From Proales similis (taxonomy: Eukaryota > Rotifera > Eurotatoria > Ploima > Proalidae): a stretch of DNA of 64,000 bases. A model generated the notes under the pieces. It saw nothing but the letters and a program-made list of their open reading frames with translations. It had not been told where the DNA came from and did not search any database. Made by a program: the position numbers and the translations under genes. The stretch lies in the NCBI GenBank assembly GCA_019059635.1, contig JAGVRJ010000003.1, positions 2,666,001 through 2,730,000 on the forward strand, read 5' to 3'. The first letter of the stretch is position 1, and each line of letters begins with the position of its first letter. Shown one piece after another: positions 1-64,000 of this stretch.

Positions 1-3000
1 GCATCGAGCTGGCGGACGGCGAGCCGCCCTTGGCCGAGCTGCATCCCATGCGGGCGCTGTTCAAAATTCCTCGCAATCCGCCGCCCGGTTTGAAAAACCC
101 GCGCGAATGGTCCGCCGACTACAACGATTTCATTCGGCGCTGTTTGATCAAAGACTTTGAGAAGCGGCCCTCAGTCAGCGAGCTGCTTTCGCATCCGTTC
201 ATGAACCGAATCGCCGACAAGCAGACTCAGCTGCGAGAGAAACTGCGCATGGTCGCGCGTGAGCAGCGAAAGTACATGCTCGAACTTGAAAAGCATCCGG
301 AAGTGACCACCAAGCACGGCAAGTTCAAGTCCAAGCGCAAATCCAAACTTCACTCGCCCTACACCGTCGACGATTTGGCCAGTCTGGAGAACCTTGACGA
401 AGTAAACATCGCTCGCCTACTCGTCTTCCTCTCTCTCGCCTCAGACATTCAACTGATTTGAAAAGGACTTGATTGTCACGCAACTGTTCAACCGCTTCAT
501 GCAGGGACAGATCTACACTTACATTGGCGACATACTGCTCGCAGTGAACCCGTTCACTCGCTTGAACATTTACAACAACGAGGTTAGACTTGGCCGTGTT
601 TCCCTGGTGCACTCGAGTACTCTAAACTCTTGTTCTGCCCGCAGTGGTCAAGAAGGTATCACAACAGTGTGAAGAACGAGAACCCACCGCACATATTCGC
701 AGTGGCCGATTTCACCTATCAAGCGATGATGCACAGCAGCACCAACCAGTGCATAATAATCAGCGGCGAGTCTGGCTCGGGCAAAACCGAATCGGCCAAT
801 TTCCTGCTTCAGCAGCTCACTGTCCTCGGACGAGTAAGAACTCGACTACTCACGGGCTCCTTAAATGCGCTCACTTGAAGCTCAATCTAGGCGCCAACCA
901 AATGCCTTGAAGAGAAGATTCTTCAGGTCAATCCGCTGATAGAGGCGTTCGGCAACGCCAAGACAATCATCAACGACAACTCGTCGCGTTTCGGCAAATA
1001 CCTTGACCTCATATTCACCAAGAGCGGACGAATCGTGGGCGCTCAGCTGCACGAATATCTTCTGGAGAAGTCACGCGTCGTCTGCCAGGCACCGTAAGTG
1101 TTCAAACTGTCAAAATGGCGCCGACCTCGTCTAATTGCGATTGAGCAGCGGCGAGCGAAACTTTCACATATTCTACTACATGTACGACGGCCTGGTGAGC
1201 GAGACGCAAAAGCTAAAGTACCACCTGAGCTCGGACACCAAGTACCGCTACCTGAGCGAAATAGACCCTTCGATGAGCGTGACCAACAGATCAAAGTTCT
1301 ACACAATAAACCACTGCTTCGAGACGATCGGCTTCAAATCGCAAGAGGTGAACTCAATCTACAGCCTACTGGCCGGAGTGCTCCATCTCGGCAACATGAC
1401 ATTCGTGCAAGACGAGGGCCTGCACAACGACGGCAAATGCCGTGTTGTGAACAAATCATCGCTGGGCGTGATCTCGCAGCTGCTCGGCGTCGACGACAGA
1501 GAGCTGCAGGACGCGCTGACCCAGTGCAGCATAGTGACACGCGGCGAGACCGTGATCAAGTCAAACTCGTTGCACGAATGTCAGACAGCAAGAGATGCGA
1601 TGGCCAAAGGCCTTTACGGCCGTCTCTTCAGCTGGATCGTCAACAAGATAAACGTCCTGCTCCAGCCGTCTGCGTTCGAGTAAGTCACTGGCGCAGCCTT
1701 TTTTTCGGTCTTTCTCGTTCTGCATTTCGCTGCCTAGGCCGGAGGAGAGCATTTGCGTGAGCCTGTTGGACATATTCGGCTTTGAGAACTTTGAGCACAA
1801 CTCGTTCGAGCAGCTGTGCATAAACATCGCCAACGAGCAGATTCAGTACTACTTCAACCAGCACGTGTTCGCCTGGGAAATGCAAGAGTACATGAACGAG
1901 GGCATAGACGGCTCGGAGGTGACCTTCATCGACAACCGGCCCGTTCTGGACATGTTCTTGGCCAAGCCGGTCGGCCTGCTCTCGCTGCTCGACGAAGAGA
2001 GCCGCTTCCCGAAAGCCAGCGATGCAACTCTCGTAGGTTGGTGCACCATCTGTTCATTCAGTCTTTTGTCTAGATGCTCATAATCGATTCGATCGGCGAA
2101 TCGCTTATTTGTTCGTTTAAAGAAAAGTTCCATCGCAACATAAAGGCGTTCTGCTATTTCAAGCCCAAGTCAAACGAGTTGACGTTCACGGTTCAGCACT
2201 ACGCTGGCCAGGTGCAATATGACGCCCGCGGCTTTCTGGAGAAGAACTGCGACTACGTGCCGCCGGAGGTGATCAGCCTGCTGCGGCAGTCGGAGATCTC
2301 GCTCATTCGATCGCTGTTCCGCAACCCGTTGACCAAAACTGGTGAGCATCCGCCTAATCTTATGTCCATTTGTAAGTTTCCAGTTTGAAAACTGGCTCAC
2401 ACTTGTCGTCGCCGCCTGCGCCGTTGCCACTTTCAGCTGCCTAGTCTCTTGTTCTGTTGCCTGTCTATTGTTTGCTTGCTTGCTGATTTGCAGCTCTTTG
2501 ATGGCCACATGTTTGCTCGTTTGTCTCCTCGCTTTGTTCTGTCTCTTTGCCTGCTCTCAGTTTCGTTGGCTCGGCGCACCATAGCGATCGCCAATTAATT
2601 GTGCGTTTCAAACAGGCAACTTGGCCTACGGAACGATGCGAAGCCACAGTCACGCAGACGGCTTCGGCGACCAATTGAGCAGCTCCAAGTACGTGCGACC
2701 CGCCGGAAGCAACAAGAGCTCGACGACCAGCCAGAGCAGAGCCCAGTCGACAGTGGCCACCTATTTTCGCTACTCGCTCATGGACTTGCTGTCCAAAATG
2801 GTGGCCGGAGCGCCTCACTTTGTTCGGTATGTGCTTTTCTTTCTCTCTCTCTGGAGCAGTTCGATTCAAGAGCTGAATGCGCGCATTAGATGCATCAGAC
2901 CGAACAAGGACAAGATACCGGGCTATTTCGACGCCGAGACGGTGGCTGTCCAGCTCAAGTACACGGGCGTGTTGGAGACGACCAAAATTCGCCGCCTGGG

Positions 3001-5007
3001 CTACTCGCATCGCATCTCGTTCAGCGACTTTGTCAAACGCTACGGCATACTTGTCTTTCCGTTCAAGTCGTTTGTGCCGCAGACACGCGAGACATGCGAG
3101 CACATACTCGACAAGATCGGCCTAAGAAACTGGCGCATGGGAAAGACAAAAGTGTTTCTGAAATATTTCCACGCCGAGCAGCTCTCGCACATGTACGAGG
3201 CAATCAATCAAAAGGTCATTCTCATTCAGTCGGTGGTCAGACGCTGGCTGGCCGTCAAAGAGTTCCGCCGCCACAAGCAGAATGTACTCGGCGCAGTGCT
3301 CACTATTCAGCGCGTTTTCCGCGGCTACCGGGTGCGCAAACTCAACCAGGAAATGATCGCGTACAAGTCTCGCGCGGCCGTTCTGCTCCAGGCCCAGATC
3401 AGAGGGCACTTGGCTCGAATCCGATTCCGAAAGCTCAAGCAGGAGCGAATGCGTCTCAATCAGCAAAAGCAGCTCGCCGGCCTCGCCAATGCGGCCAAGG
3501 TGATTCAGACTCGCTGGCGTTCATATCAAGCCAAGCAGCTTGTCGACGAGCTCAAGTCTGAGAGAGCGTCCAAGGCGCGTCAGATCTGCTACTTTTGCCA
3601 ACAGGTCAGTGACGATGGCCCGCTCCAAGGCTCTCTCTCTCTCTGTTTAACTCGCTTCTTGTCAAGATCGAGCTGTTGGGAAACGATGCGTACGCGTCCA
3701 TGATCAAGTCAAACTATTTGATTGACAGCCGCGAGGTGAATCCGATTCTCAAGCGAGTGGCAGCAGCAGCAGCAAAAGCGAACGAACGAGTTAGCCATGC
3801 GCCAGTGAGTCAAAGCGTCTCTTCGGCCAGTCAACAGAGCTTCAGCTCGAGCATCATCTCAAACGGTTTGCCTCTTGGTTTCGTCTATTCACTAATCGGT
3901 GCCAGTCAACTTTTCCGCTCTGTTTAGACCTTGTAAATAAAATAAAAAAGAACCTCGAGCACAAAGCGATGCTGATTAGTCGCCAGCAGTCGGTGAGTTT
4001 TGTCTCTTTGGTGCCTTGTGTCTATTGAGAAAGTGGACTGAATGTGGCGAAATAGCTCGACTGCCTGCCAGAGAACAAGACGCCTTCGTACTTGAAGCAG
4101 CCAGCAGGCCGCTCGAACGAGCCGAGTCAAGCGGCCAACAGATTCAATCCGGGTGTGATCATCCAGCCCAAAGCGTGGAATCAAGCCGCCAGACAAGGAG
4201 CTGTTCGGCCGTTGGCGGTCACCACGTCCAATCAGGCGCTCAACGTTCGACCCAACCCAAAGTTCATTATTGATTCAAATGCTTCGTTCGTGGAACAGCT
4301 CAAGCCCATCCGGCCTTTAGAGAACGCATACAAGTAAGCGATTAGCCACTCTGATTCGGCCTTGGATTTAACAGACAAGTTTTGCCTCAGCTATAGACTG
4401 GTGGCCAAGTCGAGCACAAACGTGAGCCGAGCCGATGAACAGAGTGTGGTGTCTATTCAGCAGGATCTTGTCCACCAGAGCAAGCAGCCGTTCGCCAATC
4501 CAATGGCACTTCATGTAAGTCGCTTTGAATGCACGTGTGCGATCATCGGCGCTAGACGAGATTGAATAGCTGATGGAACAGAGGTCAATGCTGTTCGCCA
4601 ACAAGCGCTATGCTGAGTTCAGCAACAACTTGAGGAATTTTAGAAACGAGCCGTTGCTGGCCAGATCGCACACGAACCTGTTTCAGCTTGGACGCGATGG
4701 CTCGCCTGGACGACATAACCACTCAACGCTGAGTCCCAACTCGAGCTCAAGCAGCCCGGACAATTCGACAAGCTCGAGCGCGTCGTGCAACTTTGACGAC
4801 CAGTCGCCGCGCTACAACTTCAGAGCGTTGCTGCGCAAAACCGGCCAAGATCTGACCAGCGGCAACACACTGTCGCGCAAGCGCTCGCCGATCGAGACCA
4901 AACAAATCGACTTTCGCAACGTCTTACGCAACCGGCCCAAGAATGCTTCGTCGGCCGCGTGCGTCGAACAGGCAAAGCTGATCCAACGCTTGGTGCCGTC
5001 TCATTGA
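1..5007 (+). CDS. MYO3: Class III myosin (kinase-myosin, NinaC/MYO3), 5'-truncated by the window
   Basis: An actin motor fused to an N-terminal Ser/Thr kinase, known from photoreceptors and stereocilia or microvilli. The window opens inside the kinase C-lobe ([15 protein letters not shown], then [12 protein letters not shown]). The motor follows: P-loop [10 protein letters not shown], switch [11 protein letters not shown], switch [10 protein letters not shown] and a converter. Three to four IQ motifs come next (3200-3545), then a Ser/Gln-rich tail. My exons are 1-401, 466-582, 645-833, 891-~1097, 1146-1679, 1738-2036, 2123-2341, 2616-2826, 2890-3604, 3667-3865, 3928-3992, 4056-4332, 4397-4514 and 4570-5007. 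Introns are mostly 50-80 nt; the 274-nt one at 2342-2615 is the exception. The start of exon 5 is uncertain by 3 nt. Tail exons 10-14 rest on frame closure only. AATAAA signals lie at 5145 and 5159. Confidence 0.93.
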
Positions 5008-5346
5008 GTTGGTCGATTGGCCTGAATCGAACGACCGAGAATGTTACGGACGCGGCAGATTGTTCGTTTGATTTTTTATTTTTTGTTCTGGTTTTTGGCT
5101 GATTTTAACGCGCAATTGAAAACAAGCAACAACAATATTATTGAAATAAAACTGAAGAAATAAAGAGGCGCTCTGTGTCCGGGTTTGCACATGACTCGAT
5201 CGTTCAGAAGCAATCGAGTCAGAAATGAATTGGCGCAAGAATAATAATTTACACAAGAGAGGCGGCAAGCTTCTCTCTTTCTCTGTCTAATGAACAACTA
5301 GCAAGCGATCATTTCACCAATCTAACGAGAGCAGAACGCGCGCCTC
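5008..5346. other. Convergent 3' ends of the myosin III and CNC genes
   Basis: No gene seen. Plus-strand AATAAA occurs at 5145-5150 and 5159-5164 (myosin). Minus-strand AATAAA lies at 5080-5075 (CNC gene). Each signal lies beyond the other gene's signal, so the two 3' UTRs should overlap by roughly 100 nt. Confidence 0.6.
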
Positions 5347-7578
5347 TCAATCTTTTCTAGACTTTTTGCTCCAGGAATGGTTGGAGTCGGCGAAGCTATG
5401 CAGGCTGGACGAGTCCAGCTCTTCCGAGTCAAAGTCTTCGGCCGAATCGCCCGACGAGTTTAACTCGCTGAGAAATGCGGCGGGCATTGAAGCCGACTGC
5501 TGGCGAATGAGGCCAAGTTTGACGTCCAGCTCTCGTTTCATTTGTTCCAGTGCGGGCCACTTGTCGACTCTTGTTGTCCCTGAGAGAAATTTTTCACTCA
5601 GAAGCTCGAAGCGAGCTTGCATGTCGCCTAATTGCTTAAGCATCTTGCTCTGCTCGCTGAGAAGACGATCTCGTCGCTCCTTCATTTGAACCACTTGGTC
5701 GTGAAGCGATTCGATCGAGTCGAGCTTTCGCTTGCGACACGCTTGCGCTGCCACTTTGTTCTTGCCTCGGCGGCGAATATCTCTGGCAATTGAGATCTGA
5801 TGCTCGTCGAGATCGCGAATCAACTGATTGAACTCGTCGGCGCTCGACTCGATTATTTGATCGAGCGAGAATTCAATCGAGTTTTCGACCAGCAGCGCTT
5901 CGTCTTTGTTTATCAGCTGAGAGGCGGTCGCTTCCTGATGGCCGTGCTTTCGGGCCTTGTTCCTCCACGAATAGGGACGCTCTACTTGATCGGACTTGTC
6001 CGACGTGCTCACGTAGCTGTGGTTGTGCATTAGACCTCTCAGAGCGCTCGTCTCTTCTTTGGCCAGCGTCCATTTCTGACTGCGGGCCAGAATCGAGCCG
6101 CTTTCGAACTCGGTCGGCTCGTTCTATTAAAACACAATTCTGAATCCGAGCATGAACAAGCGACACAAATGCTACCTTGATTGCGGACGAGAGCGAACTC
6201 TCACTGCTATTGGCCGAATTTTCCCCACTGCCGCTCAAGAACGAATTCGACGAGAATTCATTCAACAGTTCGTCTTCAAAATTTAAATTTTGCAAAACGT
6301 TGTTCCAATCCACTTGAATTTGAGATGATGAGAATTGGAGATGAGGAGCGACCGAAATGAAGACGGTGAAAGTACCTTGGTCGAGTAGGGGCTCTTGGTT
6401 CGTAAACAATTCTTGGCCCAAATTCAAGTCTTCGCTCGCTTGAGGATAGTCACCGGCTTCACTCGGCTTGTATTCCACAGCCTCATCGTCAACTGATAAG
6501 CCCATGCTGGCGTTTTTCAGCAGAATGCTTTCAAGCTGATCGAAATCAATGTCAGACAGATCGGAAGCAAACTCCTGCTCGTCTCTGACTGACGACGAAG
6601 AGTGAGGCTCAAGTGCGTTCAGCTCGAGCTTGCTCAATTCGGTCTGAACGCTTCTCTGGCTAAGAAATTGAGGAACTGCGTCTGAGGAGGAATCAAGGTC
6701 GCCTTCTGCCAGATTATCGCTGACTAGATTCAACTCTCCAGTCTCATTGCTGACCAACTCGTTTGGAACTATTCTATCGTCTTTGTCTTGGATCAGAGTG
6801 AGAAAGAATTCACCTTAATTAACGATGAGTGCAATGCGGCAGCTTCGTTCGGCAATAATCGCTTACCGGTATCTTCCTCAACAATCAGCTTGTAGCCGGG
6901 CGGTAGGGGACTGCCGGCGAATATTTGCTCCGTCTTCAAAATGTCGGCGTTCTTATCGCGCGCCATCTGCTCTTCGTAAAAGAAATAGCGCAGCTTTGGC
7001 TCCCTTTCAAAGCCGGGCTCAAATAATGGATGAGGCTTAAAGCCCATGTCAATGTCTTGCTCGAGCACCGTTTGAATGTCTAAATCCATTTCGAGTTCCT
7101 AATTCAAAAAGTCTTTTTTAGTCCCGAATCGACATTAGAGCGCTGTGCGACAGCTTACTTCTTGTGTCTGTGAGCCAAGATTTTCAAGTAGTCTAAGAAT
7201 GTTTTGCGTCTCGTTCTCCGAGTCGAGCTGATGATGCTTCTTGAACGGGTTGCTGTTCGGATAATAAGAAGCCGGTGCCACGTAAATCAGTTGAGGGACA
7301 ATAATCGGCTTTGCCGGATTCCACGCTTCGATTGACTGCTGCTGCTGGTGATTTGGGTCGAATATGGACTGCTGCCTGGCAGACTGGTTGAATTCGGCGA
7401 GCTTGAGCTCTTTGGAGTTGAACAAGAGCTCGGTTTGGGCCGAGTATCTCTGAGCTGGATAAGGAGAAGCTTGATTAGAGCTGTGAGTGAGAATTTCAGA
7501 ATTTCGAAGCACAGCCGTCAGAAAACAAAAATAGAGCAGTAGATCGAGGCGACCGCTCTTTTCATGCTTGCCCCTCAT
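5347..7578 (-). CDS. cnc: CNC-family bZIP transcription factor (NRF1/NRF2, Cap'n'collar)
   Basis: Stress-response activator that binds antioxidant-response elements as a heterodimer with small Maf. Exons on the minus strand: 7578-7159, 7098-6867, 6786-6376, 6312-6176 and 6123-5347, giving 658 aa with closed phases. Residues ~12-25 form a hydrophobic stretch (LLLYFCFLTAVL) resembling the ER anchor of NRF1/SKN-1A. A Neh2-like segment follows (EQDIDMGF near 152-159, then ETGE at 232-235, nt 6745-6734). The middle is acidic and Ser-rich. The CNC-bZIP basic region starts near 514 (RDIRRRGKNKVAAQACRKRK), followed by a leucine zipper. The intron 6866-6787 has a strong GTAAGC donor; ignoring it gives a different Neh2 sequence and a stop. 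Intron 6375-6313 is 63 nt and in frame, so it could be retained. Family certain; NRF1 versus NRF2 class is not. Confidence 0.92.
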
Positions 7579-8683
7579 TCTCGGCCCGGCGACAGGTAAT
7601 GTTACGAATATTAAATGTGTTCAACACTGCGTCTTGTACGACTATCTCAAACAATTGAATAAAATAGAGAAAGATCAGAGAGTGAGGGAGAGAGAGAGAG
7701 AGCAACAGAGTCGATGATGACTGAGCGGCCTGATCGCTTAAAAAGAGCCAGACAAAGCTTACAACAAATCGCTTCCTGGCAACTTCTCAGCGCCGGGCCT
7801 GTGAATTGCGCTCTGCTCTCTTGTGCGCGCTCTAGTCATCGGTGCGAATGTAAATTACGAAATAACTTGTTGCTCTAGAAGCTTCGAACATTTTTCAGCC
7901 TTTCGAGGTGAATTTATCAAAGACGCATAATGATCGGAGGAGGCAGTATTTTGAACGCAAGCTTGCAAGTGAGTGCTTGCGTTGTTGCGTTCAAATGAGG
8001 CGATGTTTGAGAAAGACCTTCACTGGCGCCCCCCCCCCTCTCTCCTCCTCTCCTCTGCTCTCGTCCTTTACTCTCTAGCTGGAGCCAGACAGTTGCTTGT
8101 TTAGACGCATTGTCTTGCGAAATTATGAATAAAAAATAGATTTGGAGAAGCGATAGACTGGCCGTCATTCAATTGGATCTTGTGATTAAAGCGAACAGTT
8201 TGGCTGGGTCCGGCGACTGACTGCTTTGGCTGCCAAAACAAAGTATCCACCCGGCGAGACCAAATGTTCAAATCGCTTTCAACAAAAGCACACACACGCA
8301 GTTTATAGCTGTTTTCTTCTTTTTGTGTTTAAAACTGAAACTTGAAGGCAAATAATGAAAGCGACGAAATATATTTATGGCAATTCTAATTTAGGTAACT
8401 TGATAAACACTCACACACACACACACACACACTGACTCACTCACTCACTCACACATGCGCACTATTCACATGCAGCCACTTATGAACACTTTTCAAGTTC
8501 ATTTTAAATTCAAATTCTTACGATTGGCCAGAGAGCGAGACGGGTATTGTCATAAGATGAAGAGAAATGCTATTTTGAGAAGAGCAGCCACCACAACCAC
8601 AGGCAACTCAAGTCTAGGCCCAGAAGGTTTCTCGTTCTTTAATTCTTTAGTTTCTCGAATCAAGTCAAAGTTTATTTGAGAAA
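7579..8683. other. Intergenic: 5' region of the CNC gene
   Basis: No convincing gene. It holds a (GA)n tract near 7685-7702, a C-run at 8031-8039 and a (CA)n microsatellite at 8412-8432. The short ORFs here have no family resemblance and no exon partners. Confidence 0.6.
8412..8432. repeat. (CA)n microsatellite
   Basis: About ten uninterrupted CA units, followed by an imperfect CTCA-repeat to about 8452. Confidence 0.9.
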
Positions 8684-9739
8684 TCAAAGTGATTCGCAGT
8701 CAATCTGGTCATGAGCCAGAGTTCGAATTGTGTTTGCGAGCAGATCGCCTGATTTAGTCACACACCAACAGTTGAGAGTTGGATCACATTGAGCTCGTTT
8801 GAAATCACCGTCTAGGTCGCAAATGGGCGCATAATGCTTTAGATTGACTGAAGCCTTATCGATGTAGCGCTCGAGCTCGCGTTTCAGCTCTGCGTCAAGC
8901 TGCTCGACATAGAGTGCGAGGGCGATCTCGTTGCTCCGCATCGATCGACACAAATGTCTGGCGCTTTCGATTGCCAAACATTGTTCGTCGGCGTTCAAGA
9001 TGGCGTCGTTGTTGATGTCGAATTTGGAGAAATATGATTTTGCGCACGACTCGTCTGTGCTCTTTGTTTGAGCCTTGAGCCACTCCTCCAAGTCTAGTCT
9101 TCCATTCTGGTCCGTGTCGAATTGACTTGTGCTCGCGTTTACAAGTTGCACGCATTCAGAATCACGCTCTACAGAATGCAGTTGACTTAGACTGAGCACA
9201 ACTTGTCTGTGAAACAAATGCTCGAATTGAGCCAGAGCACGAGGCGAACAAGGCCTCGAGCTCTTTTCTTTGTGTTTGCTCGGACTGGCGCTGTTTGATT
9301 TTGACAATTTTGCTTTGGATCGAACTGATTCAAAGCTCTTTTCAACACATTCAAACGAGTCTGTGTCTTTGGCCGAGCTGAAGCCGGTCCGCAGCAGACA
9401 CTCGTGCCCGCTCGGACAGAGATTGGACTCGCACTTGAGCCGAGGACTGAGCGGCGAATAGATCAACGTTTGATGAGCGTGGCCCTTCTCGTGGCCTTTG
9501 CCAGGGTCCGGCTTGAGCTCTCCTTCGTAGAGAATGCTCACAATGATCTTGGATCCGGAGCCGGCTTGAGCATTTGTAGATCGACTTGACGCTTTCTTGT
9601 TGTCGAGCAGATAGAGCTCGTTTTCGTTGGTCAGAAAGTCCGAGTAGAGCTTTTTGGTCTCGGCAATGCCTTCGAGCAGAGTTGAGCTGACAAGCAGGAG
9701 CAGAGGGAGGAATTTTTGAGCGGCAGATCTCTGGCGCAT
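8684..9739 (-). CDS. Testican/SPOCK-like secreted calcium-binding protein (EF-hands plus thyroglobulin type-1)
   Basis: Intronless, 351 aa, probably extracellular matrix. The start at 9739 is followed by a clear signal peptide (KFLPLLLLVSSTLLEG). A short cysteine segment near 101-131 (CESNLCPSGHEC) is follistatin-like. A SPARC-type EC module follows, with two EF-hand loops (DTDQNGRLDLEEW and DINNDAILNADE). A thyroglobulin-1 domain carries the hallmark CWCV near the C-terminus. The order follistatin, EC, thyroglobulin is that of testicans and Drosophila Carrier of Wingless. A full Kazal module and the acidic glycosaminoglycan-attachment tail are not visible. A minus-strand AATAAA (8676-8671) begins only 8 nt past the stop, so the 3' UTR is very short. 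Confidence 0.85.
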   Translation of the reverse strand: MRQRSAAQKFLPLLLLVSSTLLEGIAETKKLYSDFLTNENELYLLDNKKASSRSTNAQAGSGSKIIVSILYEGELKPDPGKGHEKGHAHQTLIYSPLSPRLKCESNLCPSGHECLLRTGFSSAKDTDSFECVEKSFESVRSKAKLSKSNSASPSKHKEKSSRPCSPRALAQFEHLFHRQVVLSLSQLHSVERDSECVQLVNASTSQFDTDQNGRLDLEEWLKAQTKSTDESCAKSYFSKFDINNDAILNADEQCLAIESARHLCRSMRSNEIALALYVEQLDAELKRELERYIDKASVNLKHYAPICDLDGDFKRAQCDPTLNCWCVTKSGDLLANTIRTLAHDQIDCESL

Positions 9740-10994
9740 AAGGTAAATCTAGACCGCGAGACGCAAATATTGTTTTGGGGTGAGAGAAACTGGCAACGGA
9801 TGGACAAGTAAAGTTAAATTTCGGGTCGGGGTGTGCTATTTAAAATAATAAATAATCGAGTCGAAACAGTTGCATAAGAGAGTCGAGCTGAAAAAGAGAC
9901 GAGATTAGGCAGTCAGAGTCGAATTTCGAGCCGATTTGACCCGGAGCAAGTATGAGCCGACCTGCTTTCCATGGCGATAAATATTTACTTTGCAAGCTCG
10001 ATTAAATATTTGACAAGCAAGAGATGACGGTTGCCTCATTCGACGAGAAGTGAATAGCAGTGACACGGCAAACTCTGAATTTGCTACTTTTGTGTCGAAA
10101 ATGTTTTCAGAGCGACAGGCAGCGCGGCGACGAGTGGCATGTAGGCAGTCAAAAGACAGAGGTGAGGAGAACGGAGAATAGATGAAAGGAGCGCAAGGAG
10201 ATGACGTAGGCGCAACAGAGCCAAGTCAGACTCGCGTACACACAGACCTGTGGCCCATCGAACGTCGAAGTTAAATTTAGAAAGAATAAACATCTAGCGG
10301 CAAAGAGAAGTTTATTTTCTAAAAAAAAAAAAGAAAAATTCGAGTCTCTTTGACTGCAATTGTTTTCGAGCGGCGATTGTTGTTCTATTTTGAAACACAT
10401 TTCGTACAGCGTTCTGGTGCTGCCGATTGGAGGCGATTTTCAAAATCCGAGAGTTAACAGAGTCGACGTATGAAGACGAATTTAGATCGCAGCTCTGTGG
10501 GAACTTGGACGAAGAGATCGCTTGTTAGAGTGGGCTTGACGGCCGCCGAAATAACAACCAAGCGCTTGGAAGGGTTGGCGAAATAGAGAGCGATCGACGT
10601 GCGAAACGGGGCGGGACTTGGCACGACACGGGATTGGTCGACTCGATTAAGAGGCTGAGCGGAACCGGCTCGGTGCCAAGTTCATTATGTAATTCGGGGC
10701 CAATTAAAATGTAAAAATAGCAACCGGTCATTGTCTCTGTCTTGAATCGAGATTGTACGCATTTTTATGCTCTCGCACACATACAAACTTGTCTTTTCTC
10801 TCTCTCTCTCTCTCATTCTCCCCCCTCCCTAGTTCGTTCGAGCGATCATAAATACACAGCCTCATTACCATGCTAGCGCACTCGGTGGCAGGATAAGCGC
10901 ACAAGCGAAGACCAGCGTCCAGTACAGCTTCTTGGCTTGATCGCCTTCCCCAATTATCTTCAGATTAGAAACCATACAGACTAATCAGCTGAAC
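9740..10994. other. Divergent intergenic region, testican (-) / TBC1D24 (+)
   Basis: Upstream region of both neighbours. No coding exon could be supported. It contains an A-run at 10321-10332 and a (CT)n tract near 10797-10815, about 180 bp before the TBC1D24 start. Confidence 0.55.
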
Positions 10995-13019
10995 ATGGCC
11001 CTGAATACCACAACGGCCAAAACGCCACCGCCGCATTTCAATTTGCCGTCCTCTTCATGCTCAACGTCGTCGTCGTCATCTTCGTCCGAACCGTCCACAA
11101 CTCTTACGAACACTCCGACAGCAGCTGCAGCAGGCACCAGCCCAATTGAGGGAGCAGAGACCAGCTCGGGAGCAAGCAGTGCATTCAATTGGCAGTTTAT
11201 CGACATCACACAAATTCCAAAGCGACACACAGAGCCCAGCGAGCACGAGGATCTCGTTCTTCTGCTGGACGAAAACATTGAAGCCAGCCGCCTGAAGGAT
11301 GTTCTAAGAGGCGCGGCTCGCTCGCCCAGTCAAGCGATCCGCCGCTTCCTCTGGAAGCGCATTCTCATCACCGACACGGGACAAATGCAAGTCTGCATGG
11401 ACAAATACAACAAAAAGATCGGCGTCCTGTTCGGCAAGCATTTGACGCTCAAGGCCGAACTGCCCGACTTTGTCGACCGTCAGCATCTCGTGTTCTATTA
11501 CTTGAACGAAGAAGGAAAGGCGGCCGTCTGTCGAGTGCTCAACGTGCTGGCCTCGGTCCATCCGGATATAACGTTTGCGCCACTGCTGCTGCCTCTGGCC
11601 AGCCTCTTTCTGCACTACATGAGCGAGGCCGAATGCTTTGTTTGTCTGCTGTCAGTTGTCGAGAGCAACAACAAGGTCACGCAGACCGACATCCACTGGA
11701 CCACCACCAATCAAGTGTTCAGACGATTTGCTCAAAAGTACGCGCACGGCGCCTACAACTTTCTGCTCGAGTCGCTCTACCGCAACGAGCCGGAGCTGTG
11801 CCTCGAAGCCCTTGACAACTGGCAGTGGTGGATATTCGAATGGCTGCCGTTTGAGTTTGTGCTCAACATAGTCGACTCCTATTTGCTCGAGGGTCAAAAA
11901 GTGCTCTACAGATTCGGCATCAGCCTGCTGGACCACTTTTACAAAGAGCAAACGAACAAGAACGCCAAGAGCGCCATCATCCGCTCCGAGTGCATGGCCG
12001 AGTTCTGCTCGCGCATCAACGTGCCCGTCGAGTCGGTGGTGAAGACCGCGTTCGGCTACAGGAACATGAGCCGCAAGGACATTGACAGCTTGTTTCAGAG
12101 CGAGGAGAAGCTGATTAAAAAGATGCGATCGGTAAAATCGAGCGACGAGCTACGCTACACCCGGCTCAAGAACGAACTTGCCAGCACACACGGCTACAGA
12201 AAGCGATTCTACTCGTCGATCATCTCACCGCTGCTAAGGTCCAACGTGATCGAAGAGAACGCGGTAGTGGACACCGAACGCGACAAATTGGACGCCGAGC
12301 CCAAGGGCTGGCTCAGCTCACTGAAACGCGGCCTTGGCGCGCCAAAACGTTTGCACGTGAGCGGACGCGAAGTGACACGCTCGACCTCGTTCTATCAGCA
12401 TCACTTTCCGCAGAGCAACATAAACTTGCCCTCGTTCAGCGTGGAGAACACCGGCTCCAGCATCCTCACGCCCGAACAGATCACTTTGCTTTGGCGATGG
12501 CTGCCCACTCGCTACCAAATCCTGCAGCTGCAGTTGATCTACTCAACCAACATTCACGGCTGCCGACTGATGACCTTGTTCGACAAGATCGAATTCTACC
12601 AGGCAAGCATATTGGTGATTATGACCACCACGCGATCAGTGTTCGGCGCTTTTTGCTCCATGCCGTGGAGCGACCGAGTGAATAGTGGCCGGTCGCTTCG
12701 ACCGACCTTCTTCGGCAACGGCGAGTCGTTTTTGTTCGAAATGTCGCCGCGCAAATGCAAGTACGAGTGGGTCGGACGTCGTCTCAACGGACAGACCAAG
12801 CCCGAGCAGGAAATGTTTCAGTTCGCCGACCACGAAAAGCTGATTGTGGGCGGCGGAGCAGATCGCGGATTCGGTTTACTAGTCAACAGCGATCTGGTCT
12901 ATGGACGCACCAGCGAGTCGGAGACGTTCGCCAACTCGATTCTGGGCACGGACAGCGAGTTTGAGATCGCAGTTCTCGAAGTGTTCAGCTTTGACGCCAA
13001 CAGTAACTATCTGGATTGA
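10995..13019 (+). CDS. TBC1D24: TBC1D24 / Skywalker: TBC plus TLDc domain protein
   Basis: Single-exon ORF of 674 aa. In the family, a Rab/ARF6-linked TBC domain and an oxidation-protective TLDc domain act together in synaptic vesicle traffic. A low-complexity Ser/Thr/Ala N-terminus (1-60) precedes the TBC domain (~95-340: AIRRFLWKRILI, then a helical core with WQWWIFEWLPFEFVLNIVDSYLLEG). A basic linker (~380-450) leads to the TLDc domain (~475-670: LLWRWLPTRYQILQLQLIYS, GCRLMTLFDKIE, then FGNGESFLFEM and GGGADRGFGLLVNSDL). TBC plus TLDc in one protein identifies TBC1D24. The first in-frame ATG is at 10995, with a stop not far upstream. Confidence 0.95.
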   Translation: MALNTTTAKTPPPHFNLPSSSCSTSSSSSSSEPSTTLTNTPTAAAAGTSPIEGAETSSGASSAFNWQFIDITQIPKRHTEPSEHEDLVLLLDENIEASRLKDVLRGAARSPSQAIRRFLWKRILITDTGQMQVCMDKYNKKIGVLFGKHLTLKAELPDFVDRQHLVFYYLNEEGKAAVCRVLNVLASVHPDITFAPLLLPLASLFLHYMSEAECFVCLLSVVESNNKVTQTDIHWTTTNQVFRRFAQKYAHGAYNFLLESLYRNEPELCLEALDNWQWWIFEWLPFEFVLNIVDSYLLEGQKVLYRFGISLLDHFYKEQTNKNAKSAIIRSECMAEFCSRINVPVESVVKTAFGYRNMSRKDIDSLFQSEEKLIKKMRSVKSSDELRYTRLKNELASTHGYRKRFYSSIISPLLRSNVIEENAVVDTERDKLDAEPKGWLSSLKRGLGAPKRLHVSGREVTRSTSFYQHHFPQSNINLPSFSVENTGSSILTPEQITLLWRWLPTRYQILQLQLIYSTNIHGCRLMTLFDKIEFYQASILVIMTTTRSVFGAFCSMPWSDRVNSGRSLRPTFFGNGESFLFEMSPRKCKYEWVGRRLNGQTKPEQEMFQFADHEKLIVGGGADRGFGLLVNSDLVYGRTSESETFANSILGTDSEFEIAVLEVFSFDANSNYLD

Positions 13020-13646
13020 TGTCCAGTGCGGATGTAAATTTTTATAGGCACGAACGGGCGCTCGCCATTTGGTGTTATTTAATTAATCTTTGATTCTTCG
13101 TCCTTTGTTGCTTCATTTTGCTTACTTCTATTCTCTTTCTGGTTCTATTTCGTTTTCTTTTAACTCTCTCCCTCCCTCCCTCTCTCTCTCTCTCTCTCTT
13201 TCTTTCTCACACGTCAATCGAATGTTCAATTCGCGCACACGCGTCCATGGCCGCATAGTTTGCAGCGCATGCTCAACAACAAAAATATCGCACCACTCGA
13301 ATTTAGTATTTCCAATTTCGAATCTAAAGAAAAAAAAACAAGAAAATATGAGGCTATTTATACATTCGATCGAGTCAATTTGCTGTTTATTTTTTAAAAA
13401 TCAAGACTCTTGCATTAAATAGAGAAAGTGCTCGCGTCGAGGAGCGTTACATGAGACCATCAGCACGAGTTGAATGAATAAAATAAATGAACACGATCAC
13501 TAGAAGCTTAATTTTGCTGGAGCCAGACGCCAGACTTTATTGAGCAGAATGGAAGACTAGATTTTGTTCGACTAGAGCAGTTGAGAATTAGGGAACAACA
13601 AAAATAGAACGAAACGAAACAAATGAAAAAAAGTCTAGGAGGCGGT
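13020..13646. other. Convergent intergenic region after TBC1D24
   Basis: Holds the 3' UTRs of TBC1D24 (+) and the PPxY membrane protein (-). A CT-rich tract spans ~13165-13205. A plus-strand ORF at 13090-13422 is mostly this low-complexity tract and is not supported. Confidence 0.6.
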
Positions 13647-14150
13647 CTAGACGGTCACTTGCGTCGCGGTTTCATAAGAAGGCGGCAGTTCGGTCAGACT
13701 GCAGAAGCTCGCTTGTCTGCTGTTGCTCTGCCACAAGAGACGGCGCAGATCTGGTGCCGATTGTTTTGTCAACGAGTTGCATCGACTCGACGTATGTTCA
13801 CACGAGTGTGGGTAGGCTGGTGGCGGAGACGGGCTCTGTCTTGTTTGCTCTGGTTCCAGGTCCAGTTCAAGGTGGATATGAGCCAAGTCGGCCGAAGTGT
13901 TTAAATCCGGTTTGCGACTCTTGGTCCGGTTCAGTCGGCGTTTGACATAGGCCAGCGGAGCGTAGATGATGGTTCGCATACTGAAAAAGTAGATGTTGAG
14001 CCACAGGACGAGTATGAGCAGAACTGAGATCATGATGACCACAATCATGAAGCCAATCACGATCGGGCAGTAGTCAGAGTCGTCTTCGCCTCGGCACCAC
14101 GGCCTTGAGCTGCTCATGAACGGCGATCGAAACGGACTGATGCTCTCCAT
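13647..14150 (-). CDS. Single-pass membrane protein with two PPxY motifs (Commissureless/PRRG4-like sorting adaptor?)
   Basis: Intronless, 167 aa. A short N-terminus has two cysteines, WCRG and DYC (19-28). One strong transmembrane segment follows (~29-56, IVIGFMIVVIMISVLLILVL). The basic stop-transfer KRRLNRTKSRK comes next, and then a ~90-residue cytoplasmic tail. The tail has two WW-domain ligands, PPAY (110-113) and LPPSY (155-159), close to the C-terminus. No signal peptide, so type III topology is likely. Short single-pass proteins with PPxY or LPxY motifs recruit Nedd4 ubiquitin ligases and route cargo to endosomes (Commissureless, PRRG4, WBP1L, NDFIP). Outside the motifs I do not recognise a family, so the role is inference from architecture. 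Confidence 0.65.
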   Translation of the reverse strand: MESISPFRSPFMSSSRPWCRGEDDSDYCPIVIGFMIVVIMISVLLILVLWLNIYFFSMRTIIYAPLAYVKRRLNRTKSRKPDLNTSADLAHIHLELDLEPEQTRQSPSPPPAYPHSCEHTSSRCNSLTKQSAPDLRRLLWQSNSRQASFCSLTELPPSYETATQVTV

Positions 14151-15837
14151 CTAGAGTCGAATGAGTGAAAAGATAAATGTTTGGTTTTTGATGCCGCACA
14201 AGGAGAGAGGCAGAATTTATAGATTTGGAATGGCGGATGTGCAGTATGTGGTGTCAATTAGAGCTCAAGATCTAAAGAGTTCCCCATGATCGAAGCCCGG
14301 CTGTGTCTGGCCCATCGGCGCTCAAAACGGGCTTCTTCTCGTCCAGCAGCCTTATTTCATTTGACAGGCGCGCTCGAAATAAATTGTTTGTAGAAATAAT
14401 TAGTGCGCGAGCAGCATCGGCAGCCGTCCACAAGGCCGTTCGGATGTGACAAGTTCGCGAGCGGGTCGTGAACGACCGAATGACAGAGAGAGAGACAGAG
14501 AGAGGGAGAGGGAGAGGGAGAGCGTGAAGAGCAGATTCAAATGAGAGACACAGAAAAGAGGAAGAGAGCGGGACATTGATGCATCGCATGCCTGATAATC
14601 AGTCTGAACTTTATCTGACCAATGCGAGCGATCGATGCCCATTGTTCTTGATTATCATCATCGTCATTATTGTAGTGGCCATCAGCCGCATTAATTAATT
14701 AATGCTTTTAATCTAAATGAAAGCGGACGTTCCGCGCCGCTTCTCTTCTCCGCCTCCACTCTCAGCAAGTAGAATTAGCGGCCAGTGCTCGTCACTCATG
14801 CAAGCGCTCGCTTGCTGAGCGCGCCAAGTGCTCGCCACCGCCTCTCTCGTAAGCAGCGACATATTGAATTAATTCGAGACTAAGATGATTTATGGCATTT
14901 AACCAGCTGTCTCATTTGGCGTCTTCTCCTCGACTTACTCCGATTTCGGCCGGCCAACCTGACGGCGCCTTCCATCGTTCGTCTCCCCTTCGACCCCCAC
15001 CGATTCTCGTTCGCACCAGTGTCGGTGTTGATTCAGACTGTCATGACAAATTGAGACCTGACTGTCTTGCACTCGTCGTCTCTCCACTCGATTGACGCGT
15101 CTCTTAACTGCCGGAAGCTCTTGCTCTCAACAAGAGTGTTATTATTGATCTAAATGTGCGTCGCTTTGGTGCGTCTGTGGCAGCCAAATGTCCGTGCAAA
15201 TTAAAACACAAACGGATGCAATATCTAGACTGCGGAATTGGACCGAAATTGTTTTTTTTTTCTGCACGAGGACTCGTGCTCGTTCACTCTCTCAGTGGTT
15301 GTAAATGGCACGGATTGCCGAAAGGCGCTCGACGACTAGACTCGGAACCTTTTAGAAATTTGGAGAGAGAAAAAAGCGAGAGCGCAAATGGGCGGGGCAA
15401 ATTCGGCGGCGTCACAGCACGTCATCATTAGAGCGGCAAATAGCCTTCACTAGACACCAGCGTTGTTGTTGTTGATGTAGTGGATGCCATCGCCGCTAAC
15501 TCACTCTGGCTAGTTAATTCGCTCAACAGCTGCACTGTCGCTAATTTATTCTATTCCCGAGGCACTCTCTGGCGAGAACAAAAGTAAAGAGAGAGAATAG
15601 ATGGTTGGTCATTGTTCACTGGCTCAAATTGGCGATGGGCAATTGTGTTCAAGTTTTTCATCGAGTATATGCTCAAAAGGCAGGTCTTTGTCGGCCAACT
15701 CAGCGCCGATGTGTCTCAATCTCATTAAATAATCTGAATGAAAACGGCCCGTGTGATTCATGAAGCGTTTATAGTCCACCTGAAGCAGCTAATCCCAACA
15801 CCAATTAAACGGGCCAACTGAATAGCTCCGAAAATGT
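14151..15837. other. Long intergenic region
   Basis: No supportable gene in 1.7 kb. It holds a GA-rich tract at ~14481-14521 and a TTAATTAATTAATG motif near 14690. Weak ORFs at 14892-15095 and 15156-15431 show no domain. It is the likely regulatory region of the PPxY protein gene. Confidence 0.5.
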
Positions 15838-16772
15838 TTAATATACCCGAAAATCGGCTTCGATCTCGCTCCGCTGCTTTTGCTCGCGTCTCAGCGCCTC
15901 CGCTTGTGTCTTGAGTCTAAACGCGGCGACGCCAATTAGAGCTCGCGCTCGGTTCGAAAAATAAAACGTGTTTTACTTTTCCAGGAGAGTTTCAATCGAT
16001 GCCTCGTGTCTGGCTTTCATTTCCTGCATCCGGCCCTCGCATTCCAGCTCACAGTTCAATCTACACTGATCGAGCGCCTGTTGCTTTTCCAGCTCGCATT
16101 CGCTTCGAGTCTGTTTGACAGCTTCTTCTACACGCTGTTTAATCTCGGCTTCCAACTGCTCCATCAAATCAATCCTCATCTGCTCTCTGGCCTCCTCCAA
16201 ACATCTCAATCGAAACTGCTCGTCTGCAAGATGCTGCTTGGCCAGTGCGCGCTCGCACTCGCTGTTCATGCGAGCAATCAGGCTTCTTATTCGCTCCTGC
16301 TCTTCCTCGTCTCTTTGTTTCTCAACTCGGCTAAATTTCAGCTCGTAGTCCTAGTCGGTCCAAGTCATTTCATAGTGTGACGTGACACAAAATCGCCTTA
16401 CCTCGATCAATTGACGCCTCTGAGCTTCAAACTCACCTCTCAGTCTCTGCTCGGTCTCTTGCTTAATCCGATCTGACGAGCGATCTCTGCACTCTGCCGG
16501 TCTAGCTGAGCGTCCGATAGGTGTGGCGCTTTTGCTCAGCTCTATTCGTTTTCTCAGCGCCTCGCCAAGCTCTGCTCGGTTATTTCGTCGTCAATCAGAT
16601 TGCCTGATTCTATTGATTATGAGCTTGCCGAGCAGTTCTTACCAATTATGTGTTCGTGAGTCAGCTGTTGTTTGACAGCGATGACAGGTTGCACGCGGCC
16701 GGCCACACTCGCATCGTACAGCCTCTGGGCTCGATCAAGCCGGGCGCTTCGCATCAGCTTCCTATCGCTCAT
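15838..16772 (-). CDS. Coiled-coil protein of unknown family, 250 aa
   Basis: Not recognised. Four exons join with matching phases: 16772-16643, ~16571-16402, 16350-15977 and 15916-15838. The second exon has a NAGNAG acceptor, so its start could be 3 nt earlier. The first exon is short and basic (MSDRKLMRSARLDRAQRLYD). From about residue 70 to the end the protein is a nearly continuous charged coiled coil rich in Glu, Arg and Gln, with regularly placed Cys (RSECELEKQQALDQCRLNCE). A structural or cytoskeletal role, perhaps ciliary or centrosomal, is only a guess. The start codon is the first ATG of exon 1. Confidence 0.6.
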
Positions 16773-16957
16773 TCTCGCACGACGCGGCTCGTATGCTTGT
16801 GCGAACCGACACTCAGCTCGCTCTCGTCGTCGTCGTCAAGACGATCGCTCAAGTTTACTAGAAACTCTCAAGTTTAACTAATCATTTATTAAAAAGAACT
16901 CAGACGATTTAATTGAAACTCATGGAAAAGGAGAGAGAGAGAGCGCGCGGGGTTTGC

Positions 16958-17584
16958 TCAGTGTCGAGACTGCGGCGGTTGTCTGTTTTTGCACGAGTTT
17001 AAAAGCTTGAGTTTCTGCCGCTTGTTCTGCACAGGACAGTACTTTTTGGTGTGTGCGTTTTGTCCACTTGCGCCGCAAACAGGGCAAGTGTACTTGAGCA
17101 GGATGGGACAGGTGATCCGGTCTTGAGTGTCTTTGAGCGAATGAGAGCTGTAGATGAGCCTGCTCTCGCCGTTTGCCTTGCAGAACGAGCAGCACTTGGG
17201 CCGAGCGCCCGACGACTGACGCAACGCAGACTCGTAAATAAACCGGCTCATGTCGACCGAATCGCTTGGGCGAAGCTCGGCTGTCGATCGCTTCGTGTCA
17301 AATGCCGCACTGGACACTGGTGCGTCGTGCTGTGCGAAGAGATTGCCTCTTGCTGGTGGCAATGGGCTGAAAAATAGCTGATGATGTAGACTCCAGTTGA
17401 TCACATTGCTGCAGTCAGTGAGAGGAAACGGCCGCGACGGACTGGCCGAGAAGCGGAATGCAGGACTAGAGAGGCGCGAATCGAGCGGCGAAAAACTGGG
17501 AGTAGAAAAGGGCGACCAAGCAGAGGCCGTGCTTGAATCAGTCACAGGCCTAATGCTGAGCGGGCGCAACGTGCTCGGGAACAT
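16958..17584 (-). CDS. nanos: Nanos, CCHC zinc-finger translational repressor
   Basis: Intronless, 208 aa. Nanos acts with Pumilio and CCR4-NOT to repress mRNAs in germ cells. The C-terminal half (131-184) holds the two conserved CCHC fingers with exact spacing C-x2-C-x12-H-x10-C-x7-C-x2-C-x7-H-x4-C, starting at CSFCKANGES and ending at HTKKYC. The N-terminal half is Ser/Pro/Phe-rich and unconserved, as usual. A TATA-like box (TATAAAAG, 17671-17664 on the minus strand) lies about 80 nt upstream of the ATG. A germline regulator role is by homology. Confidence 0.95.
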   Translation of the reverse strand: MFPSTLRPLSIRPVTDSSTASAWSPFSTPSFSPLDSRLSSPAFRFSASPSRPFPLTDCSNVINWSLHHQLFFSPLPPARGNLFAQHDAPVSSAAFDTKRSTAELRPSDSVDMSRFIYESALRQSSGARPKCCSFCKANGESRLIYSSHSLKDTQDRITCPILLKYTCPVCGASGQNAHTKKYCPVQNKRQKLKLLNSCKNRQPPQSRH

Positions 17585-18032
17585 GTCTCTTTTCGATGCG
17601 ATTCAGGCACTAGAACGGTTTTCTAAATAATCCGCTTGACAAGGCCTTCCGTGCTGCAGTCGGCTTTTATAGGCGCAAATTCAAGAGGCCAACTCGACCA
17701 GTGACTGGAGAGAGAGAGAGAAAACGACCAGATCGGCGAGCGGCCTAGTCAGGTCGCGACCAGGCATACTCAGCCGCTGTGAGGACGATCGGGCGCAAAC
17801 TGCGTCGCCCCTCGCATAACTCGATTAGCATAAGGCGCTCATAATGCAGCCGTCTGAATGCGGGCCCGATCGGTCGAGTTGCACGATTTCTCACGACGAT
17901 TGTGATGACGTTGTCAATCGTGCGGGTTCATTATTCACCGCCTTGCGATCGCTGTCAGCACGAACGGTATCAATTTGAGGCAACGCACTTGTCTAGTTGA
18001 GTCGGCCCAAAAGAGAATGCATACTTAGCTGC
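17585..18032. other. Divergent promoter region nanos (-) / FNDC3 (+)
   Basis: Besides the nanos TATA box, a four-codon upstream ORF (ATG at 18016) precedes the FNDC3 start. A (GA)n stretch lies at 17708-17721. No other gene seen. Confidence 0.5.
17664..17671 (-). promoter_or_regulatory. TATA box of the nanos gene
   Basis: TATAAAAG on the minus strand, 80 nt upstream of the nanos ATG. This allows a start site about 25-30 nt downstream and a 5' UTR of about 50 nt. Confidence 0.5.
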
Positions 18033-21000
18033 ATGGCCAGCGTAGCGCACTCAGAAACGGACGCTCGTCGCCAGCGTCCTCCCAATACTTTACCATTGAG
18101 AAGCAATGCGAGAAGAGAGCCGCCACCGGTTGTCTACCCGTCTCCTGTGATGGCCGCTCCAAACGTGTACGCGCCCTATTCACCTATGGCGCCGTTTTAC
18201 ACGCCTTTCGCCTCGCCGGCGCGCGCCTCACCCGCCGCGCCATTCATCCAGACTGTGGACGAAGCGGCGGTTCCGATCATGCCGCTCGCTTCGTCCAACA
18301 CAGTGTTCGTTCACGTCGACGTCGGCCACGTATTTCAGGTGCGTCTCGGCGAGCAGATTCGCGAGATTGTCGGACCGGCCACGGTCAAGATTGCCAGCAA
18401 TAACGAGACACAAGCAGTTCCTCTTGAGCTCACATCTCTTGCGCCCGGCCAAATGGTTCAGCAAATTGTAGACGAGAACGGATTGCTCACTCATCTAATA
18501 ATCTCGTCGCATGTGGGCGCAATGAGACCACCCGGCGCACACTGGCCTCCGCCTCAAGTGCCCCTGCCGGCCCAAGTCGCTCAAGTCGAGTGGCCGCCGG
18601 CGAGCAAAAGGCCGCAAATAAGCGTTCAGCTTGCAAACAACCCAAATCAGCCAAATCAATCTCTTTCGCCATCTTCATCATCTCAATCATCTACAAGCAG
18701 TCAGACCAAAGCGAACGGAGAAGCGGACCGCCTCCTGCGGCCGGCCAGAATCACTGAGCTGACTGCGAGCACGGTGACCATCAACCTTGACTCTGATTCC
18801 AACGTGACAGAGCCGATCTATTCACTCGAGCTGGCGGCCGCCGACACAAGCGAATTCCGCCTCGTCTACTCGGGAGACGCCAACGAGATAATTCTAAAAG
18901 ATCTGAGGCCATCGAGCGCCTACCAAATCCGCTACAGCATAAGCGACGAGTCTGGCCGCACAAACATTCAGTCCAGTCCGAGTAGCTTCAGAACGCTGTC
19001 GCAATTGGCGAATCTAAAGCCCAGCATCGAAGAGCGCACTCCAGTCGAGTATCTTGTCAAATGGCCGTCGTACTCATCTCCGTTAATTCTTCAGCGACAA
19101 GAGCTCACCAACGAGGCGATTGCGCCCGAGCCGTTCGAGGCCGTTTACGAAGGGCCGGCAACAAGCTGTTTACAATCAGATCTTAAACCGGGCAGTCACT
19201 ATGCCTTTCGACTGGCCGACTCGGACGGCAATCTAAGTCAAACTGTCTTCCTACACACCGCGTGCAGCTTGAGACCGCCTCAGCAGCTGCAGCTGGTCGA
19301 GGCGACTCACAATTCGGTGTCTCTTAAATGGAATGCCTGTGCATCAAGCGAGCCTGTCAAATATGAACTGCAAATGAGCGAGCAGTCACACAGCTCATTT
19401 TCGACCGTCTACTACGGACTGAGCAGGTTTTACAAGTCGGAGGCGCTCAAACGAAACACATCATATCAGTTCAGAGTGAGAAGCTGTGACAGTAGACGCC
19501 AGAGTAGATGGAGCAATGTGCGCCTATTCCACACACTTGCGCAGGGTCCTGCCAGTCCGATCGCTCTTCGTCTGCGAACAGGCGAACGCGGCGGCCGTCT
19601 GCTTCGCTGGAATGCGCCCGAAGACGATGGCGGTGCGCCCATACTTCGATTCTGTCTTCAAATCGCAGCCGGCGAAGGCAGAGATTTGAATAAATTTCGC
19701 ACCGTTTACGAAGGACCTGCCAACGAGTGGGACCTGAGCAGTCTGGCGCCAGGCTTCTACCAAGCTCGAGTGAATTGCTCAAATCTGACCGGAGCCAGTC
19801 AATGGTCTGAGCACTTGCCCTTTCAAATCAGCCAGGCGATAAGACTCGACGCGCCCAGAGTCGAGTTCCTCCAGTCGGGCGCGGTGCGCATCGCATGGGA
19901 TGCTCCGGTCGACTGCGATTGCGAATACGAGCTCTTGCTCGATGGAGTCGAGTACACTCGAACAGAACGCTCATTTATAGACATATTCGACCTTGAGCCT
20001 GGCAGCAAGCATCAAGTGAAATTACGCGCCCTAAATTCGTTTGAGAAAAGCGATTGGAAATCGACAGGCACATTCCAGGTGCCAGCATCTCTTCCTCAAC
20101 AGCCTCAAGCTCCTCAATTACATCTAAAAGCGCACAACCAGTTGATAGTGAGCTGGCAGTCGAGTCGATTGTCGAGCAGCGACGAGTCCTACTTGCTAGA
20201 GCAATCGATCGACGGCAATTTCGTGACAATTTACGAAGGCGATTGCCTTTCGTTTGATCTAAAAGGCCCATTCGAGCCGATGCAAGAATACACGTTCCGC
20301 CTATCGACCAGGAATCAGCTCGGACTGAGCGCGCCCAGCCCGGAGGCGCATATACTGATACCGGCCGCCGTTCCGTCTGCTGTTCCTCGAGTCTGGGAGA
20401 GCGAGATCGGCGTAAATGGGTTCACACTCAACTGGAAGCGGCCCAACTCAAACGGCAGCCAGATCATATTTTACAAGGTCGACCTTGCATCGGCCGTCTC
20501 CTCCAAATTCGACCAATCATTTAAAGTAGAAGAGCATGAACAAGACAACGCCGATCGGCATTACAAGATCGCTGGCCTCAAAGAGAACAGCGCCTATCGA
20601 GTTCGTATTCAAGCAGTAAACCAAGTCGGCATGGGAGCGTTCTCGTCCGTGCTCAAAGTCCGGACGCTTGCCGTTGCGCCTGCACCGCCCAAATTGAAGT
20701 GTTCGTCGGCCCGCTGTGACAGCCTCAAGGTCAGATGGAACGCAGACAAACGAGTGAGTATGTATCGGCTTCAGTGCAAAAGGGGCAGCGAGTTTGTCGA
20801 TCTCTACGAATCAAAATCAAACGAGTTCCGCGTCGCCGGCCTGAAGGCCAACACCGAGTACAAATTTCGAATCTGTGCAGTGACCGATGCTGGCCAAGGT
20901 GAGTGGTCGAGCGAGTATGTGTTCAGCACGAGCGACAAGCCGGCCAGTGTGCCCATTCAGCTGCGGGCTGAACATGTCTCGAGTGACTCCTGTCAACTAG

Positions 21001-21563
21001 CTTGGTCCTACTGCGAGAGCAACAACAAAACAAAAGCATTGTCGTCGTCGTCGTCGTCCAGCGTCTACACTTTGCACATAAAAAAAGACGAACAAACAAA
21101 TTTCGAACAAGTCTACAAGGGAAGTGAGAAGCGGTTCAATGTGCAGCGACTTGAAGCAGCATCCAACTACACAGCCAGAGTGGTGCTCGACACGAATGGT
21201 GGAGCGGACAGTCAAAAATCGGCCGAGCTCAAATTCAAAACCAGTCCGAGCGCGTCGACCAAGTCGAGAAGTGTCGGATCAGCGAAAAATTCCAACCAAA
21301 AATTGAACCTAATCAGCGCAATAAGTTTGCCGTCGTTTTCAATGAGAATGAACTCGCGACGGGCAGCTGCCTCCTCCACAGCGTCTGCCTCTCTCAGCGC
21401 ATTAAACACCAGTCAGAGCGCTCCATGCGCACAGTCGCTTAGCGATCGGCAATGGGCCCTCTTTCTCATTGCCAGCATGGTATTGATTTCAATTTTAATC
21501 GCGTTTGTATTCAATCGATACTTGTCTCACCTCAGTCTGACCGTCTCCTCCCCGCACACGTGA
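18033..21563 (+). CDS. FNDC3: FNDC3-family protein: multiple fibronectin type III domains with C-terminal membrane anchor
   Basis: Intronless, 1176 aa from the ATG at 18033; an in-frame TTG at 17997 is an unlikely start. A Pro-rich N-terminus (PPVVYPSPVMAAPNVYAPYS) and a conserved segment after it (QIREIVGPATVKI) precede about nine FN3 repeats, seen as recurring LxWxxP/WN and Y-x-[FV]-R patterns. A Ser-rich linker and one C-terminal transmembrane helix (WALFLIASMVLISILIAFVF) end the protein. FNDC3A/B have the same plan: Pro-rich head, nine FN3 and a tail anchor on Golgi/ER membranes. Vertebrate orthologues are interrupted by many introns, and this copy has none. Confidence 0.9.
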   Translation: MASVAHSETDARRQRPPNTLPLRSNARREPPPVVYPSPVMAAPNVYAPYSPMAPFYTPFASPARASPAAPFIQTVDEAAVPIMPLASSNTVFVHVDVGHVFQVRLGEQIREIVGPATVKIASNNETQAVPLELTSLAPGQMVQQIVDENGLLTHLIISSHVGAMRPPGAHWPPPQVPLPAQVAQVEWPPASKRPQISVQLANNPNQPNQSLSPSSSSQSSTSSQTKANGEADRLLRPARITELTASTVTINLDSDSNVTEPIYSLELAAADTSEFRLVYSGDANEIILKDLRPSSAYQIRYSISDESGRTNIQSSPSSFRTLSQLANLKPSIEERTPVEYLVKWPSYSSPLILQRQELTNEAIAPEPFEAVYEGPATSCLQSDLKPGSHYAFRLADSDGNLSQTVFLHTACSLRPPQQLQLVEATHNSVSLKWNACASSEPVKYELQMSEQSHSSFSTVYYGLSRFYKSEALKRNTSYQFRVRSCDSRRQSRWSNVRLFHTLAQGPASPIALRLRTGERGGRLLRWNAPEDDGGAPILRFCLQIAAGEGRDLNKFRTVYEGPANEWDLSSLAPGFYQARVNCSNLTGASQWSEHLPFQISQAIRLDAPRVEFLQSGAVRIAWDAPVDCDCEYELLLDGVEYTRTERSFIDIFDLEPGSKHQVKLRALNSFEKSDWKSTGTFQVPASLPQQPQAPQLHLKAHNQLIVSWQSSRLSSSDESYLLEQSIDGNFVTIYEGDCLSFDLKGPFEPMQEYTFRLSTRNQLGLSAPSPEAHILIPAAVPSAVPRVWESEIGVNGFTLNWKRPNSNGSQIIFYKVDLASAVSSKFDQSFKVEEHEQDNADRHYKIAGLKENSAYRVRIQAVNQVGMGAFSSVLKVRTLAVAPAPPKLKCSSARCDSLKVRWNADKRVSMYRLQCKRGSEFVDLYESKSNEFRVAGLKANTEYKFRICAVTDAGQGEWSSEYVFSTSDKPASVPIQLRAEHVSSDSCQLAWSYCESNNKTKALSSSSSSSVYTLHIKKDEQTNFEQVYKGSEKRFNVQRLEAASNYTARVVLDTNGGADSQKSAELKFKTSPSASTKSRSVGSAKNSNQKLNLISAISLPSFSMRMNSRRAAASSTASASLSALNTSQSAPCAQSLSDRQWALFLIASMVLISILIAFVFNRYLSHLSLTVSSPHT

Positions 21564-22055
21564 GCGCGGTTCTAGATGAATTTATTTATTTACCAACCTA
21601 TTATATATTCCTGGTTGCCTGCTTTACTTAGTTGCTCTTGTTTATTTATTCAATGTGAATATACATGCCTGTTAGTTAAAAATGCCCCCCCCCTCTTCAA
21701 ACCGCTTCCTGACACATACACACACACACAACATGGGTCACAGAGGCCTCACATGTCACGCTCACAATAGACACTTGATCGATGGTAGCGTTCATTCGCT
21801 TTGTTTTTCTCTTCAATGTTTGTTCATCAGCGTTTACGATCTATCTGTGTGTGTTTACTGACAGTTTCCTTTCACGAAACGATTTAGAACAAAAGAGACG
21901 AATAATTTGTTTTTGGCAATAAATTGCATCTTAATTAATCACGGCTCGGCGGTCGGTTTAGCTTTTTATTCACCGAAAAAGAGTTGACCAGGCCCAAAGA
22001 GGCACAGACAGAGAGAAAGAAGGCGGAAAGAGGGGATCAGGCTCTCGATTGTTGA
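21564..22055. other. Convergent intergenic region FNDC3 / LRR1
   Basis: AT-rich 3' flanks with a C-run at 21684-21691 and a short (CA)n at 21716-21729. No gene seen. Confidence 0.6.
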
Positions 22056-23475
22056 TCAGAATTTGTTGTTTCTTTGCAAACACTTCAACGAGCAAAAGTT
22101 GATGAGCAGGGGCGCTTGTTTCACCGACATGCCGTCCACGTTCAAGTATGTGAACGACTTGCTGAACAGATCGAGATCGCGCATTCGCACGCGCCGGAAG
22201 TTGTATTCAAAGCAAGGGCCGCCGCAAATACAGTTCATGCTCAGCTGGAGATATTCGTTTAGTTCGCGAGGGATTTGACCTTTGCGGATGCGAATTTTGC
22301 ATCTGCAAACCGCACGAGCGGCCAGTTCACGTAGCGACGGAAACGACACAATCGGCAGCGAGCGAACCGGATCCTGTCGCACGCTCAGCGGATTTTCGTT
22401 CAGCTCGAGCATTTCGAGCCGAAGCTGCGAGAAGCTGAAAGGCAGAACTCGCAGCTCGTTCTTGTTCAAATACAAATGCCTCAGACGGATCATCTCAAAG
22501 CCGAGACGCGCACTCAGAAATCTAAGCGAATTAGAGTCGAGCTTGAGATAAACGAGGCCCTTGAACTTTTGGCCGAATGTTCTGTCGATGAATTCGAGCT
22601 GATTGCAGCTCAGATCGAGACTGACCAGTTTGGGCAAGAGCAGCGTGTTGCCGACCGATTTGATCTCATTCGATCGCAAGTTGAGTGTCTCTAGTTGGGC
22701 CAGACGAAGGCCGTCCAGTCGCTTTAGATTGTTCTCGGCCAAGTCCAATAGCTTCAAATTGATCAGCTGGTTGAGTTTTGCGTCTATCTGGACCAGCGAG
22801 CAGTTGTTCAGGATCAGTCTGGTCAAGGTCGTTCGCGCATTCGTGCCGTTGCTCACACTCCAGTCACGATTGCGCAATAGCTCGTACGCCTTTCGGTACT
22901 CGTCTCTACTCTGCGCGTGTATGGTCATGAGTGATCGCGCCTCGCGGCCATCGCCCGCTCTCGCTTTGTTATTGGTGTCCGCAACTCGTAGCTGCGCTAG
23001 CAGCTCGTCGGGCATGTTCTGGCTTGTGGCGGCCAGCTGCACTATTTTCATGAATGCCCTTAGCCGGCTTTTGTCTGCCTATGCCGGCGTGTGAAAATTG
23101 TGCTTGTTCAAGGCTAGCCCTCTGAGAATTACCTTCTGAAGCATGAGAGTGAGATTTGGCTCTTTGATTTCAATAGTGGCCTTGCCATCGTCTATGAACT
23201 TGGCGTACACTTTCTGCACATTGCCGTTCAGCTTTTTTATTTTTCATTCAGAAATCAGCGCCGATGAAGAGTGCAGGTGAAGCATCAAGGGCCCGACCTA
23301 CCCGCAGCTTTTGATTTGAGCCTGTCTTGCCGCTGTTTGCTGTGATTAGTAGATACCAGCCGCGGCTCTTCTCCTCCTGCTTCAAATAGAGCTGAGAAGC
23401 CACATGAGGCTGATTCCTCTGACCATTTGACGGCGTGCTGTTGTTTATTACTTTGAGACTCGCCTCCAGCTTCAT
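22056..23475 (-). CDS. LRR1: LRR1 (PPIL5): leucine-rich repeat substrate receptor of CUL2
   Basis: Exons 23475-23302, 23231-23133 and 23078-22056 join in phase 0 to 431 aa. In animals LRR1 directs the CUL2 ubiquitin ligase, notably to unload the CMG helicase when replication ends. The N-terminal domain includes KVYAKFIDDGKATIEIKEP, matching the human FTKFVDEGKATVRLKEP segment. About seven LRRs follow (LKLLDLAENNLKRL, LVSLDLSCNQLEFI, LRHLYLNKNELRVLP). The C-terminal cysteine module (CICGGPC, INFCSLKCL) also matches human LRR1. The ATG at 23475 gives MKLEASLKV, similar to the human start. The acceptor of exon 2 is weak. Confidence 0.92.
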
Positions 23476-23841
23476 GTTAGCCGACCAGCTCGTCGTCGTT
23501 GCTCTACTCGACGTCAATCGCACACATACTTGGCCAAAGAGAAACAAAGATGTGCATGCGCACATATTCTTTGTCTGTGTCGATTCAAGTCGATTTTGGA
23601 GACATGTCAGACTCAAATCAGTTTTTTGGTGCAGACAGGAGCCAAGTCAATCTTGACAATCTGATGAACCTTGACTCACAAGACCTAAAATATTTGACCT
23701 AAACAAGACACAGAAGGAAATGCTTATTGAAATTAGAGTGCAGAGTCGTCAACTTATAAATTTATTAGACAAACTAGAGCGACGTGAATCTTTGACAAAT
23801 GAAAAATCGAACATGAATCGTAAAAGCCGAGAATGAACAGT
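23476..23841. other. Intergenic: LRR1 5' flank and EMRE 3' flank
   Basis: No separate gene supported. The minus-strand ORF continuing upstream of the LRR1 ATG lacks a better start. Confidence 0.5.
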
Positions 23842-24237
23842 TCACCACTCTTCGTCTTCGTCGTCTTCCTCCGGCTTGAATATGTCGTTCTCCTCCAAGA
23901 ACGCGGTCGCTTTTCCACAAATAAAAGAGCCGGCCAAGAGGCCAAGAGTGACGGTCAACACTACTTTTACAAGGCCGAGCTTGTAGTACTTGGGAAAGTG
24001 GGCCACTGCGCCTTTCTGGCTGTAGACCTCACAGAGAGTGTGCACGTCGTCTTGATAGAGACGCGAGCGATTGGAGGCGGCTGTCTCGGCCGCTTTGCGA
24101 ATTGCGCTCAGCTTTGATTTGCTCGATTCGTCAAACAGACTCAGTTTGCGAGTCGTGGACCTAGTCGCAGACAAACGTAGGAGCTGGCCAGGTCTCATGG
24201 TCTCGCGTCTCACTTGTACCAATCTTTGTGCCCACAT
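23842..24237 (-). CDS. SMDT1: EMRE, essential regulator of the mitochondrial calcium uniporter
   Basis: Intronless, 131 aa. EMRE holds MCU in a conducting state and tethers MICU1 at the inner mitochondrial membrane. The signature is C-terminal: a Gly-rich transmembrane helix (VKVVLTVTLGLLAGSFICG), then AFLEENDIFKPEEDDEDEE, which closely matches the vertebrate LLEEHDIFVPEDDDD ending. The Arg/Ser-rich N-terminus (RLVQVRRETMRPGQLLRLSA) fits a matrix-targeting presequence. It is longer than the human protein (107 aa). The acidic tail ends with Trp. An internal Met at residue 14 could be an alternative start. Confidence 0.92.
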   Translation of the reverse strand: MWAQRLVQVRRETMRPGQLLRLSATRSTTRKLSLFDESSKSKLSAIRKAAETAASNRSRLYQDDVHTLCEVYSQKGAVAHFPKYYKLGLVKVVLTVTLGLLAGSFICGKATAFLEENDIFKPEEDDEDEEW

Positions 24238-24514
24238 CCTTTAATGTTGCACGCAAAATGCTGCCTAGTCGCAATTATGCCGCCCTGCAACCCAGCAATA
24301 ACGCACTAGCACACACACACACACACCAACAGGCAGACAGAGGAGCTAACTCTTCATCTTTCTGCATAATTTTCAGCCACATAACACAAATTTCGAAGTC
24401 GATCGAGGAGCGTTAAACTCAATTTTAACTTGGCCCGACGAATGGCAACCCAGTCTGCTGAATTAATTTTGCTATCTGAGACAATTTTATTGTAAACGGA
24501 AACAAATTAAACAT

Positions 24515-24946
24515 TTAACCCCATCGGAATGGGATAAAGTCGGAAAAAGGTCTCGATTCGTCGTGGCCTCCGTCGGAGTGGGCTTTTAATGGTTGGCTCT
24601 GCGCTTCTGGCTGATACTTTGAGAGGCAGTCGTTCAACTCTTGTTCGAATATGCTCCAGAGGTCAAGGGACGCGCGCGGATCTTTGATGAGCGACGAGTA
24701 CAAGGCCAGGCAGATCTCTTTGGTAGATCGGGGCGACGCCCTCTTGCCCCAATGAAACGGCATCCGTTGGACAGGTGTGTTTGACTGGAGCTGTTCGAAC
24801 AGCATAGCACTGGGTCTCGCCTGGTCTCGATTGATCCACAATGCTTCTCCGCTCTTTAGGCAGCAGTTGATCAGAAGCAACTGAACCAGTAGTAGGCCAG
24901 TCAACTTTCCTTTCTTTTCTCTGATCATCTTCAATCTTGAATGCAT
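24515..24946 (-). CDS. Neuropeptide precursor with two PF[H/R]W-amide peptides
   Basis: A 143-aa secretory precursor from the ATG at 24946; the next Met (24928) is also possible. A basic N-terminus and hydrophobic core (LTGLLLVQLLLINCCL) form a signal peptide, cut near GEA. The first peptide ends MPFHWGKR (62-69), a classical amidation plus dibasic site. The second ends IPFRWG at the very C-terminus, so Gly is exposed for amidation without cleavage. Between them lies a helical-looking segment with two cysteines (79 and 107). Peptides of the form x-P-F-[HR]-W-NH2 fit no family I can name with confidence. A minus-strand AATAAA near 24486 follows the stop. Confidence 0.75.
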   Translation of the reverse strand: MHSRLKMIREKKGKLTGLLLVQLLLINCCLKSGEALWINRDQARPSAMLFEQLQSNTPVQRMPFHWGKRASPRSTKEICLALYSSLIKDPRASLDLWSIFEQELNDCLSKYQPEAQSQPLKAHSDGGHDESRPFSDFIPFRWG

Positions 24947-25062
24947 ACGTTTGTGATGAATTAGTTTCAACTGTTCGGCTTTTGAACTATCAATATGAAC
25001 TCAAAGCCATCTGATCGATCAAAAATTTGCAAGACCAAACGCTCTCCCACACATTCACTCTT

Positions 25063-25093
<31 letters not shown>

Positions 25094-25366
25094 TTATTTG
25101 CGTCAAATCGCTCACTCGCTTTCTTTGATTTTCTTGGCAGGAAAATTCTTGAATGCTTGCCTTTTCCATTCGTTTAAATAGCGAGAAAGCATATATCTGT
25201 CAATCGGTACATATCGAATTGAATTTTATTCCAGACGAGGGTGAAATAATGATTTAATGGAAAACAAGCAATGAAGAAAATAAACCTCTTGACTATTGGG
25301 GCGTCGAGAGTGGTCTCTAAACAAATATTTCCTTTTACGTGTTTGAATTGTCAGATAAATCCGCCT
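24947..25366. other. Intergenic: 5' flank of the neuropeptide gene, 3' flank of DAW1
   Basis: Contains a CT microsatellite at ~25063-25092 and a TATTTAAA-like sequence on the minus strand near 25172-25180, which may be the neuropeptide promoter if there is a 5' UTR exon. No other gene seen. Confidence 0.45.
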
Positions 25367-27077
25367 TCATCTCCACAAACGACATGAATTGTCTTTGGAG
25401 CCAGTAATGATCGTATTGCCGTCATAGTTAAAAGCACAGCTGAATATCTCGTCTGTGTGGCCTTCTAAAATCTGTTTGCATTCGCCACTAATGGGGTCCC
25501 AGATGCGGGCGGTTTTATCCGCGCTAGCCGACAGTAGACGAGTTCCCTGTGGATTGAATATTATCTAAATAGACGTAATTAATTGACACTAAATACGTCA
25601 ATGATTTCCATAGGCACCTTTGAAATTTCGCTGTGATGGCCTTCCAATTTGCTAATGAGCTGATGGGTTAAAGCGTTATAGACGCGGATCGTGCAGTCTG
25701 CCGACGCAGTCGCAATCATTCTTCCCGTCAGATCGTAGACTACATCAAGAATCTCGTCCTCGTGTCCGCTCAAGACGCCTACGCACTGGCCGGAACTGGT
25801 GTCCCATATTTTGCACGTCTTGTCCATGCTGCCACTTATCAACGAACTGCCGCCCCAGTTGAACTGGGCGCTGCTTATCTCCGCCCTATGTCCGATCAGA
25901 GTGTGTATTCTTTGGCCACTGTTCACATCCCAAATGGTCAGAGTGTGGTCGAACGAGCCCAAAAACACTTGATCGCCACTCGTGTTGAATCCGAGCGTAA
26001 TCACCTCCGAACTGTGTCCCTTAAACAGCAAATGAGATCTTTGCCAACAACAAAGCCAGATTGGCGGTGCTCACTGCCAGAGTGCATTTCTCTTGTCCGG
26101 TCTCAATGTCCCAGAGCTTGGCCGTGTTGTCCATGCTGCCTGTGGCCAGCAACGTGCTCTGAGGATTAAAACTGACGCAGACTATTTCGGCTTTGTGTCC
26201 GGTGAACGTGTGAAAGCACTTGCCCGAGTCTGTGCTCCACAATTTGCATGTTTTGTCAAACGAGCCCGTCGCTATCTTGTCGCTTGAATCCTGCTCTCAC
26301 ATTTATGTTCAAATGAGCTGATCGCCTTTTGCTTACCCGTAAGGGTTGTTGAAAGAAATGGCGTAGACGACATTACGGTGTCCTTCAAGCGAGTGAAGCT
26401 CCTCGCCTGAGCCGGTGTCCCATACTTTACACGTGCGGTCGTAGCTGCCAGTTATGAAGCTGCTCAAACGTTTTTTATTCTAGCCTTTGACTCAAACGCG
26501 TCTGGTTTCGTACTAACCATGAGCCAGACTTGTTGAAAGCGACGTTTGTGAGCGGAAGTATGTGAGCTCGAAGAACCTAAAATCGTCTCGATAGAAAAGA
26601 TATCCCTCTAAGACTTGGCCTCACTCACCTTGAATAAATAGAAATATTTGTCTTCGGGCGAGGCGATTTTTTCCTGCAGACCTGAATGGGGCAAATTAGA
26701 ATCGCAGGAGATGCAACAAGCGTCGGCCGGCAATTACGTTTTACGAGCTGGACGACTTGATCGCGTCTGTTGCTGGTGACCAGAGGCTCTTTTTCGATTA
26801 TTTCGGTGACCACTTGATCGACATCGGTTCTTGAGATTGGAAAAAACGCAGATTGAACAACTGCAGGTAGTTGACGAATGCCCGAGATGGCTTAAGTTAC
26901 TTGTGATTAAGGTCGAGTAGATCGATGCTCTTCGTCTTGAGGAGACCTTGCTGCTCATACTCAAGTATGATGCCTGAAATAAAACAGCCATGATGATGAA
27001 AACGCCAATTTCAAATTAAGCAGGCAGTGTTGCTCACCTGGTGGATAGTAGCGGAGAAGGAATCGCTTTAGCCGCAT
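25367..27077 (-). CDS. DAW1: DAW1 (WDR69): WD40 dynein-arm assembly/transport factor
   Basis: Nine exons (27077-27038, 26973-26901, 26829-26738, 26681-26629, 26576-26518, 26459-26337, 26282-26075, 26019-25618, 25564-25367) close in phase to 415 aa, the same length I recall for human DAW1. The start [14 protein letters not shown] and the LQEKI...[16 protein letters not shown] region match the family N-terminus. Eight WD repeats follow with GH and WD dipeptides ([30 protein letters not shown]) and end [13 protein letters not shown]1 assists outer-arm dynein delivery into cilia through IFT. It is head to head with the axonemal dynein gene across a promoter with X-boxes. Confidence 0.96.
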
Positions 27078-27162
27078 GCTTATCAAGATGGCTATTCAAG
27101 TCAAAAGAGCTGGAATTTACTTTGAATTTGAGCATAAATAGAAAGGCCAGCTCGAAATAATC

Positions 27163-27176
27163 GTTGCCATGGCAAC
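27163..27176. promoter_or_regulatory. X-box (RFX site), perfect palindrome
   Basis: GTTGCCATGGCAAC: two perfect RFX half-sites with a 2-nt spacer. It lies 86 bp upstream of the DAW1 ATG. This is the classical ciliogenic X-box form. Confidence 0.85.
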
Positions 27177-27375
27177 CCGTTACGTGACCATGCGAGACAA
27201 TTCATCAAATGTTTGCGTTTGAAAAGATAACTGAGAACCGCAGACACGGCAGTGAAGATGATTCGAGTTGGCCAAGAGTAGATTCTATTGCAGTCCCCAT
27301 GTGGCCCGTCGATGATGGTCGCGCTTGCTTTATCAAGTGTATTGACCGTTTAATAGACGAAGCGCTTTGTGAGCA

Positions 27376-27388
27376 GTTGCTAGGCAAC
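27376..27388. promoter_or_regulatory. X-box (RFX site), 1-nt spacer
   Basis: GTTGCTAGGCAAC: half-sites GTTGCT and GGCAAC with a one-base spacer, 209 bp upstream of the dynein ATG. Confidence 0.75.
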
Positions 27389-27596
27389 AAAATTAAACGC
27401 TTCTTGTGTACAGCTTGGTGATTGCGCGTTTGGGAATTTATTCTCTAGAGCTCAAATCGACTCTCAGTCGGATTTCGAACGACCCAAGCGAGCAGTTGAA
27501 CTAAACGCAAACAGTTTAAGATATAAACTAGATAGAAGAGCTGTGCCGCTTTCAGAGTCCTAATCAGTTGGAAGAGAGCAGGCGCAATTTGCAACA

Positions 27597-30500
27597 ATGA
27601 GCTGGAACAAGGCTGGCAAGGGCACGGGCGATCCGGTCGGCAACTTGCCTCGCTTTCCCGACAAACGCCTCAAGCCAGACTGGGCTAAGCTGAGCACCGA
27701 TTTGGTTGACGAGCAGTCCGAGCACAAGGCCGACGAAGCTGTTGAGATCATTCGCCGATTTCAAACAAGTAACGCTCCATCTCTGCTCTGGGACGAGCCA
27801 TTTCACCACGCGATTGAAATTAACGCAGAAAACGCGCGGCCGGGACATGTGAAGGCGAGCGAGGAGAAGAGCGCTCGAAAGCAAGAGGCATTCAAGAAGC
27901 ATAGGGAAGACTTTCGTAAAGCGCTAGTCGACATTCTCGTGTAAACATATTCAATTCAGGCGTTTGGTTTGACGAGAGCAGTCGAGTCTAATATTATTAT
28001 CACTTTGTGTAGGCACGATTCAAGCGAGGAGGCGGCGGCCGGCACGAGCAGTGGACGCGACCCGACTGAGTCGGAGAAGGACCTCCTCAGATACTACTAC
28101 TACATTCACAATGGAATCGACATGGAAAACGTGGCGCCACTCGAGTCGAGTCAAGTGGCGAACATGTTGGGCAAACTGGAGCTCGGACTGAGAAGCAACC
28201 ACACGAGATTGGTGGAGGACTTGGTTGCCGAGACTCGAGACGACTACTTGTTGGGCGTGAAAAAGTCCATAGTTGACTTTGTCTTGCACGATTCGAATCA
28301 AACGGACCAAGACGAGGTGAAGGTCGAACCGTTGGAGCATCGAGCCGAGCTGCTTGTTGTGCCCAAGCCGTGGGAGGACGACTTTTATCGCTCGTTCGAG
28401 CTCGTGTCCAAAAATCTTCATTCAATCAATCCGTGTATTAATCAAGTACTTGAACTTTGGGGCACCCGCTTTCAGTAAGTTTCTCAGTCGCGCTTGGTCA
28501 CTTGATGCCTCAGTCTATTATTTTTTTCCATCATCAAGGAGTCTGAGAATGATCGACACCACCGTGTTCGAAATAGAGCCCAAGCGGCAAGAACGATCGC
28601 GTCAAGAGAAAATGCGCCAAGAACAGATGAAGCAAAGACGAATGCGTCAAGGCCGAAAACCTCAAGAGGCACAGCTCGAAGAGAGCACGCAGTTTGAAGA
28701 GGAGGCCAATTTCAAAGAATCCATGCCCCAGGAGCCGATGGAGCTTCAGAGTTTTCTCAACTCCTGCATCAAAAGCATTGAGTACGCCAAAGAGCAATTG
28801 GCCAAGAAGTAAGCAGCCAAAAGCGTATTTAGAAACTGTCCTGTCTCATTTGCCTCTCCTTCTCTCTCTCTCTTTCTCAAACAGGTGGTTCAGCGAAGTG
28901 CAGAACATTTTCTATCAAGGAAACAAGCGTAAAGAAATTCCGCTGCTCAGCGAACGAAGCAAGCACAAGTCTTTCTTCGACTGCGCCGCCTGTCTCATGA
29001 CATTGAATCTTCAATCACTGACGCTCGAGTCGTTGATCGACTTTGAACGCCTGCTTATCACTCCGCCCGAGTCGACCATTCCCTACGACCATCCAGGTAG
29101 CCCGATTTGACGCCCAGAGCGGTCCGAATGAGCCGGTCTTGACTTGTCTTGTTTACTCAAGGTTTCATCGTTCGACTGATACTCTTCGACAAAGAGATAC
29201 GATTTGAGCCGAATTTTCAAGACTTTGAGGTCTCGTTCGTAAACATGATTGATCTGATAATTAAGAGCACCCAGGGCATACCCCGAGTAGAAACCAAACT
29301 CTACTCTGACTCGGCCGTGCAGGTAAATGTTCAATTCTGCTGAATGGAGACTCGGCCTCACCAAAATGAAATCGACTAGCAACTGAGCGAGCGCAGTAGC
29401 CAGCTGGTGCCAATCATACTGCCCGAAATAATTCAAGAGCATCGAACGGCGCTCATCGAGATGATGAAGAAGGAAAGTCTCGGGCCGATTGGTTACTTGA
29501 AGTCCTACGACAAGTACGAGAGTTTGATATCAAAGCGAGCCGAAGAAGAGGTCGAGCGCTTCTTAAGCGAGCAGCATTCGTTTGTCGAGTACGAGCGAGA
29601 GATAAAGAAATACCAGAAGCTGATCAAAGAGATCACGTACGGAGTGCCACGTAGAGCCAGAGTGGGCATGTTTGAGCTCAACTGCGACGAAGTTGTGCGC
29701 AACTTGAGCAAACGGGCCGATACCATCCTGGGCAAGCTGATGGCCAAAGTGGTCGACGAGCATTTCGCCAAGAACCAATCGCTCTGCAGCGAGTTCGAGA
29801 CAATCGCCGAAAAGTGTCTGACCACGCCGAGCAACACAGCGCATCTGATGGAGCTCAAGGCGGCAGTAGCCAAAGCGCAGGCAGAAACGATGCTCGAGCT
29901 TGAAAAGAAGCTGTTCGAGGCCAGAATGAGACTTGACTTTTTGCTTGACAATTGCACGTTCACTCCTGCGCAGATCAGATCGAACAATCAGACATTTTCC
30001 TGGAACGAGCGCATGCCGCAGATCTTCGAGGACCATCAGCGAATTGTCGAGGAGAAGACAAACGACTTTCAGGAGGCGCTGAAGGAGAAACGCGAACGCT
30101 TCATCGACGAGTTGAACAACTACGCCAAACAAGTCGAAGAGCTGAGTCAATGCGGCGAGCTGCTTGACTTGAACAAATACTACAAGAAAGCGCAGAGTCT
30201 GGAACAGAAGCTGACTCAGGCCAACGAGCGCATTGAGGAGTTCAACGCCGAAGAGGAGGCGTTCGGCTGGGAGACCACTCAGTATCCGCTCCGGCTGCAG
30301 ACCTTCAACACCCTGCAGCCATTCTCAAAACTGTTCGAAATCGGCGTCGAGTTCACCAACAAGCATCGCGATTGGATGGAAGGGCCCATGTACAAGGTCG
30401 ATCCGGACACGGTCGATCAGGATGTGAACAACTACTGGCGTCAGCTGTACAAGCTTGAGCGTCAGTTTCAGAATCAGCCCGTCTCGCGCAAGATGGCCGG

Positions 30501-33500
30501 CAAACTTCGAGGCCAAGTGGACGAGTTCAAAGAGTTCTTGCCGCTGGTCAGCACTCTGTTCAATCCGGGCCTACGCGACCGTCACTGGGATCAAATATCG
30601 GACATAATCGGCTACGAGTTCAAGCCGACAGACGACACCAACCTGCAGAAGATAATCGAGATGAACATCATTGAACTCACGCCCAAGTTCGAGTCGATTA
30701 GCGAGGCGGCCAGCAAAGAGCACTCGCTTGAGAAGGCGATGGAGAAGATGACCAACGAATGGAAGAACATTGAGTTCACGCTGGTGCCCTACAGAGAAAC
30801 AGGCACTCACATTCTCTCTTCAGTGGACGACATTCAGCTGTTGCTCGACGACCATATAGTCAAGGTGCAGACAATGCGCGGCTCGCCCTACATAAAGCCG
30901 TTTGAGACCGAAGTGCTCGAATGGGAGCACACTCTGCTGCTGTTGCAGGAGATTCTCGACGAATGGCTCAAAGTCCAAATGAACTGGCTCTATTTGGAGC
31001 CCATATTCTCCTCGCCGGACATTATGGCCCAGATGCCCGAGGAGGGGCGTCGCTTTGCCACGGTGGACAAGAACTGGAAAGAGACAATGAAACAAGTAAA
31101 GCTCGACTCGCACTGCATGGCCGTGGTCAAGATCGAGAAGATACTCGAACGCTACAAAAAGTCTAGCGAACTGCTCGAGCTCATTCTCAAGGGCCTGAAC
31201 GCCTATCTGGAAAAGAAGCGTCTCTTTTTCCCGCGTTTCTTCTTCCTCTCCAACGAGGAGCTGCTCGAAATCTTGTCCGAGACCAAGGATCCGACTCGAG
31301 TGCAGCCTCACTTGCGCAAGTGTTTCGAAGGAATCGCCGCGGTCGAGTTCACCGAGTCGTTGGACATCACACACATGAAGAGCAGCGAAGGCGAAGTGGT
31401 CGAGCTAAACGACGTCATATCGACGAGCAAAGCCCGTGGCCAAGTTGAAAAGTGGCTCATCGAACTCGAACACGACATGATTGCATCAGTGCGTAAGCGA
31501 ATCAGCGAGGCGCTCACCTCGTACCCGAACGCCAAGCGAGCCGACTGGGTGCGCGCCTGGATGGGCCAAGCAGTTCTGTGTGTGACCGCCTACTACTGGA
31601 CCATGAACATTCACCGTTCGATTCGCGAGGGCCAAAAAGCGCTCGAGGACTATCTCGAGCTCAACAACCAGCAGATAAACGAAATAGTCACTCTGGTGCG
31701 AGGCAAGCTGTCCAAGCAGAATCGAACCACTTTGGGCGCCCTGGTCGTGTTGGACGTACACGCGCGAGACGTACTGGCCAGTCTGGTTGAGAACAAAGTG
31801 TCCACTGAGAACGATTTCATTTGGCTGAGTCAGTTGCGCTACTACTGGGAAGAGGAGAACATGCTCACTCGAATGACGAACGCCTCGCTCAAGTACGGCT
31901 ATGAGTACCTGGGCAACTCAGGCCGACTGGTCATTACCCCGCTGACCGATCGCTGCTACAGAACCTTGTTCAGTGCGCTGCATTTGCATTTGGGCGGCGC
32001 TCCTGAAGGACCGGCCGGAACAGGCAAAACAGAAACGACCAAGGACTTGGCCAAGGCCGTGGCCAAGCAGTGCGTGGTCTTCAACTGCTCTGATGGCCTC
32101 GACTACATTGCGCTGGGCAAATTCTTCAAAGGCTTGGCCTCTTGTGGAGCCTGGTCTTGTTTCGATGAGTTCAATCGAATTGACCTCGAGGTGCTCTCGG
32201 TGGTCGCCCAGCAGATTCTTACCATTCAACGCGGCATTAACAACGGAGCCGAGTCGATATTGTTCGAGGGCACGGATATTAGACTAGATCCGACTTGCGC
32301 TGTATTCATTACCATGAACCCGGGCTATGCAGGCAGATCTGAGCTGCCCGACAATCTCAAGGCCTTGTTCAGACCTGTGGCCATGATGGTCCCAGACTAT
32401 GCAATGATCGCCGAAATCTCACTTTACTCATACGGCTTCATCAATGCACGTCCGCTGTCGGTGAAAATTGTCGCCACTTATCGTCTGTGCTCTGAGCAGC
32501 TGTCCAGTCAGCATCACTACGACTATGGCATGAGAGCAGTCAAGTCGGTGTTGACCGCCGCCGGCAATCTCAAGCTCAAACAGCCAGACGTGAACGAGGA
32601 CATAATCATGCTGCGATCTATAATTGACGTCAACCTTCCCAAATTCTTGTCGCAAGATCTGCCGCTCTTCAACGGCATCACAAGCGACCTGTTCCCTGGC
32701 GTTGTGCTGCCCAAACCAGACTACGCCGTTCTCAATCAGGCGGTCGAAGAGGTCTGCAAGGCGAACAACTTGCAGAACACGGACTTTTTCGTCGAGAAAA
32801 TTCAGCAAATCTATGAAATGATGATCGTACGCCACGGCTTCATGATTGTCGGTGCGCCGTTCGGCGGCAAGACATGCGCTTATAGAACTCTGGCCGGCGC
32901 GCTCGGCCTCGTACACGAGCGAGGCCAAATGGAAGAGAACAAGGTGCAGATTACGGTCATCAATCCAAAGTCAATAACCATGGGACAGCTCTACGGTCAA
33001 TTTGATCCCGTCTCGCACGAGTGGTCTGACGGCATTCTTGCCATCAGCTATCGCCGATTTGCTCAAGACACCACGCCAGACCGTAAATGGCTCATGTTCG
33101 ATGGGCCAGTGGACGCCGTCTGGATTGAGAACATGAACACGGTGCTCGACGACAACAAGAAGCTTTGTCTCATGAGCGGTGAGATCATTCAGCTCTCGCC
33201 GACCACTAACTTGATATTCGAGCCCATGGACTTGGAACAGGCCTCGCCCGCCACCGTCTCTCGCTGCGGAATGATCTATTTAGAGCCGTCGAGTCTTGGC
33301 TGGCGTCCGCTCGTCAAATCGTGGATGAACTTACTGCCCGAGAGTCTCAAGCAAGACAACTACAAGACAGTGCTGAACGACATGTTCGAGCGTTTCATTG
33401 ATCCTTGCCTCCAATACATTCGCAAGGGCGGTCTCAAAGAGCTTGTCGACACGTCAGACTCAAATTTGGTCAAAAGTCTTCTCAATCTGCTCGACTGCCA

Positions 33501-36500
33501 ATTTGACATGTTTCAAGACGCCAAGAAGTTCGCCTACTATGACCCGAAGGAAGTGATCAATTGGCTTGAAGGCATGTTCCTGTTCGCTTTAATTTGGTCT
33601 CTGGGTGCACCGCAGAATGACGACGGCCGAGTGAAATTTGACCTTTTCTTGCGCAAAATACTCGTCGATGAAGTGAACGAGGAGGATAGAAAGAGTCTGG
33701 GCCTTTTAGACAGTGTGCCACCGCCGAGCAAATCATACGCGGTGCTGTTGCCTGAGAAAGGTACCATTTACAACTACCGCTTTGTGCCAGAGAAAGAGGA
33801 AGAGGCAAACGAAGAGGAGGGCGCCAACACTGAGCCCCGCAACAAATACTGGGACCCGTGGAGTCTGGCGCTTGAGAACGTTGGGCCCATTCCCAAAGAC
33901 AGTCTGTTCAACGAAATAATTGTGGAGACCGAGGACACAGTTCGCTACACGCATCTCATGAACATGCTAGTCACTCATCAGAAGCCGGTGCTGTTTGTCG
34001 GACCGACTGGCACTGGCAAGTCGGCCTATGTGACCGAGTATTTGCTGAAGAAAACCGACAAGGCTGTTTACAAGCCGATAATAATCAACTTTTCGGCGCA
34101 AACCTCGTCCAACCAGACACAGGACATAATCATGTCAAAGTTAGACAAGAGACGAAAGGGTCTATTCGGGCCACCTGTGGGCCACAAGTGCATCGTGTTT
34201 GTCGACGATGTGAACATGCCCCAAGTTGAAGTGTACGGAGCACAGCCGCCGATCGAGCTGCTGCGCCAGTGGCTCGACCACTGGAATTGGTACGATCGCA
34301 AAGATCAGGCGAAAATAAATCTGACCGACATCCAGCTCATGTGCGCGATGGGTCCACCTGGCGGCGGACGAAACAAAGTGACGCCTCGATTCTTGCGCCA
34401 CTTCAACATATTGGCCATAAACGAATTCGACGACAGCGCAATGAAGACCATATTCAATCAGATTCTCAACTGGCACATTACAGTCAAAGGCTTCGCCGAG
34501 CCCTTCAGAGAGCTCGTGCCCAAAATAATCAACTCGACCATGTCCGTGTACAAGGAGGCGACCAAAAACCTGCTGCCCACTCCGACCAAGTCTCACTACG
34601 TGTTCAATTTGCGCGACTTCTCGCGTGTCATTCAAGGCCTTACTCTCAGCGAGCCCGACGTTTGTCCGGACGTTTACTCGATGCAGCGCTTGTGGGTTCA
34701 TGAAGTCTATCGAGTGTTTTACGATCGTCTTGTCGACGACTCCGATCGTCAGTGGCTGTTTCAACATGTGGTCGACACGTTCACGCAGCATTTAGGCGAA
34801 AAGTTTCACTCTGTGTTCGCCCATTTGGACGTGAAGCGCACCGGCCAAGTGAGCGACGAAAACATGCGTCGCCTTCTCTTCTGCGACTTTGCCGACCCCA
34901 AGAGTGATAGCAGACGCTACACCGAGGTCGACGACATGGACCTTCTTCGCAAAGTGGTCGAAACTCAACTCGAAGAGTACAACCAGATCAACAAGCGACC
35001 GATGCATTTGGTCATGTTCAGGTAAGCGGCGCCCATCCGCTCGAATCGTTTTACTCGACTGATTCGCAAAATTGCGCAAAAAATTTAGATTCGCCATCGA
35101 GCATGTGAGTCGCATCTCGCGAATCATCAAGCAGCCGCGAAGTCACGCTCTTCTTGTGGGCGTAGGTGGCTCAGGCAGACAGTCGCTCACTCGACTGGCC
35201 GCTCACATGGCCGAGTATGAGCTGTTTCAGGTCGAAATAAGCAAAAGCTACGGCAAGGGCGAATGGCATGAAGATTTGAAGAGAATTCTGCGCAAGGCGA
35301 CCGAGACAGACCAGCACGGCGTGTTCCTCTTCTCCGACTCGCAGATCAAAGACGAGTCGTTCCTTGAAGACATAAACAATTTGCTGAACGCAGGCGAAGT
35401 GCCCAATCTCTACCCGAACGACGAGAAGCAAGAGATCTGCGACAAAATGCGCCAGCTCGATAGACAAAGAGACAAGTCCAAGCAAACGGACGGCTCGCCA
35501 GTGGCCTTGTTCAACATGTTCGTTCAAAGATGCCGAGACCAGCTTCACATCGTTCTGGCCATGAGTCCCATTGGTGAGTCGTTCCGCAATCGACTTCGAA
35601 AATTCCCGTCGCTTGTCAACTGCTGCACAATTGACTGGTTCCAGGTAGACGCTCATTGATTCGCCGCGCTGTTTATTCGCAGCCGCTAATTCGTTTATTT
35701 ATAAAGAAATGGCCCGAAGACGCATTGGAAGCAGTCGCACGTCGAGCGTTCGAAGACGTCGACTTGTCGACCGCTGAGCTGCAAGGCTGCATAGACGCGT
35801 GTCAATACTTTCACGTCTCGACCCAGACGCTCTCGACCAAATATCTGGAACAGCTAGACAGACACAATTACGTAACGCCCACATCTTATCTGGAGTTGAT
35901 CAGCACGTTCAAGGTGCTGCTCGATCAACAGCGACAGTGAGTCAATAAGTTTAGCCGATTCGCCCAGAATATGACTGACTCGTGTTCGCATAGGGCCACA
36001 TTAAAGGCAAAGAGCAGATACGAAGTCGGCTTGGAAAAGCTCGAGTCTGCGGCCAATCAAGTCGCAGACATGCAAGTCGAACTGCGTGAACTTCAGCCAC
36101 AGCTAATTGTCGCCAGCAAAGAAGTAGACGCCAACACCGTCATCGTCGAAAAAGAGTCTGTCGAGGTGGCCAAAGTAGAAAAGGTTGGTTCATGTTTAAT
36201 TTCTACACTACGCTCCTTTGCCGCTCCCAGTGGCCCCCCTCTATCTTGTCTGAGCCTGTCTGGGCCTCATTGCAAAGCTGGCTATTTAAGCGGTGTCGTA
36301 AAGCGACGCTTGTCACTAGAAAGGCAAAATGTCAAGTCTGGTACTGGCAGCCGTCTTGCTGGTTCTCGTGCTTGTTTGGTATTGGCGTCGCTGTGCGACT
36401 AAGCCAGCGGGAGTGAGAGAGGTACCCAAAGGGCCGTTCGCTCTTCCTCTCGTTGGCAACTGTCTGCAGCTCGGATCTCGGCCGCACGAGAAAATGTCCG

Positions 36501-39500
36501 AATGGGCTCGAATCTACGGTCCGATCTACAGTCTCTATCTGGGCAGCCAGAGAGTTGTCGTGCTGAACGGCACGGACGTAATACGTGACGCACTATTGAA
36601 TCATGCGGAAGCGTTCGCCGGTCGGCCTGAGCTCTACATAATTCATGCGACCTTGAAAGGAAAGGGCCTCATTTCGTCGCCCTACAACAAAGACTTTAGC
36701 GAACACAGACGATTCGTAATGAACTCGTTGAACCGATTCGGCCGCCGCCGCAGCAGTCTTGAGCTCAGCTGTCAGCAAACTGTGCAAAAGTTCTTGCAGG
36801 ACTATCGCGAGAAGCTCGACAGCAAGTTCGAGCTGGTCACTCGCAACCTCAAGAACTCTCTGAACCACATCACCTCGCAAAATGTGCTCACAATCACATT
36901 CGGCGACTGTTTCGACACTCACAACCATCTGGGCAGTCTGGTGGGCTTGATAACCGAGAACTTTGAGAACTCGGCGGTCGCCGCCGCGTTCAATTTCATA
37001 CCGGCGCTGCGCATATTCAAAAGCTGCATATTCAAGAACATACACAAGTGCACCGATTTCCTCAACTGTCTCATCGAGCAGCAAGTGCAAAGCCTGGTCA
37101 GCGAACAAGAAGCCGAGCCGCACGTCGAAGCCCACTCATCAAGCTCGAACATAATCGAGTCTTACTTGAAGGAGCTCATGTTGAGTCCGTTTGGCGACGA
37201 AGAGCCAGCGCCGGACGAGAGGCGTCGCGAGTCCGACGCTCAAGTTGTGTTCACCTCGGCGTTTTTGAACTCGAACCGTTTGAGCAAGCGGCGCGAGTCG
37301 GTCGCTCGTCGCTACAAGTCGTTCAGCTTCGATCATTTGAACTCGCTCGTGCAAGACTTGTTCATCGCTGGCACCGAGACTGTTTCGCAGAGTTTACAAT
37401 GGGCTCTCTTCTACGCGGCGTTCTATCCTCACCTGCAAGAGGAGCTCTACGAGCAAATAATCCAAGAGCTCGGCACCGAAAAGCTGCCATCCGAAGCGGA
37501 CCGAGTCGGACTAGGCAAAGTGGAAGCGTTTCTAAATGAGACGATGCGATTTCACTGCGCTGGTCCCATTCTGGTTCCTCGTTCGACTACTGAAGAGGTC
37601 GAGTTCAGAGGTTTTCGATTGGCCGCCAACACGTTCATTCTGGTGAACATGTGGTCGTGTATGCGCGAGCCGGCTTATTGGACAGACCCGAACTCGTTCA
37701 ATCCGCGTCGCTTCTTGGACTCTGACGGCCGATTTGTGAACAAGAATCCGGCCATGATGCCATTCAGTGTGGGCAAGCGCGCTTGCATTGGCGAATCGAT
37801 CGCTCGTCTTCAGCTCTTTCTCATATTCGCCAGTCTCATTCAAAAGTTCGAATTTTCCTACGCGCCCGGTTCGCAGCCGAGAAGCTTGAGAGACCTAAGG
37901 GGGAAACTAGGCATCGGACTCCGACCGCCAGATCTTGCCCTCAGGCTTCGTCTACGTTAGTGTTGTGTTCTAGTTGATTTGGACTCTTCCCGTCGTCGGT
38001 GTCGTCGTTCCAGTTATAGCCAGTTTTGTCAATGCCAAATAAAGCCCGTTCTAGTCGCGTTGCTCACTCTTGCTCGCTTCAGGTGGTCAAAGCCGACGAA
38101 GAGGCGGCCAACGAACAGGCCAAGTTCGCCAAAGCGATCAAGGACGAATGCGATGCCGATTTGGCGCAGGCCATTCCTATTCTCAACTCAGCCTTGGCTG
38201 CTCTGAATACAATCACCCAGAACGTAAGAAGCTTCACGAAATTCAAATTCTGAATCTGTTTACGATGCATTGCCTTTCAGGACATTTCGGTCGTGAAATC
38301 GATGAAAGCACCACCGCCAGGCGTTCGACTGGTCATGGAAGCCGTGTGCGTACTCAAAGGCATCAAGCCAGAGAGGACAACAGATCCGACTGGCAAGAAG
38401 ACAGACGACTACTGGAAACCGTCTCAGAAGCTGCTCGGCGACCTGAAATTCTTGGAAAGCTTGCAGACCTACGACAAGGACAACATCAGCCCGCCGATCA
38501 TGAAGACCATTCGAGACAAGTACATTCCGAATCCGGACTTTGTGCCCGAAAAGATCAAGGTGGCCTCTTCTGCTGCCGAGGGCTTATGCAAATGGGTGCG
38601 TGCCATGGACCAATACGACAAGTGAGTTTGCTCGCCTCACACTCAGACGAATCATTAAACAATTTTCGCCCTCAATAGAGTGGCCAAGGTTGTGGCGCCC
38701 AAAAAGGCCAAGCTGAAGGAAGCCGAAGGCGTTCTAGACGAGGCGATGAAATCGCTTCATGGCAAACAGGCTCAGTTGGCCGAGGTGCAGGCCAAATTGA
38801 AGAAGCTCACTGACGAGCTAGAAGAGAACAAGCAGAAAAAGCAAAAGTTGGAGTTTCAAGTTGACCTGTGCACCAAAAAGCTGGAAAGAGCCGAAGCGCT
38901 TATCGGCGGCCTCGGAGGCGAGAAAATCCGCTGGACTCAGGCAGCCGAAGATTTGGGCAAGAAGTATCTGAATTTGACTGGCGACGTTCTTCTCTCTTCG
39001 GCGATCGTGGCCTATCTTGGCGGCTTCACGGCCGCTTTCCGACAGGTAAGCTTTTCGTTTGCTCCAATTAACCACTGAACCGAGTAAATGGGAGCCAAAC
39101 AGGAGCAAATAAACGACTGGTGTCATGCGGTCAAAGAAAGAAAGCTGCCCGGCTCTGAGCACTTTTCTCTTGTTCAAACACTCGGCGATCCGGTGAAAAT
39201 CCGCTCGTGGAACATCGCCGGTCTGCCCAGCGACACATTCTCGGTGGAGAACGGAATCATTCTGAGGCATGTCAAGACTCTTGCTCGTCTAGCTCGTCAC
39301 TTGATCGAGTTGAGTTTAGCAATGCGCGTCGATGGCCGCTGATGATCGATCCACAAGGTCAAGCGAACAAGTGGATCAAGAACATGGAAAAGCCCAACAA
39401 CTTGTCCGTTATAAAGCTCACCGATCAGGATTATGTCCGTTCGTTGGAAAACTGCATCACGTTCGGCAATCCGGTATGTTCTCGCTTCGAGTTAGCTGTG

Positions 39501-42500
39501 CGTCTCAGTTCAATTTAATTGTTGTTTGCCTCGTTCAAGTGCTTGCTCGAGAACGTGGGCGAAGAGCTCGATCCTCTTCTCGAACCGCTGCTGCTCAAGC
39601 AAACGTTCAAGCAAGGCGGCAGTTTGTGCATCAAACTCGGCGATCAAATAATTGAATATGCGCCCGATTTCCGGTCAGTTCTGCGCAGCCAACAAGGCCT
39701 TGTTTGTTCTCAATTGACGCTGGCATTGTGTTTTTAGATTCTACATCACAACCAAGTACAGAAACCCGCACTATTTACCAGAGACGTCGGTCAAGGTCAC
39801 ATTGCTCAACTTTATGATCACCAGCGAGGGGCTGGACGACCAGCTGCTGGGCATCGTTGTGGCTCGTGAGCGCCCTGAGCTAGAAGAGGAGAAGAACGCG
39901 TTGATTCTTCAGTCGGCGGCCAACAAAAAGTAATTTGACTCGTCAGCTTTAGACTTGAGCCAAGCTCTAAAACTGCTTCGGCCAGACAACTGAAGGAAAT
40001 CGAGGACAAGATATTGGAAGTGCTCTCTTCGTCGGAGGGAAACATTTTAGAGGACGAGACTGCGATAAAGATTCTCTCGTCGTCCAAGCAGCTGTCGAAC
40101 GAAATATCGGAGAAGCAGGTTGGACGATCATTTAAAATGAAATTCGCCACTTTGCTTGGCTGATCACAGCTTGCTCTAGGCGGTGGCCGAGGAGACGGAG
40201 AAGAAAATTGACGAAGCCCGCCTCGGCTATCGATCGATCGCCATTCACAGCACTCTGCTGTTTTTCACCATCGCAGACCTGGCCAACATAGAGCCGATGT
40301 ATCAGTACTCGTTGACATGGTTCGTCAACTTGTTCATCGCATCGATCGACAACTCGGAGAAGAGCGAAGATCTGAGCGTTCGACTCGGCAATCTGCGCGA
40401 CCACTTTACCTACTCGCTCTACTGCGTGGTGTGCCGCTCGCTGTTTGAAAAAGACAAGGTTTGCGCTTTATGACTCCCTGACGCCTATGTGGACTCGTTT
40501 GCTAATCGATGGTGCTTAGCTGCTGTTCTCGTTCTTGCTTTGCATAAATCTGCTCAAGCACGAGAAAAAGGTGAACGAAGAAGAGTGGATGTTCCTGCTG
40601 ACGGGCGGAGTGGGCCTTGACAATCCGCACACGAACCCGACCGCGTGGCTGCCGTCCAAATCGTGGGACGAGATCTGCCGCCTGGACGAGCTGGCCACGT
40701 TCAAGGACATTCGAAAGAAATTCCTCAGTCAAAAAGACCAGTGGAAGAGCGTCTACGACAGTCTAGAGCCGCACAAGGAGCCGTTTCCCGGCGAATGGAA
40801 CGACCTCAAAGAATTCCAGCGCCTCTGCGTGATCAGGTGCGTTCGACCGGACAAGGTCATTCCCATGGTGCAGGCGTTTGTCTCGCAGTTCCTGGGCCGC
40901 AAATACATTGAGCCGCCGCCGTTCAATTTGGCCGAATCCTACAACGACTCGAGTTGTGTCACTCCACTCGTGTTCGTTCTCTCGCCAGGTGGCGATCCGA
41001 TGGCCGCCCTACTCAAGTTCGCCGACGACATGGTAACTGCTCCTGTTTAATTCAAACGCTATCGCATCGGTTCTCTTCAGCTTTCGTCCGCAAAAGGGTT
41101 TCGGCGGCAACAAGCTGAATTCACTTTCGCTTGGCCAAGGCCAGGGCCCGATCGCGCTCAAAATGATCAGCAGCGCGATCAAAGACGGCACTTGGGTGGT
41201 ACTGCAGAACTGTCACTTGGCTGCGTCGTGGATGTCGACGTTGGAGAAAGTGTGCGAAGAGCTCAATCCTGACCAGACTCATCCTGACTTTAGAATCTGG
41301 CTGACCAGCTATCCGTCCGACAAGTTCCCAGTCTCAATATTGCAGAACGGCATCAAAATGACCAACGAGCCGCCCAAGGGTCTTCGTTTCAACATTCTCC
41401 GATCCTATCTGATGGATCCCATCTCAGATCCGGACTTTTTCGGCGCCGCCAAAGACCAGCACTCGTTCAAGAAGATGCTGTTCGGCCTCTGCTTCTTTCA
41501 TGCTCTTGTGCAGGAGCGGCGCAAGTTCGGCCCGATCGGCTGGAACATACCGTACGAGTTCAATGAAACAGATCTGCGCATCTCCGTTCAACAGCTCTCC
41601 ATATTCCTGTCCGAGTACGACGAGGTGCAGTTCGAAGCGCTCAAGTACTTGACCGGCGAGTGCAATTACGGAGGCCGAGTAACCGACTACTGGGATCGTC
41701 GAACCCTGACCACTCTGCTTGAGAAGTTCTATTGTCGCGATCTGGTCGAGAGCGACAGCTACCGATTCGAAGAGAGCGGCGTTTACTATGCGCCGTCGGA
41801 TGGCGACTACGACAGCTATCTCGACTACATACGCAACCTGCCGCTAACGGCCGACCCGGGCGTCTTTGGCATGCACCCGAACGCCGAGATAACAAAAGAT
41901 CAAAACGAGACCAAGCTGCTATTCGACAACATCTTATCGACCCAGGTGAGTAGCTCACACTCTGTCTGAGTGGAGAACCTATCTAACGCGCGCTCTGCAT
42001 TGCTCAGGGTAAAATCGGCGGCGGCGGCGGAGGAGGCAAGAGCACAGACGAGCTCATTGACGGAGTGGCTTCCGACATATTGGAAAAGCTGCCTCGGCCG
42101 TTTGACACCGAAGCTGCGCTCAGACGCTATCCGACCGAGTACAAGCAGAGCATGAACACGGTGCTGGTGCAGGAAATGACTCGATTCAACCGACTGCTGA
42201 TTGTTGTGAGAGCATCGCTGCAAGACATCCGCAAAGCCATCAAGGGTCTGGTGGTGATGAGCGCTGACCTTGAAGAAGTCTTCAACAGCCTCATCACTGG
42301 CAAGATACCGTCAATGTGGATGAAAAAGTCCTATCCGTCGCTGAAGCCGTTGGGCAGCTACGTGAACGATTTCCTCGCCCGACTCAAGTTCTTGCAGGAT
42401 TGGTACAACGATGGACCGCCCAGCTGCTTCTGGGTCTCTGGCTTCTTTTTCACTCAAGCGTTCTTGACCGGCGTGCAGCAGAATTACGCGCGAAAGTACA

Positions 42501-42943
42501 CGATACCGATCGACTTGCTCTCGTTCGACTACGAAGTGCTCGACGACAAAGAGCCGAGTGTGGCGCCCGACGACGGCGCCTACATAAAAGGCCTGTTTGT
42601 GGACGGCGCCCGATGGGACAGAAAGACGCGCAAATTGGCCGAATCGCATCCCAAACAGCTTCAAGACACGATGCCAGTTATGCTTCTGGTGCCAATCAAG
42701 CGCGACGATCTGGAGGAGAAGCCCTGCTACACGGTGCCCGTCTACAAGACGAGCGAGAGAAGAGGAGTACTCTCCACAACCGGCCACAGCACCAACTTTG
42801 TCATCGCCATGCGTCTTCCCTCTGACAAGCCTGAGAGCCACTGGATCGGACGAGGTAAGCCACGCGACTTTGATCAATGCACTGAGGCTTAAAATTGCAT
42901 TTTCAATTAAGGCGTAGCGCTATTGTGCCAGTTGGACAATTAG
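27597..42943 (+). CDS. Axonemal inner-arm dynein heavy chain (DNAH3/7/12 type)
   Basis: Motor of motile cilia. I place 22 exons: 27597-27940, 28013-28474, 28539-28808, 28885-29096, 29162-29322, 29380-35021, 35089-35644, 35707-35936, 35994-36183, 38083-38223, 38281-38621, 38679-39045, 39103-39266, 39320-39473, 39540-39673, 39738-39929, 39986-40118, 40180-40458, 40520-41032, 41097-41945, 42008-42854 and 42912-42943. They sum to 4070 aa with all phases closed. P-loops: AAA1 GPAGTGKT (~1360), AAA2 GAPFGGKT (~1640), AAA3 GPTGTGKS (~2025), AAA4 GVGGSGRQS (~2390). A coiled-coil stalk with microtubule-binding tip follows, and the C-terminus reads [15 protein letters not shown]. Length and the short tail fit the single-headed group. 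Exon 6 is 5.6 kb. Intron 36184-38082 contains a P450 gene. The intron after 39266 has a GC donor. Confidence 0.95.
36283..36290 (+). promoter_or_regulatory. TATA-like box of the nested P450 gene
   Basis: TATTTAAG lies 39 nt upstream of the P450 ATG, inside the dynein intron. A start site 25-30 nt downstream would leave a 5' UTR of about 10-15 nt. Confidence 0.5.
36329..37960 (+). CDS. Cytochrome P450, CYP2 clan, nested in a dynein intron
   Basis: Intronless, 543 aa, same strand as the host gene. It is a microsomal haem monooxygenase. An N-terminal membrane anchor ([16 protein letters not shown]) is followed by the Pro-rich hinge [13 protein letters not shown]. The I-helix oxygen-activation motif AGTETV, the K-helix ExxR (ETMR), the FNPRRF 'PERF' region and the haem-binding loop [11 protein letters not shown] with the Cys ligand are all intact. 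The WxxxR-type C-helix region reads [10 protein letters not shown]. The substrate is unknown. A variable Ser/Glu-rich insert (~262-310) precedes the I-helix. It has its own TATA-like box and an AATAAA at 38038, so it should be transcribed separately from the dynein gene. Confidence 0.93.
   Translation: MSSLVLAAVLLVLVLVWYWRRCATKPAGVREVPKGPFALPLVGNCLQLGSRPHEKMSEWARIYGPIYSLYLGSQRVVVLNGTDVIRDALLNHAEAFAGRPELYIIHATLKGKGLISSPYNKDFSEHRRFVMNSLNRFGRRRSSLELSCQQTVQKFLQDYREKLDSKFELVTRNLKNSLNHITSQNVLTITFGDCFDTHNHLGSLVGLITENFENSAVAAAFNFIPALRIFKSCIFKNIHKCTDFLNCLIEQQVQSLVSEQEAEPHVEAHSSSSNIIESYLKELMLSPFGDEEPAPDERRRESDAQVVFTSAFLNSNRLSKRRESVARRYKSFSFDHLNSLVQDLFIAGTETVSQSLQWALFYAAFYPHLQEELYEQIIQELGTEKLPSEADRVGLGKVEAFLNETMRFHCAGPILVPRSTTEEVEFRGFRLAANTFILVNMWSCMREPAYWTDPNSFNPRRFLDSDGRFVNKNPAMMPFSVGKRACIGESIARLQLFLIFASLIQKFEFSYAPGSQPRSLRDLRGKLGIGLRPPDLALRLRLR
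38038..38043 (+). terminator. Poly(A) signal of the nested P450 gene
   Basis: AATAAA 78 nt after the P450 stop and about 40 nt before the dynein splice acceptor at 38082. Dynein pre-mRNA must ignore it. Confidence 0.65.
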
Positions 42944-43717
42944 TTAACTCCTTAATGGCCGCATCCACTCGGCAACTTCTTTTCCTTCTTTATAATCATG
43001 ATTCATGATCATGCACTGGATTTGGATGAATAAAGACAAATTACAATTAGGCAACAAGAAGCCCAATGACTGAAGCGGGAGGAAAGAAGAAATTCTCGCC
43101 AGAGAATGCTGAAACGGATGCACCGCTAGTGTGGCCTTTTCAGTGCTGTCTTGCTCGAGTTGTTGTGTCGGCCCGGAGTGCAATCGCTGGTCTTGGGCGT
43201 TAAGCTGGCCAAATTAGTCGACCAAGCGACTATTGGCCTGCTCGAGTGGGTCTAAGCTTTCAAATTATGAGCTCATCCAAGCGATTATAGATTTTTCTCT
43301 CCTTTCTCTCTCCCTCTCTCTCGCCTGCCCCTCTCTCTCTCTTGTTCAGTGTGCTTCTCCCTAAAGCGCGCGGCCCTCGGCCATCATTTAGTCGGCTTCA
43401 TAATTGCCGAGATTGCTCTATTCTAGGCCGAGTGAGTATAAATCACTTTCTCGATCTTGATGGCACGGTTGAGAGCCCAATAGAGGCGAACAAAACAGAG
43501 AAGGCGCGCGAAAAGCTTTAATTGAGCTCCAAGTTAATTTCAGAATTACTTGCCGAGTTACTTAACCGCCGACTCACTTGAGCCGATTGAACTGAGCCGA
43601 ACGAGCCACATGTTGGTTCGCAGATGAAACCGGCCCTTATCGGAGAGGTCTCAAACAACAACAACAACAACAAGAGCAACGAGCCAAAGAAAAACAACAA
43701 CAACGAGAGAAAGAACA
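42944..43717. other. Intergenic: dynein 3' flank and Nck 5' flank
   Basis: A CT-rich stretch lies at ~43296-43343 and a CAA-repeat at ~43657-43704 just before the Nck ATG, probably 5' UTR. No gene seen. Confidence 0.55.
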
Positions 43718-44882
43718 ATGGTGCCACCTCAATCCGAGCATGACACGGTGGTCGCCAAGTTTGACTTTGAGCCTCGCGATAAATCGGAGCTCGAAATAAA
43801 GAAAGGCGAGCGTCTCTGGCTGCTTGACGCGTCCAAGACCTGGTGGCTGGTCAGAAAGCCGAACGAGTCAAGAGAAGGGTAAACATGCTTCTAGATAGTC
43901 TCATTATTTGCTTTGATTCTAATTTGTTTTGATTCGAATTTTCATTTGACTTGGCCGCAGCTATGTGCCGTCGAACTATTTGAAACCGGTCAGAGCGAAT
44001 TTCTTCAACAAATTTGTGCCCAAATCGCTGAAGCGTGCGACAAGCCAAGAGCTGGTTCAGTCTAGTTGCGTGCCTTGCTGTAGTGCGCGTCAAATGCCCG
44101 CGACGGAGCCGTTTACTGCCGCGCTGGTCAAATACGACTACGAGGCGAGAAATGCGGATGAGCTCAGCTTGACTAGAGGCCAGCCAGTGCTCATCACCAA
44201 AACGTTCTCGGACGGCTGGTGCCAAGTGAAGGCGGCAATTGACAATTGTCAAATCAACGGCTTGTTTCCTCTCAACTACCTCGACGCTCGAATTTCAACA
44301 ACTGACGCCAGGCAGCCGGATACGGAGGAGAAGGCGAGCGCGGTCTATCTGCGCGTGAATGCCAACTACCAGACGAAATATGACGACGAGCCGGCCATCT
44401 GTGCGGGCACGTTGGTCAGACAGTTGAATAGAGACGAGGAGTCGACCATGAACGAGATCATTGACAGTGAGGGCTTGAGAATGTGGCTGCCTGAAAGCTG
44501 CGTGGAGCCGGTCGATCAAGCAAAGCTGGCCAAGCTATTCGAGCTACGAAGCCGCGACAAGACAGCGCCGTACGCGGCGCTCGGCTTCTATTTCGGCGCG
44601 ATCGATCGGCACGAGGCCGAGTGGCTCTTTGGTCAGTTCGGTCAGACAGGCGACTATCTGCTTCGCGACTCAAAAGACGGCAACCTGTCCCTGACGGTCA
44701 AAGCGAACTCTGTCAATCTGTCGCGGCATTTCAAAATAAATCGAAACCAGCGAATGCTGATCATCGGCAAGAAATCCTACGTGGACGTGCTTCAGCTCAT
44801 TGAGCACTACCAGCAGTCGCCCATTTACGACCACGACAACGAGCGGCTCTTTCTCAACCAGGCGTTCATCTTTCCGTTCTAA
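43718..44882 (+). CDS. NCK: Nck/Dreadlocks-like SH2-SH3 adaptor
   Basis: Exons 43718-43878 and 43961-44882 give 360 aa. Nck links tyrosine-phosphorylated receptors to actin regulators such as WASP and PAK. SH3-1 (~10-62) has ALYDY-type [21 protein letters not shown] and ends [12 protein letters not shown]3-2 (~104-160) has [21 protein letters not shown] and ends [10 protein letters not shown] third SH3-like region (~178-236) is degenerate: no ALYDY motif, but an LPESCVEPV ending. The SH2 domain (~258-355) keeps the phosphotyrosine-binding Arg in DYLLRDS. Three SH3 plus one C-terminal SH2 is the Nck plan. Confidence 0.88.
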
Positions 44883-45041
44883 CTCTTCGCTCTAGTGACG
44901 CACTTTAGAAAGCCAATAAACAGAAAGCCGGCCGAGTCGATGAATTGATTTTCGCAACAGCTCGTTCTGTTGGAATTTATTATTCGTCGCCCTTTGGAAC
45001 GGGTCGGGCCTGCGCATTCGTGCGAGACAAATTCGAAAGGA

Positions 45042-46426
45042 CTAAAACTTGTTGCTTGTGTCGGCCGGCTGGTGGTTGAGGACCTCCTCGCGGAATATCT
45101 CTTTAATTAGAATGTCACTTCCTTGGCCGGGCGTTATCTTGCTCTCTTCAACGAGCTTTTCGATTCGAGCCACTTTGTCTCTAAAGTCCTGTCGGGCCAA
45201 AAGTATTTCGAACAGGCTCTCTCTCAAATAGGTCCAGAACCATTTCTTCAGCTGCTGCTCTCTCTTTTTCCAGAACAGCTCTTCTTTGAGCATAATGTCT
45301 TTAAACTCGCCGATGTTCTCCCACAGTTTCTCTATGCCTTCGCCAGTTCTCGACGAGGTGAGGGTGACCTTGAAAATTGGATGTTGGTTTAGAGACGAGA
45401 GGTCACGCAAAGTGAGCGCAAATGAGAGAAAGAGAGAGAGAGAAAGAATAACGACCAGGGATCACTTACTCGGGGCGTCCAATGTCGGCAAATTTTCCTA
45501 ACAAACTTGGTCGCGCTCAGATACTCAGATCGGACTCTCATGGCGTCTTGCTTTAGATCACCGTCGAACTTGGTCACGCAGACAATGTCGGCCACTTCTA
45601 CAATGCCCTTTTTGATGCCCTGGAGTTCATCGCCGCTGCCGGGCGGAATCAGCAGAATCATGCAGTCGACCATGTTTACAACGGCCTGCTCTGCTTGGCC
45701 GACACCTTTAAAGCCACAACCCCAGGGTGAGTCCGTGTTTGCAAAGGCGTCAGAATGGCGACGATTACCGACTGTTTCGACAAGGACCACGTCGAAATTG
45801 GCCGCCTCGCACAAAAGAATGCTCTCGAGAGTGGTTCGCGTTACGCCACCGAGATTGCACTTGTTGGGCGACGAGCGGATGTAGGCTTTCGGATCTCTGG
45901 CTAGCTCGTACATTCTGACTTTGTCGCCGAGAATTGAGCCGCCCGTGTGAGAGGAAGACGGGTCGACAGTGAGAACGGCGATCTTGCAGTCGGCCTTGGT
46001 CGTCAAATATTTGCCGAATGATTCGAGCAGGCTGCTCTTGCCGGCGCCCGGCGGACCAGTGATTCCTAAATTGTGTGTGTGTGTGTGACCGACACCGTCC
46101 GAGTGGACGAGAGACGAGAACTCACCGATGCGAAGGCAGACCTTGGAGCCAGTTTCCCTGTTTTGCTTGATGCGAGCGAGCAGCTTCTTCAACAGAGCCT
46201 GCGACATTTGCTTCTTCTTCGCCTCGGTCGTTTCGATTAAAGTTATGCCACGGGCGACGTCGCTTCGCACGCCGTTCGTGATTCCATCGTAAAGGTTCTG
46301 CACGATTCGCGCTCGCTTCTCGCACAGCTCTTCGCCGCTCAGTGAGCGTCGCGAGGCCAACTGAAGCGATCTTGTCGTCTGCCTGATGGTGCAGCGTGCA
46401 ATCGAGCCCAACGCTGCCAACTGCAT
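45042..46426 (-). CDS. MMAA: MMAA: mitochondrial G3E GTPase, chaperone of methylmalonyl-CoA mutase
   Basis: Exons 46426-46126, 46065-45470 and 45368-45042 join to 407 aa. MMAA uses GTP to gate adenosylcobalamin delivery to, and protection of, methylmalonyl-CoA mutase. The N-terminus is a presequence (QLAALGSIARCTIRQTTRSL), then the helical domain. The GTPase core has P-loop GPPGAGKSS, the switch region DPSSSHTGGSILGDK, the conserved RSSPNKCNLGGVTR and the ETVG motif. The C-terminal arm follows SSRTGEGIEKLWENI. The ATG at 46426 is preferred; the open frame upstream begins only with a TTG. The animal therefore makes the B12-dependent propionate route likely. Confidence 0.93.
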
Positions 46427-47267
46427 GCTGATGACTAGAATGCGCCCAGACAATCAACATCCATCTCAGCAGACATGATGCGCAATCGAACGATTCGGTA
46501 AATTACCACCAAATCCTCTGCCAATTGGTCTCAAGTACGTCCACTTGGCCGCTGCATCGTGTTGATGAGAAATTTTATTCGCGATTTTCAAGTAATAATA
46601 ATTATTTCAAAACAAGAGAGCCGAAAATGATTAGAATATAGAGGCCGTGCAGCGTGAATGCGGGCTGCAGAGACGGCTGCTCTGCTACAAATCGAAAAAG
46701 GAGGCGAAAAACAAACGGCGGATTGACGGTACGAATAGTAAATCGAAACTTAATAAGCAAATAGATAATGTAAAGAGAAGAGTAGAAATCACAAACTTGA
46801 CTATAAACTGAACATGTCTATCTAGTCGAGGCCAACTTTTGACTGACTGCTGCTGCTGCTGGTTTAAAGTGAGACTAACACTCGTAGAGACGCACAAGAG
46901 AGATATAGAGGCAAAATGTAACAAAGTGGTGTAAGAAGCGAAGAAAAAACAAAACGAATGGAGCGAGGCGATTGCTTGTGCTGATTTTTTTTTTCATTTC
47001 GACCATTCAGCCGACCATCAAGGTGGGTTGGTCGAAAACGTGTTGTTTGTTTCTACAGGTGATGAGTACTTTTCGAACATCAAGTCAGAATGTGAGAAAA
47101 TGAAATATAAAGAGAGAAGCATGATCAGAGAGGGTCAGAGAGTGGCAAACTCAAGAGCTTGTTGAAATGTAGCGGAGAGAGGGAGAGAAAGCAACACACA
47201 GAAATGGGCGCACTGCGCAAATCAATTGGCGGCCACCGTGCAGAACCAAGACACGAGACGAGAAGCG
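46427..47267. other. Intergenic: MMAA 5' flank and ERK 3' UTR
   Basis: A minus-strand AATAAA at 46579-46574 would end a ~690-nt ERK 3' UTR. Inside lies an exon-like minus-strand piece (46684-46602) that could encode a hydrophobic C-terminus; see findings. Otherwise nothing coding is seen. Confidence 0.5.
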
Positions 47268-48762
<1,495 letters not shown>

Positions 48763-48927
48763 TCTCAGGCAAGCGTCTGAAACATTAAAAAGAGCTATTT
48801 CACTTTCACTAGTTCCTGTCTCAGTGTCGAGCGAAGATGATGAGAAAAGGCACTTGAGCCGTTCGGCGAGAAAGCGGCAAATTTTATATGAAATTCGCAT
48901 TCATGCATCGGACGCACATCAGAGGAG

Positions 48928-48957
48928 AGAGAGAGAGAGATGTGTGTGTGTGTGTGA
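48928..48957. repeat. Compound (GA)n(TG)n microsatellite
   Basis: A GA run passes directly into a TG run of about seven units, upstream of the ERK gene. Confidence 0.85.
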
Positions 48958-49359
48958 ATGTATTGAAAGAGGAGGGAGATGGGCTGAGTCAAAGACGAGA
49001 TGCGATATGATGCGAATTGATTACGATTATGCGATAAATGAAGTTAAGAATTGGTAATGTGGCAAAATTATTTCAGCTTCAGCTTATGTAGAGCATAATG
49101 GGCAACAGCGGCCCGGCCTGGGCGAACGCCTCCCTCTCCCCCGTGCCAATTCACTTTAGTCATTCGTTAGCATTTCTCTTTATGTCTCCTTTTTTCGTCG
49201 TCGTCGTCGTCATTTTCTCTCTTTTTTTTTTTTTATTTCTTGCAAACGCCTCTTATCCTGACAACGCTGGTGGCCATGGTAGCCAGAGTCGGGCGCTGGT
49301 TTCTTGCCTTCAATCAACAAGAAGATAAACGCAGCCAGCCGAGGAGGTCAATGTCAACT

Positions 49360-49586
49360 TCAAGTGGTGGCCGCTTTGCGCAATTGTTCAATCGGTGCAA
49401 TTGGCGACCGTTGCTCGCGCGCCAGCTCCGAGCCAACCAGTGTGTAGATGCTTGAGCTGTGCGGACGCCAGTACATGTAGATTAGCTGCGTGCTTCTCAT
49501 TCATGCATTCACATTGAACGAGGCAAACTGCTCAGTGGCGTAGACGACGATGATGATGAACATGAAAAAGAAGAAGATGCGCTTCA
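49360..49586 (-). other. Two consecutive in-frame micro-ORFs (28 and 46 codons) split by one TGA
   Basis: The first ORF (49586-49501) starts MKRIFFFFMFIIIVVYA, a very hydrophobic signal/anchor-like segment, then TEQFASF, and stops at TGA. An ATG follows immediately in the same frame and encodes 46 residues (49500-49360) with YMYWRPHSSSIYTLV and RSPIAPIEQLRKA. A 27-nt GTGAAT...ACGCAG segment spanning the TGA would remove it in frame, but this is shorter than any intron seen here. It could be a small secreted or membrane peptide gene, a decayed gene, or chance. No family recognised. Confidence 0.3.
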
Positions 49587-50188
49587 TTTTAGCTAATCGC
49601 AGTTAGTCGTGGTCGTTTAGAGCTCGTCGTCGTCGTCGTCGTCATTAGTGTATCAAATAGCGTTGCTCAACGCTCAGTGGCGGTGTATGCTGATTGTGGT
49701 AGCGCGCGCACTCGGCTCAAGCGACAACGATTAAGACCATTGAGCGGTCCTTAATTCGGCGCCCTAAGCCTTATCTCCTATCAAAACGCGCAGCGCTTAT
49801 CTCATTGGCTGCGTCCGATTATGATTATTTATTCGAGTCGTACAGCAGCAGCAGCAGTAGCTGCCGATGATTCAAAATCATTTTCATTTAACCCTTTCAC
49901 GATCGCTTTTATCGCTCGCCTCGCAAGCGTTATTCTCTGACACTCGTACACGCACGCACACACACACACACGCTTGGCCTCCATATTCGAAGCAGATTTT
50001 GCTTTGGCGCGCAATCACTTGACTCTGGCTCTAGGCCACACGCTGGCTTGCATTTTAAACCTTCTCGGCCCGTTTCGCCTGCTGCTTCTTCAATCAAGTT
50101 CTAATCAGACGATTGTTTGCTCACATCAAATAGATCGAAATTGTTCAGTTTATTTTAACCATCGAGTGCATATCAGTCAACGAGAAAG

Positions 50189-50695
50189 ATGAGCTGGCAA
50201 GGATACGTCGACAACATGATGGGCACCAAGACCATGACCTCCTGCGGCATATTCGGTCTGGACGGTTCCACTTGGGCGGTTTCGGCCGGCTTTCCGGTAA
50301 GTTCAGCCTGCGCTCGTCTGGACCGGCCTAGCATCTACTCTTGAGCGCACTGCCTCTAGCTCACAGCCGAGAACATCAAGACGGTGATCGCCGGCATCAC
50401 CGACACCAGCAAGGTGGAGAGCGGTGTCACTGTCGGCTCTGACCGCTACATTCTGGTGCGCAACGACAAAGGAGTTTCGATCGTGCTCAAGAAGGGTCCA
50501 TGCGGCCTGGTGGCCTACAAATCCAACCAGAGTAAGCACAGCCTGTGCATAATGCCTGTGCCTGTCCAGCATCAAGGTCATCTTTGGCTTTTTTTAGGCG
50601 TCATAATCGCTCTGCACAACGAGACTGTGAAGGCTGAAATCGCTCTGACCGCTGTGGGCCGAGTTATTGACTACTTGTCCAAGCACGGCTACTAG
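50189..50695 (+). CDS. Profilin
   Basis: Exons 50189-50296, 50360-50531 and 50598-50695 give 125 aa, the usual length. Profilin binds G-actin, poly-proline and PIP2. The start MSWQGYVDNM and the C-terminal helix TAVGRVIDYLSKHGY are typical of invertebrate profilins. IVLKKGPCGLVAYK lies in the actin-binding face. The second intron splits an AG|C Ser codon. Phases close exactly. Confidence 0.95.
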
Positions 50696-52128
50696 AGTCC
50701 AACGGCCAATTTCTATAATCGAGTGCTTAATCAAACAATTCAGCAACACTTAGCCATTAGCAGACATTCGAATCAAGCGCGACTATTCAATATGTTTCCA
50801 TTCGACGCTCTACATTCAATTTCAAGCATCCACTCGTTCTCTCTCTCTCTCTCTCTCTCTGCCTACTCCTTCTACTCGCTTAAAATTGCACAGAACACAA
50901 GACGCCGTCAATCTGCATTTGTCTACATCGGCTTCTCCAATCTTTCTCTCTCTCTCTCTCTCTCTCTCAGTCATCAACTTGGACTCAATACTGCTTCAAC
51001 TCAAAAACTGACAACATTTTCATTTTATTTATTCGCGAGCCAATTATTGCAGCAACAACAACAGCCAACAGCAGCATTTTATTTTTAAATTTTGTGTGTG
51101 TGCCTCGCCCAAATTCAAAATCGAAACGAGATAACGAAAAAAAAGCCAAAAAACGCCTTAATCGACTTAAACAATCCGAGATTGAATCTATTGCTTTTCG
51201 CAAATCAAAGTAGAAATAAAGTTTGCTTTTAAAGCGCATTGCGCAGCCTTCTAAGTGTAACCATCTTCGCCAGCAGACTTCATTATCTTATTAAACCTGG
51301 CCTGTGCGCGTGCCATTCTCAACTAGCTCTATTTTACGCCATAACCACTTTGGGCAATTCTTTTCAAGACTCTCTTGTTTCCATTTGGTTGCTTGCTTAC
51401 TCGCGCACGGCTCAAGTGATCCTTGTTTTGGTCTGCGTTGGTCCTGAAGACGCGTTCATAATGAAAACTGAAGAAGGGCTGGAAGCGTGTCGAACGTTCG
51501 CCGATCGCTTCTAAAATGGCTTTAATGCCGATTCAGTTGTTGCAGACTGAGAGCTGCACGCCTACGCAAACTCAGGCCTGAACAAATGTTATGTTAATTG
51601 TGTCACGCGAATGCGCACGAGTGAACGGCTGCGTGAGTGGGCCCTACAATGAACTGGTGCGATATGGTAGGCCACCGCCGCCTTCATAATAATAAATGGA
51701 CCGGCCATTTCACTGGCCTACCTATCCGGGACTCTCCGCCAGAACCGAACGCATCTATTCTCCCGCTCTCTAACTCTATTTTCGCTTTTCCTCTTTTTTT
51801 TCTCGCCTCGGACCGGCCTCTCACGTCGGAATCTACCTCTTCCTATCACTGGGCCTTTCTTCTTCTCTTCTCTAACTCTCAATTATCTTGGTGCCATTTT
51901 TAGGTGTTTAACTGCTGCTCTGCTTCTTAAACCATCTCTAGATCACTTCTATTCCTCCTCGTGTCATACTCACCATAATCACCCGTTGTCCAGTACGAAT
52001 CTGGCTCGCTTCTACTCAACATATCTGTGTGTTCGTTCCTATTTTATCGTTCCAGCTGAAATTCGGGTCGATTGGTGACGAGCAGAATCGGGACCAAGGC
52101 GACCGAACCAGTTTAGCACAAGCGTAGC
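50696..52128. other. Intergenic: profilin 3' flank and PTBP 5' region
   Basis: Two (CT)n tracts at ~50837-50860 and ~50944-50968, then CT-rich sequence up to the PTBP start, which may include 5' UTR. An ORF at 51239-51514 starts with TTG and shows no family. Nothing else seen. Confidence 0.5.
50944..50968. repeat. (CT)n microsatellite
   Basis: About twelve uninterrupted CT units. A similar tract lies about 100 bp upstream. Confidence 0.85.
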
Positions 52129-53799
52129 ATGGCAGGCATGAAACGTAATCTACAAGAGATGTACAACGGACACAACCCGAGCGGCTTGCTCTCAACGCCC
52201 ATGCTCCTTGGAGACAACGACGTAAAGAAAACGCGACTGGACGCGGCCGTATGCAAGCAAGAAGCGTCCAGAGTGGTTCACCTGCGCAACATACCGCAGC
52301 AGCTGAGCGAGAACGAAATCATATTCATGGGACTGGCGTTCGGCTCAATCAAGAATGTTCTGTTCCTGCGCAGCAAGAATCAAGCGTTTCTCGAGTTCGA
52401 CAACGTGCACGACGCTCAGCTGATGATCGTTCACTTTGCATCGTTGACCACCACGTTCGGCGGCAAAAAGATATTCGCGCAGTTCTCCAACCATCAAGAG
52501 CTCAACACCGACCCGAGCAACTCGAACAACTTGATGGCACAGGCAGCGCTGAGCGAAGCACTGCAGCTTCACCAGGCCGGCCGTCAAGGCGGCCGCAACA
52601 CCGTCCTTAGAGCGACCATCCTCAATCCGCTCTATCCGGTCACGTTGGATGTTCTCCATCAGATATTCAGCAAATTTGGCCAAGTGATCAAGATGATCAC
52701 GTTCAGCAAAAATGACAAGTTTCAGGTATTGGTTCAGATGCGAGATGCCATGTCGGCGCAGAACGCCAAGGTCTCTCTGCACGGCCAGAACATTTACAAC
52801 GGCTGCTGCACTCTTCAGCTCGACTTTTCAAAGCTGAGCACGCTCGAAGTGCGCTACAACAACGACAAGAGTCGAGACTTTACCAACCCACTGCTGCCGA
52901 CCGGAGAGGGCCAGACTCAGCCTTACGGCCAAGTCTACGGCGAGCAAATGCCCTCGGGTCCGCAGAGCCAACTGGGAGCAGCGCAGCAGCAACAGCAGCA
53001 GCAAGGCCAACAGCAGGGCATGATCGGCGCAGGCGGAATGACGTCAATGAGCGGGCAGATGATGCCCGGCTACCCTCAGTCGACGAGTCTGGCCGGCCAG
53101 GCGCCCTACTCGTCGAGTCAAATGGGCACCGGCTACATGGCTCAGGGAATGATGTCCTCGCCGCAGACTGGCATCTCGCAGGCACTCAGTTCAAACGTAC
53201 CCGCCCTATCGTCGCCTGTGCTGCTGGTGTCTAATCTGAACGAGGACTTTGTCAACTGCGACGCTCTGTTCACTTTGTTCGGCGTCTACGGCGATGTACT
53301 CAGAGTGAAAGTCTTATTCAACAAGAAGGACAGTGCGCTGATAAACTTCAGTAGCCCACAGCACGCGGCCACCGCGCTCATGCACTTGGACAGAGCCAAG
53401 CTGTGGAACAAGCAGATACGCGTCTTTCCGTCCAAGCACATGAACGTGCAAATGCCCAAAGAGGGCCAGCCAGACGCCGGCCTCACCAAAGACTTTTCCA
53501 ACTCGCCACTGCACAGATTCAAAAAGCCGGGCTCGAAGAATTTCAACAACATATTCCCGCCGTCGCCCACTCTGCACTTGTCCAACATACCGCCGTCGAT
53601 AAGCGAGCAGCAGTTGTGCGAGATGTTCTCTGCCTACGGCCGAATAAAGGCGTTCAAGTTCTTTCCGAAAGACCGCAAGATGGCACTCGTTCAAATGGAG
53701 AGCACCGAAGAGGCGATCATGGCGCTGATCGGCACTCACAACTACCAGCTCTCCGACAACATGCATTTGAGGGTCACATTTAGCAAGGCGTCCATCTGA
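52129..53799 (+). CDS. PTBP1: Polypyrimidine tract-binding protein (PTBP/Hephaestus)
   Basis: Single-exon 556 aa. It represses exons by binding CU-rich RNA. Four RRMs: RRM1 (~48-125, VVHLRNIPQQLSENEI, AFLEFD), RRM2 (~160-245, ATILNPLYPVTLDVLHQIFSKFG), RRM3 (~365-440, LLVSNLNEDFVNCDALFTLFGVYGDV) and RRM4 (~480-556, TLHLSNIPPSISEQQLCEMF). A Gln/Gly/Ser-rich linker (~265-360) separates RRM2 and RRM3. The lack of any intron is unusual, since PTBP genes elsewhere are rich in introns and autoregulate by exon skipping. That mode cannot operate on this copy. The ATG at 52129 gives MAGMKRNLQ. Confidence 0.95.
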   Translation: MAGMKRNLQEMYNGHNPSGLLSTPMLLGDNDVKKTRLDAAVCKQEASRVVHLRNIPQQLSENEIIFMGLAFGSIKNVLFLRSKNQAFLEFDNVHDAQLMIVHFASLTTTFGGKKIFAQFSNHQELNTDPSNSNNLMAQAALSEALQLHQAGRQGGRNTVLRATILNPLYPVTLDVLHQIFSKFGQVIKMITFSKNDKFQVLVQMRDAMSAQNAKVSLHGQNIYNGCCTLQLDFSKLSTLEVRYNNDKSRDFTNPLLPTGEGQTQPYGQVYGEQMPSGPQSQLGAAQQQQQQQGQQQGMIGAGGMTSMSGQMMPGYPQSTSLAGQAPYSSSQMGTGYMAQGMMSSPQTGISQALSSNVPALSSPVLLVSNLNEDFVNCDALFTLFGVYGDVLRVKVLFNKKDSALINFSSPQHAATALMHLDRAKLWNKQIRVFPSKHMNVQMPKEGQPDAGLTKDFSNSPLHRFKKPGSKNFNNIFPPSPTLHLSNIPPSISEQQLCEMFSAYGRIKAFKFFPKDRKMALVQMESTEEAIMALIGTHNYQLSDNMHLRVTFSKASI

Positions 53800-54120
53800 T
53801 CGTCAGCCTTCACCTTATTCACCATCGATTCTATTAATCTTAATCCATTAATCGTCTATCTTACACTTTGTTTGCCACTTGCTTTTGGTTAAGTTGTTGT
53901 CGAGAAGAATAAAGCCTAGACAGCCCCTAGTCGGCCTCATTTTAGCGCATTTCGGGGCCCACAGTCATTTTGGCCAGCTCGTTCTTGTCTTTGTTGCCTG
54001 CTTGTGACTGGCCGCAAGCAACACAAGCAGAGAGGCCAACTTTGTTTTGCAATTCCAAATGTTACTTAATCAAAAAGGCAGGGCCCAGACTGGCAGTTGA
54101 GTGCAGATACAAAAGCAAAT
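53800..54120. other. Intergenic: PTBP 3' UTR, MsrB 5' flank
   Basis: AATAAA near 53908 ends PTBP. No gene seen. Confidence 0.6.
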
Positions 54121-54827
54121 ATGTTACGAAATCTACTCAAACTGCCTGCGCGCATTTCATCGAGCCTTTCAGCTCTGCTCACTGGCTACTCGAGCTCAAA
54201 GCTGAGCGCGCTCACTGTGCATCCGGAAAGTGCCAAAATTGTAAATCCGAAAAGTGCCCTCTTAACCTCACAGAGGCCATCTAACTGCAGCCAAATCTGA
54301 AAAGGAATTCGAAAAGAAATTCGACCAGGACGAGCTTCGCAAGCGTCTATCGGCCATCGAGTTCTATGTGACGCAGGAGCGTGGCACCGAGCGTCCGTTC
54401 ATTGGTCGCTACGTCAAAGAGATTCAAACGGGCACTTTCAATTGCGTGGTCTGCAGCCAAGAGCTGTTCCGATCGGAGAAAAAGTTCGAGTCAGGCACTG
54501 GCTGGCCGTCGTTCTACGACGTTATCAAGTCCGAGAACGTCATTCTGAAGGAGGACACCGACTACGGTTTGTCAAGAGAGAATCGGCTCATTTCACTCGC
54601 TAGCGATTGAGCGACCTTATTTGAAAGGCATGCGACGAATCGAATGCTTGTGCAGCGCCTGTGGCAGCCATCTGGGCCATTTGTTCACCGACGGTAGAAC
54701 TCCAACTAATCTCTCATTCACCCCATTTTGAGTATTGCGTCAAGGCCCCTCGCCCACCAACTTGCGCTATTGCATCAACTCTGCGTCGCTTGGCTTCAAG
54801 GCCGACTCGGATCAACCGACTCAATGA
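54121..54827 (+). CDS. MSRB: Methionine-R-sulfoxide reductase B, probably mitochondrial
   Basis: Exons 54121-54240, 54305-54566, 54604-54693 and 54745-54827 give 184 aa. It reduces Met-R-sulfoxide in proteins. The presequence [20 protein letters not shown] suggests mitochondria. The SelR domain keeps both zinc CxxC pairs (CVVC and CSAC), the [11 protein letters not shown] motif, HLGHLF and the catalytic Cys in [10 protein letters not shown]. This is the Cys form, not selenocysteine. The first intron could instead use a donor ~20 nt earlier with an acceptor ~14 nt earlier. The second intron is only 37 nt. AATAAA follows near 54868. Confidence 0.9.
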
Positions 54828-55012
54828 CTTGTTCATTTTGCCCATGATCGCCAAAATGAGTCAAACCAATAAACTTTTGTTTTTACCTTTCTTTTATCAG
54901 TGAGTCACCGTAATTCTCTAGTCGCATTCTTTAATGGCCAAAGCTCAGACGACTTGTCGCGTCGAGAATTCAATTCGATTCGAAAAATAGCTTGAGCAGT
55001 GATCAGTTGGCA

Positions 55013-56322
55013 ATGACCGGCTTTGTTGATTCTAACCCGGAGCCGCCTCCGGACATGCCGAGAGAGGATCTGATCGGCGACACAATTTACAGCCGCCATG
55101 ATGTGTTGCGGCCGCTCCTTCAGCTCGTGCAGGTAGATTTCTCCCTTTCTCGTCGGCCAGTCGGGTCTGATTAATCCGCAATTGGACTGGACAGTTGATA
55201 AACGGCGACCAAGAGGCAGAGGCGAGTGCAGAACTGGAGGACGAGCTGTGCTCGCTGTGGGACATGTCGACCAACTGCGACGTGTGCCTCGTAATTGCCG
55301 AGTTTGACGGACTCGACCTGCTCGGCTCCTTTCTGGCCTTGTCTGACGAGCTCGACGAGAGACTAAGAGAAATAGCACTCGGCATCATAGCCAATGTCTG
55401 TGCCTCACACGTTCCGAGCCGGCGAGCTCTGTTCGAAAGGCAGCAATTCCTGCTGGCACTCGGCCACGACTTGCTCGTCCAGCAGATGGACGTGGGCTGC
55501 TCAATTCAAATACTTCGTCTATTTGACTCGTTGCTGAACAGGAACATAAACGGGCCGCCAGACGACCAGTCTTCGTGGATCGAGCTCAAGCAGCTTTTCG
55601 TCGAGTTCCTCAAGCCGATCATGAAAACGAACGAGCGTTTGCCTGAGGCGATCTTGTTCATGATGGAACAGTCACTAAACTCTGAGCTGCTCGATCGAGC
55701 AGTTTGCTTTCTCCTTGACTCAATGGACGCGGACGAGTCGATTTTAGAGTCAATGTGCGCCGATGAACGCCTCGTCTCGTGCTTGTGCACGGCGGGCCAG
55801 ACACGAATCAGTCTGGCCTCTGACCCCGAACAAGACACTCAAACGGACACTTGCGTTGAGCAGCTTGCTGCCAAGCCTCTTCTCTGCCTTCAGTTGCTCA
55901 CCACCTGTTTCCAGGGCGTGCAAGTTATCAGGGCGTCGGTCGATCCTCTTCTTTCGTTCATTTCTCTTTACTTTGAGTTGATCGACGCGGACGAACGCGA
56001 ATGCTCCGACCCTCTCTACAACTGTCTCTGCATTATCGGAGTCTTCACAAGTTTGCTGAGTCCAGAGAAGGCCGAATGCTCGAACGATCAACTGGTCTCA
56101 AGCGTGCTTCAATCTGTATTACTTCGAACCGATCACCTGATCCAAGTTCTTACCGAAGCGATCGAGGAGTCGGTCGGCAGAGACCAAACATCGGAATTGG
56201 ATCAGCTCGCTCGACTTGTTCAGTCGGGCCGTGATTTGGCTCAATCTGTCCCGACCGGGTTTATTCAATCAAATCAAATTGTTGCGCAATTGTGCGCCAA
56301 AATCTCCTCGATCAACGTTTGA
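55013..56322 (+). CDS. SAAL1: SAAL1 (SPACIA1), armadillo-like protein
   Basis: Exons 55013-55132 and 55195-56322 give 415 aa. The N-terminal signature GDTIYSRHDVLRPLLQLVQ and then LEDELCSLWDMSTNCDVCLVIAEF match human SAAL1 ([44 protein letters not shown]). The rest is a helical repeat fold (LREIALGIIANVC). Known mainly as a proliferation-associated factor in synovial fibroblasts; biochemical function is unsettled. The start is the first ATG; the open frame upstream begins only with a TTG. It lies only 186 bp downstream of MsrB. Confidence 0.88.
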
Positions 56323-56701
56323 CATTGCTTCTCCCTTCAAGTGATTGCAGTCACCACCCTCGTCCTCTTGGTCATTTCTTCCTTCTCGCTCGTGCTCTTG
56401 GTCATGTTGAATAAAGTAAACAAAACGCTAATGCACGCTAGTAGGCCTTAGAAAGGTAAATGCCATGATGGGCCGCTTGCGTAAAGAGAGGAAAGCCGGG
56501 CTCACTTTTCTTTGCGAGCAATTGAGCGATTATATAAGTTTGAATGGCTTGAGCTAAGACCCGTTTGAAAAGACGGTGTTGGCCAAGCACGCCCTCGTCG
56601 GATTTGCGACTAAGCTTTGCACGCGCTCTTCGTTCTTCACTCGCCGACCCCAATGGCCCGTCATTGCGGCCATCTCTTCATTCTTCATGAGCTTCTTCTA
56701 G
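56323..56701. other. Intergenic: SAAL1 3' flank, TP53I13-like promoter
   Basis: AATAAA near 56409 for SAAL1. A TATATAAG-like box near 56531-56540 lies about 165 bp before the next ATG. A minus-strand open frame (56653-56438) lacks an ATG. Confidence 0.45.
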
Positions 56702-57760
56702 ATGCATTTTGTCGGTCTCCTCGCGCCTCTCTTTGCCTCATTGCTTCTGCTCGAGACCGCTCATGGCCTCGTCCCAAGGCATGGCCACAGTCAAACTGCG
56801 CTGCCCAACTGTGATGGTCAGTGGTTGAACCTGAATTTGTGTCTTTGATTCATTCGGAAACAAAATCTAAAGACACAATAAACGGAATCGGAATCGACTG
56901 GAATGGAGACGACCATCAAATTGACTCGAGTCTCTTCATTTGCCGATCTCTCTCAGTCTCTCTGAACAGCACTCTGCCGGTGGTCACTTGTCCGCCCGTT
57001 AAAAAGGTAACCAATTAAATGGAGACATTCAAGAACCAAGTTCACGGCGCTCAAGGGATTCCACGTGTGTCTGAATGAGCCGATTGTCTACGACGAGCAA
57101 GTGCCCACCAGTGGGCCTCATCGTCCTGTCTGGGTGAGTGTTGAGCCAGTTTCCTTAATCGACACACACTCGAGCTTATTTGAACCGACTAGGTCACTTA
57201 TGGCGAGTATCTCTACATGGTGAGTTCTGCCGCCAGTTTCTGGCCGCTTTCAATTAAAACCTTCAACCTTCACTTTGAAAGCCTCCTCAACGCTGGGTGC
57301 ACGCCATCGAACACGGTCTGTTCACTGGTTTCTCACAGCAGCCAGGTTTTAGTTGAATGAAAACATTTCAGGAGCGGCCGCATTTTTGTTCAATCCGTGT
57401 GCACCGCGTCAAGAGATCGAAGCGTTCAAGAAGCTGGCAAAGAGCTGTCTACGCAAACATGTGATCACGCCCTACGAGCGACTGCCGGCCGCAGAGCCGT
57501 TCAACGTGGTCACTTTCGGCTGTCGTCTGTCTCTTTCATCAGTGAGAAACAATGAGCGCTCGATTGTGCAATTTTTAAGGGTCAGTCAATTTGACAAACG
57601 GCGCTCGGCTGAATATTGTCACCAGCTTTTTTAGGCGCATGCGATCAAAGACGGGCCGGAGTTTCACTTTGTTGACGACGGCGACTACAAGTTCGGCCTG
57701 CTTGAGAGAGCTGAGCTGGTCAGCGACTTGAAAGACTCTCGCATTTGTCCAACCTATTGA
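56702..57760 (+). CDS. TP53I13: TP53I13-like DUF3105 protein, secreted or membrane-associated
   Basis: Seven exons: 56702-56816, 56873-57006, 57041-57133, 57193-57219, 57282-57315, 57372-57580 and 57635-57760 give 245 aa with closed phases. Exon 1 encodes a signal peptide (GLLAPLFASLLLL). The core matches the DUF3105 domain of tumor protein p53-inducible 13: [31 protein letters not shown], then AFLFNPCAP, CLRKHVITPYE and VVTFGCRL. Human TP53I13 has a C-terminal membrane segment that I do not see here. Cellular function is poorly known. Exon 4 is only 27 nt and exon 5 is 34 nt. The intron at 57007-57040 is only 34 nt, and its acceptor is chosen to keep frame. Confidence 0.8.
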
Positions 57761-58082
57761 GTCACAGAAATCTTGTGTGATTCTTGCACACAAAAGACGA
57801 ATAAAAGATGGGAGAGAGAAAACGCTTGCGTGCTTTTGTTGGCGGCGCTTGATTATGAACGGGTCTCGGTAATTGAAATTAGGACGAATCAAAATTCAGT
57901 GAAAAAAAAGGAGAAACCAAGGGGCGCGTAATCAAAGCTCACAAGTGAGAGAGAGAGAGAGGGGGAGAGAGTTAACACTCTGAGAAACCATTTAATTGCA
58001 ATTATTCGCATAAAAAAAAAGTCTCAACAACAACAAAGTGCGAAACAAATTGAGCAGAGAGTGGAACCAGGCAACGAGCAGC
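57761..58082. other. Short intergenic region
   Basis: AATAAA near 57800 for the upstream gene and a (GA)n tract at ~57949-57970. No gene seen. Confidence 0.55.
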
Positions 58083-58682
58083 ATGCTTGCCGAACGAGAC
58101 GTTCGTCTGGGCCAAGAGACAAGTAGACAAGCGGAAATAGAAGTAAAGGCCGGTGAGATGTCAAATGGCTGCGGCGATGCCCGGGCCAAATGGCACCGTC
58201 CGATGCGGTGTCTGTTTGACTTGAACGAAGACAATCGACCAGTGCATCTGCGCAGCCTCGACTCGTTGACGTACAGGCATTTGAGCGAGAGCAACTATCA
58301 GTTCCCGCAGGACGACTTTCTATCGCAGATACTCGGCAGCAAGAAACGCGTGAGCGACCAACGCAACCAGATCGCCTGCAGGTCATTGGGCGACAAGAGC
58401 TACAGAGTGGCCGAGTACTCGCCTGACTTTTACTCGCGCAAAACGGCTGCGTGGCGAGAGCAGAGGCTCACTCGGTCAAACGAAGAGAACGAAGCTCGGA
58501 GACGGGCGCAAGAGACACTCAAAATGCAAAGACTGCGTCTGGAGCAACAGGAAATCGACGAATCGATCCAGATCGTCGACAATCTCGACCAGTGGAAGCC
58601 GGCGCCAGCTCTAACCTTGCCGTTCAAAGTGTTGGACTTGGCCGACAAAACTGTCAAATATCGACCCAAAGTCACTCGCTAG
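58083..58682 (+). CDS. Conserved-looking protein of unknown family, 199 aa
   Basis: Not recognised. Intronless. The first ATG is at 58083; the open frame upstream starts only with GTG. The N-terminal half has aromatic/proline-rich segments (WHRPMRCLFDLNEDNRP, YQFPQDDFLSQILG). A charged helix follows (~120-165, TRSNEENEARRRAQETLKMQ), then a proline-containing tail ending YRPKVTR. There is no signal peptide, membrane segment or zinc motif. The short soluble layout resembles microtubule inner or axonemal accessory proteins, which would suit the other ciliary genes here, but this is a guess. Confidence 0.6.
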   Translation: MLAERDVRLGQETSRQAEIEVKAGEMSNGCGDARAKWHRPMRCLFDLNEDNRPVHLRSLDSLTYRHLSESNYQFPQDDFLSQILGSKKRVSDQRNQIACRSLGDKSYRVAEYSPDFYSRKTAAWREQRLTRSNEENEARRRAQETLKMQRLRLEQQEIDESIQIVDNLDQWKPAPALTLPFKVLDLADKTVKYRPKVTR

Positions 58683-59389
58683 AGCAAACTAATAAATAAT
58701 TCAAACTTGAATCAAATCAACCAAGCTAGAGGCGACCGGTGAAACGCTTACAATTCTGTCATTAGATGTGTATGGGAAGATGGCTGTCATCACTTGGCCG
58801 TAATCAAAGTTCAGCATTTAAAAATTCAAATGAGACTGCTGATTTTTGGCTCGATCGATTGGCGAATGTACGAACGATTAAAAAAAAACGAAACAGGGAC
58901 CATCAGAAAGAGAGACAGAGAGAGAGGGGGAGAAAGCGACAATTGCCGACACTCAAATTATTTCCTGTGCGAGATTAACGAGCTACGAAAACAAGATAAT
59001 CGGGCACGACTGGGTCGATGGCATTTAAGCATTGTATTGGGTCTACATTAAATCGTTTATTCTATCATATTAACGTCGCTTTGGCTAGAGATTAATTGTT
59101 GTAGGCGCCCCAAAGTCCTTTTCTATGCTGCATCCTTTCATCCCTCGCTCTGTCTCTCTCTCTCTCTCTGGTTCTTGATAAACATAGCGATCGGTCTCTT
59201 GTTTGCCGCTTGCTTATTAGCCCGAGCATAAGAGGCGCACGCAAAGGCCCGTTTCAGAGCCTTAAGCTGGCTTTGTGACTCGTGATTCAAACACGTCGAC
59301 TCCTTGTTTTATTCGATAGGCTCCAGTTCATCTTGTTTCTTTGCCGGTCAAAACCCTCCTTTTGAATCTTCTAATTGCCCAAGAGTACA
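58683..59389. other. Intergenic region before the chitin-binding protein
   Basis: (GA)-rich ~58907-58935 and (CT)n ~59153-59170. AATAAAT just after 58690 could end the upstream gene. No gene supported. Confidence 0.55.
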
Positions 59390-60878
59390 ATGGTCCAGCA
59401 GCTCTTCGTTTGGCCAACGTTGGCCATGTTCACATTCTGGCTCGCACTCGGTACGATCGCTTCATGTTTTCTCAGCCGCTCTTTTCGTTTTAAACGTCGC
59501 CTAAAACTTCAGCGAGCTCGGAAGGAGACCTGCAGGAGCGCAGGAGCAGACGAGACAAAGAGGAAAAATTTGAATGTCCTCGCGACGGCTACTTTCCCGA
59601 TCCGACAAGCTGCAGCAAGTATTACCTGTGCTCGGGCGCGTCGGTCACGCAGCACGACTGCGGCGAGGGCCTCTCCTGGGATGCTGAGCTGCAGCTGTGC
59701 GGCTGGTCAAACACAATCGACTGCAATAACGGCAATCGACCGTGGGAGCAGATCACCGACATCGACGGCGGTAAGTAGCCAAAGCGATTCGAGAGCGGCG
59801 TCATTTCTAATCGCCAAACGAAAAGTCACTCTGTTCCCGACTCGAAAGCCGCGTCGAGACAGAAAGACAAAAACTTCGTACAAGCCGCCTCAGATTAGCG
59901 TGGACACCAACTTCACGTGTCCTTGGGATGCCGAAGGCTACTATGCTGACCCGTACCATTGCACAATCTACCACTACTGCTTGCCAGGCCTGCACACCGT
60001 GCTCGAGTGTCTGGACGGCCTGTGGTACTCTGAAAAAGACGAAGGATGCGTGTGGCCGTCGGAGGCGCAGTGCGCGGCCGCGCCGAGCACCACCACTGAG
60101 CCGACCGTGTTCGTGCCCGGGATGACCCAAAAGCCGACGCTTGTCACAGCCGAGACGGCCATCATCTACGGCACAATTGAATGTCCGAACAAGAAGGCGG
60201 CATTCTACGCCGACCCGTACGACTGCTCTGCGTATCACTTTTGCAACGGTGGCAAGGACAAGGTGCTCAAGTGCGAGCCTGGCCTCTACTACGACCGCAG
60301 CAGGGATGTATGCGATTGGAAGAAGAACGTCAACTGCAAGCACGTCTGCCCGACCAGCGGCCTCCGAATGAAATTCGTTCATCGTAAGTGTGCCCACCAA
60401 CTCCACTTGGCGCCGAGAAGTAAAAACGCCTTCTCTAGCGACGAGTTGCTGTAGGTATTACGAGTGTGTGAACGGCGAGCTAAGAGAGTTCGTCTGCCCC
60501 TATCCGAAGCTGTTCTCGACCGAGACAAAGCAGTGCGAGTCCTATCAGGTGGTCAAGTGCGGTATACGCAACAACTGCAAGTTCCCGTGTGATTTCGACG
60601 ACTCGCCGTTGTGCGCGTTCACGCCCAAATGTGAAGAAAAGATCGACGGCTACTACATCGACGAGTACAGGGCCGGCTGCAAGTACTACTACTTGTGCAA
60701 GGACGAGCGAACCTACAACTACACAACTTGCGACTACGGATTTCGTTTCAACGAGAAGCTTAAGCGCTGCGACTACGCCGCCAACGTCAAGTGTGGCACC
60801 GCACCCCTCCTCTCGGCCTACAACCGCTTGGCTCTCACTGCTCTGCTCTTGTTCTCTTTTGTTCGAAACAATTTTTAA
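59390..60878 (+). CDS. Secreted protein with five chitin-binding peritrophin-A (CBM14) domains
   Basis: Exons 59390-59450, 59513-59770, 59826-60383 and 60439-60878 give 438 aa. Signal peptide MVQQLFVWPTLAMFTFWLALG. Five six-cysteine CBM14 domains occur at roughly 40-90, 137-190, 225-276, 278-336 and 357-405. They show the usual C...DPxxCxxYYxC...C...GLxWxxxxxxC pattern (SCSKYYLCSGAS, HCTIYHYCLPGL, DCSAYHFCNGGK, SCCRYYECVNGE, GCKYYYLCKDER). The linker before domain 2 is basic, and the one before domain 3 is Thr/Pro-rich. The C-terminus is hydrophobic (LALTALLLFSFV) after a small-residue site, compatible with a GPI anchor. Likely a cuticle or peritrophic matrix component. Confidence 0.9.
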
Positions 60879-61162
60879 ACAAAAAAAAATTGAATAATAG
60901 CTGCGCCGGATTCGAACCACTGTTTTCATGAGGCAAATAATCGACTTCCACTCAATAAGTTGTATTTATTCAATTCAAACTGAATCATTGTTGAATGGAC
61001 AGGTCAATTTCGAAAAGAAAGAAATTTAAAAAAGAAAAAAAAAAAAAAGAAGAGCTCATCGTCGTCATCAGCGAAGCGAATCGAACGGTGCTGGCGATAT
61101 TATTATTAAAGAGGCGAAAAAACTTTGTTGGCCGACAGAAACACGCAACAATACTGACGAGA

Positions 61163-62100
61163 TTAAACTTGACTGCAAGGGGCTGGCTGGCTTGCCGAAC
61201 TCTGTCCGGCCTCTTCAGTGTTCGTTGAGGTTTGGATCGACTTGCTGCCGGCCGGAAACAGGTCCTGGTAGTCGGGCGGCTTGTCTTCGGTCAGCGGATC
61301 GTTCGCATTCGCATCCACGTTGCCGTTTAAAGCAGATCCTTTTAGAGTTGAATTATTCGGAAGTGGAATTTTGGCTTCGAAATCGAAATTTTGAGTACCT
61401 TGCGCGTAGACGGGAACGGGCCGAGGGGTGTCTGAGCCATATTTCGATGAAATCTTGGAATCGAACAAAAAGTCCAAGTCAACTTACCGCTGAAGAAGTC
61501 GGTGTGATCGCCCCATCGACGGTTTATGTAATTGGCCACGTAGGTGAACACGATCAGAACGAAGAACAAGAGCAAGAGTCCGAGAGTGGTGGGCACAATT
61601 CGCCAATGATGGGTTTGGTGCGCCATCTCGGTCTCGCTCTCGCTCGGGTCGCTGGCGTCTATGAAACTGACGTCCAGCAAGCGTTTGTGCTTCTCGCTTG
61701 TGAACCAGCAGTCGCATGTGAACACGTAGACGTTGCCGTCAGGGTCGTGCAGCTCGGCTTTGAGCAGATTCCAGTCGTTGAAGAACGAAACTGAATGCTG
61801 CTTGACAATCACGATCGATTTTATGTGGCCAATACGATCGCGGTCCAGTTTGCCGAGTAGAAAGCGATCGATCGAGTTGGCTTCTAACTGGCCTCGGGAC
61901 GGGCTTATGCGAACGATTGGCGAGTTGCCCTTTTCGCCCAGGATCTCAATGAACACCACCGAGTTGGTACCGGCCCAGAGCTTCACTCCAGTGTAGAACA
62001 CAATGGACCATTCACCGTCGCATGACCCGATGCCAATTTTACTTAGCAAGAGAACCAGAGCGAACAGCGCATTGAGCACCGGACTCCCATTCGCATTCAT
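61163..62100 (-). CDS. PLAT/LH2-domain single-pass membrane protein with a cytoplasmic PPxY motif
   Basis: Exons 62100-61488 and 61338-61163 give 262 aa. The ATG at 62100 begins a signal peptide (ALFALVLLLSKIGIG). An extracellular PLAT domain follows (~30-150: WSIVFYTGVKLWAGTNSVVFIEILG, then RIGHIKSIVIVKQ and VYVFTCDCWF). A transmembrane helix (LGLLLLFFVLIVFTYVANYI) and a short tail with KPPDYQDLF come next. PLAT domains bind lipid or protein partners at membranes (lipoxygenases, polycystin-1, LOXHD1). A one-domain type I version is not a family I can name. The second intron region is uncertain: 61487-61339 could contain a small in-frame exon ending PVYAQ. Confidence 0.7.
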
Positions 62101-62467
62101 TTGTGTGCAATCATTCACCTCTGCTCGGTCTGGTGGCCTCTCGCTCTCCTTCTCTCTCTCTGCCTTCGAGTGCGGCTCTGAACGGCCCGAATAATTATGA
62201 AACTCTAATGACGGCGCATAAAGCGCCATCAACTGTCTTAACCGTGTGGTCCAAAGTTTGCCTTCACCTCCTTCAAATATAGGCACCGACCGAACCGTCT
62301 TGCTGGCCAGTTCGGTCCGACTAGCAGCGACTGGCGAAATGCGCTCCAACAGGCCTCGAGCGAGTAGGAATAGTAGAGCAATGCAAATCGCAGCAAAGGT
62401 TAGCTGAATTATGAGGTGTGGCCCGCATCGAGCTGACGTTTGACGTCAATCTCATTTAGGCGTAACG
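62101..62467. promoter_or_regulatory. Divergent promoter region PLAT protein (-) / Golgin-45 (+)
   Basis: A 367-bp gap between two divergent starts. The minus frame stays open upstream of the PLAT start but reads as unstructured Arg/Glu-rich sequence. No X-box or TATA box seen. Confidence 0.45.
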
Positions 62468-63625
62468 ATGAGAAAACGAGAGGTGCTCTGGGAGCCGTAC
62501 AAGGCTGCCACTCTGAACTCGGCCGTTCTTCAAGAGCACGTGAGCGATTCGCGCGCCCAGCTCATCAAGTACGAGCCGGCAGTTGAGCTCACCTCCAAGC
62601 AAGAGGCGTTGTCGGCGCGCACAAAAACTCGCCTGGCCGTCGAGGAGTTTGGCGACGCAGGGCCGCAGTTTCTGGACGCTCGCTTCTACACAGAGGCCGA
62701 TCTGAATCGAATGGCCAGTGTGCTGAAGAAAAGGGCCGAGGGCGGCGAGACGGTGAGCAAGCCGGTGAACGTGGTCGAGCCGATGCCGCAGAAATCGGTC
62801 GACTTTGTGACAGAGAACGAGCGACTGCGCGCCCAAGTCGAGTATCTTCAGTCGCAAATAGAGGGCATGAGCGAACAGCTTCAGATTCAGAGCCAGGTGA
62901 ACGTGGAGCTGAAGAAGATGCTGATCGCGCAGATGGGCGGCGAAGAGTCGCACTACAAAATGGAGCGCATGATAAACGACAAGCAGCGCCTAGAGATCGA
63001 ACTGGACAAGTACTCGAAGCAGATGGACAAGGCGAGCGAGGACCTCGAGCAGATCAAGATTCAATGCGACCTCTGGCGCAGCAAGTACTTGGCCACCAAG
63101 ATGATGAGCGAGGAGGCACTTGTCTGGAAGCGGTTCTTGCACATGCTCAACGAACAAAACCAAAAGTGCATGCAAGCCCTGCTCGACGACAATGCCGTTC
63201 TGAACCGAAAGTTGAACGAGGCTATTCAAGCGCTTAGAGGCTCGAGCGGTGAGCCGCTCTGCCTCAACAATCTTCAAGCTTCGAACGTGCTTCTCAGTCT
63301 GTTGAATCTGAACGTCAAGTCAGAGACGGCAGTGGGCAGCCGTCACAAACGACGCGCCAGTCTTCGCTCAGAGTGTACAATCAGCGAGCTGAGGGCCATC
63401 CATTTAGTCGATCAGTTTGAATGGGTGCATGAGCATTTGAAGCTGGTGAAAGACGGCGACCAGGCGCCCATCAATTCACTTGACCAACTCGAGCATCTCA
63501 TCGAACGCATCAAGACCGACCGCTTGAACAAGTTCACTCGTTTGTTTGAGAGCGTGAACAAGTCCGAGCTGGAGCTGCTGGCCAACATTTGCTCTAGATG
63601 CAACGGTCGACTCCAAATTGTGTGA
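62468..63625 (+). CDS. BLZF1: Golgin-45 (BLZF1), GRASP55-binding Golgi coiled-coil protein
   Basis: Intronless, 385 aa. Golgin-45 tethers medial-Golgi membranes by binding GRASP55 and Rab2. The coiled-coil core (~115-260) includes VNVELKKMLIAQMGGEESHY, ERMINDKQRLEIELDKY and IKIQCDLWRSKYLATKMMSEE. These align with human VNRELKKLLVASVGDDLQYH and IQCDVWRSKFLASRVMADE. The last residues, ICSRCNGRLQIV, match the human CNHCRGELIAL ending: a CxxC plus hydrophobic C-terminus that docks into the GRASP55 PDZ groove. The N-terminal 110 residues are family-divergent. Confidence 0.9.
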   Translation: MRKREVLWEPYKAATLNSAVLQEHVSDSRAQLIKYEPAVELTSKQEALSARTKTRLAVEEFGDAGPQFLDARFYTEADLNRMASVLKKRAEGGETVSKPVNVVEPMPQKSVDFVTENERLRAQVEYLQSQIEGMSEQLQIQSQVNVELKKMLIAQMGGEESHYKMERMINDKQRLEIELDKYSKQMDKASEDLEQIKIQCDLWRSKYLATKMMSEEALVWKRFLHMLNEQNQKCMQALLDDNAVLNRKLNEAIQALRGSSGEPLCLNNLQASNVLLSLLNLNVKSETAVGSRHKRRASLRSECTISELRAIHLVDQFEWVHEHLKLVKDGDQAPINSLDQLEHLIERIKTDRLNKFTRLFESVNKSELELLANICSRCNGRLQIV

Positions 63626-63808
63626 TCTCTCGCTCGTCCTTTTCTCACTTCAGTCGAGACTTTTACAGAAAGGCCAAGAAGCGGCCACGTTACTTTACTG
63701 CTCTCTTTCTATTTATCTCGTGCGGTTTTATTTTTCACTTTTTTTTATCTCTGCGATCAGCTGAGAAGCAAGTTCAAAGTAAAATACCAAAGCCAGTTGG
63801 ACGTGTCT

Positions 63809-63946
63809 TTAATACGCGAATGGGGCTTGCGCGGGCTTGGGTTCGATTGGCTTAGTTTCGAATGGCTTGGTTTTAAATGCCTGCTGCACTGAGAGCGCTA
63901 ATAACAAGGCAGACTGGCAGCAGCACACACAAAGCAGCTTTCGCAT
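63809..63946 (-). CDS. Putative small secreted Lys-Pro-rich peptide, possibly partial
   Basis: 45 aa from ATG 63946. A short basic start, a cysteine cluster and a hydrophobic run (MRKLLCVCCC, ALLLALSV) look like a signal peptide. The mature part would be about 24 residues with repeated [T/E]KP units (TKPFETKPIEPKP) ending APFAY. The frame is open further upstream to 63997, near the window edge. It could be a peptide gene or a chance ORF in the Golgin-45 3' flank. No family recognised. Confidence 0.3.
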   Translation of the reverse strand: MRKLLCVCCCQSALLLALSVQQAFKTKPFETKPIEPKPAQAPFAY

Positions 63947-64000
63947 GTCAGATCGGGTCTGCTGCCTTAATTTAAGCTTCTTCCTCTCTAATTGCATTTA

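Follow-up and report, generated by a model that had tools for sequence, protein, structure and literature searches.

Two X-boxes between the head-to-head ciliary genes DAW1 and DNAH7 of the rotifer Proales similis: probably one RFX box for each gene

When two ciliary genes diverge from a short stretch of DNA that holds two X-boxes, it may be asked whether that stretch is a single shared promoter driving both genes as a unit, or two promoters standing back to back. The locus that raises this question in Proales similis lies in a window of 64,000 nucleotides, the whole stretch of DNA that was analyzed (C3:2666001-2730000; the genome is 32.7 Mb in 15 contigs, 32,716,893 bp in total), where the start codons of DAW1 (27077, minus strand) and of a DNAH7-class axonemal dynein heavy chain (27597, plus strand) have exactly 519 bp between them. 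A first-pass annotation of this DNA had placed DAW1 and an axonemal dynein on either side of a 519 bp interval with boxes at 27163 and 27376, and had proposed that both genes are co-driven from it; the positions and the genes are confirmed here. The features are as follows (window coordinates).

27078..27596, no strand: intergenic stretch from start codon to start codon, 519 bp, 43.7% G+C
25367..27077, minus strand: DAW1 (ODA16/WDR69), coding part, 9 exons, 415 aa; from a spliced model and a structure match
27597..42889, plus strand: DNAH7-class axonemal dynein heavy chain, many exons; from similarity and domains
27163..27176, no strand: X-box 1, perfect palindrome GTTGCCATGGCAAC; 86 bp to the DAW1 ATG, 421 bp to the dynein ATG
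27376..27388, plus strand: X-box 2, GTTGCTAGGCAAC; 209 bp to the dynein ATG, 299 bp to the DAW1 ATG
27134..27140, minus strand: TATA-like TATTTAT, 63 bp to the DAW1 start codon; weak, without chance comparison
27522..27527, plus strand: TATAAA, 75 bp to the dynein start codon; weak, without chance comparison

The exons of DAW1 were spliced in this analysis from the window sequence, and all eight introns of the model are GT-AG. In a search against solved structures, residues 1-415 of the model aligned with 1-415 of the DAW1 structure 5nnz (690 bits), followed by the DAW1 structure 5mzh (622 bits); the best match other than DAW1 was the WD-40 repeat protein 2ymu (388 bits), i.e., full-length similarity to DAW1/ODA16 exceeds that to other WD40 proteins. 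The dynein is nearest to DNAH7 among solved heavy chains, as judged from a single 1880-aa exon without a tree; two DNAH7 chains stand on top for this long exon (2754 and 2749 bits), followed by DNAH12 (2089 bits), and dynein motor domains together with a dynein C-terminal domain extend the gene to 42889. In its first exon the open frame begins at 27564 and the ATG lies at 27597; thus a stop is located just upstream of that ATG. The DNAH7 intron at about 36184-38083 contains, on the strand of the host gene, a cytochrome P450 gene without introns (545 aa, PF00067, E 9e-92; window 36323-37960, plus strand), with its own AATAAA behind it. Farther along the window two long open frames diverge with nearly no gap (61345-62445, minus, and 62447-63622, plus), the minus frame carrying a PLAT domain and the plus frame having no family match.

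Both boxes had been described as near-ideal RFX sites, and both do conform to the X-box consensus GTNRCC N0-3 RGYAAC (PMC10530576): X-box 1 reads GTTGCC-AT-GGCAAC, and X-box 2 reads GTTGCC-T-AGCAAC on the minus strand, its reverse complement GTTGCCTAGCAAC agreeing with the same consensus. The RFX motif scan that had been suggested bears this description out: within the 64 kb, GTTGCN{0,3}GGCAAC matches three times, and every match belongs to one of the two boxes (the palindrome is scored on both strands, so that two sites give three matches), against 0.15 expected, and none of 100 shuffles reaches three. With at most one mismatch and a spacer of 1-2 bases there is no further site in the 64 kb window; allowing a 3-base spacer adds one, at 11655. 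Scanning the window for the palindrome with up to three mismatches was not informative (2 matches vs. 2.92 expected), and for want of any excess over shuffles this result was dropped as strong evidence.

The boxes lie 86 and 209 bp from the start codons of their near genes, inside a limit of about 250 bp. In C. elegans X-boxes are preferentially placed at -50 to -200 bp, and most of the known ones lie within 250 bp (PMC1794439). Since the crosswise distances are 299 and 421 bp, each box is placed where a private box would be. Each box is separated from the gene nearest to it by a TATA-like element, and these two elements stand 382 bp apart. Within the X-box 1 palindrome, GCCATGG provides an ATG on each strand, and the 17-codon frames that open there stop before either gene; a transcript begun upstream of this ATG would therefore include a short frame ahead of the gene, a hint that DAW1 transcription may start downstream of X-box 1. 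Each of the 25 exact palindromes in the genome has the spacer AT by definition of the pattern, and hence GCCATGG on both strands; two-base spacers other than AT are few among the 50 wider-pattern places listed.

Across the genome GTTGCCATGGCAAC occurs in 25 exact copies and GTTGCTAGGCAAC in 19, vs. none for either pattern reversed, and the wider pattern GTTGCYN{0,2}RGCAAC has 89 matches vs. 19 for its reversed form; this excess over reversed patterns rules out chance motifs. Pairing of boxes is rare. When 68 of the 89 wider-pattern places were compared, the DAW1-DNAH7 pair alone fell within 1 kb, the next spacing being 4.4 kb, and a second box with one mismatch was present at one of 49 other motif loci, within a predicted coding frame. 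Ten control loci contain two one-mismatch boxes vs. two extra boxes in 50 motif loci, one of which is the second box of the DAW1-DNAH7 promoter, i.e., the control loci are not poorer. As for individual places, the box at locus L007 apparently lies inside a minus-strand gene, and that at L026 overlaps a predicted frame that is weak.

Since the DAW1-DNAH7 promoter holds two of them, the 44 exact copies of GTTGCCATGGCAAC and GTTGCTAGGCAAC amount to 43 regions. For all 42 other regions, 1.2-1.5 kb on each side was taken and the predicted coding pieces were searched with Pfam and further tools. By all tools, a ciliary protein was named at 15 of the 43 regions, showing that the motif does lie beside ciliary genes:

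Window: DAW1/DNAH7
L002: AKAP28
L006: BROMI and HYDIN
L013: ARL13B
L017: DNAH3
L022: DYNC2LI1
L025: CFAP263
L034: IFT56
L038: CFAP206
L039: PPIL6
L040: SPATA6
L042: WDR35/IFT121
L043: IFT140
L047: B9 protein
L050: TPGS1

The weakest of these names are TPGS1 (26.7 bits, cut-off 27), PPIL6 (E 5.7e-5) and CFAP206 (E 5.8e-4). At the other 28 of the 43 regions the tools named no ciliary gene, and some of these have only general or non-ciliary names, e.g., UPF2 (L024), ubiquitin-conjugating enzymes, kinases, WW, ankyrin, RRM and tubulin. An IFT27-like protein (L021) is demonstrable only as a member of the Ras family, and AK8 (L018), DYNC2I1/WDR60 (L012), androglobin (L028) and others, suggested by their translations without tool support, were left uncounted.

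As a control, 10 of the 19 reversed-motif sites were taken and searched with Pfam only, and a ciliary family was found at none of the ten. This control is weak: six of its ten sites lie over predicted coding frames, it is not promoter-matched, and fewer tools were applied to it than to the motif regions. The contrast between motif regions and control sites is 8 of 43 vs. 0 of 10 by Pfam only (Fisher p 0.16) and 15 of 43 vs. 0 of 10 when all tools are counted for the motif regions and Pfam only for the control (Fisher p 0.024). With assumed genomic percentages, the chance of at least 14 ciliary regions among 43 is 1e-7 if 3% of genes are ciliary and 0.004 if 8% are. The excess of the motif itself is independent of the reversed-site gene control.

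A factor suited to the boxes appears to be encoded as well. A strong RFX DNA-binding domain (114.7 bits) occurs at C3:1355759 in the same frame as an RFX BCD domain, and this gene is likely the ciliary RFX gene of Proales similis. A second match to the RFX DNA-binding domain is weak (26.8 bits, C9:92378), in a frame that is presumably ARID2-like. RFX control of ciliary genes predates animals (PMC10530576). A literature search, with most subscription journals outside it, turned up no paper on RFX control in rotifers (in the accessible part of PMC13331133 rotifers appear only as food and in husbandry) and no published case of DAW1-DNAH7 adjacency or synteny.

Taken together, the fit to the consensus, the genome-wide motif excess, the flanking ciliary genes and the presence of an RFX gene make RFX control of DAW1 and DNAH7 likely. 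That the motifs play no part in regulating the ciliary genes of Proales similis is scarcely credible: the 28 regions without a named ciliary gene would be expected under such a reading, and against it stand the motif excess, the adjoining IFT, axonemal and transition-zone genes, and the RFX gene. It is also very unlikely that only one box works, with the other matching by chance or as a relic. About 19 of the 89 wider-pattern matches are expected to be background, as judged from the reversed control, and would allow for such a box; however, with 25 and 19 exact copies vs. none reversed, an exact copy of either sequence can rarely be background.

The proposal that the 519 bp form a shared bidirectional module, in which the two boxes act jointly on both genes, perhaps through bridging RFX dimers, and in which selection has kept the pair together so that the expression of a dynein and of its delivery factor is raised in concert, deserves closer consideration and is nonetheless judged unlikely. 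In its favor are the two perfect boxes within 519 bp, no other two boxes being closer than 1 kb among the places compared; the symmetry of the palindrome, which gives it no direction; the ciliary nature of both genes; the BROMI-HYDIN pair, a second ciliary pair that flanks an X-box; and the bridging by RFX dimers that has been proposed in Xenopus (PMC5245798). Against it, between about 1.5 and 11 divergent ciliary pairs are expected under random gene order (with 300-700 ciliary genes in a total of 10,785 or 14,641; the figure 14,641 comes from PMC11954553, and the others are assumed), and about 2.4 to 8 two-box promoters are expected by chance (70 above-background boxes over an assumed 300-1000 promoters), so that one case is no excess.

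The other head-to-head X-box pairs also speak against a shared module. Tools gave names to both members of five such pairs: in two of them both genes are ciliary (DAW1-DNAH7, and BROMI-HYDIN at L006), and in three the ciliary gene has a non-ciliary partner (TFIIA-CFAP206, L038; B9-ANAPC13, L047; and DNAH10-2OG-Fe(II) oxygenase, L010, the oxygenase being a weak domain match below the cut-off). At L006 (C1:2332657) BROMI/TBC1D32 and HYDIN flank a single X-box, with the likely BROMI start some 8 bp away and that of HYDIN some 740 bp, as inferred from the sequence; the predicted BROMI frame extends into this box. Two anaphase-promoting complex subunits, ANAPC4 (L018) and ANAPC13 (L047), stand head to head with X-box genes, probably by coincidence. 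DNAH3 (L017) and DNAH10 (L010, box GTTGCTTAGCAAC) each have an exact X-box and no tool-named ciliary partner opposite, and thus an X-box at a dynein gene does not require a ciliary partner. The upstream stretches searched for eight other dynein heavy chain genes contained no exact X-box but favor neither view, several of them lying inside coding exons and probably short of the start codon; the best sites there have one mismatch each (L053, GTTGCTATGGCTAC; L058, in a predicted coding frame).

The functional argument for a joint unit is also looser than had been supposed. DNAH7 is an inner-arm heavy chain. Inner arms with a single heavy chain are monomeric (PMC8754002, the available main text of which does not mention DNAH7 by name), and ODA16/DAW1 is described as bridging outer dynein arms and IFT46 and making outer-arm import more efficient (PMC9270974). 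The first-pass annotation had spoken of a motor and the factor that helps to deliver it; a dynein and an arm-import factor are indeed present, but with an outer-arm factor beside an inner-arm chain the pair does not combine a motor with a factor known to deliver it. The most far-reaching form of the module, i.e., a selected RFX bidirectional promoter, old in monogonont rotifers, with X-boxes 199 bp apart bridged by RFX dimers and supplying the inner-arm motor and DAW1 in fixed proportion, is more doubtful still and appears improbable. Were it true, DAW1 would serve inner-arm delivery too in rotifers.

The better explanation is therefore probably that two neighboring ciliary genes have back-to-back promoters, each with its own RFX X-box. 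In cells that assemble motile cilia, a dimer of the rotifer RFX protein would bind the palindrome at 27163 and increase the expression of DAW1, and binding of such a dimer to the box at 27376 would do so for the DNAH7 gene. Under this explanation any co-expression of DAW1 and DNAH7 would follow from their both belonging to the proposed RFX ciliary regulon, and in a compact genome it is not surprising that the two genes lie side by side. That RFX binds and activates here, that the genes are co-expressed, and to which gene each box belongs is inferred from the DNA. Of the co-driven unit first proposed, the part that holds is that both genes are probably RFX targets, since the motif marks ciliary genes in this genome; one shared promoter or special unit is less likely, because the layout fits one box per gene, three of the five pairs are mixed, and chance suffices. 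The DAW1-DNAH7 promoter thus looks like an ordinary, clean case of known RFX cilia control and not a novel shared switch, and yet the doubled box could be special, given that no other two boxes lie within 1 kb of each other at the 68 of 89 places compared. The locus offers a neat test case for joint drive of a head-to-head ciliary pair vs. one box for each gene. More generally, a compact genome with near-perfect X-boxes that can be searched by pattern makes the rotifer ciliary regulon readable from DNA, and the remaining boxes provide a route to unnamed ciliary genes beside them.

Comparison with known systems comports with this assessment. In the RFX X-box system of C. elegans, and of Salpingoeca rosetta with its cRFXa, the consensus is the same as that of the DAW1-DNAH7 boxes (PMC10530576), and closeness to start codons is common to the known and the rotifer boxes (PMC1794439). 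Known and rotifer boxes alike adjoin IFT, axonemal and transition-zone genes; the difference lies in the rotifer host. The statement that such a unit was not known from model animals was too strong, as two comparable arrangements have already been described. Cep290 of Xenopus is likewise a ciliary gene with a probable bidirectional promoter, bound by multiciliated-cell factors (PMC5245798, figure legend, where the partner gene is not named). TMEM138 and TMEM216 of vertebrates are also neighboring ciliary genes, with expression tied to the intervening non-coding stretch and to RFX4 (PMC12148096); however, they lie head to tail over about 23 kb and their co-expression has been measured, whereas DAW1 and DNAH7 stand head to head across 519 bp and their co-expression is a prediction.
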